NCBI GenBank assembly: GCA_937904325.1
Contig: CALGTK010000277.1
Span: 1-54,160 of the forward strand
Direction: 5' to 3'
DNA length: 54,160 nucleotides
Source of the DNA: an uncultured Planctomyces sp.
Lineage (GTDB): Bacteria; Planctomycetota; Planctomycetia; Planctomycetales; Planctomycetaceae
Shown piece after piece: positions 1 to 54,160 of the stretch. The position numbers and the translations under genes are program-made. Below the pieces are notes generated by a model. That model was given only the letters and a program-made list of their open reading frames with translations, was not told where the DNA came from and ran no database searches. The stretch's first letter is position 1. Every line of letters begins with the position of its first letter.

Positions 1-120
1 ATGCAATTCGCAAAGGCGGTGGCGGAGCCAAGGGGCCAGCGGGTGGTGGTTCGCCCCTCGATGCAATTCGCAAAGGCGGTGGCGGAGCCAAGGGGCCAGC
101 GGGTGGTGGTTCGCCGCTCG
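1..120. repeat. 60-bp in-frame tandem duplication
   Basis: Bases 1-60 and 61-120 are identical except at one position (C at 56, G at 116), which is silent in the reading frame (Pro either way). The unit is 20 codons, so each copy adds one linker plus one LDxIRK motif. The near identity points to recent duplication, and the array may extend left of the window. Confidence 0.95.
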
Positions 121-290
121 ATATGATTCGAAAACAGGGTGCTGGCGGAAAGGCCGAACCGACCGAAAAAGAAACGGCTGACGCTCCTGCCGAAGTACCA
201 GCTAAAGAAAAGCAAGCACCCGCCGCCGACAGCGGCAAGAAGTTGTCGTCGCTTGACATGATACGAAAGCAGGGCCCGGCAAAAAGTTAG
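1..290 (+). CDS. C-terminal tail of an unidentified protein with repeated LDxIRK motifs (partial)
   Basis: The reading frame enters from the left edge (first full codon at base 3) and ends at TAG 288-290. It encodes about 95 residues of low-complexity tail: Gly/Ala/Lys-rich linkers separating short copies of one motif, seen as SPLDAIRKG, SPLDMIRKQ and, just before the stop, SSLDMIRKQ. A fourth copy is cut by the window edge. The middle linker is rich in Ala, Glu, Lys and Pro and is probably disordered. The motif spacing suggests a short linear binding or targeting peptide used several times, but that is inference. The catalytic or structural part of the protein lies outside the window, so I cannot name it. 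Confidence 0.75.
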   Translation, partial: AIRKGGGGAKGPAGGGSPLDAIRKGGGGAKGPAGGGSPLDMIRKQGAGGKAEPTEKETADAPAEVPAKEKQAPAADSGKKLSSLDMIRKQGPAKS

Positions 291-321
291 CCAGTTTGTC
301 CAATTCATCATTCTCGGCGGG

Positions 322-619
322 ATGGACATTAAAAATGCGAAAGAGTTGGCATCAGCGGCCCTGCCAGGCATCGTCTCGCTGGACGACGAATGCCGACCAA
401 TCGAACACCAACGTCAAATCGTCGAAGCCGTACAACCACGTCATGGTTAACACCACCTGGAGCAACGAAGTTAATCAGGTGTACGACATGCAAGTGGCCA
501 ACCTGCAGGAAGAACTGCACGCCGACTGGCATTCCAGTGGCCTGTACCCAGGGGCTCACTGCAACCTCAATGCTTTTCGAGCCGCCTGTCAGGCCATCAT
601 CCAGTCGTCTTTCGGCTGA
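322..619 (+). pseudogene. Possible frameshifted or overlapping small coding remnant
   Basis: The gap 291-722 has no gene I can name. It does hold two open stretches on the plus strand with natural-looking codons. One starts at ATG 322 (MDIKNAKELASAALPGIV...) and stops at TAA 448-450 after 42 codons. The other runs in another frame, from ATG 443 to TGA 617-619, for 58 codons (MVNTTWSNEVNQVYDMQ...). They overlap slightly and could be one gene broken by a frameshift, or two tiny genes. Neither has a clear ribosome-binding site. The rest of the gap up to 722 shows nothing. Confidence 0.3.
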
Positions 620-722
620 CCGTTCCAACGGCCGCCGACCACGAAACAGTTTGCATCGCCAACACTCAGTAACGCCGTACGTTGCTGAGACGCCGCAGAG
701 AAACTCGTGACCAGGTTACGGA

Positions 723-2045
723 TTACAGGCCGGCAACCTGAAATCCTTCGCGAGGTACTCGCTTAAGAAGAGCATCGGCTTCTTTGACGTTATGGACAGT
801 CAGGTTATTGGCATCCCAGTGCAGTTTCTGACCAGGAAAACGGTTGGCGACGACGCCCAGCAGCAATGCTTCCGTCAGGGGACCAGCGTAGCTGAAGGGT
901 GAGCTGGTTTTGCCTTTCCCCATGCAGGCGTCGACCCATTGGTGGTAGTGGTTTCGAGAATCCAGTTCAGGACGCTTCTCCTTTTTAAATTTGTCTTCGG
1001 GAAACAGCAGTGGCTCGGACGAGTGTGGCAGCAGCATCGTGCCTTCCTCGCCGACGAACAGTGCCCCCTGCCCGGGTAGCTTCAATCCTTGCGAAACACC
1101 AAGGCCTTCCGTAGACGGCGGCGCGGCCGCACCGTCGTACCACGTCCAGTTCATTGTGTCCGTGGTGTACTTCGTGCCGGGAAATTCGTATTCGACAATG
1201 TTCGTTTCCGGATGCCCGACTCCAGTCGGTTTGCGGCAGGTTGTCTTTGCCCAGGTCGGAGATGTCAGGGCAAGAGCACGGTACGGTGTGTCGAAAATGT
1301 GGACGCCCATGTCGCCCAGCGTGCCTGTCCCAAAGTCGATTTGCTTCCGCCACGCTCCGCGGTGATACACACCCTTCTTAAACGATCTGATGGCCGCCGT
1401 TCCGAGCCAGAGGTCCCAGTCGAGATTCTTCGGGATGTCGTCGAACTTCGTAAAAACCGGACCGTCGTAGCCCCAGTTTTTGTAAGACCACGCGAGTACG
1501 CGGTTGACCTTGCCGATTACTCCGCTTTGGATCATTTGCGTTGCCCGACGATACGGCAGTCCGGCACTTGCCTGAATCCCCATCTGGGTAACGAGACGTT
1601 TTTTATCGGCAACAAGTCGCAACTGGCGAGCCTCGAAAACTTCGTGTGTCAGGGGCTTCTGGCAGTAGACCGGCTTACCGTGATTCATCGCGGTCATCGC
1701 CGCGGGAGCGTGAGTGTGGTCGGGCGTTGAAACCACGCAGGCGTCAATAGTGTCGCCCATCATGGAAATCATTTCGCGATAGTCGCGAAACGTTCGAGCC
1801 TTGGGAAACTTCGCGGCGGCTTCTTTGAGAATGTTTGCATCGACGTCGCACAACGCGGCGACTTCGACACCTGAGTGAGAAGAAACCGACTTCAAATCGG
1901 AGCCACCCATCCCGCCGACTCCGACGTGAGCAGTTCTCAGTCGAGCATTCGCGTCGGACCCTTGCCCCGACATTGGCAGCACACTGCCGACTGCCAGTGC
2001 GGCTGAAGCTTTGACAAACTGGCGACGCTGGATTCTTCGGCTCAT
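723..2045 (-). CDS. Tat-exported Gfo/Idh/MocA family oxidoreductase
   Basis: 440 residues. The N-terminus carries a twin-arginine signal (RRQFVKASAALAVGSVLPM), so the protein is probably exported folded with its NAD(P) cofactor, as is common for this family in planctomycetes. The Rossmann loop reads GVGGMGGSD near residue 42. The family's catalytic lysine region appears as CQKPLTHEV near residue 130, and a C-terminal substrate-binding domain follows. Such enzymes oxidise or reduce sugars and cyclitols; the substrate here is unknown. The ATG at 2045 has AGGAAC about nine bases upstream. It is divergent from the DUF1501 gene across a 214-base gap. Confidence 0.92.
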   Translation of the reverse strand: MSRRIQRRQFVKASAALAVGSVLPMSGQGSDANARLRTAHVGVGGMGGSDLKSVSSHSGVEVAALCDVDANILKEAAAKFPKARTFRDYREMISMMGDTIDACVVSTPDHTHAPAAMTAMNHGKPVYCQKPLTHEVFEARQLRLVADKKRLVTQMGIQASAGLPYRRATQMIQSGVIGKVNRVLAWSYKNWGYDGPVFTKFDDIPKNLDWDLWLGTAAIRSFKKGVYHRGAWRKQIDFGTGTLGDMGVHIFDTPYRALALTSPTWAKTTCRKPTGVGHPETNIVEYEFPGTKYTTDTMNWTWYDGAAAPPSTEGLGVSQGLKLPGQGALFVGEEGTMLLPHSSEPLLFPEDKFKKEKRPELDSRNHYHQWVDACMGKGKTSSPFSYAGPLTEALLLGVVANRFPGQKLHWDANNLTVHNVKEADALLKRVPREGFQVAGL

Positions 2046-2259
2046 GACTTGTTCCTGACAGAGTGAGTTCGAGTAACTCGATTTGCAACACGATTGCGGT
2101 TTATCTGTTTGTACCTGATAAACGATACAGAGAATTATTACGACTGAGCGATTACTTCAACCCTGTTGAGGGCTCACCGGTAATATTGGGCGATGCGAAT
2201 GAAACTTGCTGCAGTAAGTTGGGTTTCAGGAAAGAGAATGTGTTTTTTCGGAGTGCGAG

Positions 2260-3636
2260 ATGCTGCGTAAAAGTAAAGAGAACGGTTGCTCAGAGTTCCA
2301 GAATCAGATGGGTGTAAGCCGTCGTGGATTTCTGAAAGCCGGTGGCCTGGGCCTGACCGGGCTGACGTTGACGGAACTGTTGCGACACGAGGCGCAGGCC
2401 GGACCAGTGGCAAAGAAAGAAAACTCGGTAATCATCCTGTGGATGCGAGGCGGGCCGTCTCAACATGAGACATGGGATCCGAAAATGGATGCCCCGGCGG
2501 AATACCGCGGCGGTTTCGGAGCCACATCGACAAACGAGCCGGGGATCGAGATCGTCGACCTGCTGCCGAAGTGCGCTTCGATTATGGATAAGTGGTCGAT
2601 CATTCGCAGCCTGCATCACACAAACGCCGGACACTCTGCCGGCGATCAGATTCTGTTCACAGGGCACCCGCCAGGGCCGAGCCCTGATGTGAACATCCAC
2701 CCCAGTTGTGGCTCGATTGTTTCTGAACAACTCGGCCAACTGACTCCCGAGCTACCTCCATATGTGGCCATTCCCAGGCAAGTGCCGGGAACGGACTCTG
2801 CCTACCTGGGTGTTGCACACAAGCCGTTCGAAACGTTGGTTGATCCGGGTAATGATGGCCCGTTCAAGCTGAAGAATTTCTCACTGGTAGAAGGTATCAG
2901 CCAGGGCCGCTTCGATACTCGCAAAAGTCTACTGCAGGGATTCGACCAGTTTCGGTCGGCTGTCGATAGTTCAGGACAGATGGATTCCGTCAGTAAGTTT
3001 CACCAGAAGGCGTACGGTATCTTAAGTTCTGACAAAGCTCGCCAGGCCTTCGATCTGGACGCCGAACCCGATGACATCCGTCAGCGATACGGATTCATTC
3101 CGAGGTACGACCCAGGCGATCCCAGACGTTGCAGCGCCAACGCATTCTGTCAACGAGTCCTGCTGGGGCGGCGTCTGGTTGAAGCAGGCGTCAGATTGGT
3201 CACTGTCGACTGTCGCTGGTGGGACACTCATGTTCAAGGTTTGGACTCGATGAAGAACGGCTTTCTTCCGCGTTGGGATCTGTGTTACTCAGCGTTGATT
3301 GAAGACCTTGATCAGCGAGGCATGCTCGACACAACGATGGTCGTCGCGTGGGGCGAGTTTGGTCGAACTCCCCGCATGAACAAAGAGGCTGGCCGCGACC
3401 ATTATCCGAACGTATTCAGTGCAGCTGTGGCTGGAGGACCCGTTCAAGGTGGTCGAGTCGTGGGGTCTTCAGATTCCAAAGGCGCGTTCCCGCTTGATAA
3501 TCCGAAGTCACCGCAGGACGTCCTGGCGACGATGTACCGACACTTGGGGATCGACACCGAACGACACTACCTGGACCACGGCGGCCGACCAATCATCACG
3601 CTACCATCCGGAAGCCCAATCGAAGAACTTTCCTGA
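2260..3636 (+). CDS. DUF1501 family protein with Tat signal
   Basis: 458 residues. A twin-arginine signal (SRRGFLKAGGLGLTGLTL) follows a short leader, so export is expected. The family hallmark follows directly (ILWMRGGPSQHETWDPK), and the C-terminal block contains WGEFGRTPRMN and GRDHYP. The fold is alkaline-phosphatase/sulfatase-like, but no enzyme activity is established for the family. In planctomycetes these proteins are usually encoded next to DUF1549/DUF1553 cytochrome-like proteins. This copy has no such partner and is instead followed 46 bases later by a DapA-like lyase. The ATG at 2260 has CGGAG about eight bases upstream, which fixes the start. Confidence 0.92.
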   Translation: MLRKSKENGCSEFQNQMGVSRRGFLKAGGLGLTGLTLTELLRHEAQAGPVAKKENSVIILWMRGGPSQHETWDPKMDAPAEYRGGFGATSTNEPGIEIVDLLPKCASIMDKWSIIRSLHHTNAGHSAGDQILFTGHPPGPSPDVNIHPSCGSIVSEQLGQLTPELPPYVAIPRQVPGTDSAYLGVAHKPFETLVDPGNDGPFKLKNFSLVEGISQGRFDTRKSLLQGFDQFRSAVDSSGQMDSVSKFHQKAYGILSSDKARQAFDLDAEPDDIRQRYGFIPRYDPGDPRRCSANAFCQRVLLGRRLVEAGVRLVTVDCRWWDTHVQGLDSMKNGFLPRWDLCYSALIEDLDQRGMLDTTMVVAWGEFGRTPRMNKEAGRDHYPNVFSAAVAGGPVQGGRVVGSSDSKGAFPLDNPKSPQDVLATMYRHLGIDTERHYLDHGGRPIITLPSGSPIEELS

Positions 3637-3682
3637 TCGACGGTTTGAAACTCATCATTGAATCCACAACCGAGACATTCAC

Positions 3683-4600
3683 ATGAACCAGTCTGAGATT
3701 ACTCCCGAAACACTGGCCGGCTCCGTTATCTCCGTCCCGCCGCTGGCTCGCAACGCCGACTTCTCTCTGAATCACGACGAGAATGAAAAACTGATCCGGC
3801 ACCTGGAAGGCGGCGGAGTGTCGACGCTGCTCTATGGTGGAAACGCGATTCTGTACCACGTTGCTCTCAGCGAATACGCCGAGTTGCTGCAAATGATGAC
3901 CGACCTGGCCGGCGACAACACGCTGATGATTCCGTCCGTCGGTCCGGCTTACGGAACGATGATGGATCAGGCCGCGATCCTGCGGGAGTTCAATTTCCCA
4001 ACGTCGATGATTTTGCCGACGCGTGATGTCTTTACGTCCTCAGGCGTCGCATCGGCGGTTCGTCATTTCGTTGAGAAGACTTCGAAGCCTGCTGTGCTGT
4101 ACATCAAGAACGACGGTTTTATCGAAGTCGACGCCGTCAAGAAACTCATGAATGACGGTTTGCTCTCGTGGATCAAGTACGCAGTCGTCCGTGAAGATAC
4201 GTCCAACGACCCGTATCTGCGCGAACTGGCAGACGCCGTCGGAACCGAGCGAATTGTCAGCGGCATCGGCGAACAGCCGGCGATCGTGCATCTGCGAGAC
4301 TTCGGCCTGAACTGCTTCACATCAGGCTGCGTGTGTGTTGCTCCGGGCAAGTCAATGGAAATGCTTCGATCCATCAGAGCCGGCGACTTCGAAGTCGCCG
4401 AGCAAATCCGTTCAACATTCAAACCACTGGAAAATCTGCGAAACTCGATCAACCCCATCCGTGTGCTGCACACGGCTGTCGCCCTGTCCGGCATCGCCAA
4501 CACAGGACCGATCATTCCGCTGATGTCAGAACTGGATGACTCCAACAAGCCTGCCATCCAGGCCGTCGCAGCGCAGCTTCTGGAAGTCGAGAGACTGTAG
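3683..4600 (+). CDS. Dihydrodipicolinate synthase/N-acetylneuraminate lyase family protein
   Basis: 305 residues, the usual length for the DapA/NanA TIM-barrel aldolases. The segment YGGNAILYHVALSEYAELL matches the early barrel region, and PAVLYIKNDGF contains the candidate Schiff-base lysine (about residue 140). IPSVGPAYG and FTSGCVCVAPG resemble further barrel strands. The family cleaves or condenses pyruvate-type keto acids. This member is divergent, so true lysine biosynthesis is unlikely and a sugar-acid or keto-acid lyase role is more plausible. It probably shares a transcript with the upstream DUF1501 gene. Its stop codon abuts a palindromic repeat at 4601-4619. Confidence 0.85.
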   Translation: MNQSEITPETLAGSVISVPPLARNADFSLNHDENEKLIRHLEGGGVSTLLYGGNAILYHVALSEYAELLQMMTDLAGDNTLMIPSVGPAYGTMMDQAAILREFNFPTSMILPTRDVFTSSGVASAVRHFVEKTSKPAVLYIKNDGFIEVDAVKKLMNDGLLSWIKYAVVREDTSNDPYLRELADAVGTERIVSGIGEQPAIVHLRDFGLNCFTSGCVCVAPGKSMEMLRSIRAGDFEVAEQIRSTFKPLENLRNSINPIRVLHTAVALSGIANTGPIIPLMSELDDSNKPAIQAVAAQLLEVERL

Positions 4601-4619
4601 GGTGCGTTTCGACGTATCC
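4601..4619. repeat. Degenerate copy of a dispersed palindromic element
   Basis: GGTGCGTTTCGACGTATCC lies directly after the DapA-like stop codon. It resembles the GTGCGTC-NN-GACGCAC palindromes at 11912-11954 and 23530-23582 but its right arm is degraded. It sits between convergent genes. Confidence 0.55.
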
Positions 4620-4657
4620 TGCATAACTTGACTATTTCAATCACTCTTTAGTTTTGA

Positions 4658-5893
4658 TCACTTTTTAATTGCTGCAGCGGCTATGGTTCCGATTCGACCG
4701 ACGAGTGAATTCACTGAGCCTTTCCCGTGGGGGTGGACGCGATTGCTCAGGAAGATGACGAACATTTTCTGAGTGGGATCGATCCAGAGTGCAGTGCCGG
4801 TGAAGCCTCCGTGTCCGAACGCCTGTTTGGAGAACAAGTCGCCTCGGTTCGATGAGTAGCCTGTTCGGCGGTCCCAGCCCAATGTTCGGACCCCGCTCGA
4901 AACCTCCTGGGATGTCGTCATCAGTCGGCATGTCTCGGGCTTCAGAATTCGGGTTTTTCCAAGGGTTCCATCGTTCATCAGCATTTGGGCATATCGAGCG
5001 AGGTCTTCGGCTGTTGCGAACAGGCCGGCATGACCGGCGACTCCGTCGAGTTTGTACGCCCGCGGATCGTGGACTTCTCCCCGCATCCATTCGCCGTTTC
5101 GTTCCTGAGTGGGGGCCGCTCTTTTCTGGATGGCTGACACTGGATTGAAACCAGTCTCTGCCATGCCGAGTGCAGAGAAGATTCGTTCTTTTGAAAATAC
5201 GTCCAGCGACTTGCCGGAGACCCGTTCAACGATTTCTCCCAAAACGATGAAGCCAACGTCGCTGTACATGAACCGCGTTCCTGGTTCCGCTCGCAAGTCC
5301 AACTCGTGGATGCGTTGAAAAGCCTGGACGCGTCCATTCTCGTAATCGCGAATTGAATTGTCCGGAAGAAGCCCACTTTGATGAGTCAGCAACTGCCGGA
5401 TCGTGATAACTTCTTTACCAGTGTTACCAAATTGCGGGATGTACTTTGCGGCCGGTGCGTCGAGTTCGACGAGGCCGTCTTCGATGAGCAGCATGATGCT
5501 TGTTGCGGTGGCGATTGGTTTTGTCAGAGACGCCAGGTCGAAAACGGTGTCAGTCGTCATTGGAACGACGTCTGGTTTGAGCTGTCGTGAGCCGTAGCTC
5601 TTCAGCCAGGCGATGCGGTTACGGTACCCAACCAGCACGACGCAGCCCGGCATTCGATCGTATCGCAAACCTTCTTCAATCACGTCGTCGATTGCGGCCA
5701 GGCGAGCAGCGTTCAACCCGCATTCTTCCGCAGAGCACCGAACGAGTCCGGGAGGCGATGCGGTCGTTGCCGCAACAAATGTCAGGAGTGTCAGGCAGGA
5801 AATTGTTGCGGCTGCAGTCCATCGATTACTCTGCAGTCTGCGAATACTCAGGTGTTGATTCATCAGATTCTCTGAGACCATCTCGACGGACAT
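4658..5893 (-). CDS. Serine hydrolase of the beta-lactamase/transpeptidase-like family
   Basis: 411 residues. A hydrophobic N-terminal segment (about residues 27-46) suggests a signal peptide or membrane anchor. The active-site SxxK motif is SLTK at residues 122-125. The second motif reads YSD at 210-212 (Y-x-N in classic enzymes), and the third is HGG near 361. This set fits the class C beta-lactamase-related esterases and D-aminopeptidases. The natural substrate is unknown and antibiotic resistance should not be assumed. The start at 5893 has AGGACG upstream; an internal ATG at residue 11 is an alternative. Confidence 0.9.
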   Translation of the reverse strand: MSVEMVSENLMNQHLSIRRLQSNRWTAAATISCLTLLTFVAATTASPPGLVRCSAEECGLNAARLAAIDDVIEEGLRYDRMPGCVVLVGYRNRIAWLKSYGSRQLKPDVVPMTTDTVFDLASLTKPIATATSIMLLIEDGLVELDAPAAKYIPQFGNTGKEVITIRQLLTHQSGLLPDNSIRDYENGRVQAFQRIHELDLRAEPGTRFMYSDVGFIVLGEIVERVSGKSLDVFSKERIFSALGMAETGFNPVSAIQKRAAPTQERNGEWMRGEVHDPRAYKLDGVAGHAGLFATAEDLARYAQMLMNDGTLGKTRILKPETCRLMTTSQEVSSGVRTLGWDRRTGYSSNRGDLFSKQAFGHGGFTGTALWIDPTQKMFVIFLSNRVHPHGKGSVNSLVGRIGTIAAAAIKK

Positions 5894-6046
5894 GAATTTA
5901 CACGTCCTGAAATGGACGGACGATACTTTGGCACCTTACGGTTTGTCGGAGCGTTCAAGTAGAGCCTCGTGGTATTTTTTGTCGCGGTCGGCTTAGTTGG
6001 TTTTCAATAATTTACGGCGAACAGTCACAGTTCAGGAAAAATAAAC

Positions 6047-7051
6047 ATGACAGAAAAAAGCCAGGTGACGTGCAGTGTCGATTTTACTTCAGACGGAAAA
6101 CGATCTGGCCATCTCGCAATTCCGCAATCAACAAATTCTGCGGGCTGGGCCAAGTACTTTGTTCCGATCCTGGTGATCAAGAATGGAAGCGGTCCAACGG
6201 CTGTGCTTTCCGGCGGCAACCACGGCGACGAGTATGAAGGTCCCGTGACGCTGATGAATCTGTTTCGTGAGCTGACGGAAGAAGACATTAGTGGGCGGAT
6301 CATCATCATTCCGATGCTGAATCATCCTGCCGTCGCGGCCGGCACTCGGTTATCGCCGATCGACGATGTGAACATGAACCGAGCCTTCCCTGGCCGCTCC
6401 ACGGACACCATCACCGGAATGATCGCACACTTCGTCGCGACCGAGGTTTTGCCGCTGGCTGATTTGGTCGTTGATATTCATTCGGGTGGTTCGTCGATGC
6501 ACATGCTGCCTTCCGTCAATATGCACCGCATGGACGACGCCGATCAGATGGGGAAAATGCTTAAAGCAGGTCGCCGATGGGGAGCTCCTTACGTTTTTCT
6601 TTATCGAGATGTGGCGGGTTCTGGATTGTTGCCGTCTTACGCGGAGAGTCTCGGTAAGGTCACGCTGGGCACCGAAATGGGCAGCAAAGCTCAATACGGC
6701 GTCGACATGCTGCGACACACCAGTCGGGTGCGAAACGTTCTGCATCATGCAGAAATTTTGCGTGAGACGCCGCCAGATCCGGGTGATGCCAATCCGATCG
6801 TTGTTGCCGCCGACAATGAAGAAGACTACATCATGGCTCAGACGAGTGGGATCTTTGAACCGTTTATCGAGCTCTCCGATCAAGTCACAGCCGGTCAGCA
6901 AATCGGCCAGATTCACAGCCTTGAGCACCCTGATCGACCGACCGAGCCAGTCATTGCTCAGTCAGATGGAATTCTCTTTGCAAGGCGTTCAATTCCGCTC
7001 AGTCGGCAGGGCGAATGTCTGGCTGTGTTGACCCGCGCAGTGGATGAGTGA
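6047..7051 (+). CDS. Succinylglutamate desuccinylase/aspartoacylase family deacylase
   Basis: 334 residues. It is a zinc-dependent deacylase of the carboxypeptidase-A-like fold. The first zinc motif is GGNHGDEYEGP near residue 65, the second ligand region is DIHSGGSSM near 143, and DVNMNRAFPG lies between them. A C-terminal beta domain follows (SDQVTAGQQIGQIHSLEHP). Relatives remove acyl groups from amino acids, for example N-acetyl-diaminobutyrate in ectoine breakdown (DoeB). No other ectoine gene is nearby, so the substrate is open. The start at 6047 has AGGAAA upstream. It is convergent with an amidohydrolase, another metal-dependent hydrolase that may act on related compounds. Confidence 0.88.
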   Translation: MTEKSQVTCSVDFTSDGKRSGHLAIPQSTNSAGWAKYFVPILVIKNGSGPTAVLSGGNHGDEYEGPVTLMNLFRELTEEDISGRIIIIPMLNHPAVAAGTRLSPIDDVNMNRAFPGRSTDTITGMIAHFVATEVLPLADLVVDIHSGGSSMHMLPSVNMHRMDDADQMGKMLKAGRRWGAPYVFLYRDVAGSGLLPSYAESLGKVTLGTEMGSKAQYGVDMLRHTSRVRNVLHHAEILRETPPDPGDANPIVVAADNEEDYIMAQTSGIFEPFIELSDQVTAGQQIGQIHSLEHPDRPTEPVIAQSDGILFARRSIPLSRQGECLAVLTRAVDE

Positions 7052-7095
7052 CTGACACTTTGTTTTTTGAACACGTTCCTTAATGTGGACTCGTG

Positions 7096-8262
7096 CTAAC
7101 CCTCAGCGCGTCGAACCATCCGACGGCCGCCTCCGCCGGGAACGATTTCGCCGCGGCGGACGGTCGTTGCGGCGATCAGAACTTCGGACGCAGGTCGAGT
7201 CTGCTGATTGCAGTCGGAAAGGACGAAGTCGCCAGTCAGCCGTTCCAGGACGGCGATGTCGGCGATGGTGCCGACTTTGAGTGTGCCCAGATCGTTGGCT
7301 TTATTAAGAATCTGCGCGGGTCTGGCGGTCGACATTTCGACGACACGTTCCAGCGACAGACCCAGCGTCAGAAACTTGCTCATCGTTGTTGGCATGTCGT
7401 AGACCGGACCGTTGATGTTCATCGTGTGAAGGTCCGTGCTGATCGTGGTTGGTTCGAAGCCGTCGTCGAGAGCCGCCTGGGCAACATGCCAGTCGAAACT
7501 GCCGAATCCGTGACCGACGTCGAAGATGACACCTCGGTCAGCGGCAGCTCGCACGGCTTCAAAAATTTTGCCTTTGTCGTTAAGGATCGGTCGGCTGCTG
7601 GCTCGGAAGCAGTGAGTGATGCAGTCGCCTGGCGATAACGCTTCGGCCAGCTCAGGAATCGGCATCGGACTGTCGCCGATGTGTACCATCAGCCAGGTGT
7701 TGGAATCTCGCGCGGCTTTGATCGCGTCGTTGAGATTCGCCCAGCCCTGCTCACCGTCTCCGATGATATTGGCGGTCGCACGGATTTTGACGCCGACAGC
7801 CACGTCGCGGTTTCTTTCGATCGTAGCGACGACCCCGTCGGGATCCGCGTAGCGACGATCGAGCAGTTCACCAAGGTTTCCGCAGGCAAGCCCCACGCAC
7901 GACAGATTAACGAGGCCGAAAACCTGCGTCCTCGCTCGCTCGATGACGTCGCGGCGGAAGGCGTCGAAGTTGTACGAACCAGCCGTGCCGGTATCGAGCA
8001 TCGTTGTCACACCGCCGGCCGCGCAAAGAGAATCGGGATCGAGCCCGAGCGGCGAATGCGGGTAAACATGAACGTGCAGATCTATGAGGCCGGGCGTCAC
8101 CAGTTGGCCTCGAGCGTCGATGACGGTGCGAGCCAGTGAACAGTCGATGTCCTTTTCGACGGCCGCGATTTTTCCGTTCGAAACAGCAACGTCGCGAAAT
8201 TGATGAAGGCTTTGCGAAGGATCAACAACTTCGCCGCCACGGATCAGGATGTCATAGCTCAT
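7096..8262 (-). CDS. Amidohydrolase/deacetylase family metallohydrolase
   Basis: 388 residues from ATG 8262. The dihydroorotase-like N-terminus (ILIRGGEVVDPSQS) is followed by the metal-binding GLIDLHVHVYPHSPLG, and further metal ligands are likely in the segments MVHIGDSP and STDLHTMN. The C-terminus ends in the usual small beta domain. The family includes D-aminoacylase-like and dihydroorotase-like enzymes that hydrolyse cyclic or acylated amides. A longer frame is open up to 8382, but the added 40 residues are not protein-like and precede the conserved start, so I chose 8262. It converges with the deacylase at 6047-7051 with only 44 bases between them. Confidence 0.87.
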   Translation of the reverse strand: MSYDILIRGGEVVDPSQSLHQFRDVAVSNGKIAAVEKDIDCSLARTVIDARGQLVTPGLIDLHVHVYPHSPLGLDPDSLCAAGGVTTMLDTGTAGSYNFDAFRRDVIERARTQVFGLVNLSCVGLACGNLGELLDRRYADPDGVVATIERNRDVAVGVKIRATANIIGDGEQGWANLNDAIKAARDSNTWLMVHIGDSPMPIPELAEALSPGDCITHCFRASSRPILNDKGKIFEAVRAAADRGVIFDVGHGFGSFDWHVAQAALDDGFEPTTISTDLHTMNINGPVYDMPTTMSKFLTLGLSLERVVEMSTARPAQILNKANDLGTLKVGTIADIAVLERLTGDFVLSDCNQQTRPASEVLIAATTVRRGEIVPGGGGRRMVRRAEG

Positions 8263-8454
8263 CTGAAAGTCTCGCTTGATCGTCGTATTACGAATAAAAA
8301 ATGCCTGGGATGTTGAATAGCAATTTTCAGACGTCGTAGCGACTGTGTTGCAAGTTGTTTGCCGCGTCAGAAACACGACCAATGAGAAATGACTCGACTG
8401 TAAGCTGTTCTGTGGATGCCCGAGTGCTTTTCCTGACGGACCAGTCGAGGCTGA

Positions 8455-9253
8455 TCACCGCCGCGGCCGATTCCTCGGTTGATTTCGAAGAGCCCGTCGA
8501 AGTCGCCATCGCTGACGTGGTGATACTGACCACTGGTTGTTTTCATTTCTGCTACTCCCACTCCTTCCAACGGAAATAGGGAAGCTGTAAACCGACAGGC
8601 CACGCCGATCGTCGGTTCTCAGTTCGTCGATAAGAATCTGTGCGGCGTTCCTCGTCATGATCATTCGGTCGCAGAATGACATTGATTCAGAGCAGTCAAT
8701 CACGAGTATTCCCGTTCGACCGATGACGGCGATCGCTTCGACCACCACCTGGTGTGTGCTGTGGCCAGGAATCCGTGCGAAGAAAAGATTGACGGCGTTG
8801 TTTCCGGCATTGCTGAGTTCGGCTCGGACCCTGACAGCGTTTGCGAGCGACAAGTCAGAGCCAGGAAATTCTGTGAACTAGCCGGTCGCCTCGACCCACG
8901 TTCCTAATTTTAAAATCGTTTCGACGTTGTAGAGTTAAGCCCAGAGTATTGACCTGATTTGCCGCTGCGAGGCTAACTGCTGCGTCGATGACCTGAACCT
9001 GACCACCGTCTGGAGCCAGTTGAAGCTCCTGTGCGGCCAGGGCGCTGTCGACGGTGGACGGCCTATTCTGATCGAACAGGACCATCCAGCCGAAGTCGCG
9101 CGAACAGGACGCGAAGGCAGGGATGATCACGGATAGAATCGAAATCGCCCCTCGCCATGAGACTGAACCATTGTCTCGGAATTCGCTAAGTGATCTCATT
9201 TGGCTCGTCGCCGATAAGTGATGCGATCCGATTGCGACTGTAAATTCCATCAC
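8455..9253 (-). pseudogene. Frameshifted TadG-like protein with von Willebrand A domain
   Basis: Two consecutive minus-strand frames (9253-8855, then 8853-8455) together read as the first part of a planctomycete TadG-like protein. The first has the hydrophobic start RGAISILSVIIPAF, then DFGWMVLF and the helix AAVSLAAANQV. The second continues with ANAVRVRAEL, NLFFARIPGHSTHQ and the VWA metal motif LVIDCSESM, then AAQILIDELRTDD. The join lies near 8860, where the frame must slip by one base. Downstream of about 8590 the match fades and the reading becomes unlike protein, so the C-terminal half is lost. The flanks 8263-8454 and 9254-9446 show no gene. An intact relative is at 15233-16999. Confidence 0.7.
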
Positions 9254-9446
9254 TAAATCTGCAGGTCACGCTGTTCAGCCCAGTCGTGTTCTAACAGTCA
9301 AAAACATTGCTGAGAGGCGTAAACCACAGCGTTGGATGCCTGTCTGTCAGCTTTGCACTGCGAATTCGGGCTGCCTTTTGCGACATCAAAGTCACCCTGT
9401 TCAGACTAACCGAACCTAAGCACATCGTTGTCCAGCGAAACCTTCT

Positions 9447-11363
9447 GTGGCTGCATCGAGTACCCAGACCTATAATAAGTTAAGAGTCCATACGTTAGGA
9501 TGGGCCTTAAATTCTCGTCAGCGTTTTGTCGGAATCGTTAACTATTTCAATGGCCAGTCTCTGATGACCAGCTCCGGCTCATCTCCCGATTCACAGAAGC
9601 CTGCGGCGAGAGTGAACTCGTCGCCTGAGCACGAATTGTCGGCCGATGAAGCTCCCAATCTGGCACGAACGGACGAACTCTCTGCGTCATTGCTGCAGGA
9701 AATGCAGGAACGAGCGACGCTCGACCAGGCCAAACGAGACCGCGAAGCGAAACAAAAAACACCATCGCCACGCATGTTGACAACGCAATCGCAAATGGCG
9801 GCCGTTTCGGGCACTCAGCAGAGTGTTAGTTCCAGCTCTGAATTGCCTGGCGAGCTGACACTGGCTCAGACACTCTTTCCCGCGGGGATGACCAGTCCCA
9901 CACTTGATCTGAGTGACTGCACACTGGGAGAGTTCCGATTGCTAAGACGACTCGGAGCTGGCGGTATGGCTCAGGTCTATCTGGCTGAGCAGACTTCACT
10001 GAAACGCAACGTCGCCATCAAAGTCATGAGGTCCGACTTCGGCAGCGACGACACTCATCGCAAACGGTTTGAGCATGAAGCCCGCGCAGCGGCTGGACTC
10101 AACCATCCCAACATCGTGCAGGTATTCGCGGTCGGTGAAGAGGAGAACATTCAGTACATTGCGCAGGAGTATGTCCGGGGAGCCAACCTGCGGCAGTACC
10201 TGCAGAAGAAGAAGCCGCCCAATGCACAGATCTCGCTGCACCTGATGAAGCAGGTAAGCTCGGCACTGCACGTAGCTCACCAGGCGGGAATTGTCCATCG
10301 CGACATCAAGCCTGAGAATATCATGGTGACCCGACGGTTGGTTGCGAAGGTGACGGACTTTGGTCTGGCTCAACTGACGCTTGGTGGCGAACGTGTCAAC
10401 CTGACTCAAATGGGAGTCACGATGGGCACGCCGCTTTACATGAGCCCCGAACAGGTCAACGGTGCGAGCGTCGATGCTCGGAGTGACCTGTACTCAATGG
10501 GTGTTACGTTTTATCACTTGCTCTCCGGCAACCCGCCTTTTCGAGCAGCAACTGCATTTGCGCTCGCCTACAAACATCTCAATGAGGATGCGGCGCCTCT
10601 GAAAGAACTGCGGCCAGACCTGCCGCCGTCGCTGACCAGGGTCGTGCATCGATTGATGCTGAAAGATCCTGCCGAAAGATTTTCCGACGCGCGAGCCGTA
10701 CTGTCAGAACTGAAACGGATCGAAAAGTCCGGCGAGACAGGTGGCAACTTTGCCCAGACCGAAGAATCAGAGTCAGCAGGTTCGTGGCAGACGTTGAAGC
10801 AGTACGCTCTGTGGTGCCTGGTCGTTTTTCTGATCGCTGCCGTCGCTGGTCGAGATCTTCGCCAGAGAAGCCCGCTCGACGCACCGATTGAAGCAGTGAC
10901 TTCGGTCGAGATTCAAACAACGGCCAAAGAACAGGTTGAAATAGCTCGGTCTCTGAAGGACGGACCATCGCGGCCAGAACGTCAGGAAGAAGCCTGGCAG
11001 GCAGTGATTGACAACTTCGAGGAAGATCGCGAAGCAGTCCTGACGTCGCATCGTGAACTCGGCCTCTTGCAGCTTAAAGTGCGACGTTACAAAGATGCTC
11101 TTGCTCACTTCGATGAACTGGCTCGCGAAAACGACAACGACTGGAAAGCCGACGGTGTCGCCGGGCAGGCTGTGCTGGCCATGCTGGCTGGCCGCCACGA
11201 AGATTCGCACGAGCTGATTTCTATCCAGCTTGCTGACGACCGCGATCTTGTCAGCCCGGAATTGAAGAAGTTGGTTGCTGAGGCAGAGGAACGAAACCGC
11301 GAATTCAACTCGACCGATGTTGCCGATTTCGAGGCCCTGTTTGAATCGCCCGTCGAAAACTGA
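9447..11363 (+). CDS. Hanks-type serine/threonine protein kinase (kinase 1)
   Basis: 638 residues from GTG 9447; ATG 9564 (residue 40) is an equally possible start and neither has a strong ribosome-binding site. A Ser/Gln-rich, probably disordered N-terminus (to about 155) precedes a full kinase domain (about 163-430). Its motifs are a glycine loop GAGGMAQVYLAE, the catalytic lysine in VAIKVM (about 192), HRDIKPEN, TDFGLAQ and GTPLYMSPEQ. A transmembrane helix follows (ALWCLVVFLIAAVAG, about 450). The last 150 residues are helical and may be TPR-like, lying outside the cytoplasm. All catalytic residues are present, so it should be active. Targets are unknown; there is no phosphatase nearby. 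Confidence 0.93.
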   Translation: MAASSTQTYNKLRVHTLGWALNSRQRFVGIVNYFNGQSLMTSSGSSPDSQKPAARVNSSPEHELSADEAPNLARTDELSASLLQEMQERATLDQAKRDREAKQKTPSPRMLTTQSQMAAVSGTQQSVSSSSELPGELTLAQTLFPAGMTSPTLDLSDCTLGEFRLLRRLGAGGMAQVYLAEQTSLKRNVAIKVMRSDFGSDDTHRKRFEHEARAAAGLNHPNIVQVFAVGEEENIQYIAQEYVRGANLRQYLQKKKPPNAQISLHLMKQVSSALHVAHQAGIVHRDIKPENIMVTRRLVAKVTDFGLAQLTLGGERVNLTQMGVTMGTPLYMSPEQVNGASVDARSDLYSMGVTFYHLLSGNPPFRAATAFALAYKHLNEDAAPLKELRPDLPPSLTRVVHRLMLKDPAERFSDARAVLSELKRIEKSGETGGNFAQTEESESAGSWQTLKQYALWCLVVFLIAAVAGRDLRQRSPLDAPIEAVTSVEIQTTAKEQVEIARSLKDGPSRPERQEEAWQAVIDNFEEDREAVLTSHRELGLLQLKVRRYKDALAHFDELARENDNDWKADGVAGQAVLAMLAGRHEDSHELISIQLADDRDLVSPELKKLVAEAEERNREFNSTDVADFEALFESPVEN

Positions 11364-11500
11364 CACGATTCCGACATGACCGTCTGAAGTTGGAACGGAG
11401 AGGTCGGAGAAGACTCGCAGAGAGACGTAAAGCTCCCCTCTTTTCCGCATTTCCCACTTCCGTGTCTCTGTATCAGAACTCAAATTCGAGAAAGCTGACC

Positions 11501-11890
11501 GTGTTAAAAGAGCACGAAATTTATATCCGAGTCCGCTATGTCGAAGCAGATCCAATGGGCTACCTGCACCATTCCAACTACTTTACGTATTTTGAAATGG
11601 GTCGTACCGAACTCTTTCGATCTTCCGGTGGAAACTACCGCGAGATCGAAGAATCCGGACTGTTCTTCGTCGTTACAAAACTTGAATGCCGCTTCCTGGC
11701 TCCCGCACGCTACGACGACGAACTGACACTCAGCACAAAGATCATCCGCTCGACGATGGCAAAACTCGAACACGAATACGAGCTCCGCCGTGGTGACACA
11801 ATTCTGACGACAGCAAAATCAGTCCTCGCCTGCGTCGACAGCACCGGCCGAGTCCAACGCATGCCCGACTCCATCGTCGACATCGATTAA
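11501..11890 (+). CDS. Acyl-CoA thioesterase, hot-dog fold (YbgC/4-hydroxybenzoyl-CoA type)
   Basis: 129 residues from GTG 11501, which has GAGAAAG about ten bases upstream. The frame is open back to 11390, but that extension is Arg-rich and unlike the family. The family active-site region is clear: YVEADPMGYLHHSNYFTYFE, with the catalytic Asp in ADPMG, followed by the long helix MGRTELFR. Members hydrolyse acyl-CoA or acyl-ACP thioesters. YbgC proteins are often near Tol-Pal genes, but none is here. The gene is followed by a pair of palindromic repeat units, exactly as is the second thioesterase gene at 23053-23487. Confidence 0.9.
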   Translation: MLKEHEIYIRVRYVEADPMGYLHHSNYFTYFEMGRTELFRSSGGNYREIEESGLFFVVTKLECRFLAPARYDDELTLSTKIIRSTMAKLEHEYELRRGDTILTTAKSVLACVDSTGRVQRMPDSIVDID

Positions 11891-11911
11891 CTGTACGAAC
11901 TGAGGTTGAGC

Positions 11912-11966
11912 GCGTCTTGACGCACAGTTCAGGTCATTGTGCATCAAGATGCACTCTATCGAGGAA
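11912..11966. repeat. Paired palindromic repeat element (copy A)
   Basis: Unit 1 is GCGTC-TT-GACGC at 11912-11923. Unit 2 is GTGCATC-AA-GATGCAC at 11939-11954, with perfect seven-base arms, followed by TCTATCGAGGAA. The spacing between the units is about 13 bases. The same arrangement, with the same trailing sequence apart from a one-base indel, occurs at 23530-23594. Both copies lie just after a hot-dog thioesterase stop codon. Here the element sits between convergent genes, so it could also act as a terminator. Confidence 0.8.
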
Positions 11967-11992
11967 GCTTGCTGGCTGTTGCAGGATCAAGC

Positions 11993-13357
11993 CTAAACAT
12001 TGAATCGGTCTTCGCGGAGCATGTCGATGGCGTTCGAAAAGGCTTGCGTTGTCTGACTGATATCAGCGTCTGAATGCGCGAGGGATGTGGAGCCTCCCCA
12101 GCCGAACCAGTCGACACCGCCGAGGAGTAGAGCACAGCGGAATGCATGCCCGAGGCGGCCGTCGGCTTTGATGTCCAGTCTTCGCCAGTCGCCGCCGAAT
12201 GGGATTTCGTCATCAGTTGTCGGATGGGGTCCCTCGAAGTCGGCGTGAATCTTGATGGCTGAGAAGTCTCCGTAGGCTACCAGACGTGAGCTCTTTTCGG
12301 CGAAAATCTGGTTAAGAGATTGACGGAGTTTTGCAGCGGACTCGTTGGCTTTGTTGCTGGGCTCGGCCGTGGCGACGATGTCCAGGGCGGCAACCCCGGC
12401 GGCTGCGGACAGCGGGTTGGCGTTGTAAGTTCCGGGATGTTTCATTTTCTGACCGTGCGGATTGTCAAACGCCAATGCTTCCATCAGGTCAGCGCGACCG
12501 GCCAGGCAGCCGCCAGGGAGACCTCCAGCCAGCACTTTGGCAAGCGCTGTCATGTCCGGGACGATGTCGCAGTGTCCCTGGAAACAGTTCGGATGAACTC
12601 GGAAGCCGGTGATGACTTCATCCAGAAGAAAGATCACATTCTTGCGTTTCGTCAGCTCTCGGAGTCCTTGCATGAACTCCGCCCTGGCAGGAACGATGCC
12701 CCAGTGAGTGCCGTTGCCTTCGTGCAGGATGCAGGCGGGATCGTGTTCGTCGATCGCGGTTTCGACGGCTGCAAGATCGTTCGGCGGCACAAAGATAATG
12801 TCCGATGCAACGCCATCAGTGACGCCGGGCATTGTGTACTTAACGTCGTGCGGTGGATCCGAGCCCAGAATGAGACTGTCGTGCCAGCCGTGAAAGTGGC
12901 CGGCGAACTTGATGACTTTTGTTTTGCCGGTGGCAAGACGGGCGACTCGTAAAGCCATCAACGTGGCTTCCGTGCCGCTGTTAGTAAACCTGATTCTTTC
13001 AGCGGAGGGAACGAGTTGTTGGACTCGCTCGCCCCAGGCAAGCTCGAGCTCGTGGCAAGCTCCAGGGTGCGTCGAGATGGCAGCCTGTTTCTGCACCGCT
13101 TCGACCACTGCCGGGTGAGAATGGCCGAGCAGCATTGCTCCGTGCCCCATCCAGTAGTCAATCAGCACATGCTTTTCGACAGTCGTCTTGTGGGAGCCGA
13201 GCGCTTCGTTGGCGTAAATCGGGAACGGTTTCAGGTATCGAGCATCGTGAGTGACACCGCTCGGAAAGAGCTTCGTTGCACGACGGTAATGCTCAGCCGA
13301 TTTCGGAAAGCGCTCCGCGAACAAAGCTTCAATGCGTGAAGCCTGACGATCTGCCAT
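11993..13357 (-). CDS. Class III aminotransferase, glutamate-1-semialdehyde aminomutase-like
   Basis: 454 residues, a PLP enzyme of fold type I. LLDEVITGFRVHPN contains the Asp that contacts the PLP nitrogen, and ALAKVLAGGLPGG carries the Schiff-base lysine. The N-terminal segment KLFPSGVTHDARYLKPFP is typical of GSAM (HemL) and its paralogues. The substrate-entrance motifs differ from canonical HemL and the gene is not near haem genes, so a paralogous aminotransferase or mutase role is as likely as haem synthesis. The ATG at 13357 has CGGAGTC about nine bases upstream. The gene runs towards the convergent thioesterase and repeat element. Confidence 0.88.
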   Translation of the reverse strand: MADRQASRIEALFAERFPKSAEHYRRATKLFPSGVTHDARYLKPFPIYANEALGSHKTTVEKHVLIDYWMGHGAMLLGHSHPAVVEAVQKQAAISTHPGACHELELAWGERVQQLVPSAERIRFTNSGTEATLMALRVARLATGKTKVIKFAGHFHGWHDSLILGSDPPHDVKYTMPGVTDGVASDIIFVPPNDLAAVETAIDEHDPACILHEGNGTHWGIVPARAEFMQGLRELTKRKNVIFLLDEVITGFRVHPNCFQGHCDIVPDMTALAKVLAGGLPGGCLAGRADLMEALAFDNPHGQKMKHPGTYNANPLSAAAGVAALDIVATAEPSNKANESAAKLRQSLNQIFAEKSSRLVAYGDFSAIKIHADFEGPHPTTDDEIPFGGDWRRLDIKADGRLGHAFRCALLLGGVDWFGWGGSTSLAHSDADISQTTQAFSNAIDMLREDRFNV

Positions 13358-13445
13358 GACTGTTGACTCCGTAAACGATGTGAACTACCGAAAAGTGGGA
13401 TCAGTTTATGAGTTCCATCCCTGGATCATATTCAGGAAAAGAAAA

Positions 13446-13481
13446 ACGCAGAGCTCACTGAAGGCTCAGCGGACTCTGCGT
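13446..13481 (-). terminator. Rho-independent terminator of the DUF3500 gene
   Basis: An eight-base stem ACGCAGAG/CTCTGCGT (13446-13453 and 13474-13481) flanks a 20-base loop with a small inner hairpin. Read on the minus strand it is followed by TTTTTCTTTT. It begins 38 bases after the DUF3500 stop. Confidence 0.75.
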
Positions 13482-13518
13482 CTTTTAGAATTAAGCTTTA
13501 ATAAGGATAAGCGTTCCC

Positions 13519-14538
13519 CTATTTGGCGGGGAGGTTGAAGTCGCCGTCTATGTTTCGCCAGATGGCATGGACATGGTTGGCGCTGTTTTGCGTGTTGTTG
13601 TACTCGATCAGGAATGTCGGCCCCTGAACGCGGTAAGCGTGCCGGGCGTTGCGTTCGCTTTCGCCCCACCAGGCGAAGTGGATGTTGTTCTTGCCGCCTT
13701 CGTTGATCTGCTTTCGCCGTTCGGAAGCGACGTCTGCCGGCATGTTCTGAAGATACTCGGTCAGTAAGTCGGACATCAGCTTCTTCTGGTCGGCCGACAT
13801 GTCTTTGACGGCCAGCCCGACGGCGGCGCTGGTGTCTGGCTGCGTTGTTCCTCGGCTGCGTATGTCATCCGGAGCGTCTTTGGAGAGCCAGCATTTCTTA
13901 ACCTGATCCGGTGTGCATTGTTTCAGGATTTGACGAGCGATGTCTTCTTCGGCTCCGAGTACTCGGATTTCCCGGCCCGGCCCGGCGTCAACGAATCCTG
14001 GATTGGCTCCGAAGAATTCAGGCGTTGTCGAGACGAGCTCGCCGTCCACGATTGTGTAGTTGAGCGAAAGGTGATGACCTTCGATCCGCCAGGCCCACGA
14101 GCCTTTGTTCCCTGGCTTGCCAAAGATGCTGATGTAGTACTTCTTTGGGTCGCGTTTTGATCGACGCTCTTTTCGAGTGCCACCTTCCAGCAGGTAGAGC
14201 AGCTCTTCGAGGCTCATGACGTTTAAAGCCTGGTCGTAGCCGACTTCCGACAGTCCCGATCGTAAGAGGGCGAGCCCGGTCTTCAGAGCGTCTCCTTCAA
14301 GATCGCGGATCGGGAGTCCCTTCCGCTCGCGAGGGATGTAGTGCCAGTTGAGCCGTTCAGCATCGTCGAAGCTGAACGACGCCAGATCACGCTGGGCGTC
14401 TGTCAGCGTAGTGCTGAAGGCGTTGGCTGCTTCAGCCATCGCGGCTGCGGGAGCCGGTTGTTTTTGAAAGTTTGCCGTGAGCAGTGCTCCCAGCATGAGA
14501 ACTACGGACAGCGATACGACCATCTGGCGCGTTTTCAC
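13519..14538 (-). CDS. DUF3500 domain secreted protein
   Basis: 339 residues from GTG 14538, with GGAGTAAC about eight bases upstream. A signal peptide covers about residues 1-33 (MVVSLSVVLMLGALLTANF core). The body matches what I know of DUF3500: repeated LTDAQRDLASFSFDDAERLNW, GLPIRDLEGDAL, and YYISIFGKPG followed by GSWAWRIEGHHLSLNYT. No enzymatic function is established for the family. The conserved His/Trp segment is suggestive of a binding or catalytic site, but that is speculation. It appears to be a single-gene transcript ending at the terminator at 13446-13481. Confidence 0.88.
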   Translation of the reverse strand: MKTRQMVVSLSVVLMLGALLTANFQKQPAPAAAMAEAANAFSTTLTDAQRDLASFSFDDAERLNWHYIPRERKGLPIRDLEGDALKTGLALLRSGLSEVGYDQALNVMSLEELLYLLEGGTRKERRSKRDPKKYYISIFGKPGNKGSWAWRIEGHHLSLNYTIVDGELVSTTPEFFGANPGFVDAGPGREIRVLGAEEDIARQILKQCTPDQVKKCWLSKDAPDDIRSRGTTQPDTSAAVGLAVKDMSADQKKLMSDLLTEYLQNMPADVASERRKQINEGGKNNIHFAWWGESERNARHAYRVQGPTFLIEYNNTQNSANHVHAIWRNIDGDFNLPAK

Positions 14539-14728
14539 AGAAGTTACTCCGTCTTTGTCAGGAAGGTTTTTCGAGGAAGGCGATGTGCCGAGTGAGATTG
14601 CCTAATGGTGATTTCAGGCAACATAAATGATGCAGCGATGTAACAGGGTTTGCGGCTGCGGGTGTGATGTCGAAACTTGTGAGTATTGATTCTGGATTCA
14701 GGAAGTCGCCGCTCGCTAACAGGTTGCG

Positions 14729-15067
14729 CTATCCCGGGGGCCAGGACAGTGCTCTGCCTCCGAGTAAGTGGATGTGAATGTGGTCCACCGTTTGCCCCCC
14801 ATCAGTTCCGCAATTAATCACGGTGCGGTAGCCGTTCTCGAGACCGAGATCCGCGGCGACCTTTCGCGCAACCACAAACAGGTGTCCCATCAGCTCGGCG
14901 TCTCCGTCTTCAAGTTCGCTTAATGAAGCGATCTCCTTTTTCGGGATGACGAGCACGTGAGTGGGGGCCTGAGAATTAATATCTCGAAACGCCAGAGCCT
15001 CGTCGTCTTCGTAGACGATGTCGGCCGGAATTTCCCGGTTGATGATCTTTGTGAAGATGGTGGGCAT
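14729..15067 (-). CDS. HIT family (histidine triad) nucleotide-binding protein
   Basis: 112 residues from ATG 15067, which has AGGAA about six bases upstream; the frame is open to 15091 but this start fits the family. The opening [20 protein letters not shown] is the classic HIT start and the triad appears near the end as [11 protein letters not shown]. The Hint branch hydrolyses phosphoramidates such as AMP-lysine. The protein is cytoplasmic and widely conserved, usually called a housekeeping gene of unclear physiological role. It is divergent from the TadG-like gene across a 165-base gap. Confidence 0.95.
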
Positions 15068-15232
15068 GACGGTTCCTGATTCGCCTTTCACATCTGCCGA
15101 AAGACAACTGGTGAAGGTAGCAGATCAGAGTTTTGAAACAAACGGAGCAGGTGAGCAAAGCTCGCGTCACTGTCTGCAGTGGATGCGTGATTGACGAATT
15201 ACCTGATTCAAAATGCCGGCGTATGGGGATCG

Positions 15233-16999
15233 ATGATGATGCACACAATCAAGGCTGGCTTCATGGCCAGAATCAGTAAAGGACAATCTCGACGCGGGAA
15301 CATCATCCTGCTTTCGACGTTTGTGGTCACGATGGCTCTGGGGTTTGCAGCCTTCAGTGTCGACATCGGATATCTGGCCGTCGCGAAAGGACAATTGCAG
15401 GCTGCCGTGGATGCAGCAACTCTTGCTGCAGCGATGGAGCTGAATCCGAACATTGACCAGAGCGTCGTCGAAACTAACGTTAAAACGGCCGCTATCGAAA
15501 TCGCTGGATTGAATCCGGTCGGAAATCATTCAGGCCTGTTGCTTGATCCAAGTGTTGACATCGAGCTGGGACGCCGTAATTGGAACTCAGCGAATTCGTC
15601 GTTCATGTTCGCGTTTGGTCCAAAGGCCGTTCCGTACAACATCGTACGCGTCACTGGTCGCCTTGATGGCGTCTGGAATGCGACGTCGGGGCAGATGGAA
15701 GATCGCAAGCTGCCTCTGATCTTTGCACCGGCGATCGACAATGACAATATGATCATGAAAGTTGGCTCGGTCGGGACCTACCAACCTCGCGACATGGTTC
15801 TGGTGCTGGACTATTCGGGGTCGATGAACGACGACACCGAGTTCAAGAGCAGCAACGAACTGGGTCACACCACAATCAACACGGCCATTGACACTATGTG
15901 GACGGAACTCGGCGAGCCGTCTTACGGCGAAATGCCGTACGCTCCGACTTACGTCACTGTCGCCGGAGTTCCTGCTGATGTCACAAACAATATTCCTCAC
16001 ATTACGGTCGAATACCGTCGGGAATCGGTCAAAATTACGTCGACGGTGGAACTCGAAAAAATTATTCTCCAAGACAATGGCAGAAATTTTCTGGAGTTTG
16101 ACGAACTCTCTGGAACGACAGGAGTATTCGCAGACAACACAAAGATTCGCCGAGTCTGGGTTGAATCAGGTGGCAATCTCGCGATTTCTGGAGACGACGC
16201 GGGCGAACGATTTGAATTCGACGATGCAGACATCGTTGGCTACCTCGGGTTGGACGCGGTGACCTATCCGCATCCATCTGGCTCATGGACTGACTTTGTC
16301 GACTACGTCAACGACGACAGCGACGTTAACGAAGCGAACTATCGATCGATGTTTGGAACGAAGTGCTTGATCAATTACTGGAACGAGCGGAAGCCGAAGT
16401 ATTCGCAGACGACCGGTTTGTCAGTCTGCACGGCTCAGCCGCTGACAGCCGCCAAGAACGCTTCGGACGTGCTGTGTGACTACATTACCGCAGTCGAAGC
16501 TGACGATCAGGTTGGGCTGTCGATCTATACGCACTCCAGTTCCAACGGAGCGTATCTGGAGAGCGGTCTCACTCACGACATTGCTTCAATCAAGCCGCTC
16601 TATCGAAATCGGCAGGCAGCCCATTACGACAATATGACTAACATTGGCGGTGGTCTGAAAGTCGCTCGCGAAGAACTTGAAAACAATGGTCGCCAGGACG
16701 CCTGCCGAGTCATCGTGCTGATGACTGACGGCGTCGCCAATCGTCCGTCCGGTTATGCCGAGCAATGGGCGATCCACCAGGCCAATCTTTGCAAGACGTC
16801 CAAGATCAAAATCATGGCAATTGCTTTGGGGCTCGGAGCTGACGAGAACCTGATGCTTCAGTTGGCAACGATTACTGGTGGGAAGCAATTCATCGTGCCG
16901 GGCGGCGGGACGATCCCTGAATACGAAGCCCAGCTCATGCAGGTTTTCCAGGATATCGCGGCAGATCGTCCGCTCAAGCTTCTACCGACCAGTTACTAA
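15233..16999 (+). CDS. TadG-like pilus-associated protein with von Willebrand A domain
   Basis: 588 residues from ATG 15233 (GGGGAT six bases upstream); the frame is open to a TTG at 15191 and an ATG at 15263 is also possible. The N-terminus is TadE/TadG-like: RRGNIILLSTFVVTMALGF spans the membrane, followed by DIGYLAVAKGQLQAAVDAAT. The VWA domain starts at VLVLDYSGSM, retaining the DxSxS metal site, and continues to VIVLMTDGVANRP. About 100 residues are inserted between these two VWA elements. Such proteins are thought to be minor surface or pilus components. The TadE-like gene follows 194 bases later. A decayed relative lies at 8455-9253. Confidence 0.88.
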   Translation: MMMHTIKAGFMARISKGQSRRGNIILLSTFVVTMALGFAAFSVDIGYLAVAKGQLQAAVDAATLAAAMELNPNIDQSVVETNVKTAAIEIAGLNPVGNHSGLLLDPSVDIELGRRNWNSANSSFMFAFGPKAVPYNIVRVTGRLDGVWNATSGQMEDRKLPLIFAPAIDNDNMIMKVGSVGTYQPRDMVLVLDYSGSMNDDTEFKSSNELGHTTINTAIDTMWTELGEPSYGEMPYAPTYVTVAGVPADVTNNIPHITVEYRRESVKITSTVELEKIILQDNGRNFLEFDELSGTTGVFADNTKIRRVWVESGGNLAISGDDAGERFEFDDADIVGYLGLDAVTYPHPSGSWTDFVDYVNDDSDVNEANYRSMFGTKCLINYWNERKPKYSQTTGLSVCTAQPLTAAKNASDVLCDYITAVEADDQVGLSIYTHSSSNGAYLESGLTHDIASIKPLYRNRQAAHYDNMTNIGGGLKVAREELENNGRQDACRVIVLMTDGVANRPSGYAEQWAIHQANLCKTSKIKIMAIALGLGADENLMLQLATITGGKQFIVPGGGTIPEYEAQLMQVFQDIAADRPLKLLPTSY

Positions 17000-17193
17000 C
17001 GTAAGAGTCAGGAATTCTTAGCAAGGTTCGTTCGTGATGCAAAAACGCAACACGTCATCGGCCCGCACGACGTGACATTTACAGCAATGTCGCAGGACCA
17101 AAGAAGCTGAATCAGATTTTATCCTTACAAGAAGTCTACGATTCCGACGTCGCAGATTTCATGAGCTACGGATTTGGCGGGAGCAACCAAATT

Positions 17194-17637
17194 ATGAAAC
17201 AGCTTATGAACAGACGACACGACCGCCGCGGAGCGGCTTTGGTTGAGATGGCCCTGGTACTTCCGATTTTTTTCGGAGTCGTACTGGGGATTGTCGAATT
17301 CGGGCGAGCGATGATGGTTAGCCAGATGGTGACCAACGCAGCTCGCGAAGCAACTCGACTGGCCATTATTGACGGGTCTACAAATCCGGATGTCGAGGGC
17401 TGGGTGGAACAATTTCTGAATGATTCGATCAACGTAGCAGCGAGTGATATTGCGGTGACAATTACCGTCGTTGCTGCACCAGGAAACGATGATCCCAACG
17501 GTCAGATCGGAAACGCGCAGGCTCGAGACCTGGTGACTGTCCACATTTCCGTTCCGTTCGACAAAGTCAGCTATGTGCCAGGGAGTTATCTCAACGGGAA
17601 AAATCTGACGGCACAAAGCTCAATGAGACACGAGTAG
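17194..17637 (+). CDS. TadE-like pseudopilin
   Basis: 147 residues from ATG 17194, with GGGAGC about nine bases upstream; the frame is open to 17161 but that ATG lacks a binding site. RRGAALVEMALVLPIFFGVV is the standard TadE start: a short basic leader, the prepilin-like glutamate, and a single transmembrane helix. EFGRAMMVSQMVTNAAREATR follows, again typical. The remaining 90 residues form the exported domain. TadE pseudopilins are minor components of Flp (type IVb) pili. No Tad ATPase, secretin or prepilin peptidase is in the window, so assembly would depend on genes elsewhere. Confidence 0.92.
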   Translation: MKQLMNRRHDRRGAALVEMALVLPIFFGVVLGIVEFGRAMMVSQMVTNAAREATRLAIIDGSTNPDVEGWVEQFLNDSINVAASDIAVTITVVAAPGNDDPNGQIGNAQARDLVTVHISVPFDKVSYVPGSYLNGKNLTAQSSMRHE

Positions 17638-17664
17638 CGTAGCTTGTGTATGAGAAGAGAGACT

Positions 17665-17703
17665 GAGAAGGCCTCGCAGCCCTTTGGGCTGCGAGGCCTT
17701 CTC
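17665..17703. terminator. Long perfect hairpin between convergent genes
   Basis: An 18-base perfect stem (GAGAAGGCCTCGCAGCCC at 17665-17682, its complement at 17686-17703) closes a three-base TTT loop. It lies 27 bases after the TadE stop and 31 bases after the MoaD-like stop. There is no strong T-run on either side, so it may be a bidirectional transcription barrier or an RNA-stabilising hairpin. Confidence 0.8.
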
Positions 17704-17734
17704 GAATTGAGCTTTCTATCCACTATGCCCCTTC

Positions 17735-17998
17735 TCAACCACCGCCGATCGCTGGCAAAAAATGGATCTCGTCATTGGTCGCGACCTTCTGGAATAAACC
17801 TAGACCACTGACTCGACCACTGATCGAGACGCTCAGCCCTGGACGCAGTTCATCGTCCTGACAGAGGCGACCCGCGATTCCGGGGAACTGCTCATCCAGC
17901 CGTTCGATGGCTTGACGGACCGAGCCTGCTTCGACGTCGACACTCTCAGTTCCATTGGCAAAGACGCGGAACTGCGGCGGGATGAAGACGGTGATCAT
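17735..17998 (-). CDS. MoaD/ThiS family sulfur carrier protein
   Basis: 87 residues of the beta-grasp ubiquitin-like fold, ending in AIGGG. The terminal Gly-Gly is what an E1-like enzyme adenylates and thiocarboxylates. ITVFIPPQFRVFANG at the start and LRPGLSVSISGR and NDEIHFLPAIGGG later fit MoaD-type proteins. Its ATG overlaps the TGA of the upstream gene (ATGA, 17995-17998), so the two are translationally coupled. No MoaE, ThiF/MoeB or molybdopterin gene is nearby. It may therefore serve molybdopterin synthesis at a distance, or another sulfur transfer involving its coupled neighbour. Confidence 0.9.
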   Translation of the reverse strand: MITVFIPPQFRVFANGTESVDVEAGSVRQAIERLDEQFPGIAGRLCQDDELRPGLSVSISGRVSGLGLFQKVATNDEIHFLPAIGGG

Positions 17999-18678
17999 GG
18001 CTTCACGCTAGTCTTTCCGGTCGGATCAATCAGCTGCTTTACGCCATCTAGCAGTGGTTTAAGAGAACGTTGGTCGATCGTCCCTACAGCAAACGCATAG
18101 TTCCTGACGGCCAGCTGATTTCGATACAGGATGACGGTCGTGGCAGCATCTTTGTGAAGATTATGGCAACTCGATCCGGCGATTGCTGTTGTCGCTGCGG
18201 TGAGAGGCATTCTGATCCGTTCGTCAAAAGCCATTGTCTGAAGAATCGGAACGGCGCGAGCAGACTCGTTAGTGACGAGAACTCCGAAACTTCGCAAGCC
18301 GCTGACACGGTTATCATCAACGACGGCGTCGATTGCTTTCAGAAGAGTGGCAATTTTCGGGTCAGGCTTCTGGATGAGCACCATTACGACCGGACGACTT
18401 CCATATCGGCAAACGTAGCAGACGGACCGATTTCGATGGGGTCCTGTCACCGCACGAACAAAGAACTGATTGATCGTCGAGCCAGTCTTTGGACCGGATT
18501 CCAGTTCTAAATGAGATTTTCGAACTGTTTTCGTGACAGCAGTTGATGCAGCGGCAGAGTCTTCGCCTTGAGAAATAGAATTGGAAAGCACTGTCGTTAC
18601 GCAAACGACTGCTGCAATCCAGAATTTTTCCGGGCTTTGCGACTCACCGCGAAAAATGGTTCCGATAAGATTCAGCAT
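17995..18678 (-). CDS. Uncharacterised protein with a CxxC (CYVCRYG) motif, possibly thioredoxin-like
   Basis: 227 residues from ATG 18678, which has GGAGTTG about seven bases upstream; the frame is open to 18774. A hydrophobic segment near residues 17-35 (FWIAAVVCVTTVLSNSI) suggests export. The core reads FVRAVTGPHRNRSVCYVCRYG followed by PVVMVLIQ, a CxxC followed by a beta strand, as in a thioredoxin-like fold with the redox pair at the end of the first strand-helix unit. I do not recognise a named family. Translational coupling to the MoaD-like gene (ATGA overlap) suggests a joint role, perhaps in sulfur or redox chemistry, but this is inference. Confidence 0.75.
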   Translation of the reverse strand: MLNLIGTIFRGESQSPEKFWIAAVVCVTTVLSNSISQGEDSAAASTAVTKTVRKSHLELESGPKTGSTINQFFVRAVTGPHRNRSVCYVCRYGSRPVVMVLIQKPDPKIATLLKAIDAVVDDNRVSGLRSFGVLVTNESARAVPILQTMAFDERIRMPLTAATTAIAGSSCHNLHKDAATTVILYRNQLAVRNYAFAVGTIDQRSLKPLLDGVKQLIDPTGKTSVKP

Positions 18679-18811
18679 GGGCAACTCCAGAACGCATCGC
18701 ACGAGGTCGACCAATGTCGATCTGCCGATGCGATACCGGCCGATCAGCTTACGTCTCTCGAAATCAGCCGGCAAGATGCAACGGCGTCTGAGGTCTGCTC
18801 GGTGATAAGCC

Positions 18812-19657
18812 TCAGCGGGCAGCCTGGGCGGTCTCGTTGAGAATTGCCTTCTGGTAGTCGCGAAACGTCAGATTCTTAAACGATGGGTCGCCTACCTTGT
18901 TCTCCCAATGCTGGATGCTCTGACGGTCGATTTTTCCCAGTTGCCAGGCGAATCGATGGTCAGCCTGTAGATGCAAGGGCTGGTCAAAGTCGACTCGAAG
19001 CTGAACTTTCACAGGGAGCACCTTGTGTTTTCGCAGGCTCTCGTTCAACTTCATCCGCGGAGCGGGGTATAGGCTGCGAGGGTGCATGACATGGTTTAAC
19101 TTAGCGGTCCAGTCGGCGTATTCCATGTACGCTTCGACGGCCTCCGGAATCGGAGTCGTGCCACAGTTGACGTGGTACTCAAGCTTGGGGCTGTCCAGAT
19201 CGAGGATCAGCGATTGTGGCTGAAAAGATTGTTCGAACTTGGGGTTCAACTGAAACTGCAATGACGTCGCGATGGACTTTGCGTCCCGATCGTCGCGGTT
19301 GAGAAGTCTTTTGGCGTGGTTGCTGGTTTCGTCCCGAGCTGATGCCAGCATCCGGTCAATTTCTTTGAAATCGATGGTTGTTTTTATCAACTTGCGACCG
19401 TTGAAAATAATGAATCGCTGATGAGCTGGCTCGAAGATCGTGACTTCGCCCGCTGTCTTCAACCAGTCGAACACACGGCCAGCGTGAAAGATGGTCAGGC
19501 TGCGAGCGACGACTTCGCCCTGCATTTGTTTCGGTTGCAGGTTCTGCGGTGGCACGGAGACTTCTGTGTAGACGCGAAACTGCTGAGCCGCCGCGGTGGA
19601 ATTCAGACCGACAATGACTGCCAGAATCAGACCGAGAGTGACTGATGATCGCTTCAT
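18812..19657 (-). CDS. Secreted protein of unknown function
   Basis: 281 residues. A clear signal peptide (LGLILAVIVGLNSTAAAQQ) ends near residue 25, so the protein is periplasmic or surface-located. The rest is soluble, with no motif I can assign. FRVYTEVSVPPQ, HAGRVFDWLK and EVTIFEPAHQRFIIFNG suggest alternating beta strands, perhaps a beta-rich sandwich. It lies 133 bases upstream of the CxxC protein gene and 38 bases downstream of an oxidoreductase, all on the minus strand, so the four genes 20598-17735 may share a transcript. AAGG lies just upstream of its ATG. Confidence 0.75.
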   Translation of the reverse strand: MKRSSVTLGLILAVIVGLNSTAAAQQFRVYTEVSVPPQNLQPKQMQGEVVARSLTIFHAGRVFDWLKTAGEVTIFEPAHQRFIIFNGRKLIKTTIDFKEIDRMLASARDETSNHAKRLLNRDDRDAKSIATSLQFQLNPKFEQSFQPQSLILDLDSPKLEYHVNCGTTPIPEAVEAYMEYADWTAKLNHVMHPRSLYPAPRMKLNESLRKHKVLPVKVQLRVDFDQPLHLQADHRFAWQLGKIDRQSIQHWENKVGDPSFKNLTFRDYQKAILNETAQAAR

Positions 19658-19695
19658 GGAAAAACCTTGCTCTCAATTCAGGAAAACATCCTGTT

Positions 19696-20598
19696 TCAAG
19701 TCATGTCCCGTAGCGAAACTGGCTGACCGCTAGACCGTTCGCTTTTCAGTGATGCCAGCACGAACCGAACAACGTCCAGGTTGGATTTATGAGTAACAGA
19801 TGGACATTTTGACTCAAACGTCTTAACAATTTCATGACAGAGGTTTCGGTAGGCGAATCGTGTCGACACGGTTTCCGATACAACGCCGGCATCGCAGTAC
19901 GCTATGAATCCGTACGAAGTAACTCCCGTCCGGTTGCCACGAACCGTTCCGATGCGACCGTCGGACCAGATACCGGTGACGATTTCCGCTTCTTCTGACC
20001 AGGTTGTCGAAACTGTCTCGCAGCCACTGCCAAGCAGTTCAAATAACAGCTCGACTGAATGGATTCCGTAGTGAAAGAGGCCGGGGTTTCCGTCTGATCG
20101 CTTTGCCGGTCCGTAGGTGATTGCTCCGTTTGTCTTTCCGAGTCGCTGGTTCTGTAGCCCAGACTCTTTGACTTCCTGACTGAATCGAAGAGCTGAACTG
20201 TTCAGCAAAGTTGTTTGATTTTGTTGAGCGAGTTCGATGATCTTTCTGGCGTCACTAACCGAACACGTGAACGGTTTGTCGACAAACGTCGGGATGCCTG
20301 CTTCCAGAAACGGTCGAGATTTTTCCAGGTGGCAGTTACCACAAAGAGACAGGATCAGCACTCCGTCGATTTGTTCAATCAGTTGTTCGTGGCTGTCGAC
20401 GATAGCCACGCCAATGTCCTCCAACTCGGCCTGAAAGCCAGGGATCCGTTCCGGAGCCATCAACGAACCGCCAGACCAGGCAGCTACGACCTGTGCACCA
20501 TCGACCCATTGCTCACGATCGACCCCCGCATGGTTAAACCGGCGCGAGAATTCGACCGAGTGCGACGAATCGAGATCGACGATACCCAGCCTCAACAT
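19696..20598 (-). CDS. Gfo/Idh/MocA family oxidoreductase (cytoplasmic)
   Basis: 300 residues without a signal peptide. The N-terminal Rossmann fold is recognisable although the glycine-rich loop is atypical (LRLGIVDLDSSHSVEFSRRF), and the family's catalytic-lysine region is FVDKPFTCSVSDARKI near residue 92. It is shorter than the usual 340-440 residues and lacks part of the C-terminal extension. Activity should be an NAD(P)-dependent oxidation or reduction of a sugar-like molecule, substrate unknown. It is first in a same-strand group with a secreted protein, the CxxC protein and the MoaD-like carrier. Confidence 0.83.
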   Translation of the reverse strand: MLRLGIVDLDSSHSVEFSRRFNHAGVDREQWVDGAQVVAAWSGGSLMAPERIPGFQAELEDIGVAIVDSHEQLIEQIDGVLILSLCGNCHLEKSRPFLEAGIPTFVDKPFTCSVSDARKIIELAQQNQTTLLNSSALRFSQEVKESGLQNQRLGKTNGAITYGPAKRSDGNPGLFHYGIHSVELLFELLGSGCETVSTTWSEEAEIVTGIWSDGRIGTVRGNRTGVTSYGFIAYCDAGVVSETVSTRFAYRNLCHEIVKTFESKCPSVTHKSNLDVVRFVLASLKSERSSGQPVSLRDMT

Positions 20599-20928
20599 TG
20601 TTTGATCTGAATGTGAAGTGAATTTGTGGGAAGGAAATTTTAATTGTGAATGGGGAGACCGTTAAATCGCGAGCGCGCACAAAAACTGGACGATGCGAAT
20701 GTATCTGTCTTTAATTGTGAGTGAGAGTTTCGTATGCGCCGGACGGCTCGGGAAGTGAAGGTCAGATGGGCCAGCTCTTTGTCTATTGGGCTTCGGGATG
20801 CCCAGAGGGGGCCGCACGATAGCGCAGCTTCAGCAATGCCGCAATGCGAATTGCCATGGCCGACGATTGCCTTGTCTGAAGACAGTGAAGCAACCAGATC
20901 ACGCGGATTGGACTGCTACGGCCGTTCG
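20599..20928. other. 330-base gap without a supported gene
   Basis: No convincing coding frame. The box TTTAATTGTGA occurs twice in direct orientation (20639-20649 and 20710-20720), 71 bases apart, upstream of the minus-strand gene starting at 20598. It could be a regulator site but has no palindromic partner. The rest shows nothing I can assign. Confidence 0.4.
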
Positions 20929-22344
20929 CTAACGGTCTTCAGAGCGGATCAGGCGAACGGCCAGAGCTAGACGGGAATCATCTTCGGGCAGAACGCTGCG
21001 GATGTCGAGGATGACTTCGTCGTTGTGAATTCGAACGAAGACCCCAATGCGGCCAGTGCGGAGTCGGACTGCCAGTTCGTCGGCGGAAAGTTTTTTGTGC
21101 TGTAACGCAATGACGACGGTTGGCAATTCGACGGCTGGCAGCGAACCACCACCAACCTGAGCGACGTCGTCACGGATACGGAGCTGTATTTCTGGGGCGT
21201 CGGCAATATCCTGCTTGATAGCTTCTGCTCGAATTTGCAAGTCGTCAGTAGAGGAAAAGAGCATTGTCTGGGTTGGGATCTCGGAGTGTGCTTCCTTTCG
21301 AGTATACGAATCGAGCGTTGCGTCGAGCGCTGCCAGTGTTAGTTTGCAGACTCTTACGGCACGAGCTAGCGGATGCTGGCGAATCTTCGCAACACATTCA
21401 TCATTCCCGACGATGATGCCGCACTGTGGTCCTCCGAGAAGTTTGTCTCCGCTGCCGAGGACGACGTCAGCCCCCGCGCCAATGCTGTGTTGGAAAGTCG
21501 GTTCGTAAGGGAGTCCGGCTTCCTTGGTGTCGAACAGGGCTCCGCTGCCAATGTCGTCGATGGCGATGACGTCGTGCTTACGAGCGAGTGCAAATATGTC
21601 CGCTTCGTCTGGCTTTGAGGTGAAACCGACGACTCGATAATTCGACGGATGCACGTGCATGATCGCTGCGGTCTCCGGGCCGATGGCGTTTTCATAGTCT
21701 TTCAAGCTGGTGCGGTTTGTCGTGCCGACTTCGCGCAGAATGACTCCGCTTAGTTCGAAAATCTCTGGCAGCCGGAATGAGCCGCCGATCTCGATCAGCT
21801 CGCCGCGCGAGATGATGACTTCGCGACCGGCTCCCAACGCCTGAAGAGTCAGCAGCGTGGCGGCTGCGTTGTTGTTAACGATGAGCGAAGAATCGCAGCC
21901 GGTCAGCAACTGCAGTGTCGAATTTAGTTGGTAGCCGCGGTAACGGCGGTCACCGGTCGCGATGTCGACTTCGGCATTGCATGCTCCGGCGGCATCCTGC
22001 AGTGCCTGCTTCGCTCCGGCCGACAATGGTGCTCGACCAAGTCCGGTGTGCAGGACGATGCCCGTTGCGTTGATGACTCCATGCATTCGTTCAAGGTCGA
22101 ACTGATGAGCTAAGCCGGCTACTGCTTCGAGCAGTTCGATCCTCAGTAAGTCCCTGACGGCTGCCGCGTCTTTCTCACCGCGTTTCATCGGTGACTGTTG
22201 CAATCGTTTTCGCAGAGCGGCTCGCTTTTTATCGATCGCCTGGCGAACCCACTTCGTGACGAGTTGTCGCCCATGCCCTGCGCACAATTCAAGAATTGCC
22301 GGTTGATCGAGCAGGTCTGTGACTGACGGAAGGTGACTCAGCAT
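20929..22344 (-). CDS. selA: L-seryl-tRNA(Sec) selenium transferase SelA
   Basis: 471 residues from ATG 22344. The frame is open to 22518, but the additional 58 residues are Arg/Ser-rich and absent from the family. The PLP lysine sits in the hallmark GSGDKLLGGPQCGIIVG. Other family blocks are NATGIVLHTGLGRAPLS, VNNNAAATLLTL and LIEIGGSFRLPEI. SelA converts seryl-tRNA(Sec) to selenocysteyl-tRNA(Sec) using selenophosphate, so the organism probably makes selenoproteins. selB, selD and the Sec tRNA are usual companions and are not in this window. No strong binding site precedes 22344, so the start is less certain than the identity. Confidence 0.95.
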   Translation of the reverse strand: MLSHLPSVTDLLDQPAILELCAGHGRQLVTKWVRQAIDKKRAALRKRLQQSPMKRGEKDAAAVRDLLRIELLEAVAGLAHQFDLERMHGVINATGIVLHTGLGRAPLSAGAKQALQDAAGACNAEVDIATGDRRYRGYQLNSTLQLLTGCDSSLIVNNNAAATLLTLQALGAGREVIISRGELIEIGGSFRLPEIFELSGVILREVGTTNRTSLKDYENAIGPETAAIMHVHPSNYRVVGFTSKPDEADIFALARKHDVIAIDDIGSGALFDTKEAGLPYEPTFQHSIGAGADVVLGSGDKLLGGPQCGIIVGNDECVAKIRQHPLARAVRVCKLTLAALDATLDSYTRKEAHSEIPTQTMLFSSTDDLQIRAEAIKQDIADAPEIQLRIRDDVAQVGGGSLPAVELPTVVIALQHKKLSADELAVRLRTGRIGVFVRIHNDEVILDIRSVLPEDDSRLALAVRLIRSEDR

Positions 22345-23052
22345 TAGGTGCGCAAATCGGTTTGAGGCATCGATGGCGCGCGGCCGGTAGTATGGTGACT
22401 TCTTACAGAGCCACCCCGACGCGACTTTCGAAAGTCTACGAGAGCGGCTCAACGATGTCAGCCGTGAGGCCAATCGTGTGGCAACCTGGACACTGCTGTG
22501 ATTTTTCCGAGCAACCATTCAGTCGATGGCGCGCCAGAAGAGGCAGAAAAATTGAAAGGTGCAGGTGTGAAATCGGATCGGAGTCACCAGAAGCCGCCGA
22601 AAGAATGGGGAGTCTGCGAGGTGACTACGGTGAATTCGATTGGATTGATACCGTGGGCAGTGTACCTGAGAACCTTTCATCAGTCCGTAATCCTCCACTG
22701 GTATAGTGTGGATACTGACTCTGAAAACGTCCGTTACATAGAACCGGCGATGTGGGTCGATTGAGAGGTCTCTCATTGTGAAACTGATCTTCTATTGAGA
22801 TCGGCAGTGTCGACAGATTCACGTTAAGAGAGGGTGGTTCACTCGCTGCAGAACAGCCATGGTTCTGTTGTGCGACTTGGACTTTAACGCTTGCCCGGCA
22901 CGGGGAAGTGTCTCGACTTTGCGGACGTACGCAGGAACGGGGGATTTACTCTGCAGGAAACCGATTTCATCAACACGACGAGATGGCGATTCTGTGCCAG
23001 CATCGCGACAATATCAGTCACGTACATAACAAGCCTTTCTCACGAGTCATCA
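22345..23052. other. Gap between divergent selA and thioesterase genes, no supported gene
   Basis: About 700 bases, part of it the questionable selA extension. Several short frames are open on both strands but none reads as natural protein or has a good start. I looked here for a Sec tRNA (a long-variable-arm tRNA with a GGTTCGANTCC-like T arm) and do not see one. Promoters for both flanking genes should lie here. Confidence 0.4.
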
Positions 23053-23487
23053 ATGACTGCTCAGTTTGTCACTCAGCGCCGCGTCGAGTTTTCTCATACC
23101 GACATGGCAGGGATTATTCACTTTTCAAATTACTACTTCTACATGGAAGAAGCCGAGCATGAGTTCTTTCGGTCGCTCGGGCTGAGCATCATGAAGAAGC
23201 AGTCAGATGACGTTGTCATCGGCTGGCCGAGAGTCTCGGCAAATTGCACGTTCGAGGCGCCGGCCAGGTTTGAAGACGTGCTGGACGTTCATGTCAACGT
23301 CGAGCGGAAGGGTGTGAAGTCGTTGACGATCCGCTATGAGTTCTTCTGCGGCGAAACTCGAGTCGCGCATGGGCGAATGAAGACAGCCTGCTGTCTCTGT
23401 CGACAAGACGCGTCGCTGGAGTCGATCCCGATTCCACCTGAGTATGACAGTGTGATCCTTGAATCCGGCGAGGCCGGCACCGAATAG
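23053..23487 (+). CDS. Acyl-CoA thioesterase, hot-dog fold (second paralogue)
   Basis: 144 residues from ATG 23053; the frame is open to 22891 but the extension does not fit. The active-site region is FSHTDMAGIIHFSNYYFYME, with the catalytic Asp in HTDMAG, followed by EEAEHEFFRSLGL. SLTIRYEFF and VAHGRMKTACC complete the fold. It is more divergent than the thioesterase at 11501-11890 and slightly longer. The substrate is an acyl-CoA or acyl-ACP thioester of unknown type. Only a weak binding site precedes the start. It is followed by a paired palindromic element closely matching the one after the first thioesterase. Confidence 0.9.
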   Translation: MTAQFVTQRRVEFSHTDMAGIIHFSNYYFYMEEAEHEFFRSLGLSIMKKQSDDVVIGWPRVSANCTFEAPARFEDVLDVHVNVERKGVKSLTIRYEFFCGETRVAHGRMKTACCLCRQDASLESIPIPPEYDSVILESGEAGTE

Positions 23488-23529
23488 AAATTCTGCCCGA
23501 ATGTGGGATCGCAACGTGTAGAAAGTAAG

Positions 23530-23594
23530 GTGCGTCTCGACGCACGAGCAAGCGGCAAAACGGATGGTGCGTCTAGATGCACTCTACGAGGAAT
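23530..23594. repeat. Paired palindromic repeat element (copy B)
   Basis: Unit 1 is GTGCGTC-TC-GACGCAC at 23530-23545 (perfect). Unit 2 is GTGCGTC-TA-GATGCAC at 23567-23582 (one G/T mismatch), followed by TCTACGAGGAAT. The units are 21 bases apart, against 13 in copy A. The element lies between the thioesterase stop and the start of the LolD-like gene, on the same strand, so it may attenuate or separate their transcripts. Confidence 0.8.
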
Positions 23595-23614
23595 CAGGAT
23601 TACGGCGGCACTCC

Positions 23615-24322
23615 ATGAATGAATCAACAGAACTATCAACAAAAAAAGCTGACATCTCTTTGTCCGGATTGTCCAAAGACTTTACGGGAGTGGCGGGTCA
23701 ATTATCGATTCTTCGCAACGTCGACCTGTCGCTTAATCGCGGTGCCGCGCTGGCAGTCACTGGGCCGTCGGGTTCAGGGAAGAGCACGTTGCTCTACATC
23801 GTTGGCCTGCTGGACGAACTGACTGCGGGAAAGGTTGAAATACTTGGCAGCGACCCAGCCAGCATGTCCGAGTCGGAACTAGCGAAGTTTCGCAACGAGC
23901 ACATGGGATTTATTTTTCAGGATCATCATCTGCTTCCACAATGTACGGTCCTGGAAAATGTGCTCATTCCGTTGCTGGCTGGCAAGGGAGTCACTGACGC
24001 TGACGAGCAACGAGCTCACGAGTTACTCAAAAGAGTTGGCCTAGCTGATCGAGTAACGCATCGTCCTGCTCAGCTTTCTGGTGGAGAACGTCAGCGAGTC
24101 GCCGTTTGCCGAGCCCTTGTCAACCAGCCGGAAATACTGCTGGCTGACGAGCCAACCGGAAATCTCGACCGAGCAACCGCCGATTCAGTTGGCGACTTAC
24201 TACTGGAGCTCAGCCGCGAACAGAACGTACTTTTGATCTGTGTAACACACAGCCCAGAACTCGCTGGCCGATTCTCGCAGCACATGGAACTTCGCGACGG
24301 CCGCCTGGAACCGGCGTTGTAG
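23615..24322 (+). CDS. ABC transporter ATP-binding protein, LolD/MacB-like
   Basis: 235 residues from ATG 23615. All ATPase motifs are present: Walker A GPSGSGKST, Q-loop FIFQDHHLLPQ, signature LSGGERQRVAVCRAL, Walker B ILLADEPTGNLD and the switch histidine in CVTHSPELA. The LADEPTGNLD wording and length are those of the LolD/FtsE/MacB group, which drive lipoprotein release, cell division or efflux through an FtsX-like permease. No permease gene flanks it: upstream is a thioesterase and downstream a decayed esterase. The partner must be elsewhere or has been lost. Confidence 0.92.
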   Translation: MNESTELSTKKADISLSGLSKDFTGVAGQLSILRNVDLSLNRGAALAVTGPSGSGKSTLLYIVGLLDELTAGKVEILGSDPASMSESELAKFRNEHMGFIFQDHHLLPQCTVLENVLIPLLAGKGVTDADEQRAHELLKRVGLADRVTHRPAQLSGGERQRVAVCRALVNQPEILLADEPTGNLDRATADSVGDLLLELSREQNVLLICVTHSPELAGRFSQHMELRDGRLEPAL

Positions 24323-24339
24323 GTCAGTCTCTGTCTGCC

Positions 24340-25190
24340 GAAATTGATTTTGGGGATTGCACAAGCTGGCGAGCCACTCTCCGGGGCTTCGTCAGGAAAA
24401 ATCTGATCAACTCTTGTCTGGCGAGCGAAGGAAAGTCTGCAATACACGACGCGAGCTGTCGATGTCCGTCGTTCCTCAAGTGGATTGAGTTCAGCGTCGC
24501 AGCGTGACTGAAGAGAACTGGCGCAAGAAGTCGCCGTGGACTCAGACGACCGTTGTGCCTGTAGGTGATTTTCTGCTGAGGATACCCGTAACCATGAAAG
24601 AGTGGAGGTAGCGGCGATTCGAACAAGACCACTTCGTGTTCTGATGATTGAACTTCGGTGAGCAGCCGATCGAGGTCAGCTTGAAACTACGATGCCGGTC
24701 GACCGCCGAGCAGATCGCTGCTGCCAATTTAGACAACGAACATGCATTGCTTCGGCAAGTTGTCGAGTTGATTAATGGCGGATTGGTACGTGGCTCCAGC
24801 CAGTGGATGGTTGGAGACCATCACCGATGCAATTTCATGCCAGACGCATCGACCACGGAATGTCGACCCCATCGTTCAATTCCGGCCTTCAGCGAGTCAT
24901 CAGTCACGACGATCAGAAGTTGGCGGGAAGTCAAAACGCAAGTTGGGTGGTACGAGGCAAACTCGAAACACACCGTACGAAGTGCAGCGAAACAAAGAGT
25001 TGGGCACCTACGTGTCGGAGAGAATTCGGGTTTCGAGATCAGCTTCGTTTCTACTTCAGACTCAGCCGATGCTGAAGTCATTTTGGCCGGTTTCCTATAA
25101 TGACCCGGAGACTGGTTTAAGGCGAGGCAGACGTACCTAAACTCGGGGAGAGTTGTGGCGCTGACAATGACGAAGAGCCAACCGAACATA
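24340..25190 (-). pseudogene. Decayed SGNH/GDSL hydrolase
   Basis: No single frame is open, but successive minus-strand frames read as parts of one GDSL esterase. Near 24900 is LLIVVTDDSLKAGIE, the block I GDSL region with the Gly replaced by Asp. Near 24740-24830 another frame gives LAGATYQSAINQLDNLPKQC. Between about 24340 and 24670 a third gives VVLFESPLPPLFHGYG and NSIHLRNDGHRQLASCIAD, the C-terminal block V region, with Asn where the catalytic Asp is expected. Several frameshifts and stops are required to join them, so the gene is dead. Plus-strand frames over the same bases are shadows. The rest up to 25505 shows nothing. Confidence 0.6.
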
Positions 25191-25505
25191 AAATATCAGT
25201 GCAGCTCTGATTTGATGGTGTTTTCCTTGAGTCGTCCAAATGAGGGCTGCACCAAACGCAACAGTTACGAATCCGTTGAAAAAGTGTCTCCACCGATAAG
25301 GTGGAAACGGCCGTATTCACAAGGCGTCACCTGGTCGTCGCATTCCTTACAGGATGTCGTGAAAACAGCCTGGCGATAAAAGTGTAAGTTGATATGCCGG
25401 ACTAATTTGGCCAATAATCGAACGATTCCGCGCATTAAACCATGCACCGCCCGCCTTGCAGCCGACAATTCGTCCCACCCTCGCCGCTTCCTCGGAGTTC
25501 TTCAG

Positions 25506-27986
<2,481 letters not shown>

Positions 27987-28071
27987 ACATCAATTGAAAC
28001 CAGATATCACCAGCCGGAACCGGCAGAGCAACGCTTCGGCAACAATCAGTTACACGGCTCGGAAACTCACT

Positions 28072-29466
28072 ATGTTTGAGATCACTCGTCGCAATGCGTT
28101 GAAATCCGTCTCGTGTGGATTTGGCTATCTTGCTTTTGCGGGGCTTGCTCATGCAACCGCCGAAAAAGATCAGCAGTCTTCGAATCCGTTACTGCCGAAG
28201 CCGCCGCACTTTGAGCCGAAAGCCAAGCGCGTCATCTTCCTCTGTATGCGTGGAGGGCCATCTCATGTTGACACGTTTGATTACAAGCCGTCGCTGAAGA
28301 ATCACGCAGGAAAATCGCCCGGGGATGCGGCGAAGGGGCAGAACTCGCAGAAAGGCCGCAAGCTGCTGCCGTCGCCGTGGGAGTTCAAACCACGCGGTGA
28401 TAGCGGGCTGATGGTCTCGGATCTTTACCCACATCTTGCAGAGCATGCCGACGAGCTGTGTGTCATCAACGGAGCGTGGACGGACATTCCGAACCATCCA
28501 CAGGCGCTGGTTCAGCTTCATACGGGGAACTTCCAGTTTGTCCGACCTTCGATGGGAGCGTGGGCTTTGTACGGGCTGGGGACGGAAAATCAGGATCTGC
28601 CCGGTTTCATCACGATCAAACCACCAGCGCGACTCGGGGGAGCTCAGAACTACGGTGCGGCATTTCTGCCAGCCGTTTACCAGGGAACGCAAGTGGGTGG
28701 CCAGGGCGAATCACTCAGCAAAGTCCAAATCGGGAACATCCAGAACGCTCAGCTTCCCAAAGACGTTCAGCGAAAGCAGATCGACTTCGTGCAGTCGCTC
28801 AATCGAAACCTTGCTGATCGGCAGCCACAGAATTCGCAAATCGACGGTGTCATCGAGTCTTATGAACTTGCGTTCCGTATGCAGTCGGCTGTTCCTCAGG
28901 TCATGGATACTTCCAGCGAGACTTTGCAGACGCATAAGAAGTATGGCATCGGTAAATCGCAGACCGATGACTTCGGCCGAGCCTGTTTGATGGCTCGTCG
29001 TTTTGCCGAGTCAGGCGTGCGGTTTATCGAACTGACTCACGAAGGCTGGGATCAGCACAAAGCTCTGAAGTCAAAGTTAACTTCCAACTGCGGCGCGACA
29101 GACCAGCCAATCGCGGCACTGATCTCCGATCTCAAAGAACGAGACATGCTGAAGGACACACTGATCGTCTGGAGTGGCGAGTTTGGCCGGACCCCCGCCG
29201 TCCGCAATCAAGACGGTCGAGACCACAATGCGACCGGCTACTCAATGTGGATGGCCGGCGGCGGAATTAAAGGCGGCATGAACTACGGAGCGACCGACGA
29301 GTTCGGAATTTCAGCCGTCGACAACAAGTTCCACGTCCACGATTTCCACGCCACAACCCTGCACCTGCTCGGCCTTGACCACATAAAGCTCACCTACCGC
29401 TATGCCGGCCGCGACTTCCGCCTGACTGACGTCTACGGAAACGTTCCGAATGACATTCTTAGCTAG
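28072..29466 (+). CDS. DUF1501 family protein, partner of the DUF1549 protein
   Basis: 464 residues from ATG 28072; the frame is open to 27994 but the extension lies before the twin-arginine signal. That signal reads TRRNALKSVSCGFGYLAF and indicates Tat export. Family blocks are FLCMRGGPSHVDTFDYKP, then WSGEFGRTPAVRNQDGRDHN. Compared with the copy at 2260-3636 this one has the expected genomic partner directly upstream, and the two are almost certainly one operon. No activity is established for the family; the phosphatase/sulfatase-like fold is a prediction from the literature. Confidence 0.93.
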   Translation: MFEITRRNALKSVSCGFGYLAFAGLAHATAEKDQQSSNPLLPKPPHFEPKAKRVIFLCMRGGPSHVDTFDYKPSLKNHAGKSPGDAAKGQNSQKGRKLLPSPWEFKPRGDSGLMVSDLYPHLAEHADELCVINGAWTDIPNHPQALVQLHTGNFQFVRPSMGAWALYGLGTENQDLPGFITIKPPARLGGAQNYGAAFLPAVYQGTQVGGQGESLSKVQIGNIQNAQLPKDVQRKQIDFVQSLNRNLADRQPQNSQIDGVIESYELAFRMQSAVPQVMDTSSETLQTHKKYGIGKSQTDDFGRACLMARRFAESGVRFIELTHEGWDQHKALKSKLTSNCGATDQPIAALISDLKERDMLKDTLIVWSGEFGRTPAVRNQDGRDHNATGYSMWMAGGGIKGGMNYGATDEFGISAVDNKFHVHDFHATTLHLLGLDHIKLTYRYAGRDFRLTDVYGNVPNDILS

Positions 29467-29549
29467 GATTTTATGCTGCCGTAGATAGCCAACGTCAGCG
29501 GTCGTCCGTTTACCATCGACAAGGAACGGTGATGTCATCACGGTCAAAA

Positions 29550-29930
29550 TCAAACTGACGCCGGATCTTTCAACAGAATGTATTTCCGACTTGAGCCTGG
29601 CCGCGAGCCGGAGTTTCCTTGCTGGCGAACTGCTGCCCAGCCGCCGACATTGAGCTGAAGACCGAAAATGATAATCAGAATCATCGAGTCGAAGGCGATA
29701 GCCACAACGAACTGACGCGTGATCGCATCGACGCCGTACAATTAAAAGGTTGTGGCACAAAATGACGCGACAATGTTGTTCAACATCGGGTTAAACACGG
29801 TAACTGCGACAATGCTTAACAGTGCATGCAACGCCCATTACTTCACCCCACCCGAGAAGTGTTCTCGATTGTAAAAATTTGTCCTGAAAGCAATGAACAA
29901 CCTCGTCAGGGATGCTGCACCAAATATTTG
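29550..29930 (-). pseudogene. Possible decayed membrane protein gene
   Basis: The 654-base gap 29467-30120 has no intact gene. On the minus strand, neighbouring frames carry membrane-like pieces: SLTRLFIAF near 29910, then WALHALLSIVAVTVFNPMLN, then (in another frame) VDAITRQFVVAIAFDSMILI. They are separated by stops and frame changes. I cannot name the family. The rest of the gap shows nothing I can assign. Confidence 0.35.
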
Positions 29931-30120
29931 AACTTAGGCTTCAAAAATTCTGCCAGCACCGGCGAGTGTGAAAGAGAGTTCGAAGAGGACTGCAACTGCG
30001 GAAGCGTCGATGAATCTGAAAAATTTGGACGGTCACTTTGTATTCAGTTTGTCCATTCGTAAAAGTTTATAGAGGTGTCTGAAAGCGTAACTTCGATTTT
30101 CAGTGGCAAAATACAGGCGA

Positions 30121-31899
30121 TTACTTCATCCCAAGTTCAGTCTGTGAGACATTTAGCCGCAAATATTCTCTGCCGCCGGAGCGGATGATGATCTGGCCGG
30201 GGAAGAAGCGGTCTTCAAACTGGTCGACGGTGCCGAAGTAGATTTCGCATTCCTCGGCGTCTTCTGTGATCTGGCAGGACATTCCGACAAAAGCGGCCGG
30301 ATTGCGGGCGAAATACCAGCGGGTTTCGACACCGGTCAGCGTGGTGACCAGGACGTCGACCATCTCGCCGGTCAGGTCCAGTGGTTCGCTGCCGAGGTAG
30401 TAGAACTCAGAGAATCCATCGGCCTGTTTCTGCAGCATCAGGCGAAGATGGTGCATCGCGACCAGGAGTCCACCGCTGCCGGGCGGTTCGTCGAGGAAGT
30501 CGGAACTGTCCAATGGTTGGAAGAAGACATCGTTTCGCATCTGCAACCCGAGGCCTTGATCACTAAGCGTCAACGAAAAGTCGTCACCGTCACCGGTCTG
30601 GCCGGTTATTTTCCACAAGCCATTCAGATTTGAAAAATCGCCCCACCGAATCACCAGTGGAAGTAATCGTTTCTGTTCCTGTTCATTGAACCAGTGATTC
30701 GCGAAGCCGGCCTTCTTTACGAACATGTGCTTGTAGGCTTCCGGCGTCGTGTCCTTTCTTTCTTTTGCTGGATTTTCCTTGTGAGGATTCCTGGGCGGGC
30801 TGCCGGGACCCTGTTTTGGCATCATATCGGCTTTTGTATGAACGCCTCGCAGTCGAGCCTTTATCGAATACTTCTGCTCATCTCGACGATACGTTAAAGG
30901 AAGCCGCCAGCCTTTCGGATAGATGCCCAGCACATTCTTGAACTGATTGACGGATCGAACATTGCGACTCGCAAACGACACGATTTCGTCATCAAGCCGT
31001 AAGCCCCGGCGATAAGCCTCTGAAGATTCGAGAATGCTGGAGACGACGACTCGCCCATGGCCGTCGGACGTGACTGTTGCTCCCAGAGTCGCATGATCCA
31101 CGATTCGTCCACTGCGAAGGTGGTCGAGAAAGTGCATGATCTGATTGATCGAAATGGCGTAGCCGGCACCGGAGTTCACCCGCCCGCGTTTTTCAAATGA
31201 ACCTCGCCCATTGATTCCAATCAGTTCGCCTTCGTCGTTGAACAAGGGGCCTCCGGAATTGCCAGGGTTAATCGAAGAGTCGACCTGAATGCAGTCTGCG
31301 TATTCGAGAAACGACCCTGCCGGGTACTGATAGCGATGTACTCCGCTGACGATTCCGTAGGTCACCGTCGGATGAAAATCGGTTGCCAGTAGAAACGGGT
31401 TACCGATGGCGTAAGCCCAGTCTCCGACTTTGACCTTGTCGCTGTCGCCGATTGTCGCAAATGGAAAGTCGTCCCGACCGAGCAGCTTGATCAGTGCGAC
31501 ATCGCCGGTTGGGTCGATGCCGACGATGACCGCGTCGTAGAGGACTCCATCGTTGAGCCCGCACTTCATGAAGTCGCCCGACCCGCTGGTCACATGGAAG
31601 TTGCTGAGTGCGTAACCGTCGGCATTGATGACGACGCCTGATCCACCGCCCTGGCCGCCGTTTCCGAAAATGGCCACTACAGCGGGGGAGATCTTCTTCA
31701 GCACGTTGACGCGTTTTTGCTGAGCTTTCACGACGACGGGCTCGGCTGCGTTCGCAGGTTGGTGAGTCCATCCCGCAAACATTGCCAGCATCGCGACAAC
31801 CAACTGACGCAAAGTCACAGAGCTGCGAAGGTTCGCCAAGGTTTCTAAAGAGTTTTCAGGTAGTGTCGGGCAATGATTAGAGCGACCGGGCGTGTGCAT
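30121..31899 (-). CDS. HtrA/DegP-like secreted trypsin-family protease with PDZ domain
   Basis: 592 residues with a signal peptide (about residues 30-52). The protease triad is complete: His in LSNFHVTSG, Asp in TGDVALIKL, and Ser in NPGNSGGPLFND. A PDZ-like domain follows (LGATVTSDGHGRVVV, then GLRLDDEIVSFASRNV). The last 220 residues are an extra domain absent from ordinary DegP, containing FVKKAGFANHWFNEQEQKR, and I cannot assign it. HtrA proteins act in the periplasm as quality-control proteases. The extra C-terminal domain suggests a more specific target. Confidence 0.9.
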   Translation of the reverse strand: MHTPGRSNHCPTLPENSLETLANLRSSVTLRQLVVAMLAMFAGWTHQPANAAEPVVVKAQQKRVNVLKKISPAVVAIFGNGGQGGGSGVVINADGYALSNFHVTSGSGDFMKCGLNDGVLYDAVIVGIDPTGDVALIKLLGRDDFPFATIGDSDKVKVGDWAYAIGNPFLLATDFHPTVTYGIVSGVHRYQYPAGSFLEYADCIQVDSSINPGNSGGPLFNDEGELIGINGRGSFEKRGRVNSGAGYAISINQIMHFLDHLRSGRIVDHATLGATVTSDGHGRVVVSSILESSEAYRRGLRLDDEIVSFASRNVRSVNQFKNVLGIYPKGWRLPLTYRRDEQKYSIKARLRGVHTKADMMPKQGPGSPPRNPHKENPAKERKDTTPEAYKHMFVKKAGFANHWFNEQEQKRLLPLVIRWGDFSNLNGLWKITGQTGDGDDFSLTLSDQGLGLQMRNDVFFQPLDSSDFLDEPPGSGGLLVAMHHLRLMLQKQADGFSEFYYLGSEPLDLTGEMVDVLVTTLTGVETRWYFARNPAAFVGMSCQITEDAEECEIYFGTVDQFEDRFFPGQIIIRSGGREYLRLNVSQTELGMK

Positions 31900-32009
31900 T
31901 ATGAAACTCGTGATCGAGTAAGATTGAGTTCTCAGGTCCGCCTCGGAGTTTCAGTGAGAGCTCCAAAGATACGGCATTTTGTCTTTGCGCTTCTTCGCGT
32001 CAGATATCT

Positions 32010-33173
32010 CTACTTTAATAGTCGAGCTTCGGCCAGAACGAGATGGTCGCCAATATCACTTTCGACTTTTCCGTAGTCGACGAGAATTTCTAGAACAAAC
32101 TTACCTGAGACATCCAGGTCCACTTCAAAAGGTGACTCGTCCTGAGGGGAGACGTTCTGCGTGAGTAAGCGTTCGCCATCGGCCGATATTTCAACGTGGA
32201 CGTCGCCAGCGTAGCCGTGCTGAATTCCCATGAGAGACACAAACCGGCTGTGGTTGCCATTCAGGCGGTATTGCACAGTGGTTTTTGATCTGAGGCAGAC
32301 GCCGCGAGCAAATGTCTGATTGCCAAGTTGAAGTTCGTCGCCCCAAACATCCTGATCATTTTTGAGCGGTGCCGCAGGATCGATGAATCGAAACTCATGT
32401 TTAAGGTCTCGCGGTTTAAGCGATGACAGCCAGGTCAGTTTATCAGCGCTGAAGTCGAAAAATCGAACGCTTTGTGTCGGTACGACAATCTTCGGCCCGG
32501 CGGTCAGTTGCAACGTGAATTTGGTTCCCTGGCTTACAACGGAACGGACGGCTAATCGGTCACCGCTGACGAGTTCAACGATGCCAGCCGTTTTTGATTC
32601 TTCCGACTGGCGTTGTCGCAGAATGACTCCGAAAATCCTGGCTCGTGGCACAGGGACGGTATCCCCGTCAAGCAACAGAAAGACGTGCGTATCGTTGATT
32701 TGGCTGACAACACCTGGAACAAAATCCAGCTTGTCCTGTTTGCGAAGGACGAGCCAGTCTTCGCGTCGTTCCCGTTCGAGGAGTTTTGCCCACTGGTCAT
32801 CCAGGCTGCTGGGCGATTCGGCGAGCCGAATGTTCCCAATGGCCTCGCGAGGGATAGTCAAAGCTTCCATTGCTGCTGCGGCGATGGTCACTTTGTCGCC
32901 TTCAAGAGTGACTGAAGACGTACCGATGCGAGAGCCGTCGGTCAGAACGGTTCTATGAGGTGGTTTGGGAACTGGCTCGCCTTTGGTCTGCAGCTTTGCC
33001 TCAAGAATGCTCGACATGGCGACTTCGATTGGCTTTCCGCCGGCGACGATTTTCCAGGAAGTTCCGTCGGCCGACGTCAGACTTCCGACATGTCGTGTAC
33101 CGTCGATGGTCGAGATTTCGACCTGAGGAGCGTCTACGATCGCCAGAAGCAACACCACTACAGATGCCGTCAT
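32010..33173 (-). CDS. NPCBM/NEW2 domain secreted protein
   Basis: 387 residues from ATG 33173 (AGGA nine bases upstream; a TTG at 33176 is also open). A short signal peptide is present (VVVLLLAIVDAPQVE). The N-terminal half is beta-rich, with two segments resembling the SH3-like domains found in such proteins (STIDGTRHVGSL and DKLDFVPGVVSQI). The last 130 residues form the NPCBM domain: GNQTFARGVCLRSKTTVQY and IQHGYAGDVHVEISADGER. NPCBM domains bind carbohydrate in other bacteria. Its start lies 40 bases after the stop of the upstream TPR-like gene, so the two are one operon. Confidence 0.87.
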   Translation of the reverse strand: MTASVVVLLLAIVDAPQVEISTIDGTRHVGSLTSADGTSWKIVAGGKPIEVAMSSILEAKLQTKGEPVPKPPHRTVLTDGSRIGTSSVTLEGDKVTIAAAAMEALTIPREAIGNIRLAESPSSLDDQWAKLLERERREDWLVLRKQDKLDFVPGVVSQINDTHVFLLLDGDTVPVPRARIFGVILRQRQSEESKTAGIVELVSGDRLAVRSVVSQGTKFTLQLTAGPKIVVPTQSVRFFDFSADKLTWLSSLKPRDLKHEFRFIDPAAPLKNDQDVWGDELQLGNQTFARGVCLRSKTTVQYRLNGNHSRFVSLMGIQHGYAGDVHVEISADGERLLTQNVSPQDESPFEVDLDVSGKFVLEILVDYGKVESDIGDHLVLAEARLLK

Positions 33174-33212
33174 CAATTCAGTCCTTGAGTATGTTCGCGT
33201 TTGCGTGAGCGG

Positions 33213-34253
33213 CTATCGCGAGCGGGTTTCCTGTCTTGCTGCGAGTTTGCGAAGATATTGCTCGATCGCATTGCGGTAGTGTGGAGGAAGTTCACGGTCG
33301 ATCAGATTTCGCGCCTTTGTCTGTTGTTTAGGCGGCAAGGCACCCCAACCGGCCTTTCTCCCGATATCTCGTTCGTCGACTTCACCCGGCGCTGTCGATC
33401 CTTTGATGATGCTGTCCGGCGCGCCCTGCGGTGCACCTTGACCGTTGCCGCTCTGACTTTGGGATTGCTGCTGTTGTTCTTCGAGTTTCTTGATCAGCTC
33501 GTCCAGGCGTGAAACGATTTCTTCTTCTGTCTTCTGAACTTTAGCACCGCCTCGACCAAGTTTCAGACGTCGTTCAACGTCGGACATCATCCTCGACACT
33601 TCGTCGAGCGATTTTTCCTTGAGTTTCTCAAGGTCGGACTTCATGAGGTCTGCAACGGTCGAATAACGAACAGGAACGTCGGAAGTGTTCTCAAGGAGCT
33701 GCTTCAGAGTAGCTAAGCCTGCTTTCGCTTTGAGAAGGCGATGCTGGCACACGGCCTTGTGGAAAAAGTACGAAGCCGGGTCGATCAGTTGTTGTGGCTT
33801 CGTTTTCTCAAAGAGCGTGAGGGCTTCGTCAAAGAACTCTGCCTGAGTCAAAAATGTGCCAGCGTAAGCCTGCAGATTACTGGTGAAGAAGTCGCTGTTA
33901 GCGTCAGATTCCAGTATCGGCGAAGTTGGTGCAGCCACGATTCCAAATTGACATCGCTTGACGAGTTCGGCGACGGCGGGTTTGGCGAGACTGAATGTTC
34001 GAATTGTGAGTTTGTGAAGTTCTGCCGGGCGTTTCTGACTTTCGTCTGGTGCCCAAAGCTTTCCGATCGTGTCGATCAATGCTCGATCTTTCAGTCCTTG
34101 ACCAGCAGCCCAGTCAAGTGAATGTGATCGAGCCTTCTCAGATGACATCGGCGCAAACAGTTCATCGTCGGCTGCAACAAGCGGATTCGGTTCCGTCATC
34201 GCCAAGCCAGGGCCCAGAACGATAAGCACTACAGAAAGGAGGCGTGTCAACAC
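33213..34253 (-). CDS. Secreted helical-repeat protein of unknown function
   Basis: 346 residues from GTG 34253, with GGAG upstream. A signal peptide covers about residues 1-22. The middle is helical and TPR-like (LTLFEKTKPQQLIDPASYFFHKAVCQHRL is close to two repeats in length). Near residue 255 a coiled-coil segment passes into a Gln/Ser-rich linker (EEQQQQSQSQSGNG), and the C-terminal 60 residues contain GWGALPPKQQTKARNLIDRE. I do not recognise a named family. It is first in an operon with the NPCBM protein gene. Confidence 0.78.
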   Translation of the reverse strand: MLTRLLSVVLIVLGPGLAMTEPNPLVAADDELFAPMSSEKARSHSLDWAAGQGLKDRALIDTIGKLWAPDESQKRPAELHKLTIRTFSLAKPAVAELVKRCQFGIVAAPTSPILESDANSDFFTSNLQAYAGTFLTQAEFFDEALTLFEKTKPQQLIDPASYFFHKAVCQHRLLKAKAGLATLKQLLENTSDVPVRYSTVADLMKSDLEKLKEKSLDEVSRMMSDVERRLKLGRGGAKVQKTEEEIVSRLDELIKKLEEQQQQSQSQSGNGQGAPQGAPDSIIKGSTAPGEVDERDIGRKAGWGALPPKQQTKARNLIDRELPPHYRNAIEQYLRKLAARQETRSR

Positions 34254-34394
34254 GGCGGTCTCCAGGATTACGGTCGCCGACTCTCCGGCCGGCCAGTCTG
34301 TAAAGCGAAAAGCGAATGATCCAGTGTAATGCCTTAACGGTTGCCTGGGGGAGGCCGAAGATCGAATTACCTCGCCCCGCGGAAATCGCTGGCG

Positions 34395-35360
34395 TCAGAG
34401 TGCGAGCTGTGACCGCAGTGGATCGCTTGCCAGGAACTCCTCGACCTCATTTCGAGTCGGCAGGGAAGGTATCGCTCCTTGCTGTGTTACTGACAAAGCT
34501 GCAGCCGCCATCGCGAACCGAGTTGCTTCGAGCAGTATTTTGCCTTCAGCCAGTCCGGTTGCCAAAGCCCCGTTGAAGCAATCTCCGGCTCCCGTTGCGT
34601 CGACCGCGTCGACAGCGAAAGCTGGAGTTAGACAAACGTCGCTCGAGTCGTCTTTCAGGATGCAGCCCTTGTCTCCTCGAGTAATGATGATCCGCCCGCT
34701 GCCTCGTTGTTGAAGCTGCTCGCACCAGATGCAGGCATCTTCGAGGTCCTTTATCTCATCCCAGCCGCTCAGCAACGTTGCCTCGGATTCGTTTGGAGTC
34801 AGAACGTCGACCAATTGCAGCACTTCGCGGTCGCATGCTTCCTCGTTCGCGGGTGCCGGATTCAAAATCGTAGTAAGGCCAGCAGCTTTCGCACGTTTCA
34901 GTCCGGCGATGACAGTTTCGATTGGCGATTCCAGGCAGGCGACGAACACGCTGGCTTCGGAAAAGAAGTCATCATCGATGCGGGCGACGTCGTCGGGCGA
35001 TAACGCAGAGTTTGCTCCGGACGCGACGCTGATCTGATTTTCGCCGCGTTCGTCAACCATGATCAGGGCAACGCCTGTTGCATGATCATGCACCATGCGA
35101 ATGTGCTGCGTGGCGATGTTCTCTTTGCGGAGTTCGCGGATGGCCCCTTTGCCGAAGTCGTCGTTGCCGACCGCTGCGATGAACCCAACCGGCAGTCCCG
35201 AAGTCCGCGCGGCAGACACGGCCTGATTCGCCCCCTTGCCACCGCTGGCCTTGTAGAAGCGTCCGCCGATAACGGTCTCGCCTGTTCCCGGAAGTTGAGG
35301 AGAGCTGATAACCAGGTCGGTATTGACCGAGCCAAGCACGATAATCTTTGGATGAGGCAC
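34395..35360 (-). CDS. rbsK: Ribokinase
   Basis: 321 residues from GTG 35360, of the PfkB carbohydrate kinase family. The N-terminal signature is VLGSVNTDLVISSPQLPGTG followed by GGKGANQAVSAAR. The C-terminal signature DATGAGDCFNGALATGL holds the catalytic Asp in GAGD. It phosphorylates ribose to ribose-5-phosphate. The match to RbsK is strong in both signatures, although other sugars are possible within PfkB. No ribose transporter or repressor is adjacent. It lies about 140 bases upstream of the minus-strand TPR-like gene and is probably transcribed separately. Confidence 0.92.
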   Translation of the reverse strand: MPHPKIIVLGSVNTDLVISSPQLPGTGETVIGGRFYKASGGKGANQAVSAARTSGLPVGFIAAVGNDDFGKGAIRELRKENIATQHIRMVHDHATGVALIMVDERGENQISVASGANSALSPDDVARIDDDFFSEASVFVACLESPIETVIAGLKRAKAAGLTTILNPAPANEEACDREVLQLVDVLTPNESEATLLSGWDEIKDLEDACIWCEQLQQRGSGRIIITRGDKGCILKDDSSDVCLTPAFAVDAVDATGAGDCFNGALATGLAEGKILLEATRFAMAAAALSVTQQGAIPSLPTRNEVEEFLASDPLRSQLAL

Positions 35361-35483
35361 GCCGGGATTCCGGATTCAAAAGTTCGGCAGTTTCGCGAGC
35401 ATAAACACACATTAATAAATGTTCGTCGAATTGTCGCGCGAACTCTCGCGGAGCGAAAGCGTTTACCGGTTCGATCAATGCAG

Positions 35484-35515
35484 AAAGCCCGACCTCCCGG
35501 TAGAGGTCAGGCTTT
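35484..35515 (-). terminator. Hairpin terminator after the Flp pilin gene
   Basis: A 13-base inverted repeat AAAGCCCGACCTC (35484-35496) and GAGGTCAGGCTTT (35503-35515) with one mismatch and a six-base loop. Read on the minus strand a short T-rich stretch follows. It lies about 120 bases after the flp stop. Confidence 0.6.
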
Positions 35516-35633
35516 GAATTGCTTTGGGGGCGAGGCAATATTTTTCGTGTTCGGAGCTGTGGACACAAGCGTCGAATCAGACGAAGCGTAGTCAGATTTC
35601 TGACACCGGAGAAACTCAAGCTCACGTTGAATG

Positions 35634-35810
35634 TTACTTTTCGATTTCTGTTAACGAGTCTGAGTAAAGCTCGTGAGTTGTTGCTCCGAGTCCTACGATC
35701 GCCGCAAAGCAGACGAGAAAAATAAAGGCCATCATGACGCAGTATTCGACCGACGTCGGGCCATCGTCTGATTTCAGAAACTTCTTCACACTGTTCAGTA
35801 ACTGTCTCAT
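35634..35810 (-). CDS. Flp family type IVb pilin
   Basis: 58 residues from ATG 35810 to TAA 35634, below the usual length cut-off for open frames. It has the exact Flp pilin shape: short basic leader (MRQLLNSVKKFLKS), the processing region DDGPTSVEYCVMMAF with the conserved Glu after the cleavage site, a single hydrophobic helix (FIFLVCFAAIVGLG), and a short charged tail. AGGA lies eight bases upstream. Flp pilins are the major subunit of Tad pili, matching the TadE and TadG-like genes 18 kb away. No Tad assembly gene is adjacent. Confidence 0.85.
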   Translation of the reverse strand: MRQLLNSVKKFLKSDDGPTSVEYCVMMAFIFLVCFAAIVGLGATTHELYSDSLTEIEK

Positions 35811-35978
35811 GTCAGAGTCCTGTGGTCGACCTCAGGCCGAGGGAATCGTCGCTCATGCGAAACGTTTTGGATTTCAAAGCTAGTTGGGACAGTACACCGT
35901 GTCTCATAAAGAGACACGGGCGACGCCGGGTTACCGCAATACTAGGTCCAGCTTTGAGGCAGTGAGGCATTTGGATGT

Positions 35979-36355
35979 TTAGATTCTGTCTATTTGTTCG
36001 GAGATGTCGTCGGTATTGAAGACCTTGGCGCAAACTCGCCAACGTGCATGTTTGGCAGGTTGTTCGAACTTCTCCGTCGTGTGCACAAAACGCCTCGCGT
36101 ATCGCGCGTTAAAGTCGGCCTGAATTGCCAGACCGTCATTCCCGGCAACGATCAAGAAGCCGTCGTCAGCTGCCGCGAGCTTCCCAGCAGGATCGTAGAA
36201 TTCTGAATTTCGTGGTTGATGCGATCGTACGGGTTGTCGGCTTCAGCTTGAAACATGTCCGGTCGATATCGAATTAAGTGCAGAGCTTCGTTTACCGGGG
36301 CACATTCCCGGGTCCTTAATGCGCAGCCTGAAGACTCAACAGCAGGACGCTAGAT
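35979..36355 (-). pseudogene. Frameshifted coding remnant of unknown family
   Basis: Two minus-strand frames read like one broken protein. From about 36355 to 36140: RECAPVNEALHLIRYRPDMF, then QAEADNPYDRINHEIQNSTI, then a stop. From about 36140 a second frame gives GFLIVAGNDGLAIQADFNAR, then ARRFVHTTEKFEQPAKHARW and VCAKVFNTDDISEQI, ending at TAA 35979-35981. A single-base slip would join them. The downstream part has no ATG, so it is not an independent gene. I cannot name the family. The remaining bases between flp and the histidine kinase (35811-35978 and 36356-36361) hold nothing else. Confidence 0.5.
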
Positions 36356-36361
36356 TTTCAA

Positions 36362-37159
36362 ATGGACGTACCAATGTCATCACATGACGAATTATCACAA
36401 CAGGTCGAGGTGCAGCAGCAGCAGATCGAGGATCTGCAGACACAACTGGTGCGGGCTCAGAAGATGAGTTCTGTCGGCGAGATGGCTGCGTCGATCACGC
36501 ATGAGTTCAATAATATTCTCACGACGACCATCAACTACGCGAAGATGGGGCTGCGTCACAAGAATGACGCGACTCGCGAAAAAGCCTTCAATCGCATCCT
36601 CTCAGCCGGCCAGAGAGCTGCTCGAATCACGACAGGAATGCTGGGGTATGCTCGTTCGACCGGTGTCCGCAAGGAAGAAATTGATTTATCGCAAATTGTC
36701 TCTGACGTTCTGATTCTTTGCGAAAAAGATCTACAGATGAATCGAGTCAAACTTCAGACGGACATTCTGGGTCACCCGGTCTGCGAAGTGAACATTTCCC
36801 ATCTTCAGCAGGTGCTGCTCAACCTGATCGTCAACGCCAGGCAAGCGATGGACGGCGGTGGCATGCTTTTTGTAACCGTTCGGTCGAGCAAAGACGGAAG
36901 CATGGGTGAGTTGGAAGTTCGTGACACCGGCGCGGGAATTCCGTCAGAAGAACTGCCCAAAATCTTCAAACCGTTTTTCACGACGAAAGAAGCCGACAAC
37001 AACGGCCAGGGCGGAACGGGCCTGGGATTAGCCTTCTGCCGGGAGGTCATCGAGGCGCACAAAGGAAAAATGCGAGTTGCCAGCAAGGTCGGACAGGGGA
37101 CGTCTTTCACTCTGATGCTGCCCGTCGCCGCTGCAGCAGAAAGCCGAAAATCGGCCTGA
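36362..37159 (+). CDS. Cytoplasmic sensor histidine kinase without a sensing domain
   Basis: 265 residues from ATG 36362; an ATG four codons later is possible. A short Gln-rich coiled coil (about 10-35) leads into the H-box SITHEFNNILTT with the phosphorylated His. The N-box is LLNLIVNARQAMD and the G boxes are VRDTGAGIPSEELPKIF and GQGGTGLGLAFCREV. There is no transmembrane segment or PAS domain, so signals must arrive through a partner protein. No response regulator gene is adjacent, making it an orphan. A strong terminator at 37235-37267 ends the transcript. Confidence 0.92.
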   Translation: MDVPMSSHDELSQQVEVQQQQIEDLQTQLVRAQKMSSVGEMAASITHEFNNILTTTINYAKMGLRHKNDATREKAFNRILSAGQRAARITTGMLGYARSTGVRKEEIDLSQIVSDVLILCEKDLQMNRVKLQTDILGHPVCEVNISHLQQVLLNLIVNARQAMDGGGMLFVTVRSSKDGSMGELEVRDTGAGIPSEELPKIFKPFFTTKEADNNGQGGTGLGLAFCREVIEAHKGKMRVASKVGQGTSFTLMLPVAAAAESRKSA

Positions 37160-37234
37160 TACGTAGACCTCGCTGAGGAAACCTGGCTGAGACGGTCGAG
37201 AAGTTTCGATGCGGTCTGGTAAACTTTCAAGCGA

Positions 37235-37267
37235 AGCCTGTGGCTTTTTAAGCTGCGGGCTTTTTTT
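37235..37267 (+). terminator. Rho-independent terminator after the histidine kinase
   Basis: A 12-base stem with three G-U pairs (AGCCTGTGGCTT at 37235-37246, AAGCTGCGGGCT at 37250-37261), a TTT loop and a run of seven T ending at 37267. It closes the histidine kinase transcript before the MFS gene. Confidence 0.85.
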
Positions 37268-37336
37268 ATTTAGGGACGCGTTGCCGGAGTCTGTCCGTCA
37301 CTTGTTTCGCACCAGCCATTAACAAAGCCTCTCACC

Positions 37337-38655
37337 TTGCCGACTGAAGCTCCATTCACCGACGCCCCTCCGAATCTGATTCGCCGGGCGCTGAACCGAT
37401 TTCCGACTCGCTATCGACCAGCGTTATTTTTTGACGGAGTGTCGAATATCGGGAACGGAGTTCACCTCGTTCTGTTTCTCGTAGCGCTGGTTGTTCAGGA
37501 AACGATTCTCCACGCCGAAGTCTGGCACCAGGCCGTGCTGGCTTCATTTTTTTTCGGTAGTTGCCTGTTCGGGTTACTGGTCACACGCATCGGCACCATC
37601 TTTCCGATGCGTCAACTCGTCATTCTGCCCAACTGCCTGATCGGTCTGATACTGTTCGGCACGCTGTTCATTTCGGCAGACGGAGCGACCTGGTTTACGT
37701 TTCTGATCGGTGTGACTTTCCTGCTGAAAGTGTTTCAACAGGTCGCCGAAATGAACATGTTTCGAATGCTCTACCCCGACACTCATCGCAGCGCTGCTGT
37801 TGGGTTACTTCGAGCCGTCTCGGCGATTTCAGGTTTGTCGATCACGATTACCAGCTGGTGGTGGTTCGCCCTGTGGCCTGCCTGGTACGCGGGCTTGTTC
37901 TGCATCATGGGATTGATGCTTTTTTCGTCGGCGTGGTACTACTCAAAGATTCCTGTTCCGCGAAAGTCGATGTTCGAACGTGAGAATCGAGACGGGCTGA
38001 TGGCGTCGTTCAAGAACGGCTGTCGTATTTTTTTCAGCGATCGTCGCTTCGTACTTTACCAGTTCGGTTTCGCTCTGGCCGGAATCGCCAATCACATTGG
38101 TCTGTATCTCGTTCCCCGAATCATGCGGGAAAACGCTGGGGCGGCGGATGCAACGATTCGTTTCGTGACAGCCGTGATGCCAGTGCTGTTGCTGGTGATG
38201 ACTGCTCCGCTTTGGGGACGGTACATGGATAAGAAAAGCCCGATGACCGCGCGAGGCATTTTCAACGTTCTGCAAATCTTTGCGTTTGTCTTTTACGCGG
38301 TTGGCGGCGTCACCGGGCAAGTGTGGCCTCTGGCGCTTGGCGGAATGATTCACGCTCTGAGCAACGGCGGCGGATCGATCAACTGGATTACCGGCAGCAT
38401 GTACTTCGCGAAGCCGGAAGACGTTTCACTCTACAACGGAATCCACGTCTTCCTGACTGGAGTCCGAGGCTTTATCGGCCCTCCGCTGGCGATGTTTCTC
38501 TTCGTCGAAACCGAGACAATTGGCAGTCTGAAGATCGCCGGCCTCGGTATGGGCCCCTGGATATTCTTAGTTTCCGCAGTGCTGTCGTTACTCGGGGCTG
38601 TCGTCATGTTTACGCAAGCGAAGTTTGACACCGGTCCTGTTGATAATTCTTCAAA

Positions 38656-38659
<4 letters not shown>
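37337..38659 (+). CDS. MFS-type membrane transporter
   Basis: 440 residues from TTG 37337. Roughly twelve transmembrane segments can be counted by hydrophobicity, in two halves around a cytoplasmic loop near residue 215 (KIPVPRKSMFERENRDG). Examples are LVLFLVALVVQETIL, NCLIGLILFGTLFISADGA and GLFCIMGLMLFSSAW. I see no motif that reveals the substrate. Its TAA shares the bases TTAA with the convergent queG stop (38656-38659). A terminator precedes it, so it has its own promoter. Confidence 0.85.
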
Positions 38660-39840
<1,181 letters not shown>

Positions 39841-39946
39841 GTCGAGAATAAGTCGCAATCTGTAACAGGAACGCAGGAACTTCGAAAGTGCTGATCGCGT
39901 TAGAGTTGGCACGCGTGACGGGCGAAACGAATGTCGGTAACTTGCA

Positions 39947-39969
39947 AACTGCATTTAGCAAATGCAGTT
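39947..39969. promoter_or_regulatory. 23-bp perfect inverted repeat in a divergent promoter region
   Basis: AACTGCATTT and AAATGCAGTT (39947-39956 and 39960-39969) flank three bases (AGC). The ten-base arms match perfectly. The site lies 48 bases before the HpaI-like ATG and 106 bases before the queG ATG, where a dimeric repressor would bind. It has no T-run, so a terminator is unlikely. Confidence 0.65.
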
Positions 39970-40017
39970 AAGAATTGAAATCTACCCTTCGAATACGAAT
40001 ATAAAGCGAGATTGTCG

Positions 40018-40797
40018 ATGCAGCCTAATTCCGTCAAGCAGAACTTAATGGCCGGAGGTTCTTCAATCGGAACCTTTATGTTCGAATTTCATTCAGCGGG
40101 AATTGCGCGAGCCGCCGCGTCGACGGGCGCCGAATTCGCCATCTTCGACATGGAGCATACTGGCTGGAGCGTCGAAACAATCCGCACGCTGTGCGCCACT
40201 TCTCACGGAACCGACATGTTGCCGCTCGTTCGCGTGCCGGCGACTGAGTATCACTTCATTGCCCGGGCACTCGATATGGGCGCTCAGGGGGTAATGGTCC
40301 CGATGGTCGAATCTGTCGAGCAGGCTGAAAAAATTGTCAAGTCGGCCAAGTATCCGCCGGTCGGTCGTCGAGGCTCTGCCTTCGGGATCGGTCACGATGA
40401 TTACACCGGTGGCGATGTCGTCGAGAAAATGAATAGCTCGAATGAGCACCAGCTTTTAATTGCTCAAATTGAAACAACCAATGGTCTGGAAAACGTCGAA
40501 GGCATCGCTGCTGTCGATGGAATCGATGTTCTGTGGATCGGACAATCGGACTTGTCAGCTTCGATTGGGATTCCCGGCCAGTTCGGCCATCCGGATTTCG
40601 TCGCCGCCATGGACCGGGTTGTCAATGCCTGTAAGGACAACGGTAAGATCGGTGGCTTCATGCCGACAACGCTCGATCTCGCAGAAGTTGTCGCCGACAA
40701 AGGCTTCCGAATGCTGGCATGGAGCGGCGATGTCTGGATCTATCAGGCCGGCTTGAAAGCGGGTATGAACTCGTTGCGAGAATTTATTTCAAAATAG
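40018..40797 (+). CDS. HpcH/HpaI-type class II aldolase
   Basis: 259 residues from ATG 40018, with GCGAG about seven bases upstream; a TTG at 40012 is also open. Motifs follow the family closely: FAIFDMEHTGWS, PLVRVPATEYHFIARALDMGAQ with the conserved Arg, the metal-binding glutamate in LLIAQIETTNG, and VLWIGQSDLSAS with the metal-binding Asp. Such enzymes cleave 4-hydroxy-2-keto acids to pyruvate (or tartronate) plus an aldehyde. The exact substrate is unknown. The 23-bp palindrome upstream suggests regulated expression, fitting a catabolic role. Confidence 0.92.
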   Translation: MQPNSVKQNLMAGGSSIGTFMFEFHSAGIARAAASTGAEFAIFDMEHTGWSVETIRTLCATSHGTDMLPLVRVPATEYHFIARALDMGAQGVMVPMVESVEQAEKIVKSAKYPPVGRRGSAFGIGHDDYTGGDVVEKMNSSNEHQLLIAQIETTNGLENVEGIAAVDGIDVLWIGQSDLSASIGIPGQFGHPDFVAAMDRVVNACKDNGKIGGFMPTTLDLAEVVADKGFRMLAWSGDVWIYQAGLKAGMNSLREFISK

Positions 40798-40935
40798 TGC
40801 TTTGCCGCTTTAGGGTGACTGGCGTGTTGAGGTTCCGTTCGGTGGCGGTTAAAAGTTGGGGTATTGAACGCGCGATGCAGGCAGCTTCTGTCTGCTGCCG
40901 TTGCCAACTCAGCCCCAACTTCGAGAGTTCTCGTT

Positions 40936-42570
40936 GTGACGTCTTCGTCCGAATTTAAACTGCCCGCTGGCGACACTCAGTCCGAAGGTGACGCGGGCGC
41001 TGGTGACAGCACGCTTGACCTGCCTGACATGGATGCGTTGCCGGCTCGAAAAGAGCGTTCATCGAGTCCTGGTTCAACTGTCTTTGGCAATAAGCCGAAG
41101 AAGTCTGGCAAACGCACAACGTTCGAAACTGAGCTCCGGCAGCTCGGTGATTTTCGCATTAAAAAGGCGATCGGCGAAGGCAGTATGGGAGAAGTCTTCC
41201 TTGCTGAGCAGAGCAACCTTGGCCGGAAAGTTGCTTTGAAGTTTTTACCGAAGGAGTTTGCCGGCAACGAAACTTTGCTCGAACGCTTCCTGCGAGAAGC
41301 AAAGTCACTTGCCGCGTTGGACCATCCGCACATCGTTCGCATTTATGCGATGGGCGAGGAGAAAGGTCACCACTACGCGGCTATGGAGTTCATCGACGGA
41401 GCCTCGCTACAGGACATCCTCGATCAGAAGAAGCGACTACCGGTTGGCGATGCTGTTCAGATTACGCTTGTTTGTGCCGCCGCTCTGGAACACGCTCACG
41501 ACCTTGGCATCATTCATCGTGACGTTAAGCCGGCAAACATTCTGGTCTCGCGAGATGGTATGGCGAAGGTCGCGGACTTCGGGCTTGTCAAGCTAGTTCA
41601 GGCCGACATGTCGATGACAGCAACTGGCACGGGACTTGGCACGCCCGAGTACATGGCTCCTGAGCAATCTTATGACGCGCGCACCGCAACGCCAGCTTCG
41701 GATGTCTTTTCGCTTGGAGCGATGCTCTACGTTATGCTGACTGGCGAGTTGCCTTACAAAGGTTCGTCGGTTGTCGAGTTTCTCTCGTCTAAGCAGTCCG
41801 GTAAGTACGAACCGGCTAAATCGATTAACTCAGAAGTTCCCGAGCGGCTTGACCTGATTATCCACCGAACGCTCGTCCCGGAACCAAAGCAACGATACTC
41901 GAACTGTTCGGAGTTAATCCGTGATCTGGCAAAGCTCGGTCGTCACAACGACTCTCTAAGCTTCTGCAATAGCAATACTCCGTACGTGGCTTACGGCGCG
42001 TGGTCGAAATCTCTCGGCACCTCGTCGGTGAAATCTCCCGCCGCCGTTCCGGCATTGACGTCCGCAACCGCCTCAAAAAATAAAGCGTCGACCACATCTC
42101 AGTCTCACCGTTCTCCCGAATCCGCATCTGGTCCACAAACTACCGGGAAGATGTGGTACGTCTCGCACAAGAATAAGCTTGGCAAACAGGTTCTTTCGAA
42201 GATGATGACTGACGAGCTGATTCTGGCTTTGGAGCGGAAACTGCTGCCACCAAACGCTCAGGTTAAGTCAACTCAGAGCCAGCCATTTCGATCACTGAGC
42301 GATAATGCTGAGTTCCACCCGGTGCTGGGACGCCTTGGTGTTCAGATTCGAAAGTCGCCAGCAACACATCAAAAGTCACTCATCCCAAAAAAGAGGCTTC
42401 GAAAAAAGAAACGGTCAGAGACAACCGACCTGCTCCTGCGAGTCGTTGTCGGTCTTTGCGCGGCCTATGGATTAGTGCGAGGATTGATGGACATTGCCGG
42501 AGTCTTCCAGGACGCACCACCGCCTGCCACTGAAGAATCGAAAGAACCGAACCCTCAATCCCTACTGTAA
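40936..42570 (+). CDS. Hanks-type serine/threonine protein kinase (kinase 2)
   Basis: 544 residues from GTG 40936, with GAGAG about eight bases upstream; the frame is open to 40864. After an acidic, disordered start comes a complete kinase domain (about 75-340): GEGSMGEVFLAE, VALKFL, HRDVKPAN, ADFGLVK and GTPEYMAPEQ. A Ser/Thr/Ala-rich linker follows, then a segment MWYVSHKNKLGKQVLSKMMT that resembles a GYF_2-type domain. A transmembrane helix near the end (LLLRVVVGLCAAYGLVRGL) leaves only a short tail outside. The kinase and the GYF-like domain are therefore both cytoplasmic. The gene is followed 59 bases later by the YkgJ-like gene on the same strand. Confidence 0.92.
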   Translation: MTSSSEFKLPAGDTQSEGDAGAGDSTLDLPDMDALPARKERSSSPGSTVFGNKPKKSGKRTTFETELRQLGDFRIKKAIGEGSMGEVFLAEQSNLGRKVALKFLPKEFAGNETLLERFLREAKSLAALDHPHIVRIYAMGEEKGHHYAAMEFIDGASLQDILDQKKRLPVGDAVQITLVCAAALEHAHDLGIIHRDVKPANILVSRDGMAKVADFGLVKLVQADMSMTATGTGLGTPEYMAPEQSYDARTATPASDVFSLGAMLYVMLTGELPYKGSSVVEFLSSKQSGKYEPAKSINSEVPERLDLIIHRTLVPEPKQRYSNCSELIRDLAKLGRHNDSLSFCNSNTPYVAYGAWSKSLGTSSVKSPAAVPALTSATASKNKASTTSQSHRSPESASGPQTTGKMWYVSHKNKLGKQVLSKMMTDELILALERKLLPPNAQVKSTQSQPFRSLSDNAEFHPVLGRLGVQIRKSPATHQKSLIPKKRLRKKKRSETTDLLLRVVVGLCAAYGLVRGLMDIAGVFQDAPPPATEESKEPNPQSLL

Positions 42571-42629
42571 AGTTATGCTTCGGATTGGTATGCAGGAATT
42601 CTGACCGGTCTTTAGAAACTGTTTTGTGA

Positions 42630-43892
42630 ATGTCTCTTCCTCCGCTTCAACTTCCAACGATTCAAAACTGGAGTTGCCACAACTGTTCTGGTTGTTGCAG
42701 GCAGCACCTGATTGAGATCACCGAGGAAGAACGACAGCGAATTCTTGACCAGAAGTGGACAGCGAAGGACGGCGTACCGGAGGGCAAGGCTGTTGTCCCT
42801 CATGGAAGTGGTCTGTTCAAAAAGAGCTGGCGGTTGGCTCATGGTTCAGACGGTGGATGTGTTTTCCTGAACGATGACGGGTTGTGCCGAATTCATGCGA
42901 AGTTTGGCGAGGCTGCGAAACCCCTGGCGTGTCGGATCTATCCATACGCTCTGCACCCAGCCGGTAAGAAGGTCACAGTCAGCCTGAGATTCAGTTGCCC
43001 CTCCGTCGTCGCGAATGTCGGCAAGCCCGTTTCGGAAAACCGTGACGAACTGAAGAAGATCGAGCGACTCGTCGTCCCGGAGAACGCTAATAAAGTCCCC
43101 CCCCCAGGAATCAGTAAAAACGAGCAGCTTGACTGGCCGGACACGCTGAAAATTGTCAACGCTTTGCACGAACTTGTCACGCAGGACGACGAGGTGGGAG
43201 TGATCGAACGCCTTTATCGGGCGTTGTTTGTTGTCGGCCTGGTTGACCAGGCACAGTTCGAGCTCATCCGCGGCGCACGGATGGGCGATTTTCTGGAGAT
43301 CATTTCTGAAGCTGCCCTTTTGGAAGAACTTCCTCAGCCAGCTCAACCGGTGGGCGTGATGCAAATGCAATTCCGACTACTGGTTGCTCACTACGCGAGA
43401 AAAGACACGGTTGCAGATCTTGATGCGGGATTCGCTGGTCGCTGGCGATTGTTTCGTGCCGCGACGAAGTTCGCATCGGGACGAGGCACTGCGGTGCCTC
43501 TCCAGGACTGTTTTCAGGAAGTTTCCTTTGAAACCATGGAACAGCCGTTCGGCGATTTTCCTGATGAATTTGACGAGATCCTCACTCGCTACTTAAGTGT
43601 GAAGTTGCAGGGGATGCACTTCTGCGGGCCGGCGTACTACGACATCCCACTTGTGGAAGGTTTTCGCAGTCTTGCTTTGGTTATTTCGGCGATGTGCTGG
43701 ATTGCGAAGTGGCTGGCTGCGAGCGATGGGCGTTCAACATGGACTACTGAAGACCTCAGCAAAGCCATGGCGATCGCTGATCATCATCATGGTTACTCGC
43801 CAATTTTCGGCAGTGGTGGTTTCCGCCGACGCGTTAATATGCTTGCGAAGACTGACGACCTGCTTCGCATCCTGCTTTGGTACGCCCGCTGA
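42630..43892 (+). CDS. YkgJ-family cysteine cluster protein
   Basis: 420 residues. The N-terminal cluster CHNCSGCCRQHLIEI matches the CxxCxxCC pattern of the zinc/iron-chelate family that includes the flagellin lysine N-methylase FliB. More cysteines follow in DDGLCRIH, KPLACRIYPYALHP and FSCPSVV, completing the expected metal-binding set. The C-terminal 250 residues are helical and unassigned. Activity cannot be stated: some relatives methylate proteins, others are of unknown role. It is probably co-transcribed with kinase 2 and is convergent with the sigma factor gene, 13 bases away. Confidence 0.85.
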   Translation: MSLPPLQLPTIQNWSCHNCSGCCRQHLIEITEEERQRILDQKWTAKDGVPEGKAVVPHGSGLFKKSWRLAHGSDGGCVFLNDDGLCRIHAKFGEAAKPLACRIYPYALHPAGKKVTVSLRFSCPSVVANVGKPVSENRDELKKIERLVVPENANKVPPPGISKNEQLDWPDTLKIVNALHELVTQDDEVGVIERLYRALFVVGLVDQAQFELIRGARMGDFLEIISEAALLEELPQPAQPVGVMQMQFRLLVAHYARKDTVADLDAGFAGRWRLFRAATKFASGRGTAVPLQDCFQEVSFETMEQPFGDFPDEFDEILTRYLSVKLQGMHFCGPAYYDIPLVEGFRSLALVISAMCWIAKWLAASDGRSTWTTEDLSKAMAIADHHHGYSPIFGSGGFRRRVNMLAKTDDLLRILLWYAR

Positions 43893-43905
43893 GCCGCCGG
43901 TTGGA

Positions 43906-44586
43906 CTAAGTTTCGGCTACAAGCTCGGGCAGCGAAACATCGGTCAGGTGAGCGTCTTTGGCGGCAGCTTTCAGCTTTGAAACTACAAAGTATTTGTGAT
44001 TGGCGACGGCCTGTTCTGAGATACTCATGAATGTTGCAACGTCGCGATTCGGCCAGCCGAGCACGAACAGGAGCTCGACACATTGCAGTCGCTCGAATTC
44101 GCCGCTGCTTAACCATTGTTCGACCAGCGAAGAGAGACATCGGCCGACGACCGTCTGCTCTGCCTTCCGGTCTTCGCGACTGCGCATCATGCTTGATGCT
44201 CGCCGTGCGCTGCCGGCCGGTTCTGAAGACTTGCCGTCGTCGTCTGTTGGTGCGAACAGCGGAACAGTTGGTCGTCGTCCCTGTCGTCGCAAAACGTCGG
44301 TCAACTTGTGTGCTGCGATGGCGAAGAGAAACGATTCGACAGGCGTTGAGTCGTCGTAGTTGGGTAGACTCGTCAGGAATCCGACAAATGTCTCCTGAAC
44401 GATGTCTTCACTCAAGCTCTTGTTCACGAGACGCGCGTTTGAAAATGCCAGCAGACGACCTTCGTACTGCGTGATGAACTGCTGCCATGCCACGGGATCG
44501 CCATCCCGCACCTGGCGAAGCATTAACTGGTCAGCTTGATTCACGCGTGGAGATTCCTGTCGAGCTTTGCGAAACGTCTCAGGCAT
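43906..44586 (-). CDS. ECF-type sigma-70 family RNA polymerase sigma factor
   Basis: 226 residues from ATG 44586, preceded by GAGG; a TTG one codon earlier is also open. Region 2 is visible in LMLRQVRDGDPVAWQQFI and LVNKSLSEDIVQETFVGFL. Region 4 is near the C-terminus: QCVELLFVLGWPNRDVATFM followed by the recognition helix ISEQAVANHKYFVVSKL. It lacks regions 1 and 3, as ECF factors do. No anti-sigma factor with the usual zinc motif is nearby. It starts five bases after the stop of the membrane protein gene, so the two are translated from one transcript. Confidence 0.92.
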   Translation of the reverse strand: MPETFRKARQESPRVNQADQLMLRQVRDGDPVAWQQFITQYEGRLLAFSNARLVNKSLSEDIVQETFVGFLTSLPNYDDSTPVESFLFAIAAHKLTDVLRRQGRRPTVPLFAPTDDDGKSSEPAGSARRASSMMRSREDRKAEQTVVGRCLSSLVEQWLSSGEFERLQCVELLFVLGWPNRDVATFMSISEQAVANHKYFVVSKLKAAAKDAHLTDVSLPELVAET

Positions 44587-44591
44587 CAACC

Positions 44592-45488
44592 TCAGGCAAC
44601 GAAGATTAAACCAACCAGCCCCAGCCCGGCAAAGGCCAGAGCCGTCATGATGGTGCGTCCGCGGCTTCCTTTTGCCGCAGACACGGCTCGAAGCCCTGCG
44701 GAGACAACTCCAAGCAACGCTGCTAATACTCCGAATCCGATTCCGAACCGCGTCGCCTGGTTACTGGAGAAAGTGCTCTTCCAGGCTTCGATCACTGGTT
44801 CTCTGGTTTCCGCCGAGTCCATGTATTGAAGGTAGACTCGGTACATCGGTTCTTCATAGATACCGAAATTGTGCATTCGCTTTTCAACGTGAAATTCCTG
44901 TACCGAGGCTTCTCGAAAGACACTCTCGGGTACTGGTTGGACGGCAAGCTTGCTGTATGTTGCGGCGAGTCGCGATCGGAAATTGCTGATAGCATTCTTC
45001 ATGGCCTCAGCCATTGCTTCTTCCTGTGTCGAATACAAGCCGCTTGTTTCAACAAACAGAACATGAGGTACTTCGCCGGTCGTCCGAGTGGTCTCTTTAT
45101 CCTTTGTCCAGTTTGGTGGCTGCGTCGAATCATTGTCGGTTTCTTTAGAGGCAGCCTTCGTAGGGACTAAGTCAGCTTCCTCAGTCGAAGTAACGACCAG
45201 AGCAACCGGGGCAGTGTCAGGCATGCTGGAAACGACGGCGCGTTCCAGGACCATTTGGTCATGCTCCACGCCCTTTAAACTCCATATCCACACGCCTGCA
45301 ACCAGCAGACTGACACCTAACAGCATAGGCCACAGGACACTGCGAGGATGCGAAACGGGGCTTCCTGTTGCGATCGATTGTTGCCTGCGATGTGAGCGGC
45401 CCGTGAAGGTTCGCAAAACTATCGTGAGGATGAACAGGCATCCGAGCCCAGCTATACCGAATGCAAGTAGTGACATTAGTGCCAACAT
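44592..45488 (-). CDS. Membrane protein of unknown function upstream of the sigma factor
   Basis: 298 residues from ATG 45488; the frame is open to 45566. Two transmembrane helices lie in the first 75 residues (LMSLLAFGIAGLGCLFIL and VLWPMLLGVSLLVAGVWIW) and two near the end (FGIGFGVLAALLGVVSAGL and MTALAFAGLGLVGLIFV). Between them is an exported domain of about 170 residues, with a Thr-rich stretch followed by VPHVLFVETSGLYSTQEEAM. I do not recognise a family. Its place directly before the sigma factor gene suggests that it could control or respond to the sigma factor, but it lacks an anti-sigma motif. Confidence 0.8.
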   Translation of the reverse strand: MLALMSLLAFGIAGLGCLFILTIVLRTFTGRSHRRQQSIATGSPVSHPRSVLWPMLLGVSLLVAGVWIWSLKGVEHDQMVLERAVVSSMPDTAPVALVVTSTEEADLVPTKAASKETDNDSTQPPNWTKDKETTRTTGEVPHVLFVETSGLYSTQEEAMAEAMKNAISNFRSRLAATYSKLAVQPVPESVFREASVQEFHVEKRMHNFGIYEEPMYRVYLQYMDSAETREPVIEAWKSTFSSNQATRFGIGFGVLAALLGVVSAGLRAVSAAKGSRGRTIMTALAFAGLGLVGLIFVA

Positions 45489-45617
45489 AAAATGTTCCCT
45501 GAAATATGAACTGGAGCCGCGTCCATAGTTGACTCTGATCGGAGTTGAATTGAATGACGTCGTCAACGTTGCCAGTAGACAAAGAAGTTACCTCACCGAA
45601 TAACAACCAGGCCAGGT

Positions 45618-47525
45618 TCAGACTTTGTGAGCGGTGCGTTGATCAGGACGAACCCAGACGGCTGCAAGTTGTGCCGTCGTTGACATTGCGATTGCCCACA
45701 GAACGGCCCACTCGACCGGGAAGTGCGTCGTCAAAGAAAGCAGCCAGGCGGCTGCAGCAGTCCAAAAGACTGAGGTGACTCGAATTCGATGGGGGCGGTA
45801 AGCGTCGACGTGGAACCACCAGCGACGAACTAACATTATGACCGAAAAAAATACGACGTAGCCAATCAATCGCGACGCGTCTCCGAAGCTGAGTGAGACA
45901 GGCAGGAAATTGTGACTGGAGATCTGGGTCGCGACCGGGTCCATGACGCTTCGAACTGGAAGATCGACCATCAGCGCATCATCAACGCCGAATGCTGCAA
46001 CACCAACGGCAGCTCCCAGTAGACCGGTCATCATTCGGCGAATAGATCCGTCTCCGCCACGACCTTCCCATATTTTTGCCGGTAGAATGGCTGCCCACGC
46101 TCCCAGCGCGGTGACAATCCCGAAGAATGTTGCTTGCGTTGGAGTGTCGACTGTAGTCTTCGTTGCAAACAGAGCAAACGCGATCGCCGCTGAACAAACC
46201 GTAGCAACTGCCATAGATCCGGTCGATTCGGCGACCCTGTCCAGCCTGCCGAGTTGTCTCTCGCTGTGCGCGGATTCGTATCTGACGTATCCAGTGTTGA
46301 GTCTTACTCCTTGAGTGTGGTCTTTCCTGACGCCGGGCTCGTTTCCTGAGAATACGTTGACTGCCCATCTTACCAGACCGAACGATCCGGCAGCGAAAGT
46401 CAGCAGGATCAACAGGGAAGTTGCGAGAGTGAACAGTGGGATTCCAACCCCCGCGATGATAGGAGAGAGGAATACCAACAGAACCACACTGCCAGCCACA
46501 ATCATCCAGTTGCCAGGCCGTTGAATCCACTCCGCAAGTTCCTGCCAGTACCTTTGCTTTGCGTTATAGACTTCAGCGCGTCGATGATCCTCTGATTTAT
46601 TGAGCCGTTCGCCGGGGGTTGGTTCGTCCTCGTAATTCGCAGTAACGTTTACAGCGATCGACGGAGGCACTGGTCTGGCTGTGCCGTGAAGCGCCGCTGA
46701 GAATTCCTGGGAAAGTTGCGCTGCACTTAATGTTCGCTTTTCTGGATCCTTAGCGAGAGCTCGTTCGACAACCGGCCGGATCGCTGGTGGTAGCGTGCTG
46801 AGGTCGGGCTCGGCGGACAGTTGCTTCATCAGGATTTCACCCGTCGACTCGCCGTCGAACGGAACGTTGCCGGTCAGCATCTCGTAGAGCATGACGCCGA
46901 TCGCGTAGACGTCGACTTCTTTGCCATAGCGACCGTGAGCGATTTCCGGAGCCATGTAGTAGACCGTGCCGACACTTTGCGTCTGAGCACTTCGGCGACT
47001 TTCGGAAATGAACTTCGCGAGGCCGACATCGCCGATCTTGATGAGGCCGTTTTCGAGATAGATGTTGGCTGGCTTGAGGTCACGATGAACGATGCCGCGT
47101 TCATGCAGGTAGTCGGCTCCGGCGGCGATCTGGTTCAACATATCTTCGACAGATTCGAGGTCAATGCCGTCTGGCTTCTCGGCAATTACTTCGCCCAGTG
47201 TTCGACCAGCAACGTATTCCATGATGACGAACTGTTCGCCAGCAGCCGACTCCTTAACGTCAAAGATGGTCAGCAGATTTGAATGTTTCAGGTTCAGGCA
47301 CTGGGCGATCCCACGCAGCTCAACATCCGCATTAGCCTGCAGCAGTTTCAGAGCGACCTCTTTGCCGCCGTCACTCAGCGCGTAGTAGACCTCGCCGAAT
47401 CCACCTCGCTGGATCGCGCGTTTAATCGTGTAGCCATCGAGCGGCTTTGATTCCGGTTCATATCTGAAGTTCATCGAACCACCGCCCTTTCGCGGGCCCT
47501 GCCTGAGGTCGATTGTTGTATTCAT
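45618..47525 (-). CDS. Hanks-type serine/threonine kinase with multi-helix membrane domain (kinase 3)
   Basis: 635 residues. The kinase domain (about 30-285) has IQRGGFGEVYYA, VALKLL, HRDLKPAN, and MAPEIAHG. The activation loop begins GDVGLAK, so the DFG Phe is Val while the catalytic Asp is kept; activity is likely but not certain. After a linker the C-terminal half carries about eight hydrophobic segments, including WMIVAGSVVLLVFLSPIIAG and MAVATVCSAAIAFALFA. This is an unusually large membrane domain for a bacterial kinase and could be a sensor. It lies between the FHA-like and membrane protein genes. Confidence 0.9.
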   Translation of the reverse strand: MNTTIDLRQGPRKGGGSMNFRYEPESKPLDGYTIKRAIQRGGFGEVYYALSDGGKEVALKLLQANADVELRGIAQCLNLKHSNLLTIFDVKESAAGEQFVIMEYVAGRTLGEVIAEKPDGIDLESVEDMLNQIAAGADYLHERGIVHRDLKPANIYLENGLIKIGDVGLAKFISESRRSAQTQSVGTVYYMAPEIAHGRYGKEVDVYAIGVMLYEMLTGNVPFDGESTGEILMKQLSAEPDLSTLPPAIRPVVERALAKDPEKRTLSAAQLSQEFSAALHGTARPVPPSIAVNVTANYEDEPTPGERLNKSEDHRRAEVYNAKQRYWQELAEWIQRPGNWMIVAGSVVLLVFLSPIIAGVGIPLFTLATSLLILLTFAAGSFGLVRWAVNVFSGNEPGVRKDHTQGVRLNTGYVRYESAHSERQLGRLDRVAESTGSMAVATVCSAAIAFALFATKTTVDTPTQATFFGIVTALGAWAAILPAKIWEGRGGDGSIRRMMTGLLGAAVGVAAFGVDDALMVDLPVRSVMDPVATQISSHNFLPVSLSFGDASRLIGYVVFFSVIMLVRRWWFHVDAYRPHRIRVTSVFWTAAAAWLLSLTTHFPVEWAVLWAIAMSTTAQLAAVWVRPDQRTAHKV

Positions 47526-47656
47526 GGTTTACCGTTTGGACAAACTCAATCGAGTCATCATTAACTGGATCGGCTTTGCCGGGCATTCAGTGTGTCCGTT
47601 CTGTCGACGTTCCGGCGGTAACTCCTCAAACGCTGTTTCCTGTATTCGGACTTCTG

Positions 47657-48334
47657 TCAGACCAATGGTTCGAGGCGAAAACGAAAGTCGTCGCCGCTGA
47701 CAACCTGGCCACCTGAAACGACATCAGATGCCACAGCCTTACAACCACCGATCTGCAACTCCTGCTTTGACTTCGCAACAATTCCAGACGGCGTCTGCAC
47801 CAGCACGACTGACTCCGTCCAGCTTCGACACAGAATGTGATCGCTGGTAGAAGGTCCCAGCAGGCATGTCTCCGCCATGAGAATCACTCCGTCGACCGAA
47901 GTTCGTGACCGGTGCTCGCTCGCAAACGTCATCTTCGCCGTGGCACTCAGTGGCGTCGGAATCGAAAAGGAAAGCCGAACAGAATCGCCGAGTGTGATCT
48001 CGCAACTGTCCGGTAAAACCGTGTCGTATGAGATCGGTCTGTTTTGAATCTGCACAGAAGACTTCGGACTCAAAACGTAGTTCTCATCGATTCTCTGAAT
48101 GCTGGCGTGACTGCGAGACAGATTCGCAACTAACGCGATGTCGGCTTCTGGCTCACTCACTGGCGTTTTTATCAGTGGGCTCACGTTGCCGTTGACCCGT
48201 CCCAGCGAGACGGAAGAACCAGTCAGAATCAGCCACGCTCCGACACCATCGATCCAGGCAACGTATCGGTCAGTAGTCGCCTGACTCTCCGACGAAACGG
48301 CCTTAGATGCCAGACTGAAGAACGAGCTGATCAT
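47657..48334 (-). CDS. FHA-domain-like protein
   Basis: 225 residues from ATG 48334, which follows GAGAGACGAG; the frame is open to 48418. The FHA fold is suggested by WLILTGSSVSLGRVNG (the first strand with the conserved G-R), LVANLSRSHASIQRID (the conserved S-x-x-H) and ENYVLSPKSSVQIQNRPIS (the usual loop with N). FHA domains bind phosphothreonine. The C-terminal 110 residues are beta-rich and may be a second related domain. It sits just before a kinase gene on the same strand, the usual arrangement for reader and writer of threonine phosphorylation. Confidence 0.8.
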   Translation of the reverse strand: MISSFFSLASKAVSSESQATTDRYVAWIDGVGAWLILTGSSVSLGRVNGNVSPLIKTPVSEPEADIALVANLSRSHASIQRIDENYVLSPKSSVQIQNRPISYDTVLPDSCEITLGDSVRLSFSIPTPLSATAKMTFASEHRSRTSVDGVILMAETCLLGPSTSDHILCRSWTESVVLVQTPSGIVAKSKQELQIGGCKAVASDVVSGGQVVSGDDFRFRLEPLV

Positions 48335-48451
48335 GATGTCTCGTCTCTCGTCAAGGAAGGTCCGAAGCGGACCGACAGTCTGCTTCATGCAGCCTGCCGA
48401 TCCGTATGAGCGATTCACTTTTTGCCAGACAGAGAATCAGAAGACGCTTCG

Positions 48452-49261
48452 TTACTTCGTTGAAACGGTGTCTTCGAACGGTGCTTCGTTTCCGAAGTAG
48501 GCATCCACCGAGTCGGCAACGCTCTTTGAAGACTCTTCGGTTTCAACCGGGATCAGGTCCGTTTCCTTGCCTTCGAGTGAAAGCTCCCGTTCACGAACAT
48601 CGACCTTGGCATCAAGACTGTCCAGCAACTCTTTTATATTAGAGAGCTTGGAGTCGTCGAATTCAGATTCGGCGACCGTTTCAGCAGCCTTCACTGCACT
48701 TACACGTGCTTCGAGTTCTTCGATCTGCAAACGCAGCTCTTCGCGAGCTCCAAGGAGTTTTTCTACTTTGTCCTCGTTGGCAACGACGGCCTGTCGTTTG
48801 GCTTCGAGTACTTTCGCTTCCGATTTGAAGGTCTGCTCCAGCGTTTTGAATCGATCGAATCGCTTTCCGAGATCTTCTTCCAGCTCGCTCTTTGTGTAGC
48901 TGACATCGTTAACAAGGAACGTCGTTTTCTTCGATTTTAACTGGTCATTCCTGGTCATGATTTCAGCACGTCGCTGAGTGACTGTTTCCTGCTTTTCGTC
49001 GAGATTTGCCTGCAGATGCTCCACCGCGACCTGCGACTCAGCAACGGCGTGCTTCATCTTGCGGATTTCGGGCTCCAATTCGTTTTCGAGCATGTCTTTG
49101 GCTCGTTTGAGCTGAAACTCGATTGGAATGGCATCTTCGACGGCGCTTGTCATTTCGTTCTTCGCCGTGCGAACGTAGCTGAACCAGCTTGTGCCGAGGA
49201 CAAGTGTGCCGAGTGCCAAAGCACTTACTCCACCAACGATTGCGGTTTTCATTGAAACCAT
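48452..49261 (-). CDS. Coiled-coil membrane-anchored protein
   Basis: 269 residues from ATG 49261, with GGAGACA about nine bases upstream. One transmembrane helix lies near the start (AIVGGVSALALGTLVLGTSW). The rest is almost entirely coiled coil, rich in Glu, Lys and Ala (for example QLKRAKDMLENELEPEIRKM and LGAREELRLQIEELEARVSA). The tail is acidic with Ser (ETEESSKSVADSVDAYF). It resembles PspA-like coiled-coil proteins in length and composition but lacks a clear family motif. It opens the minus-strand group that ends with the sigma factor. Confidence 0.85.
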   Translation of the reverse strand: MVSMKTAIVGGVSALALGTLVLGTSWFSYVRTAKNEMTSAVEDAIPIEFQLKRAKDMLENELEPEIRKMKHAVAESQVAVEHLQANLDEKQETVTQRRAEIMTRNDQLKSKKTTFLVNDVSYTKSELEEDLGKRFDRFKTLEQTFKSEAKVLEAKRQAVVANEDKVEKLLGAREELRLQIEELEARVSAVKAAETVAESEFDDSKLSNIKELLDSLDAKVDVRERELSLEGKETDLIPVETEESSKSVADSVDAYFGNEAPFEDTVSTK

Positions 49262-49474
49262 AACTGTGTCTCCTTGATAACTGGTCTAAATTTGTCAGAT
49301 GGCAGGTTTTGTTGAACGAGCATCGCTCGACGTGGATCAAAGTTCTGAAGAGTAGTTCGCTGGCCGCCTCGGAATATTAGCCAGGACTGAAGTGATTTCA
49401 GGAGTTGTCCGTAAGTGATTACTGAATAAGGAGTTACAGGCTTCCGAATTCACAGAACATCACGTTTGTTAAAA

Positions 49475-49498
49475 AAGACGACCGAACTCGGTCGTCTT
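49475..49498 (-). terminator. Terminator after the lectin-like protein gene
   Basis: The arms AAGACGACCGA and TCGGTCGTCTT form a perfect stem around a two-base centre. Read on the minus strand the stem is followed by TTTT. It lies 37 bases after the stop of the secreted lectin-like protein and separates it from the coiled-coil gene downstream. Confidence 0.8.
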
Positions 49499-49534
49499 GG
49501 GCAGCCGCTGAGAAATGAGTTACTCTGCCGAACC

Positions 49535-50257
49535 CTACTTTGGTGGGGCGATGTAGCCGGAAAGCTGGATGGCGATGTTTCCCTGATTTTTGTTTCCAGC
49601 TGGAGCGTTTACCCCGATAAAGAGCAGGCCGCTCTCTCTGGGAGTGACTTCTTTGCCCTCTCCGATCTCGATTGGTTGATTTGGTTTGCCCGGTTTTCCT
49701 CGATCATTCAGCGGAACTACGAGTGCCATGAGTGCTCCGCTGGGAATTCCTTTTGTCATTTGACGAAGTGGATCGTCGGACGGGAAGCCTGTGGGGCCAA
49801 CGGTTTGCTCGACGACAAACTTGTACGAGCCTTTCGCTGTAACTCGAAACTTCTTCCCTTTTTCAACTCGGGCAATGGGCTCGCCCCAACCTTTGGCGGT
49901 GTCGACTTTAAACTCGTACGGATTGGCGGAAAGAATCGTCTCTTCGATGGTGTCCAGCTTTTCCTTGACGCCGGCGATGCTACTGTCAACTCGCTGGACA
50001 GTTTTGAGCAGTGCCTTGGCTTTTTCCAGCAGGCCAGCTTCTTCGTAGTCCTTTGCCAGTTGAGCCGTGTCTCGCAGAAACTGCTCGCGAGCCTTCTTTT
50101 CTCGAAGTTCGAAGGCTCGCATCGCGGCGACACTGGGCGGTTTTCTGGCCTTCTTTTGTTGTCCGAACAGATCAGAGACGGAACTCGGCCCGACCAGCAC
50201 GGCGGTAATGACGAGACCTGACGCGACGACTCCGCCAAAAACGAGTGGACGTTTCAC
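49535..50257 (-). CDS. Secreted protein with a LecA/PA-IL-like domain
   Basis: 240 residues from GTG 50257, with GGAGAAG about eight bases upstream. A signal peptide (VFGGVVASGLVITAVLVG) is followed by a helical segment (about 40-110, AREQFLRDTAQLAKDYEEA). The last 120 residues resemble LecA-like beta-sandwich lectins: SGALMALVVPLNDRG, EVTPRESGLLFIGVNAPAGN and NQGNIAIQLSGYIAPP. Such domains bind galactose-type sugars in other bacteria; sugar-binding residues cannot be confirmed here. The terminator at 49475-49498 separates it from the kinase-sigma group, so shared regulation is not shown. Confidence 0.75.
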   Translation of the reverse strand: MKRPLVFGGVVASGLVITAVLVGPSSVSDLFGQQKKARKPPSVAAMRAFELREKKAREQFLRDTAQLAKDYEEAGLLEKAKALLKTVQRVDSSIAGVKEKLDTIEETILSANPYEFKVDTAKGWGEPIARVEKGKKFRVTAKGSYKFVVEQTVGPTGFPSDDPLRQMTKGIPSGALMALVVPLNDRGKPGKPNQPIEIGEGKEVTPRESGLLFIGVNAPAGNKNQGNIAIQLSGYIAPPK

Positions 50258-50501
50258 CTGGCTTCTCCGAACTGCAAAAAAAAACGCACAAATGGCCGAC
50301 GCAAGCGATGCGCGGCTCCCGATGAAACTCTAACCCTGAGCCAGAGCGGCGGCAACGAGGCTTTCGGACGTTGAAGACTTCATCGACCTCGGCTTATGGG
50401 GCATGAGCCGTAGTATCGTGACAAGCTAAACAATGGCAAAACGAAATCCGAACGGCACACCAGCGCGGCGTTCGACATGCCACACTGTCCCTGCAGCCTG
50501 G

Positions 50502-50873
50502 TCACTGAGCCGATGCAACGTCGGGGCGAAGGCGTTTGGCTTCGCGGAGATAAACGTGGACGATTTCGCCCTGCTTTTTGTTCGTATTCCAGTTCAGCAA
50601 AACTCGGATGCATTGCGGCATGGAGCCTGGCACGGCGATTTCCGAAGCGCATAGCAACGGCACCTGACTCATACCGATGGCTCGTGCGGCTTCAGCGGGG
50701 AATGTTGATGTCAGGTCCGGCGAAGTTGTGAAAATGATCGAGCCGATCTCTTCGAAATCGCTGATTCCGTTCGCGCGAAGCAGCTCTTCCAGCATTTCCC
50801 GAGTTGCCTCGTGAATTTCTGCCTGCACATCGTTTTCAACCGTTGTTGCTCCCCGAATACCCCGAACGCCCAT
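50502..50873 (-). CDS. aroH: Chorismate mutase, AroH type
   Basis: 123 residues from ATG 50873; the frame is open to 50918. The segment [20 protein letters not shown] carries the catalytic Arg of the trimeric Bacillus-type enzyme, and [19 protein letters not shown] contains the active-site Glu and Arg. It converts chorismate to prephenate in phenylalanine and tyrosine synthesis, in the cytoplasm. It stands alone, divergent from lpxD. The 50258-50501 gap downstream shows no gene. Confidence 0.95.
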
Positions 50874-51119
50874 TTTTCGCCCAATTCGCTGTGTGTTGGT
50901 GAGTCTTGCAGAGGACAATCTGCTTGCCGATTTGAACCTTGCGGTTATGAAAAACCGCTTGTGAGTCGGCAGATCCGAATGTTAAACACGTCTTGATCAA
51001 TTTTGGAAGTATGGGCTACAAAGACGCGCCCGTCGGCAGAGCCAAGGTATTTGTGGCCAAATTCCCTGACGATGGTGCCAATACAACAATGATTGACTGC
51101 CGTCAGGAAGGATCTGCGC

Positions 51120-52202
51120 ATGGATGCGACAGTGGGGGCCCTGGCCGCCAGTTTGGGCGGCGAAGTTATCGGCGATCTCGATCGGGCGATCGAGAACGCG
51201 CTGGCGCTGAGTAAAGCAGGTCCCGACTGCGTTACTTTTCTGGCGGATGAAGTGAAGATTCAAGAGGTTTCTGACGTCTCCGCTGCCACGATTATCGTCA
51301 GCCGGTCTCGGCAGGAAGAGCTGACCGACGAGCTTCGCGAGAAGCACACATTCATTGTCGTCGACGACGCTCTGGACGGATTCATCGAAGCAGCCAGGCA
51401 GTTTCGCAGCGATCGTCCTCGCTCGGCCATCGGAATCTCACCGCAGGCCGTCGTCTCCGAATCCGCATCGCTGGGCGAAGGCGTCAACATTTTTCCGGGA
51501 GCGTTCCTTGGTGAAGATGTCGTCATTGGCTCAGGCTGCGACATCTACCCCGGTGCGTTCATCGGCGACGGAACAACGCTGGGCGACGACGTAACCATCC
51601 ACGCTAATGTCGCGGTTTATTTCGACGTTACGATTGGAAACCGAGTCATCATTCACGCTGGAGCGGTCATCGGAGCAGACGGCTTCGGGTACCGATTCCG
51701 TGATGGCCGCTTTGAGAAGATTCCTCAGCAGGGCACGGTCGAAATTCACGACGACGTCGAAATCGGAGCCAACGCGACAATCGATCGAGGCATGATCGGA
51801 CCAACGATCATCGCCGAAGGAACCAAGATCGATAACCTCGTCATGATTGCACATAACTGTGAAATCGGTAAGCACAACGCATTCGCCTCACAGGTCGGCA
51901 TTGCTGGTTCGAGCTCAACTGGTGACTACGTCCGCGCGGGCGGGCAGGCTGGTGTGGGTGATCACCTTCACATTGGCACCGGGGCATCGCTGGCGGCTAG
52001 TTCGGGGCATCACAAAGACGTCCCCGACGGTGAGACCTGGGCTGGGGCTCCTGCTCGGCGTATCGATGAAACGATCAAGATTATGATGACTCAGAACAAA
52101 CTTCCGGAAATGCGATCATCCCTCCGAGCTTTGCAGAAACAGGTTGCCAGGCTCTCCACCGAGATTGACCAACGCAACGCTAATCAGACAGAGGCTGCTT
52201 AA
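51120..52202 (+). CDS. lpxD: UDP-3-O-acylglucosamine N-acyltransferase LpxD
   Basis: 360 residues from ATG 51120, with AGGAAGG eight bases upstream, which decides against the TTG at 51093. A short N-terminal uridine-binding domain precedes a left-handed beta helix of hexapeptide repeats (LGEGVNIFPGAFLGEDVVIG and onward). The catalytic His lies in VMIAHNCEIGKHNAFASQVG. The final helices (ALQKQVARLSTEIDQ) form the usual C-terminal extension. It adds an N-linked acyl chain in lipid A synthesis. The next gene is lpxI, so the pair is probably one operon. Confidence 0.94.
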   Translation: MDATVGALAASLGGEVIGDLDRAIENALALSKAGPDCVTFLADEVKIQEVSDVSAATIIVSRSRQEELTDELREKHTFIVVDDALDGFIEAARQFRSDRPRSAIGISPQAVVSESASLGEGVNIFPGAFLGEDVVIGSGCDIYPGAFIGDGTTLGDDVTIHANVAVYFDVTIGNRVIIHAGAVIGADGFGYRFRDGRFEKIPQQGTVEIHDDVEIGANATIDRGMIGPTIIAEGTKIDNLVMIAHNCEIGKHNAFASQVGIAGSSSTGDYVRAGGQAGVGDHLHIGTGASLAASSGHHKDVPDGETWAGAPARRIDETIKIMMTQNKLPEMRSSLRALQKQVARLSTEIDQRNANQTEAA

Positions 52203-52320
52203 TTCCCCAGATGCTGGTTAGCCAGCGACTCCATATCACAACGTGCTGCAACAGCACATTCGTCATTTCGAATCACCAAGACGATTCCGCTGCAACGGCG
52301 GAGCAGACAATCCTGCAACA

Positions 52321-53217
52321 ATGCACGTAATTTCTCTGAACAACAAACTGCAATCCGGTGAAAGAATCGGACTAATTGCCGGCGCTGGTCGGTTTCCGAT
52401 TATCTTCGCCGAAGCCGCGCGCGAACAGGGGATCAGTGTTCACGGAGTCGGCATTCAGGGAATGGTCGACGACGAACTTGAGACACTCTGCGATACGTGG
52501 GAGTCCTTCCCGATCTGTAAGGTTGGAAGGGCCATCCGCTCGTGCCTGAGGAACGATGCTAATCATGCCGTGATGGCTGGTAAGGTCGAGAAAGTCGAAC
52601 TCTTCGCGCCGGGCCGGTTCTGGAACTTTGTTCCCGATTGGCGTGCGATTCACATGCTCTGGTCTTATGTCTTCACTCAGGACAGACGAGACGACACGAT
52701 TCTGCTTGCTGTGATTCGAGAATTCGAACGAGACAACATTACTTTCGGATCGGCCCTGGACTACTGCCCGGAGTTACTCGTGGAACATGGATTTCTAACA
52801 CGACGTAAACCGTCGCCATCTCAATGGCGAGATATTCGGTTTGGATGGGACATTGCCAAGCAGATGGGTGGGCTCGACATCGGCCAGTCGATCGTCGTTA
52901 ACGACATGGCTGTCGTTGCTGTCGAGGCCATCGAAGGCACGGACCGCTGCATTGAACGAGCGGGCAAGCTTTGCCGTCGAGCTGCATCGACGGTCGTGAA
53001 AGTCGCCAAACCTCAACAGGACATGCGGTTCGACGTACCTGCGATCGGTGTGAAGACGATTCAGACCATGCACGAAGCCGGCTGCCGCTGCATGGCTATC
53101 GAAAGCGGCATGACGATCATGCTTGACCAGGAAGAAGTCCTGGCCCTTGCCGAAAAACTGGGCATTGCAGTGGTTTCGCTGAACACTGAAGAGCTGCAAC
53201 TGAAAGCGGCTTCATAG
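52321..53217 (+). CDS. lpxI: UDP-2,3-diacylglucosamine pyrophosphatase LpxI
   Basis: 298 residues from ATG 52321; the frame is open to 52243 but the extension is not family-like. The N-terminal nucleotide-binding loop is IGLIAGAGRFPIIFAEAA, and the C-terminal domain holds VMAGKVEKVELF, QSIVVNDMAVVAVEAIEGTD and MAIESGMTIMLDQEEVL. LpxI replaces LpxH in many bacteria and cleaves UDP-2,3-diacylglucosamine to lipid X. It lies 118 bases after lpxD on the same strand, supporting a lipid A locus. Its ribosome-binding site is weak. Confidence 0.94.
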   Translation: MHVISLNNKLQSGERIGLIAGAGRFPIIFAEAAREQGISVHGVGIQGMVDDELETLCDTWESFPICKVGRAIRSCLRNDANHAVMAGKVEKVELFAPGRFWNFVPDWRAIHMLWSYVFTQDRRDDTILLAVIREFERDNITFGSALDYCPELLVEHGFLTRRKPSPSQWRDIRFGWDIAKQMGGLDIGQSIVVNDMAVVAVEAIEGTDRCIERAGKLCRRAASTVVKVAKPQQDMRFDVPAIGVKTIQTMHEAGCRCMAIESGMTIMLDQEEVLALAEKLGIAVVSLNTEELQLKAAS

Positions 53218-53238
53218 CCGATACGAATGTTTGCTCGC

Positions 53239-53259
53239 AGGTCAGGCAAAGTCTGACCT
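53239..53259. terminator. Inverted repeat between convergent lpxI and rlmB
   Basis: AGGTCAG and CTGACCT form perfect seven-base arms around a seven-base loop (nine-base arms with one mismatch). It begins 21 bases after the lpxI stop and overlaps the rlmB stop codon at 53258-53260. No T-run follows on either strand, so a terminator role is tentative. Confidence 0.5.
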
Positions 53260-54010
53260 ACGCGTACGGGCTCAGTCGCGCGACCATAATCGCGGCAGCG
53301 ACTGATGCGTTGAGCGATGTCACGTCGCCCTGCGGCGGAATTCCGCAGACGACGTCGCAAGTGTCGAGCGTGAGCCGGCGCAAGCCTTTCTCTTCGTTTC
53401 CGATGACCAGCAGCCATTGACGGTCTGGCAATATGTCGACGTACGATGTGGATTCGTGCTCGGACGTACCGAGCAGCCACAGGCCGGACTTCTTGGCGGT
53501 ATCGAGCGACTTCGCGAGGTTTGGCACCAGGCAGAACGGCATACTTTCGACGCCTCCAGCGGCCACGTCGTAAACGGTCGCCGTCATCGGTGCTGAGCGG
53601 TCTCTGGTCAGCAGGATTCCTTTCACTCCGAAGAATGACGCGGTTCGAAAGATCGCTCCGACGTTGTGAGGATCCTGAAGGCAGTCCAGGGCGAGCCACA
53701 AACCGGACTCATTCTGATCGGCTTCTGACGCCGCACTTAGTAGTTGGCCCGGTGTCTGAATGCCGGGATGCTCCGATACGATCGCCGTGGCAATTCCGAT
53801 CCGCTCGCTTTTCCCCTGCGTCTTTTTCCCTCGCCGAGCTCCCGCATCAACTTGCTGAGCCACCACTGAGATGCTTTGGCTTCTCGCCACATCGGCAACG
53901 TCCGCCCATGCTCCGTAGGGCTTTCCGGCGGGAACGCGGATCTCGCGAACATCGTCTGGTCGATGTTTCAAAGCAGCCATGACGCTGTGAGGGTTTCGCA
54001 GTTCAAGCAC
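53258..54010 (-). CDS. rlmB: TrmH/SpoU-family 2'-O-ribose RNA methyltransferase, RlmB-like
   Basis: 250 residues from GTG 54010. The SPOUT fold motifs are complete: WLALDCLQDPHNVGAIFRTA (motif 1), LLVIGNEEKGL (motif 2) and PPQGDVTSLNASVAAAI (motif 3), which together form the AdoMet-binding knot. An N-terminal substrate-binding domain covers the first 85 residues. RlmB methylates G2251 of 23S rRNA; related TrmH enzymes act on tRNA, so the target is likely but not proved. The start overlaps the stop of a 38-residue frame upstream by eight bases, indicating translational coupling. Confidence 0.9.
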   Translation of the reverse strand: MLELRNPHSVMAALKHRPDDVREIRVPAGKPYGAWADVADVARSQSISVVAQQVDAGARRGKKTQGKSERIGIATAIVSEHPGIQTPGQLLSAASEADQNESGLWLALDCLQDPHNVGAIFRTASFFGVKGILLTRDRSAPMTATVYDVAAGGVESMPFCLVPNLAKSLDTAKKSGLWLLGTSEHESTSYVDILPDRQWLLVIGNEEKGLRRLTLDTCDVVCGIPPQGDVTSLNASVAAAIMVARLSPYA

Positions 54011-54119
54011 GGGTTGATTCTTTCAATTTAGTACGAATTTTCGACAATAGCGCAACATCTTGCGGAGTTGGTCGCTTCCCACTCCGTACAACCCAGCGAT
54101 CTTGATGGGCGGTTCTCAT
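54003..54119 (-). CDS. Small 38-residue protein upstream of rlmB
   Basis: From ATG 54119 to TGA 54003. It encodes MRTAHQDRWVVRSGKRPTPQ and a further 18 residues, basic and without a hydrophobic segment. The codons look natural, its ATG overlaps the stop of the preceding frame (ATGA), and its own stop overlaps the rlmB start. This chain of overlaps argues for real translation. I do not recognise it; it may be a small RNA- or ribosome-binding protein, given its basic character and neighbour. Confidence 0.55.
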   Translation of the reverse strand: MRTAHQDRWVVRSGKRPTPQDVALLSKIRTKLKESTRA

Positions 54120-54160
54120 GATCCCGCCTCGCCGGGATCCACCTTGATGATGCGATAGAC
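54116..54160 (-). CDS. C-terminus of an unidentified protein (partial)
   Basis: The minus-strand frame entering from the right edge ends VYRIIKVDPGEAGS, stop TGA at 54116-54118. It overlaps the following 38-residue frame by ATGA. Only 14 residues are visible, so the protein cannot be named, but the overlap suggests it heads the rlmB operon. Confidence 0.5.
   Translation of the reverse strand, partial: VYRIIKVDPGEAGS

Follow-up and report, generated by a model that had tools for sequence, protein, structure and literature searches.

In Xanthomonas, the sigma factor EcfK is phosphorylated by the kinase PknS at T106, which provides a precedent for a phospho-site in the linker (PMC13147305), and in Mycobacterium, the kinase PknB acts on the anti-sigma factors of SigH and SigE (PMC8999054). 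Kinase-linked ECF groups, cited in the initial annotation as known from other bacteria, do exist, and several are planctomycetal: ECF59, ECF61, ECF62, and ECF217 are predicted planctomycete kinase-linked groups (PMC8999054). Here, we analyzed a 54,160-nt stretch of DNA (the window) from an uncultured Planctomyces sp. of the class Planctomycetia. Its minus strand carries, as first described, five adjacent open reading frames (ORFs) encoding a coiled-coil protein, an FHA protein, a Hanks-type kinase, a four-helix membrane protein, and an ECF sigma factor (Table 1). No description of this five-gene set was found in a literature search that took in few subscription papers and neither the re-classification of ECF sigma factors nor the survey of planctomycete ECFs.

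Table 1. Coordinates of the five genes and associated elements in the window
Feature	Position	Strand	Remarks
CC, N-terminally membrane-anchored coiled-coil protein, first gene	48452..49261	(-)	ORF
FHA protein	47657..48418	(-)	ORF; FHA domain at ~residues 51-155 and beta-rich FHA-like half at 158-252
Membrane Hanks-type kinase	45618..47525	(-)	Kinase domain at residues 32-271, then ~7 predicted TM helices
Four-helix membrane protein with extracytoplasmic alpha/beta domain	44592..45488	(-)	Probable ATG start; ORF to 45566
ECF sigma factor	43906..44544	(-)	Likely GTG start; TTG ORF begins at 44589
Intrinsic terminator of upstream gene	49471..49498	(-)	Stem of 10 bp followed by a run of T; -16.3 kcal/mol, z -4.7
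ECF-like operon promoter motif, CTAATATT-N12-GCGAACTAC	49352..49380	(-)	Leave-one-out PWM
Sigma2-sigma4 linker motif R-x-A-S-S-x-x-R-S	44179..44205	(-)	Candidate phospho-site or docking site
E-D of DAED core-RNAP contact, sigma region 2.2	44404..44409	(-)	Kept in orthologues

The 5′ side of the operon is closed by the intrinsic terminator of the upstream gene, and a convergent gene bounds the set on the downstream side. For the membrane protein, ATG 45488 is the probable start. The sigma factor probably starts at GTG 44544 rather than at TTG 44589, since the GTG is preceded at 10 nt by an AGGA and the proteins of relatives start near that residue; this start would put the gap between the two genes at ~47 nt instead of the five bases initially reported.

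Gene order in related genomes, proposed as a check in the initial annotation, supports the five genes as a conserved unit. The genes for the coiled-coil protein, kinase, membrane protein, and sigma factor are kept together, with FHA variable, in 28 of 60 Planctomycetaceae loci (21 genera), and the block is kept in 18/20 loci from other families of the class. This shared order across genera and families far exceeds chance. The FHA gene was undetected in 10 of the 28 sigma-linked Planctomycetaceae loci, so the unit does not depend on it. In roughly half of the Planctomycetaceae loci, the sigma gene has moved away; the upstream genes were still together in 11 of 11 such cases. Nearly every genome of the class has the sigma gene, with an orthologue, usually single copy, in 264 of 297. 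Outside the class, a phylum-wide search gave just matches of ~30% identity, which rules these out as the same orthologue. Orthologues of the coiled-coil protein (E ≤ 1e-8) were present in 253/294 class genomes, and a genome that has this protein tends to have the sigma factor as well, and one that lacks it to lack both (Fisher P = 2e-14 over 213 genomes, uncorrected for descent).

The kinase matched Pfam Pkinase with an E value of 3.6e-47, and its closest solved relatives are StkP, PknA, and PknB. It has the fold profile, catalytic Lys (VALK), HRD (HRDLKPAN), DFG-type Asp, and APE (YMAPE) of Hanks-type Ser/Thr kinases; only the F of DFG differs. The DVG noticed initially at this position proved to be a family trait: HRD was found in 57 of 58 kinases, and those 57 all have DVG, DYG, or DIG and none has DFG.

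The FHA beta-sandwich fold is confirmed. Although the Pfam match of the window protein (E = 0.0022) fell below the curated cutoff, 18/21 relatives matched (best, 4e-9), AlphaFold gave a pLDDT of >90 across most of residues 51 to 252, Foldseek retrieved the GarA/Rv0020c FHA domains (E of about 4e-4), and a profile search matched EmbR (E = 3.6e-5). Of the residues relevant to the role assigned to it at first, that of a phosphothreonine reader, the Ser and His of SxxH are largely kept, but the canonical phosphothreonine-contacting Arg of the GR motif is missing from most relatives, being confined to the genus of the window and one near relative. The coiled-coil protein had no match among curated Pfam and NCBIfam families. 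The four-helix membrane protein likewise had no Pfam match, and a profile search against solved structures gave weak transmembrane matches only. AlphaFold predicted a domain at residues 127 to 240 (pLDDT of >88); Foldseek returned no significant match for this ectodomain, and its alignment with Lpp20 (5ok8; VIA-align Z of 5.6, 100 aligned residues, RMSD of 4.1) suggests a weak LPP20-like similarity.

The sigma factor is of the ECF type (group 4), with sigma2 and sigma4 regions, no sigma3, and matches to Sigma70_r2 (Pfam, 3e-11) and TIGR02937 (49.4 bits; cutoff, 42.9). As in ECF43, a kinase gene is nearby, two genes upstream of the sigma gene in an order that is class-wide. A conserved Thr between regions 2.1 and 2.2 had been suggested as something to look for, and none was found at the ECF43 position among 131 orthologues. 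Instead, the acidic E-D of region 2.2 (xSED/xAED) is kept (E in 97%, D in 100%), so a model in which a missing charge is restored by phosphate does not apply; together, the retained E-D and the missing Thr rule out an ECF43-type Thr phospho-switch. The sigma2-sigma4 linker carries the motif R-x-A-S-S-x-x-R-S, in which S132 (100%), S133 (97%), S137 (98%), R129 (97%), and R136 (96%) are conserved across the 131 distinct orthologues and which was absent from the own-genome paralogues read. We regard this serine cluster as a candidate phospho-site of another kind than the ECF43 Thr.

A scan of the operon for sigma-70 promoters gave nothing above chance. Upstream of it lies a new ECF-like promoter motif, CCAAGATT-N12-GCGAATNAC (class consensus, CCAAgATt-N12-GCGAAtnAC), that is shared across the class. 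The window's copy had a leave-one-out PWM score of 26.9 (maximum for shuffled sequences, 9.8). The motif was found upstream of the operon in 52/56 loci, including those of detached-sigma genomes; it was not found upstream of the detached sigma genes themselves. Of 80 motif sites, 16 lay 15 to 80 nt before start codons, compared to 2.35% of random positions (P = 6e-11). The genes downstream encode mostly membrane families (TM2, SPFH/Band 7, LemA, AIM24, and DUF4870), and a TM2 gene with the motif occurred in 11/26 genomes, compared to 2.5% of random windows.

On balance, and with modest confidence, we favor the view that this operon, ancestral to the class, is a kinase-gated, self-amplifying envelope-stress sigma system with a membrane-gene regulon. 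Disturbance of the envelope or membrane would be sensed by the multi-helix half of the kinase together with the coiled-coil and four-helix membrane proteins, both of which have extracytoplasmic parts. The kinase, whose catalytic motifs suggest that it is active, would then be switched on and would activate the sigma factor. It could do so directly, through the invariant linker serines, much as PknS acts on T106 of EcfK, or by loosening a zinc anti-sigma-type partner; the FHA protein may dock the kinase and its target. Once freed, the sigma factor would recognize the motif upstream of its own operon, giving positive feedback, and the motif copies before the membrane-homeostasis genes listed above. 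Against this view weigh the detachment of the sigma gene in many Planctomycetaceae loci, the lack of the motif before detached sigma genes, the weak separation of sigma-negative from sigma-positive genomes by motif counts, the loci without a detected FHA gene, and the poor conservation of the phosphothreonine Arg. The broader proposal is tentative: a class-wide envelope-stress sigma system unlike RpoE/RseA and ECF43, in which a membrane kinase with its own extracytoplasmic partners gates a near-universal core sigma factor via the invariant linker serines and a zinc protein and the promoter code of that sigma factor drives membrane-remodeling genes.

Main control of the sigma factor could instead lie with the zinc protein, the kinase acting on or tuning it and the sigma factor staying unphosphorylated; we consider this possible but not probable. 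The absence of a zinc anti-sigma motif, claimed initially, is true of the window locus only. In most loci of other families, a sixth gene, encoding a small anti-sigma/zf-HC2-type zinc protein, lies directly behind the sigma gene, and the window's genome encodes the protein on another contig (L167), so an anti-sigma step deserves consideration. Its motif, C-x24-H-x5-C-x2-C, is invariant in 20 members, of which 9 matched NCBIfam anti-sigma families (best, 7e-9) and 14 matched Pfam zf-HC2 (best, 1e-6). The E-D for core binding, with which the sigma factor could be active unless held, and the PknB precedent (PMC8999054) argue in the same direction. However, H-x5-C-x2-C is not the classical H-x3-C-x2-C with an upstream Cys of the ZAS criterion, a profile search against solved structures returned nothing relevant and no solved anti-sigma factor, and the gene is gone from the locus throughout the sampled Planctomycetaceae. 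It is single copy elsewhere in 152/170 genomes of the order; the window genome's own copy matched neither NCBIfam anti-sigma nor Pfam zf-HC2 families.

The coiled coil-FHA-kinase-membrane block might also be an independent envelope kinase with targets elsewhere, linked to the sigma factor by ancestral co-expression without direct signaling. The block is indeed intact without the sigma gene in many Planctomycetaceae genera, and some genomes carry only one of the two. We nevertheless judge this unlikely: the operon promoter motif is still ECF-like and conserved where the sigma gene is gone, and phyletic co-occurrence is strong. Somewhat less doubtful, if still improbable, is that another ECF sigma factor or a transcription factor reads the motif and controls the operon, whose own sigma factor has a different regulon. 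The window's genome has 17 ECF factor matches, other ECF sigma genes (L318 and L330) have the motif before them too, and some matches fall in sigma-negative genomes (0.77 per Mb versus 1.17 in sigma-positive genomes, a weak separation, with about half of the matches inside coding sequence). On the other hand, the motif and the operon's sigma factor are both class-wide, ECF operons usually carry self-promoters, and G248, the sole sigma-negative genome in which a TM2 homologue occurs, lacks the motif at that gene (L377).

Planctomycetes encode ECF sigma factors and kinases by the dozen, and to our knowledge, the signal, target, or promoter is known for almost none of them. This near-universal unit of the class offers a concrete promoter sequence, a few candidate phospho-sites, and a candidate membrane-gene regulon, and it is a good place to begin testing how planctomycetes guard their membranes. 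If correct, the proposed kinase-gated system would give these bacteria, noted for their heavily folded membranes, a first defined envelope-stress response. It would also represent a second way for a Hanks kinase to control a sigma factor, the switch lying in the linker rather than in region 2.2.

Among described systems, the FHA fold beside a PknB-like kinase recalls EmbR/GarA-type proteins, although the window protein has tandem FHA-like halves and no DNA-binding domain was seen in it, and the canonical phosphothreonine Arg is mostly lost in relatives. As tabulated, the predicted groups ECF59, ECF61, ECF62, and ECF217 are also planctomycete ECF sigma factors with a neighboring kinase gene (PMC8999054). 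The SigH/SigE-RshA/RseA-PknB system of Mycobacterium tuberculosis likewise combines a zinc anti-sigma factor with a Ser/Thr kinase that targets the sigma/anti-sigma pair (PMC8999054), but PknB is a global cell-wall kinase, whereas here the kinase is encoded with the sigma factor. In ECF43 (EcfK-PknS of Xanthomonas citri and EcfP-PknT of Vibrio parahaemolyticus), the sigma factor also adjoins a membrane Hanks kinase, and a serine/threonine-bearing sigma2-sigma4 linker is again a candidate phospho-site (PMC13147305, PMC8999054). In contrast to ECF43, the planctomycete sigma factor keeps E-D in region 2.2, lacks the ECF43 Thr, and has additional partners: a coiled-coil protein, an FHA protein, and a membrane protein, joined in most other families by the zinc anti-sigma-type gene.

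All five minus-strand genes that the initial annotation had read as one module were found in the proposed order, and the operon is bounded at its 5′ end by the strong terminator hairpin of the preceding gene and at its 3′ end by a convergent gene on the opposite strand. An AGGA 10 nt ahead and the starts of relatives make GTG the most likely start of the sigma gene, so the reported gap of five bases behind the membrane-protein gene holds with the annotated start and fails with the likelier one. A second kinase gene (canonical DFG) and a gene for a CxxCxxCC/FliB-like protein, both convergent to the operon, are kept beside it within the genus.

Features of the operon, its surroundings and related genes in the same genome (G000)
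Feature	Position	Strand	Remark
Coiled-coil gene	48452-49261	minus	ORF, first in transcription order
FHA-like gene	47657-48418	minus	ORF, second
Kinase gene	45618-47525	minus	ORF, third
Four-helix membrane-protein gene	44592-45566	minus	ORF, fourth; start ATG 45488 most likely
ECF sigma gene	43906-44589	minus	ORF, fifth; start GTG 44544 most likely
Operon promoter motif	49352-49380		class-wide ECF-like motif
Terminator hairpin of preceding gene	49471-49498		-16.3 kcal/mol, z -4.7
Second kinase gene	40864-42570		convergent to operon
CxxCxxCC/FliB-like gene	42630-43892		convergent; 3′ limit of operon
Zinc-partner gene	G000:C371:2329-2715 (L167:2323-2766)		other contig than operon
Shortened sigma paralogue (L002)	C449, 2505-2693		57% over 63 residues

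The sigma gene is near-universal in the class: at E ≤ 1e-15, 150 of the 170 order genomes and 264 of the 297 class genomes sampled have a match, almost always a single copy. Identity is 42 to 67% within the family outside the genus, and a search outside the class gave only ~30%-identity matches. Gene order, the conservation of which had been set as a check, was compared in 60 loci from the family to which the window's genome belongs, Planctomycetaceae, and 20 from other families, annotated with profiles of the five proteins. Eighteen family loci carry all five genes in order, a further 10 have coiled coil, kinase, membrane protein and sigma without a detectable FHA gene, and in 30 the sigma gene stands alone. 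The 28 linked loci cover 21 genera, and the block is kept in 18/20 other-family loci (in one, the contig ends before the coiled-coil gene); linked genes are separated by median gaps of 15 to 128 nt. In four loci with detached sigma (L118, L123, L125, and L099), a different membrane protein of 403 to 463 amino acids with four or five helices is encoded directly upstream of sigma, with a 4-bp overlap in three of the loci, and is possibly a replacement partner. In genus g44 (L107 and L120), a diverged protein of 391 amino acids replaces the usual membrane protein, and FHA was undetected.

One main rival explanation is that block and sigma are two independent systems sharing an ancestral locus. 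In line with it, the upstream genes remain together in 11/11 chosen loci where the membrane protein sits away from sigma. Coiled coil and sigma lie ~5 kb apart in two additional families and part of a third. Against the rival stands co-occurrence: across 213 genomes of the class from other families, both coiled coil and sigma are present in 166, sigma alone in 17, coiled coil alone in 7, and neither in 23 (Fisher P = 2e-14, a statistic that ignores descent).

The kinase has StkP, PknA, and PknB as its closest solved structures and, as first described, a multi-helix membrane half, with about seven hydrophobic helices C-terminal to the kinase domain. HRD is present in 57/58 relatives, and since those 57 have DVG, DYG, or DIG at the DFG position, the DVG noted earlier is by this comparison a family trait and no sign of a dead kinase. 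Structure prediction gave, with high confidence, two beta-rich halves for the FHA protein, the first matching the FHA domains of GarA, Rv0020c, and EmbR. Ser and His of its SRxH motif are mostly retained among relatives, and the phosphothreonine-contacting GR Arg is replaced in most; only the window's genus and a single near relative retain it. The FHA fold is confirmed, and the protein may serve for docking instead of reading phosphothreonine in the classical way. The membrane protein has an extracytoplasmic alpha/beta domain, for which Lpp20 was the best, weak structural match (Z 5.6, 100 residues, 4.1 Å). The well-conserved coiled-coil protein has an N-terminal membrane segment followed by a long coiled coil.

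A class-wide ECF-like motif, CCAAGATT-N12-GCGAATNAC, precedes the operon; the form common to the class loci upstream of the coiled-coil gene is CCAAgATt-N12-GCGAAtnAC. Its bipartite core, AAGA-N15-CGAA, is present in 33/56 loci, and the best bipartite pattern of shuffled sequences reaches 6. With a refined matrix (leave-one-out), 52/56 loci score ≥9.8, against a shuffle maximum of 9.8 and a 99th percentile of 9.0 on other upstream regions; the matrix shuffles were not refitted, so the core counts give the cleaner comparison. In its geometry, CAA-N17-CGA, the motif equals ECF promoters (AAC-N17-GTC). The motif is kept where the sigma gene is gone from the locus (L156, L158, L161, and L163 to L165), has a second copy right before the membrane-protein gene in other-family loci L132, L133, L136, L139, and L147, and was not found upstream of detached sigma genes.

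Searching 24 genomes with ≤2 mismatches gave 177 matches versus 26 for the reversed pattern. Sixteen of 80 sites in fetched regions were noncoding and 15 to 80 nt before a start codon (random positions, 2.35%; P = 6e-11). The genes behind motif sites include those for DUF4870, TM2, LemA, bacterial PH domain, DUF1232, and SPFH/Band 7 proteins, AIM24 (twice, in two families), two DUF4252 homologues from two genera and, by inspection of the sequences alone, proteins resembling NfeD and YidC and two more ECF sigma factors. The sole clearly promoter-placed site among those fetched from the window's genome precedes a TM2 gene (L347); TM2 homologues carry the motif in 11/26 genomes versus 2.5% of random windows. 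These sites before membrane genes of other genomes (L286 to L365) constitute a candidate envelope regulon. A reading of the motif by another factor is a further main rival. In the sigma-negative genome G248, a single case, the TM2 gene is present without the motif. Genome-wide motif counts fail to separate sigma-negative from sigma-positive genomes cleanly (0.77 versus 1.17 per Mb), so recognition by the operon's sigma is something that we infer.

The remaining main rival, control of sigma mostly by a zinc partner, draws on a sixth gene. In 15/20 other-family loci, a protein of 131 to 154 residues with an invariant C-x24-H-x5-C-x2-C and a basic, conserved tail bearing two serines (SS) is encoded near sigma, usually directly behind it; Pfam zf-HC2 matched 14/20 members and an NCBIfam anti-sigma profile 9/20. 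Its orthologue is single-copy in 152/170 genomes of the order and was unlinked to sigma in every family locus examined. The absence of a zinc anti-sigma motif, reported initially, is therefore true of the window locus but not of the genome, and a motif-free window is no proof of an anti-sigma-free sigma factor. In the mechanism that we favor, membrane parts of the operon proteins would sense the envelope and the kinase would become activated; phosphorylation would fall on the sigma linker or on the zinc partner, and sigma would recognize the class-wide motif, with positive feedback.

Kinase-linked ECF sigma factors are indeed known in other bacteria, and planctomycete groups of this kind (ECF59, ECF61, ECF62, and ECF217) have already been predicted (PMC8999054). 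Neither the promoter code nor the regulon appears to have been described in the literature searched, and the FHA, coiled-coil, and zinc partners, the kept acidic pair, and the linker serines mark the operon as a new variant at the least. ECF43 factors lack the charges of region 2.2, which phosphorylation supplies instead (PMC8999054, PMC13147305). In contrast, region 2.2 of the operon's sigma has the sequence xSED/xAED-VVQE; among 131 distinct orthologues, the E is kept in 97% and the D in 100%. A conserved Thr was sought there and is absent, and the ECF43 phospho-switch does not apply. The sigma2-sigma4 linker of ECF factors has been called nonconserved (PMC13147305). Here it carries R-x-A-S-S-x-x-R-S (S132, 100%; S133, 97%; S137, 98%; R129, 97%; R136, 96% of the 131), which was not found in the own-genome sigma paralogues read; the shortened paralogue L002 is without linker and sigma4. 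Binding to RNA polymerase or to the zinc partner could account for this conservation instead. EcfK is phosphorylated by PknS within this linker, where T106 is required for activity (PMC13147305), and by this likeness the invariant serines are a specific candidate phospho-site.
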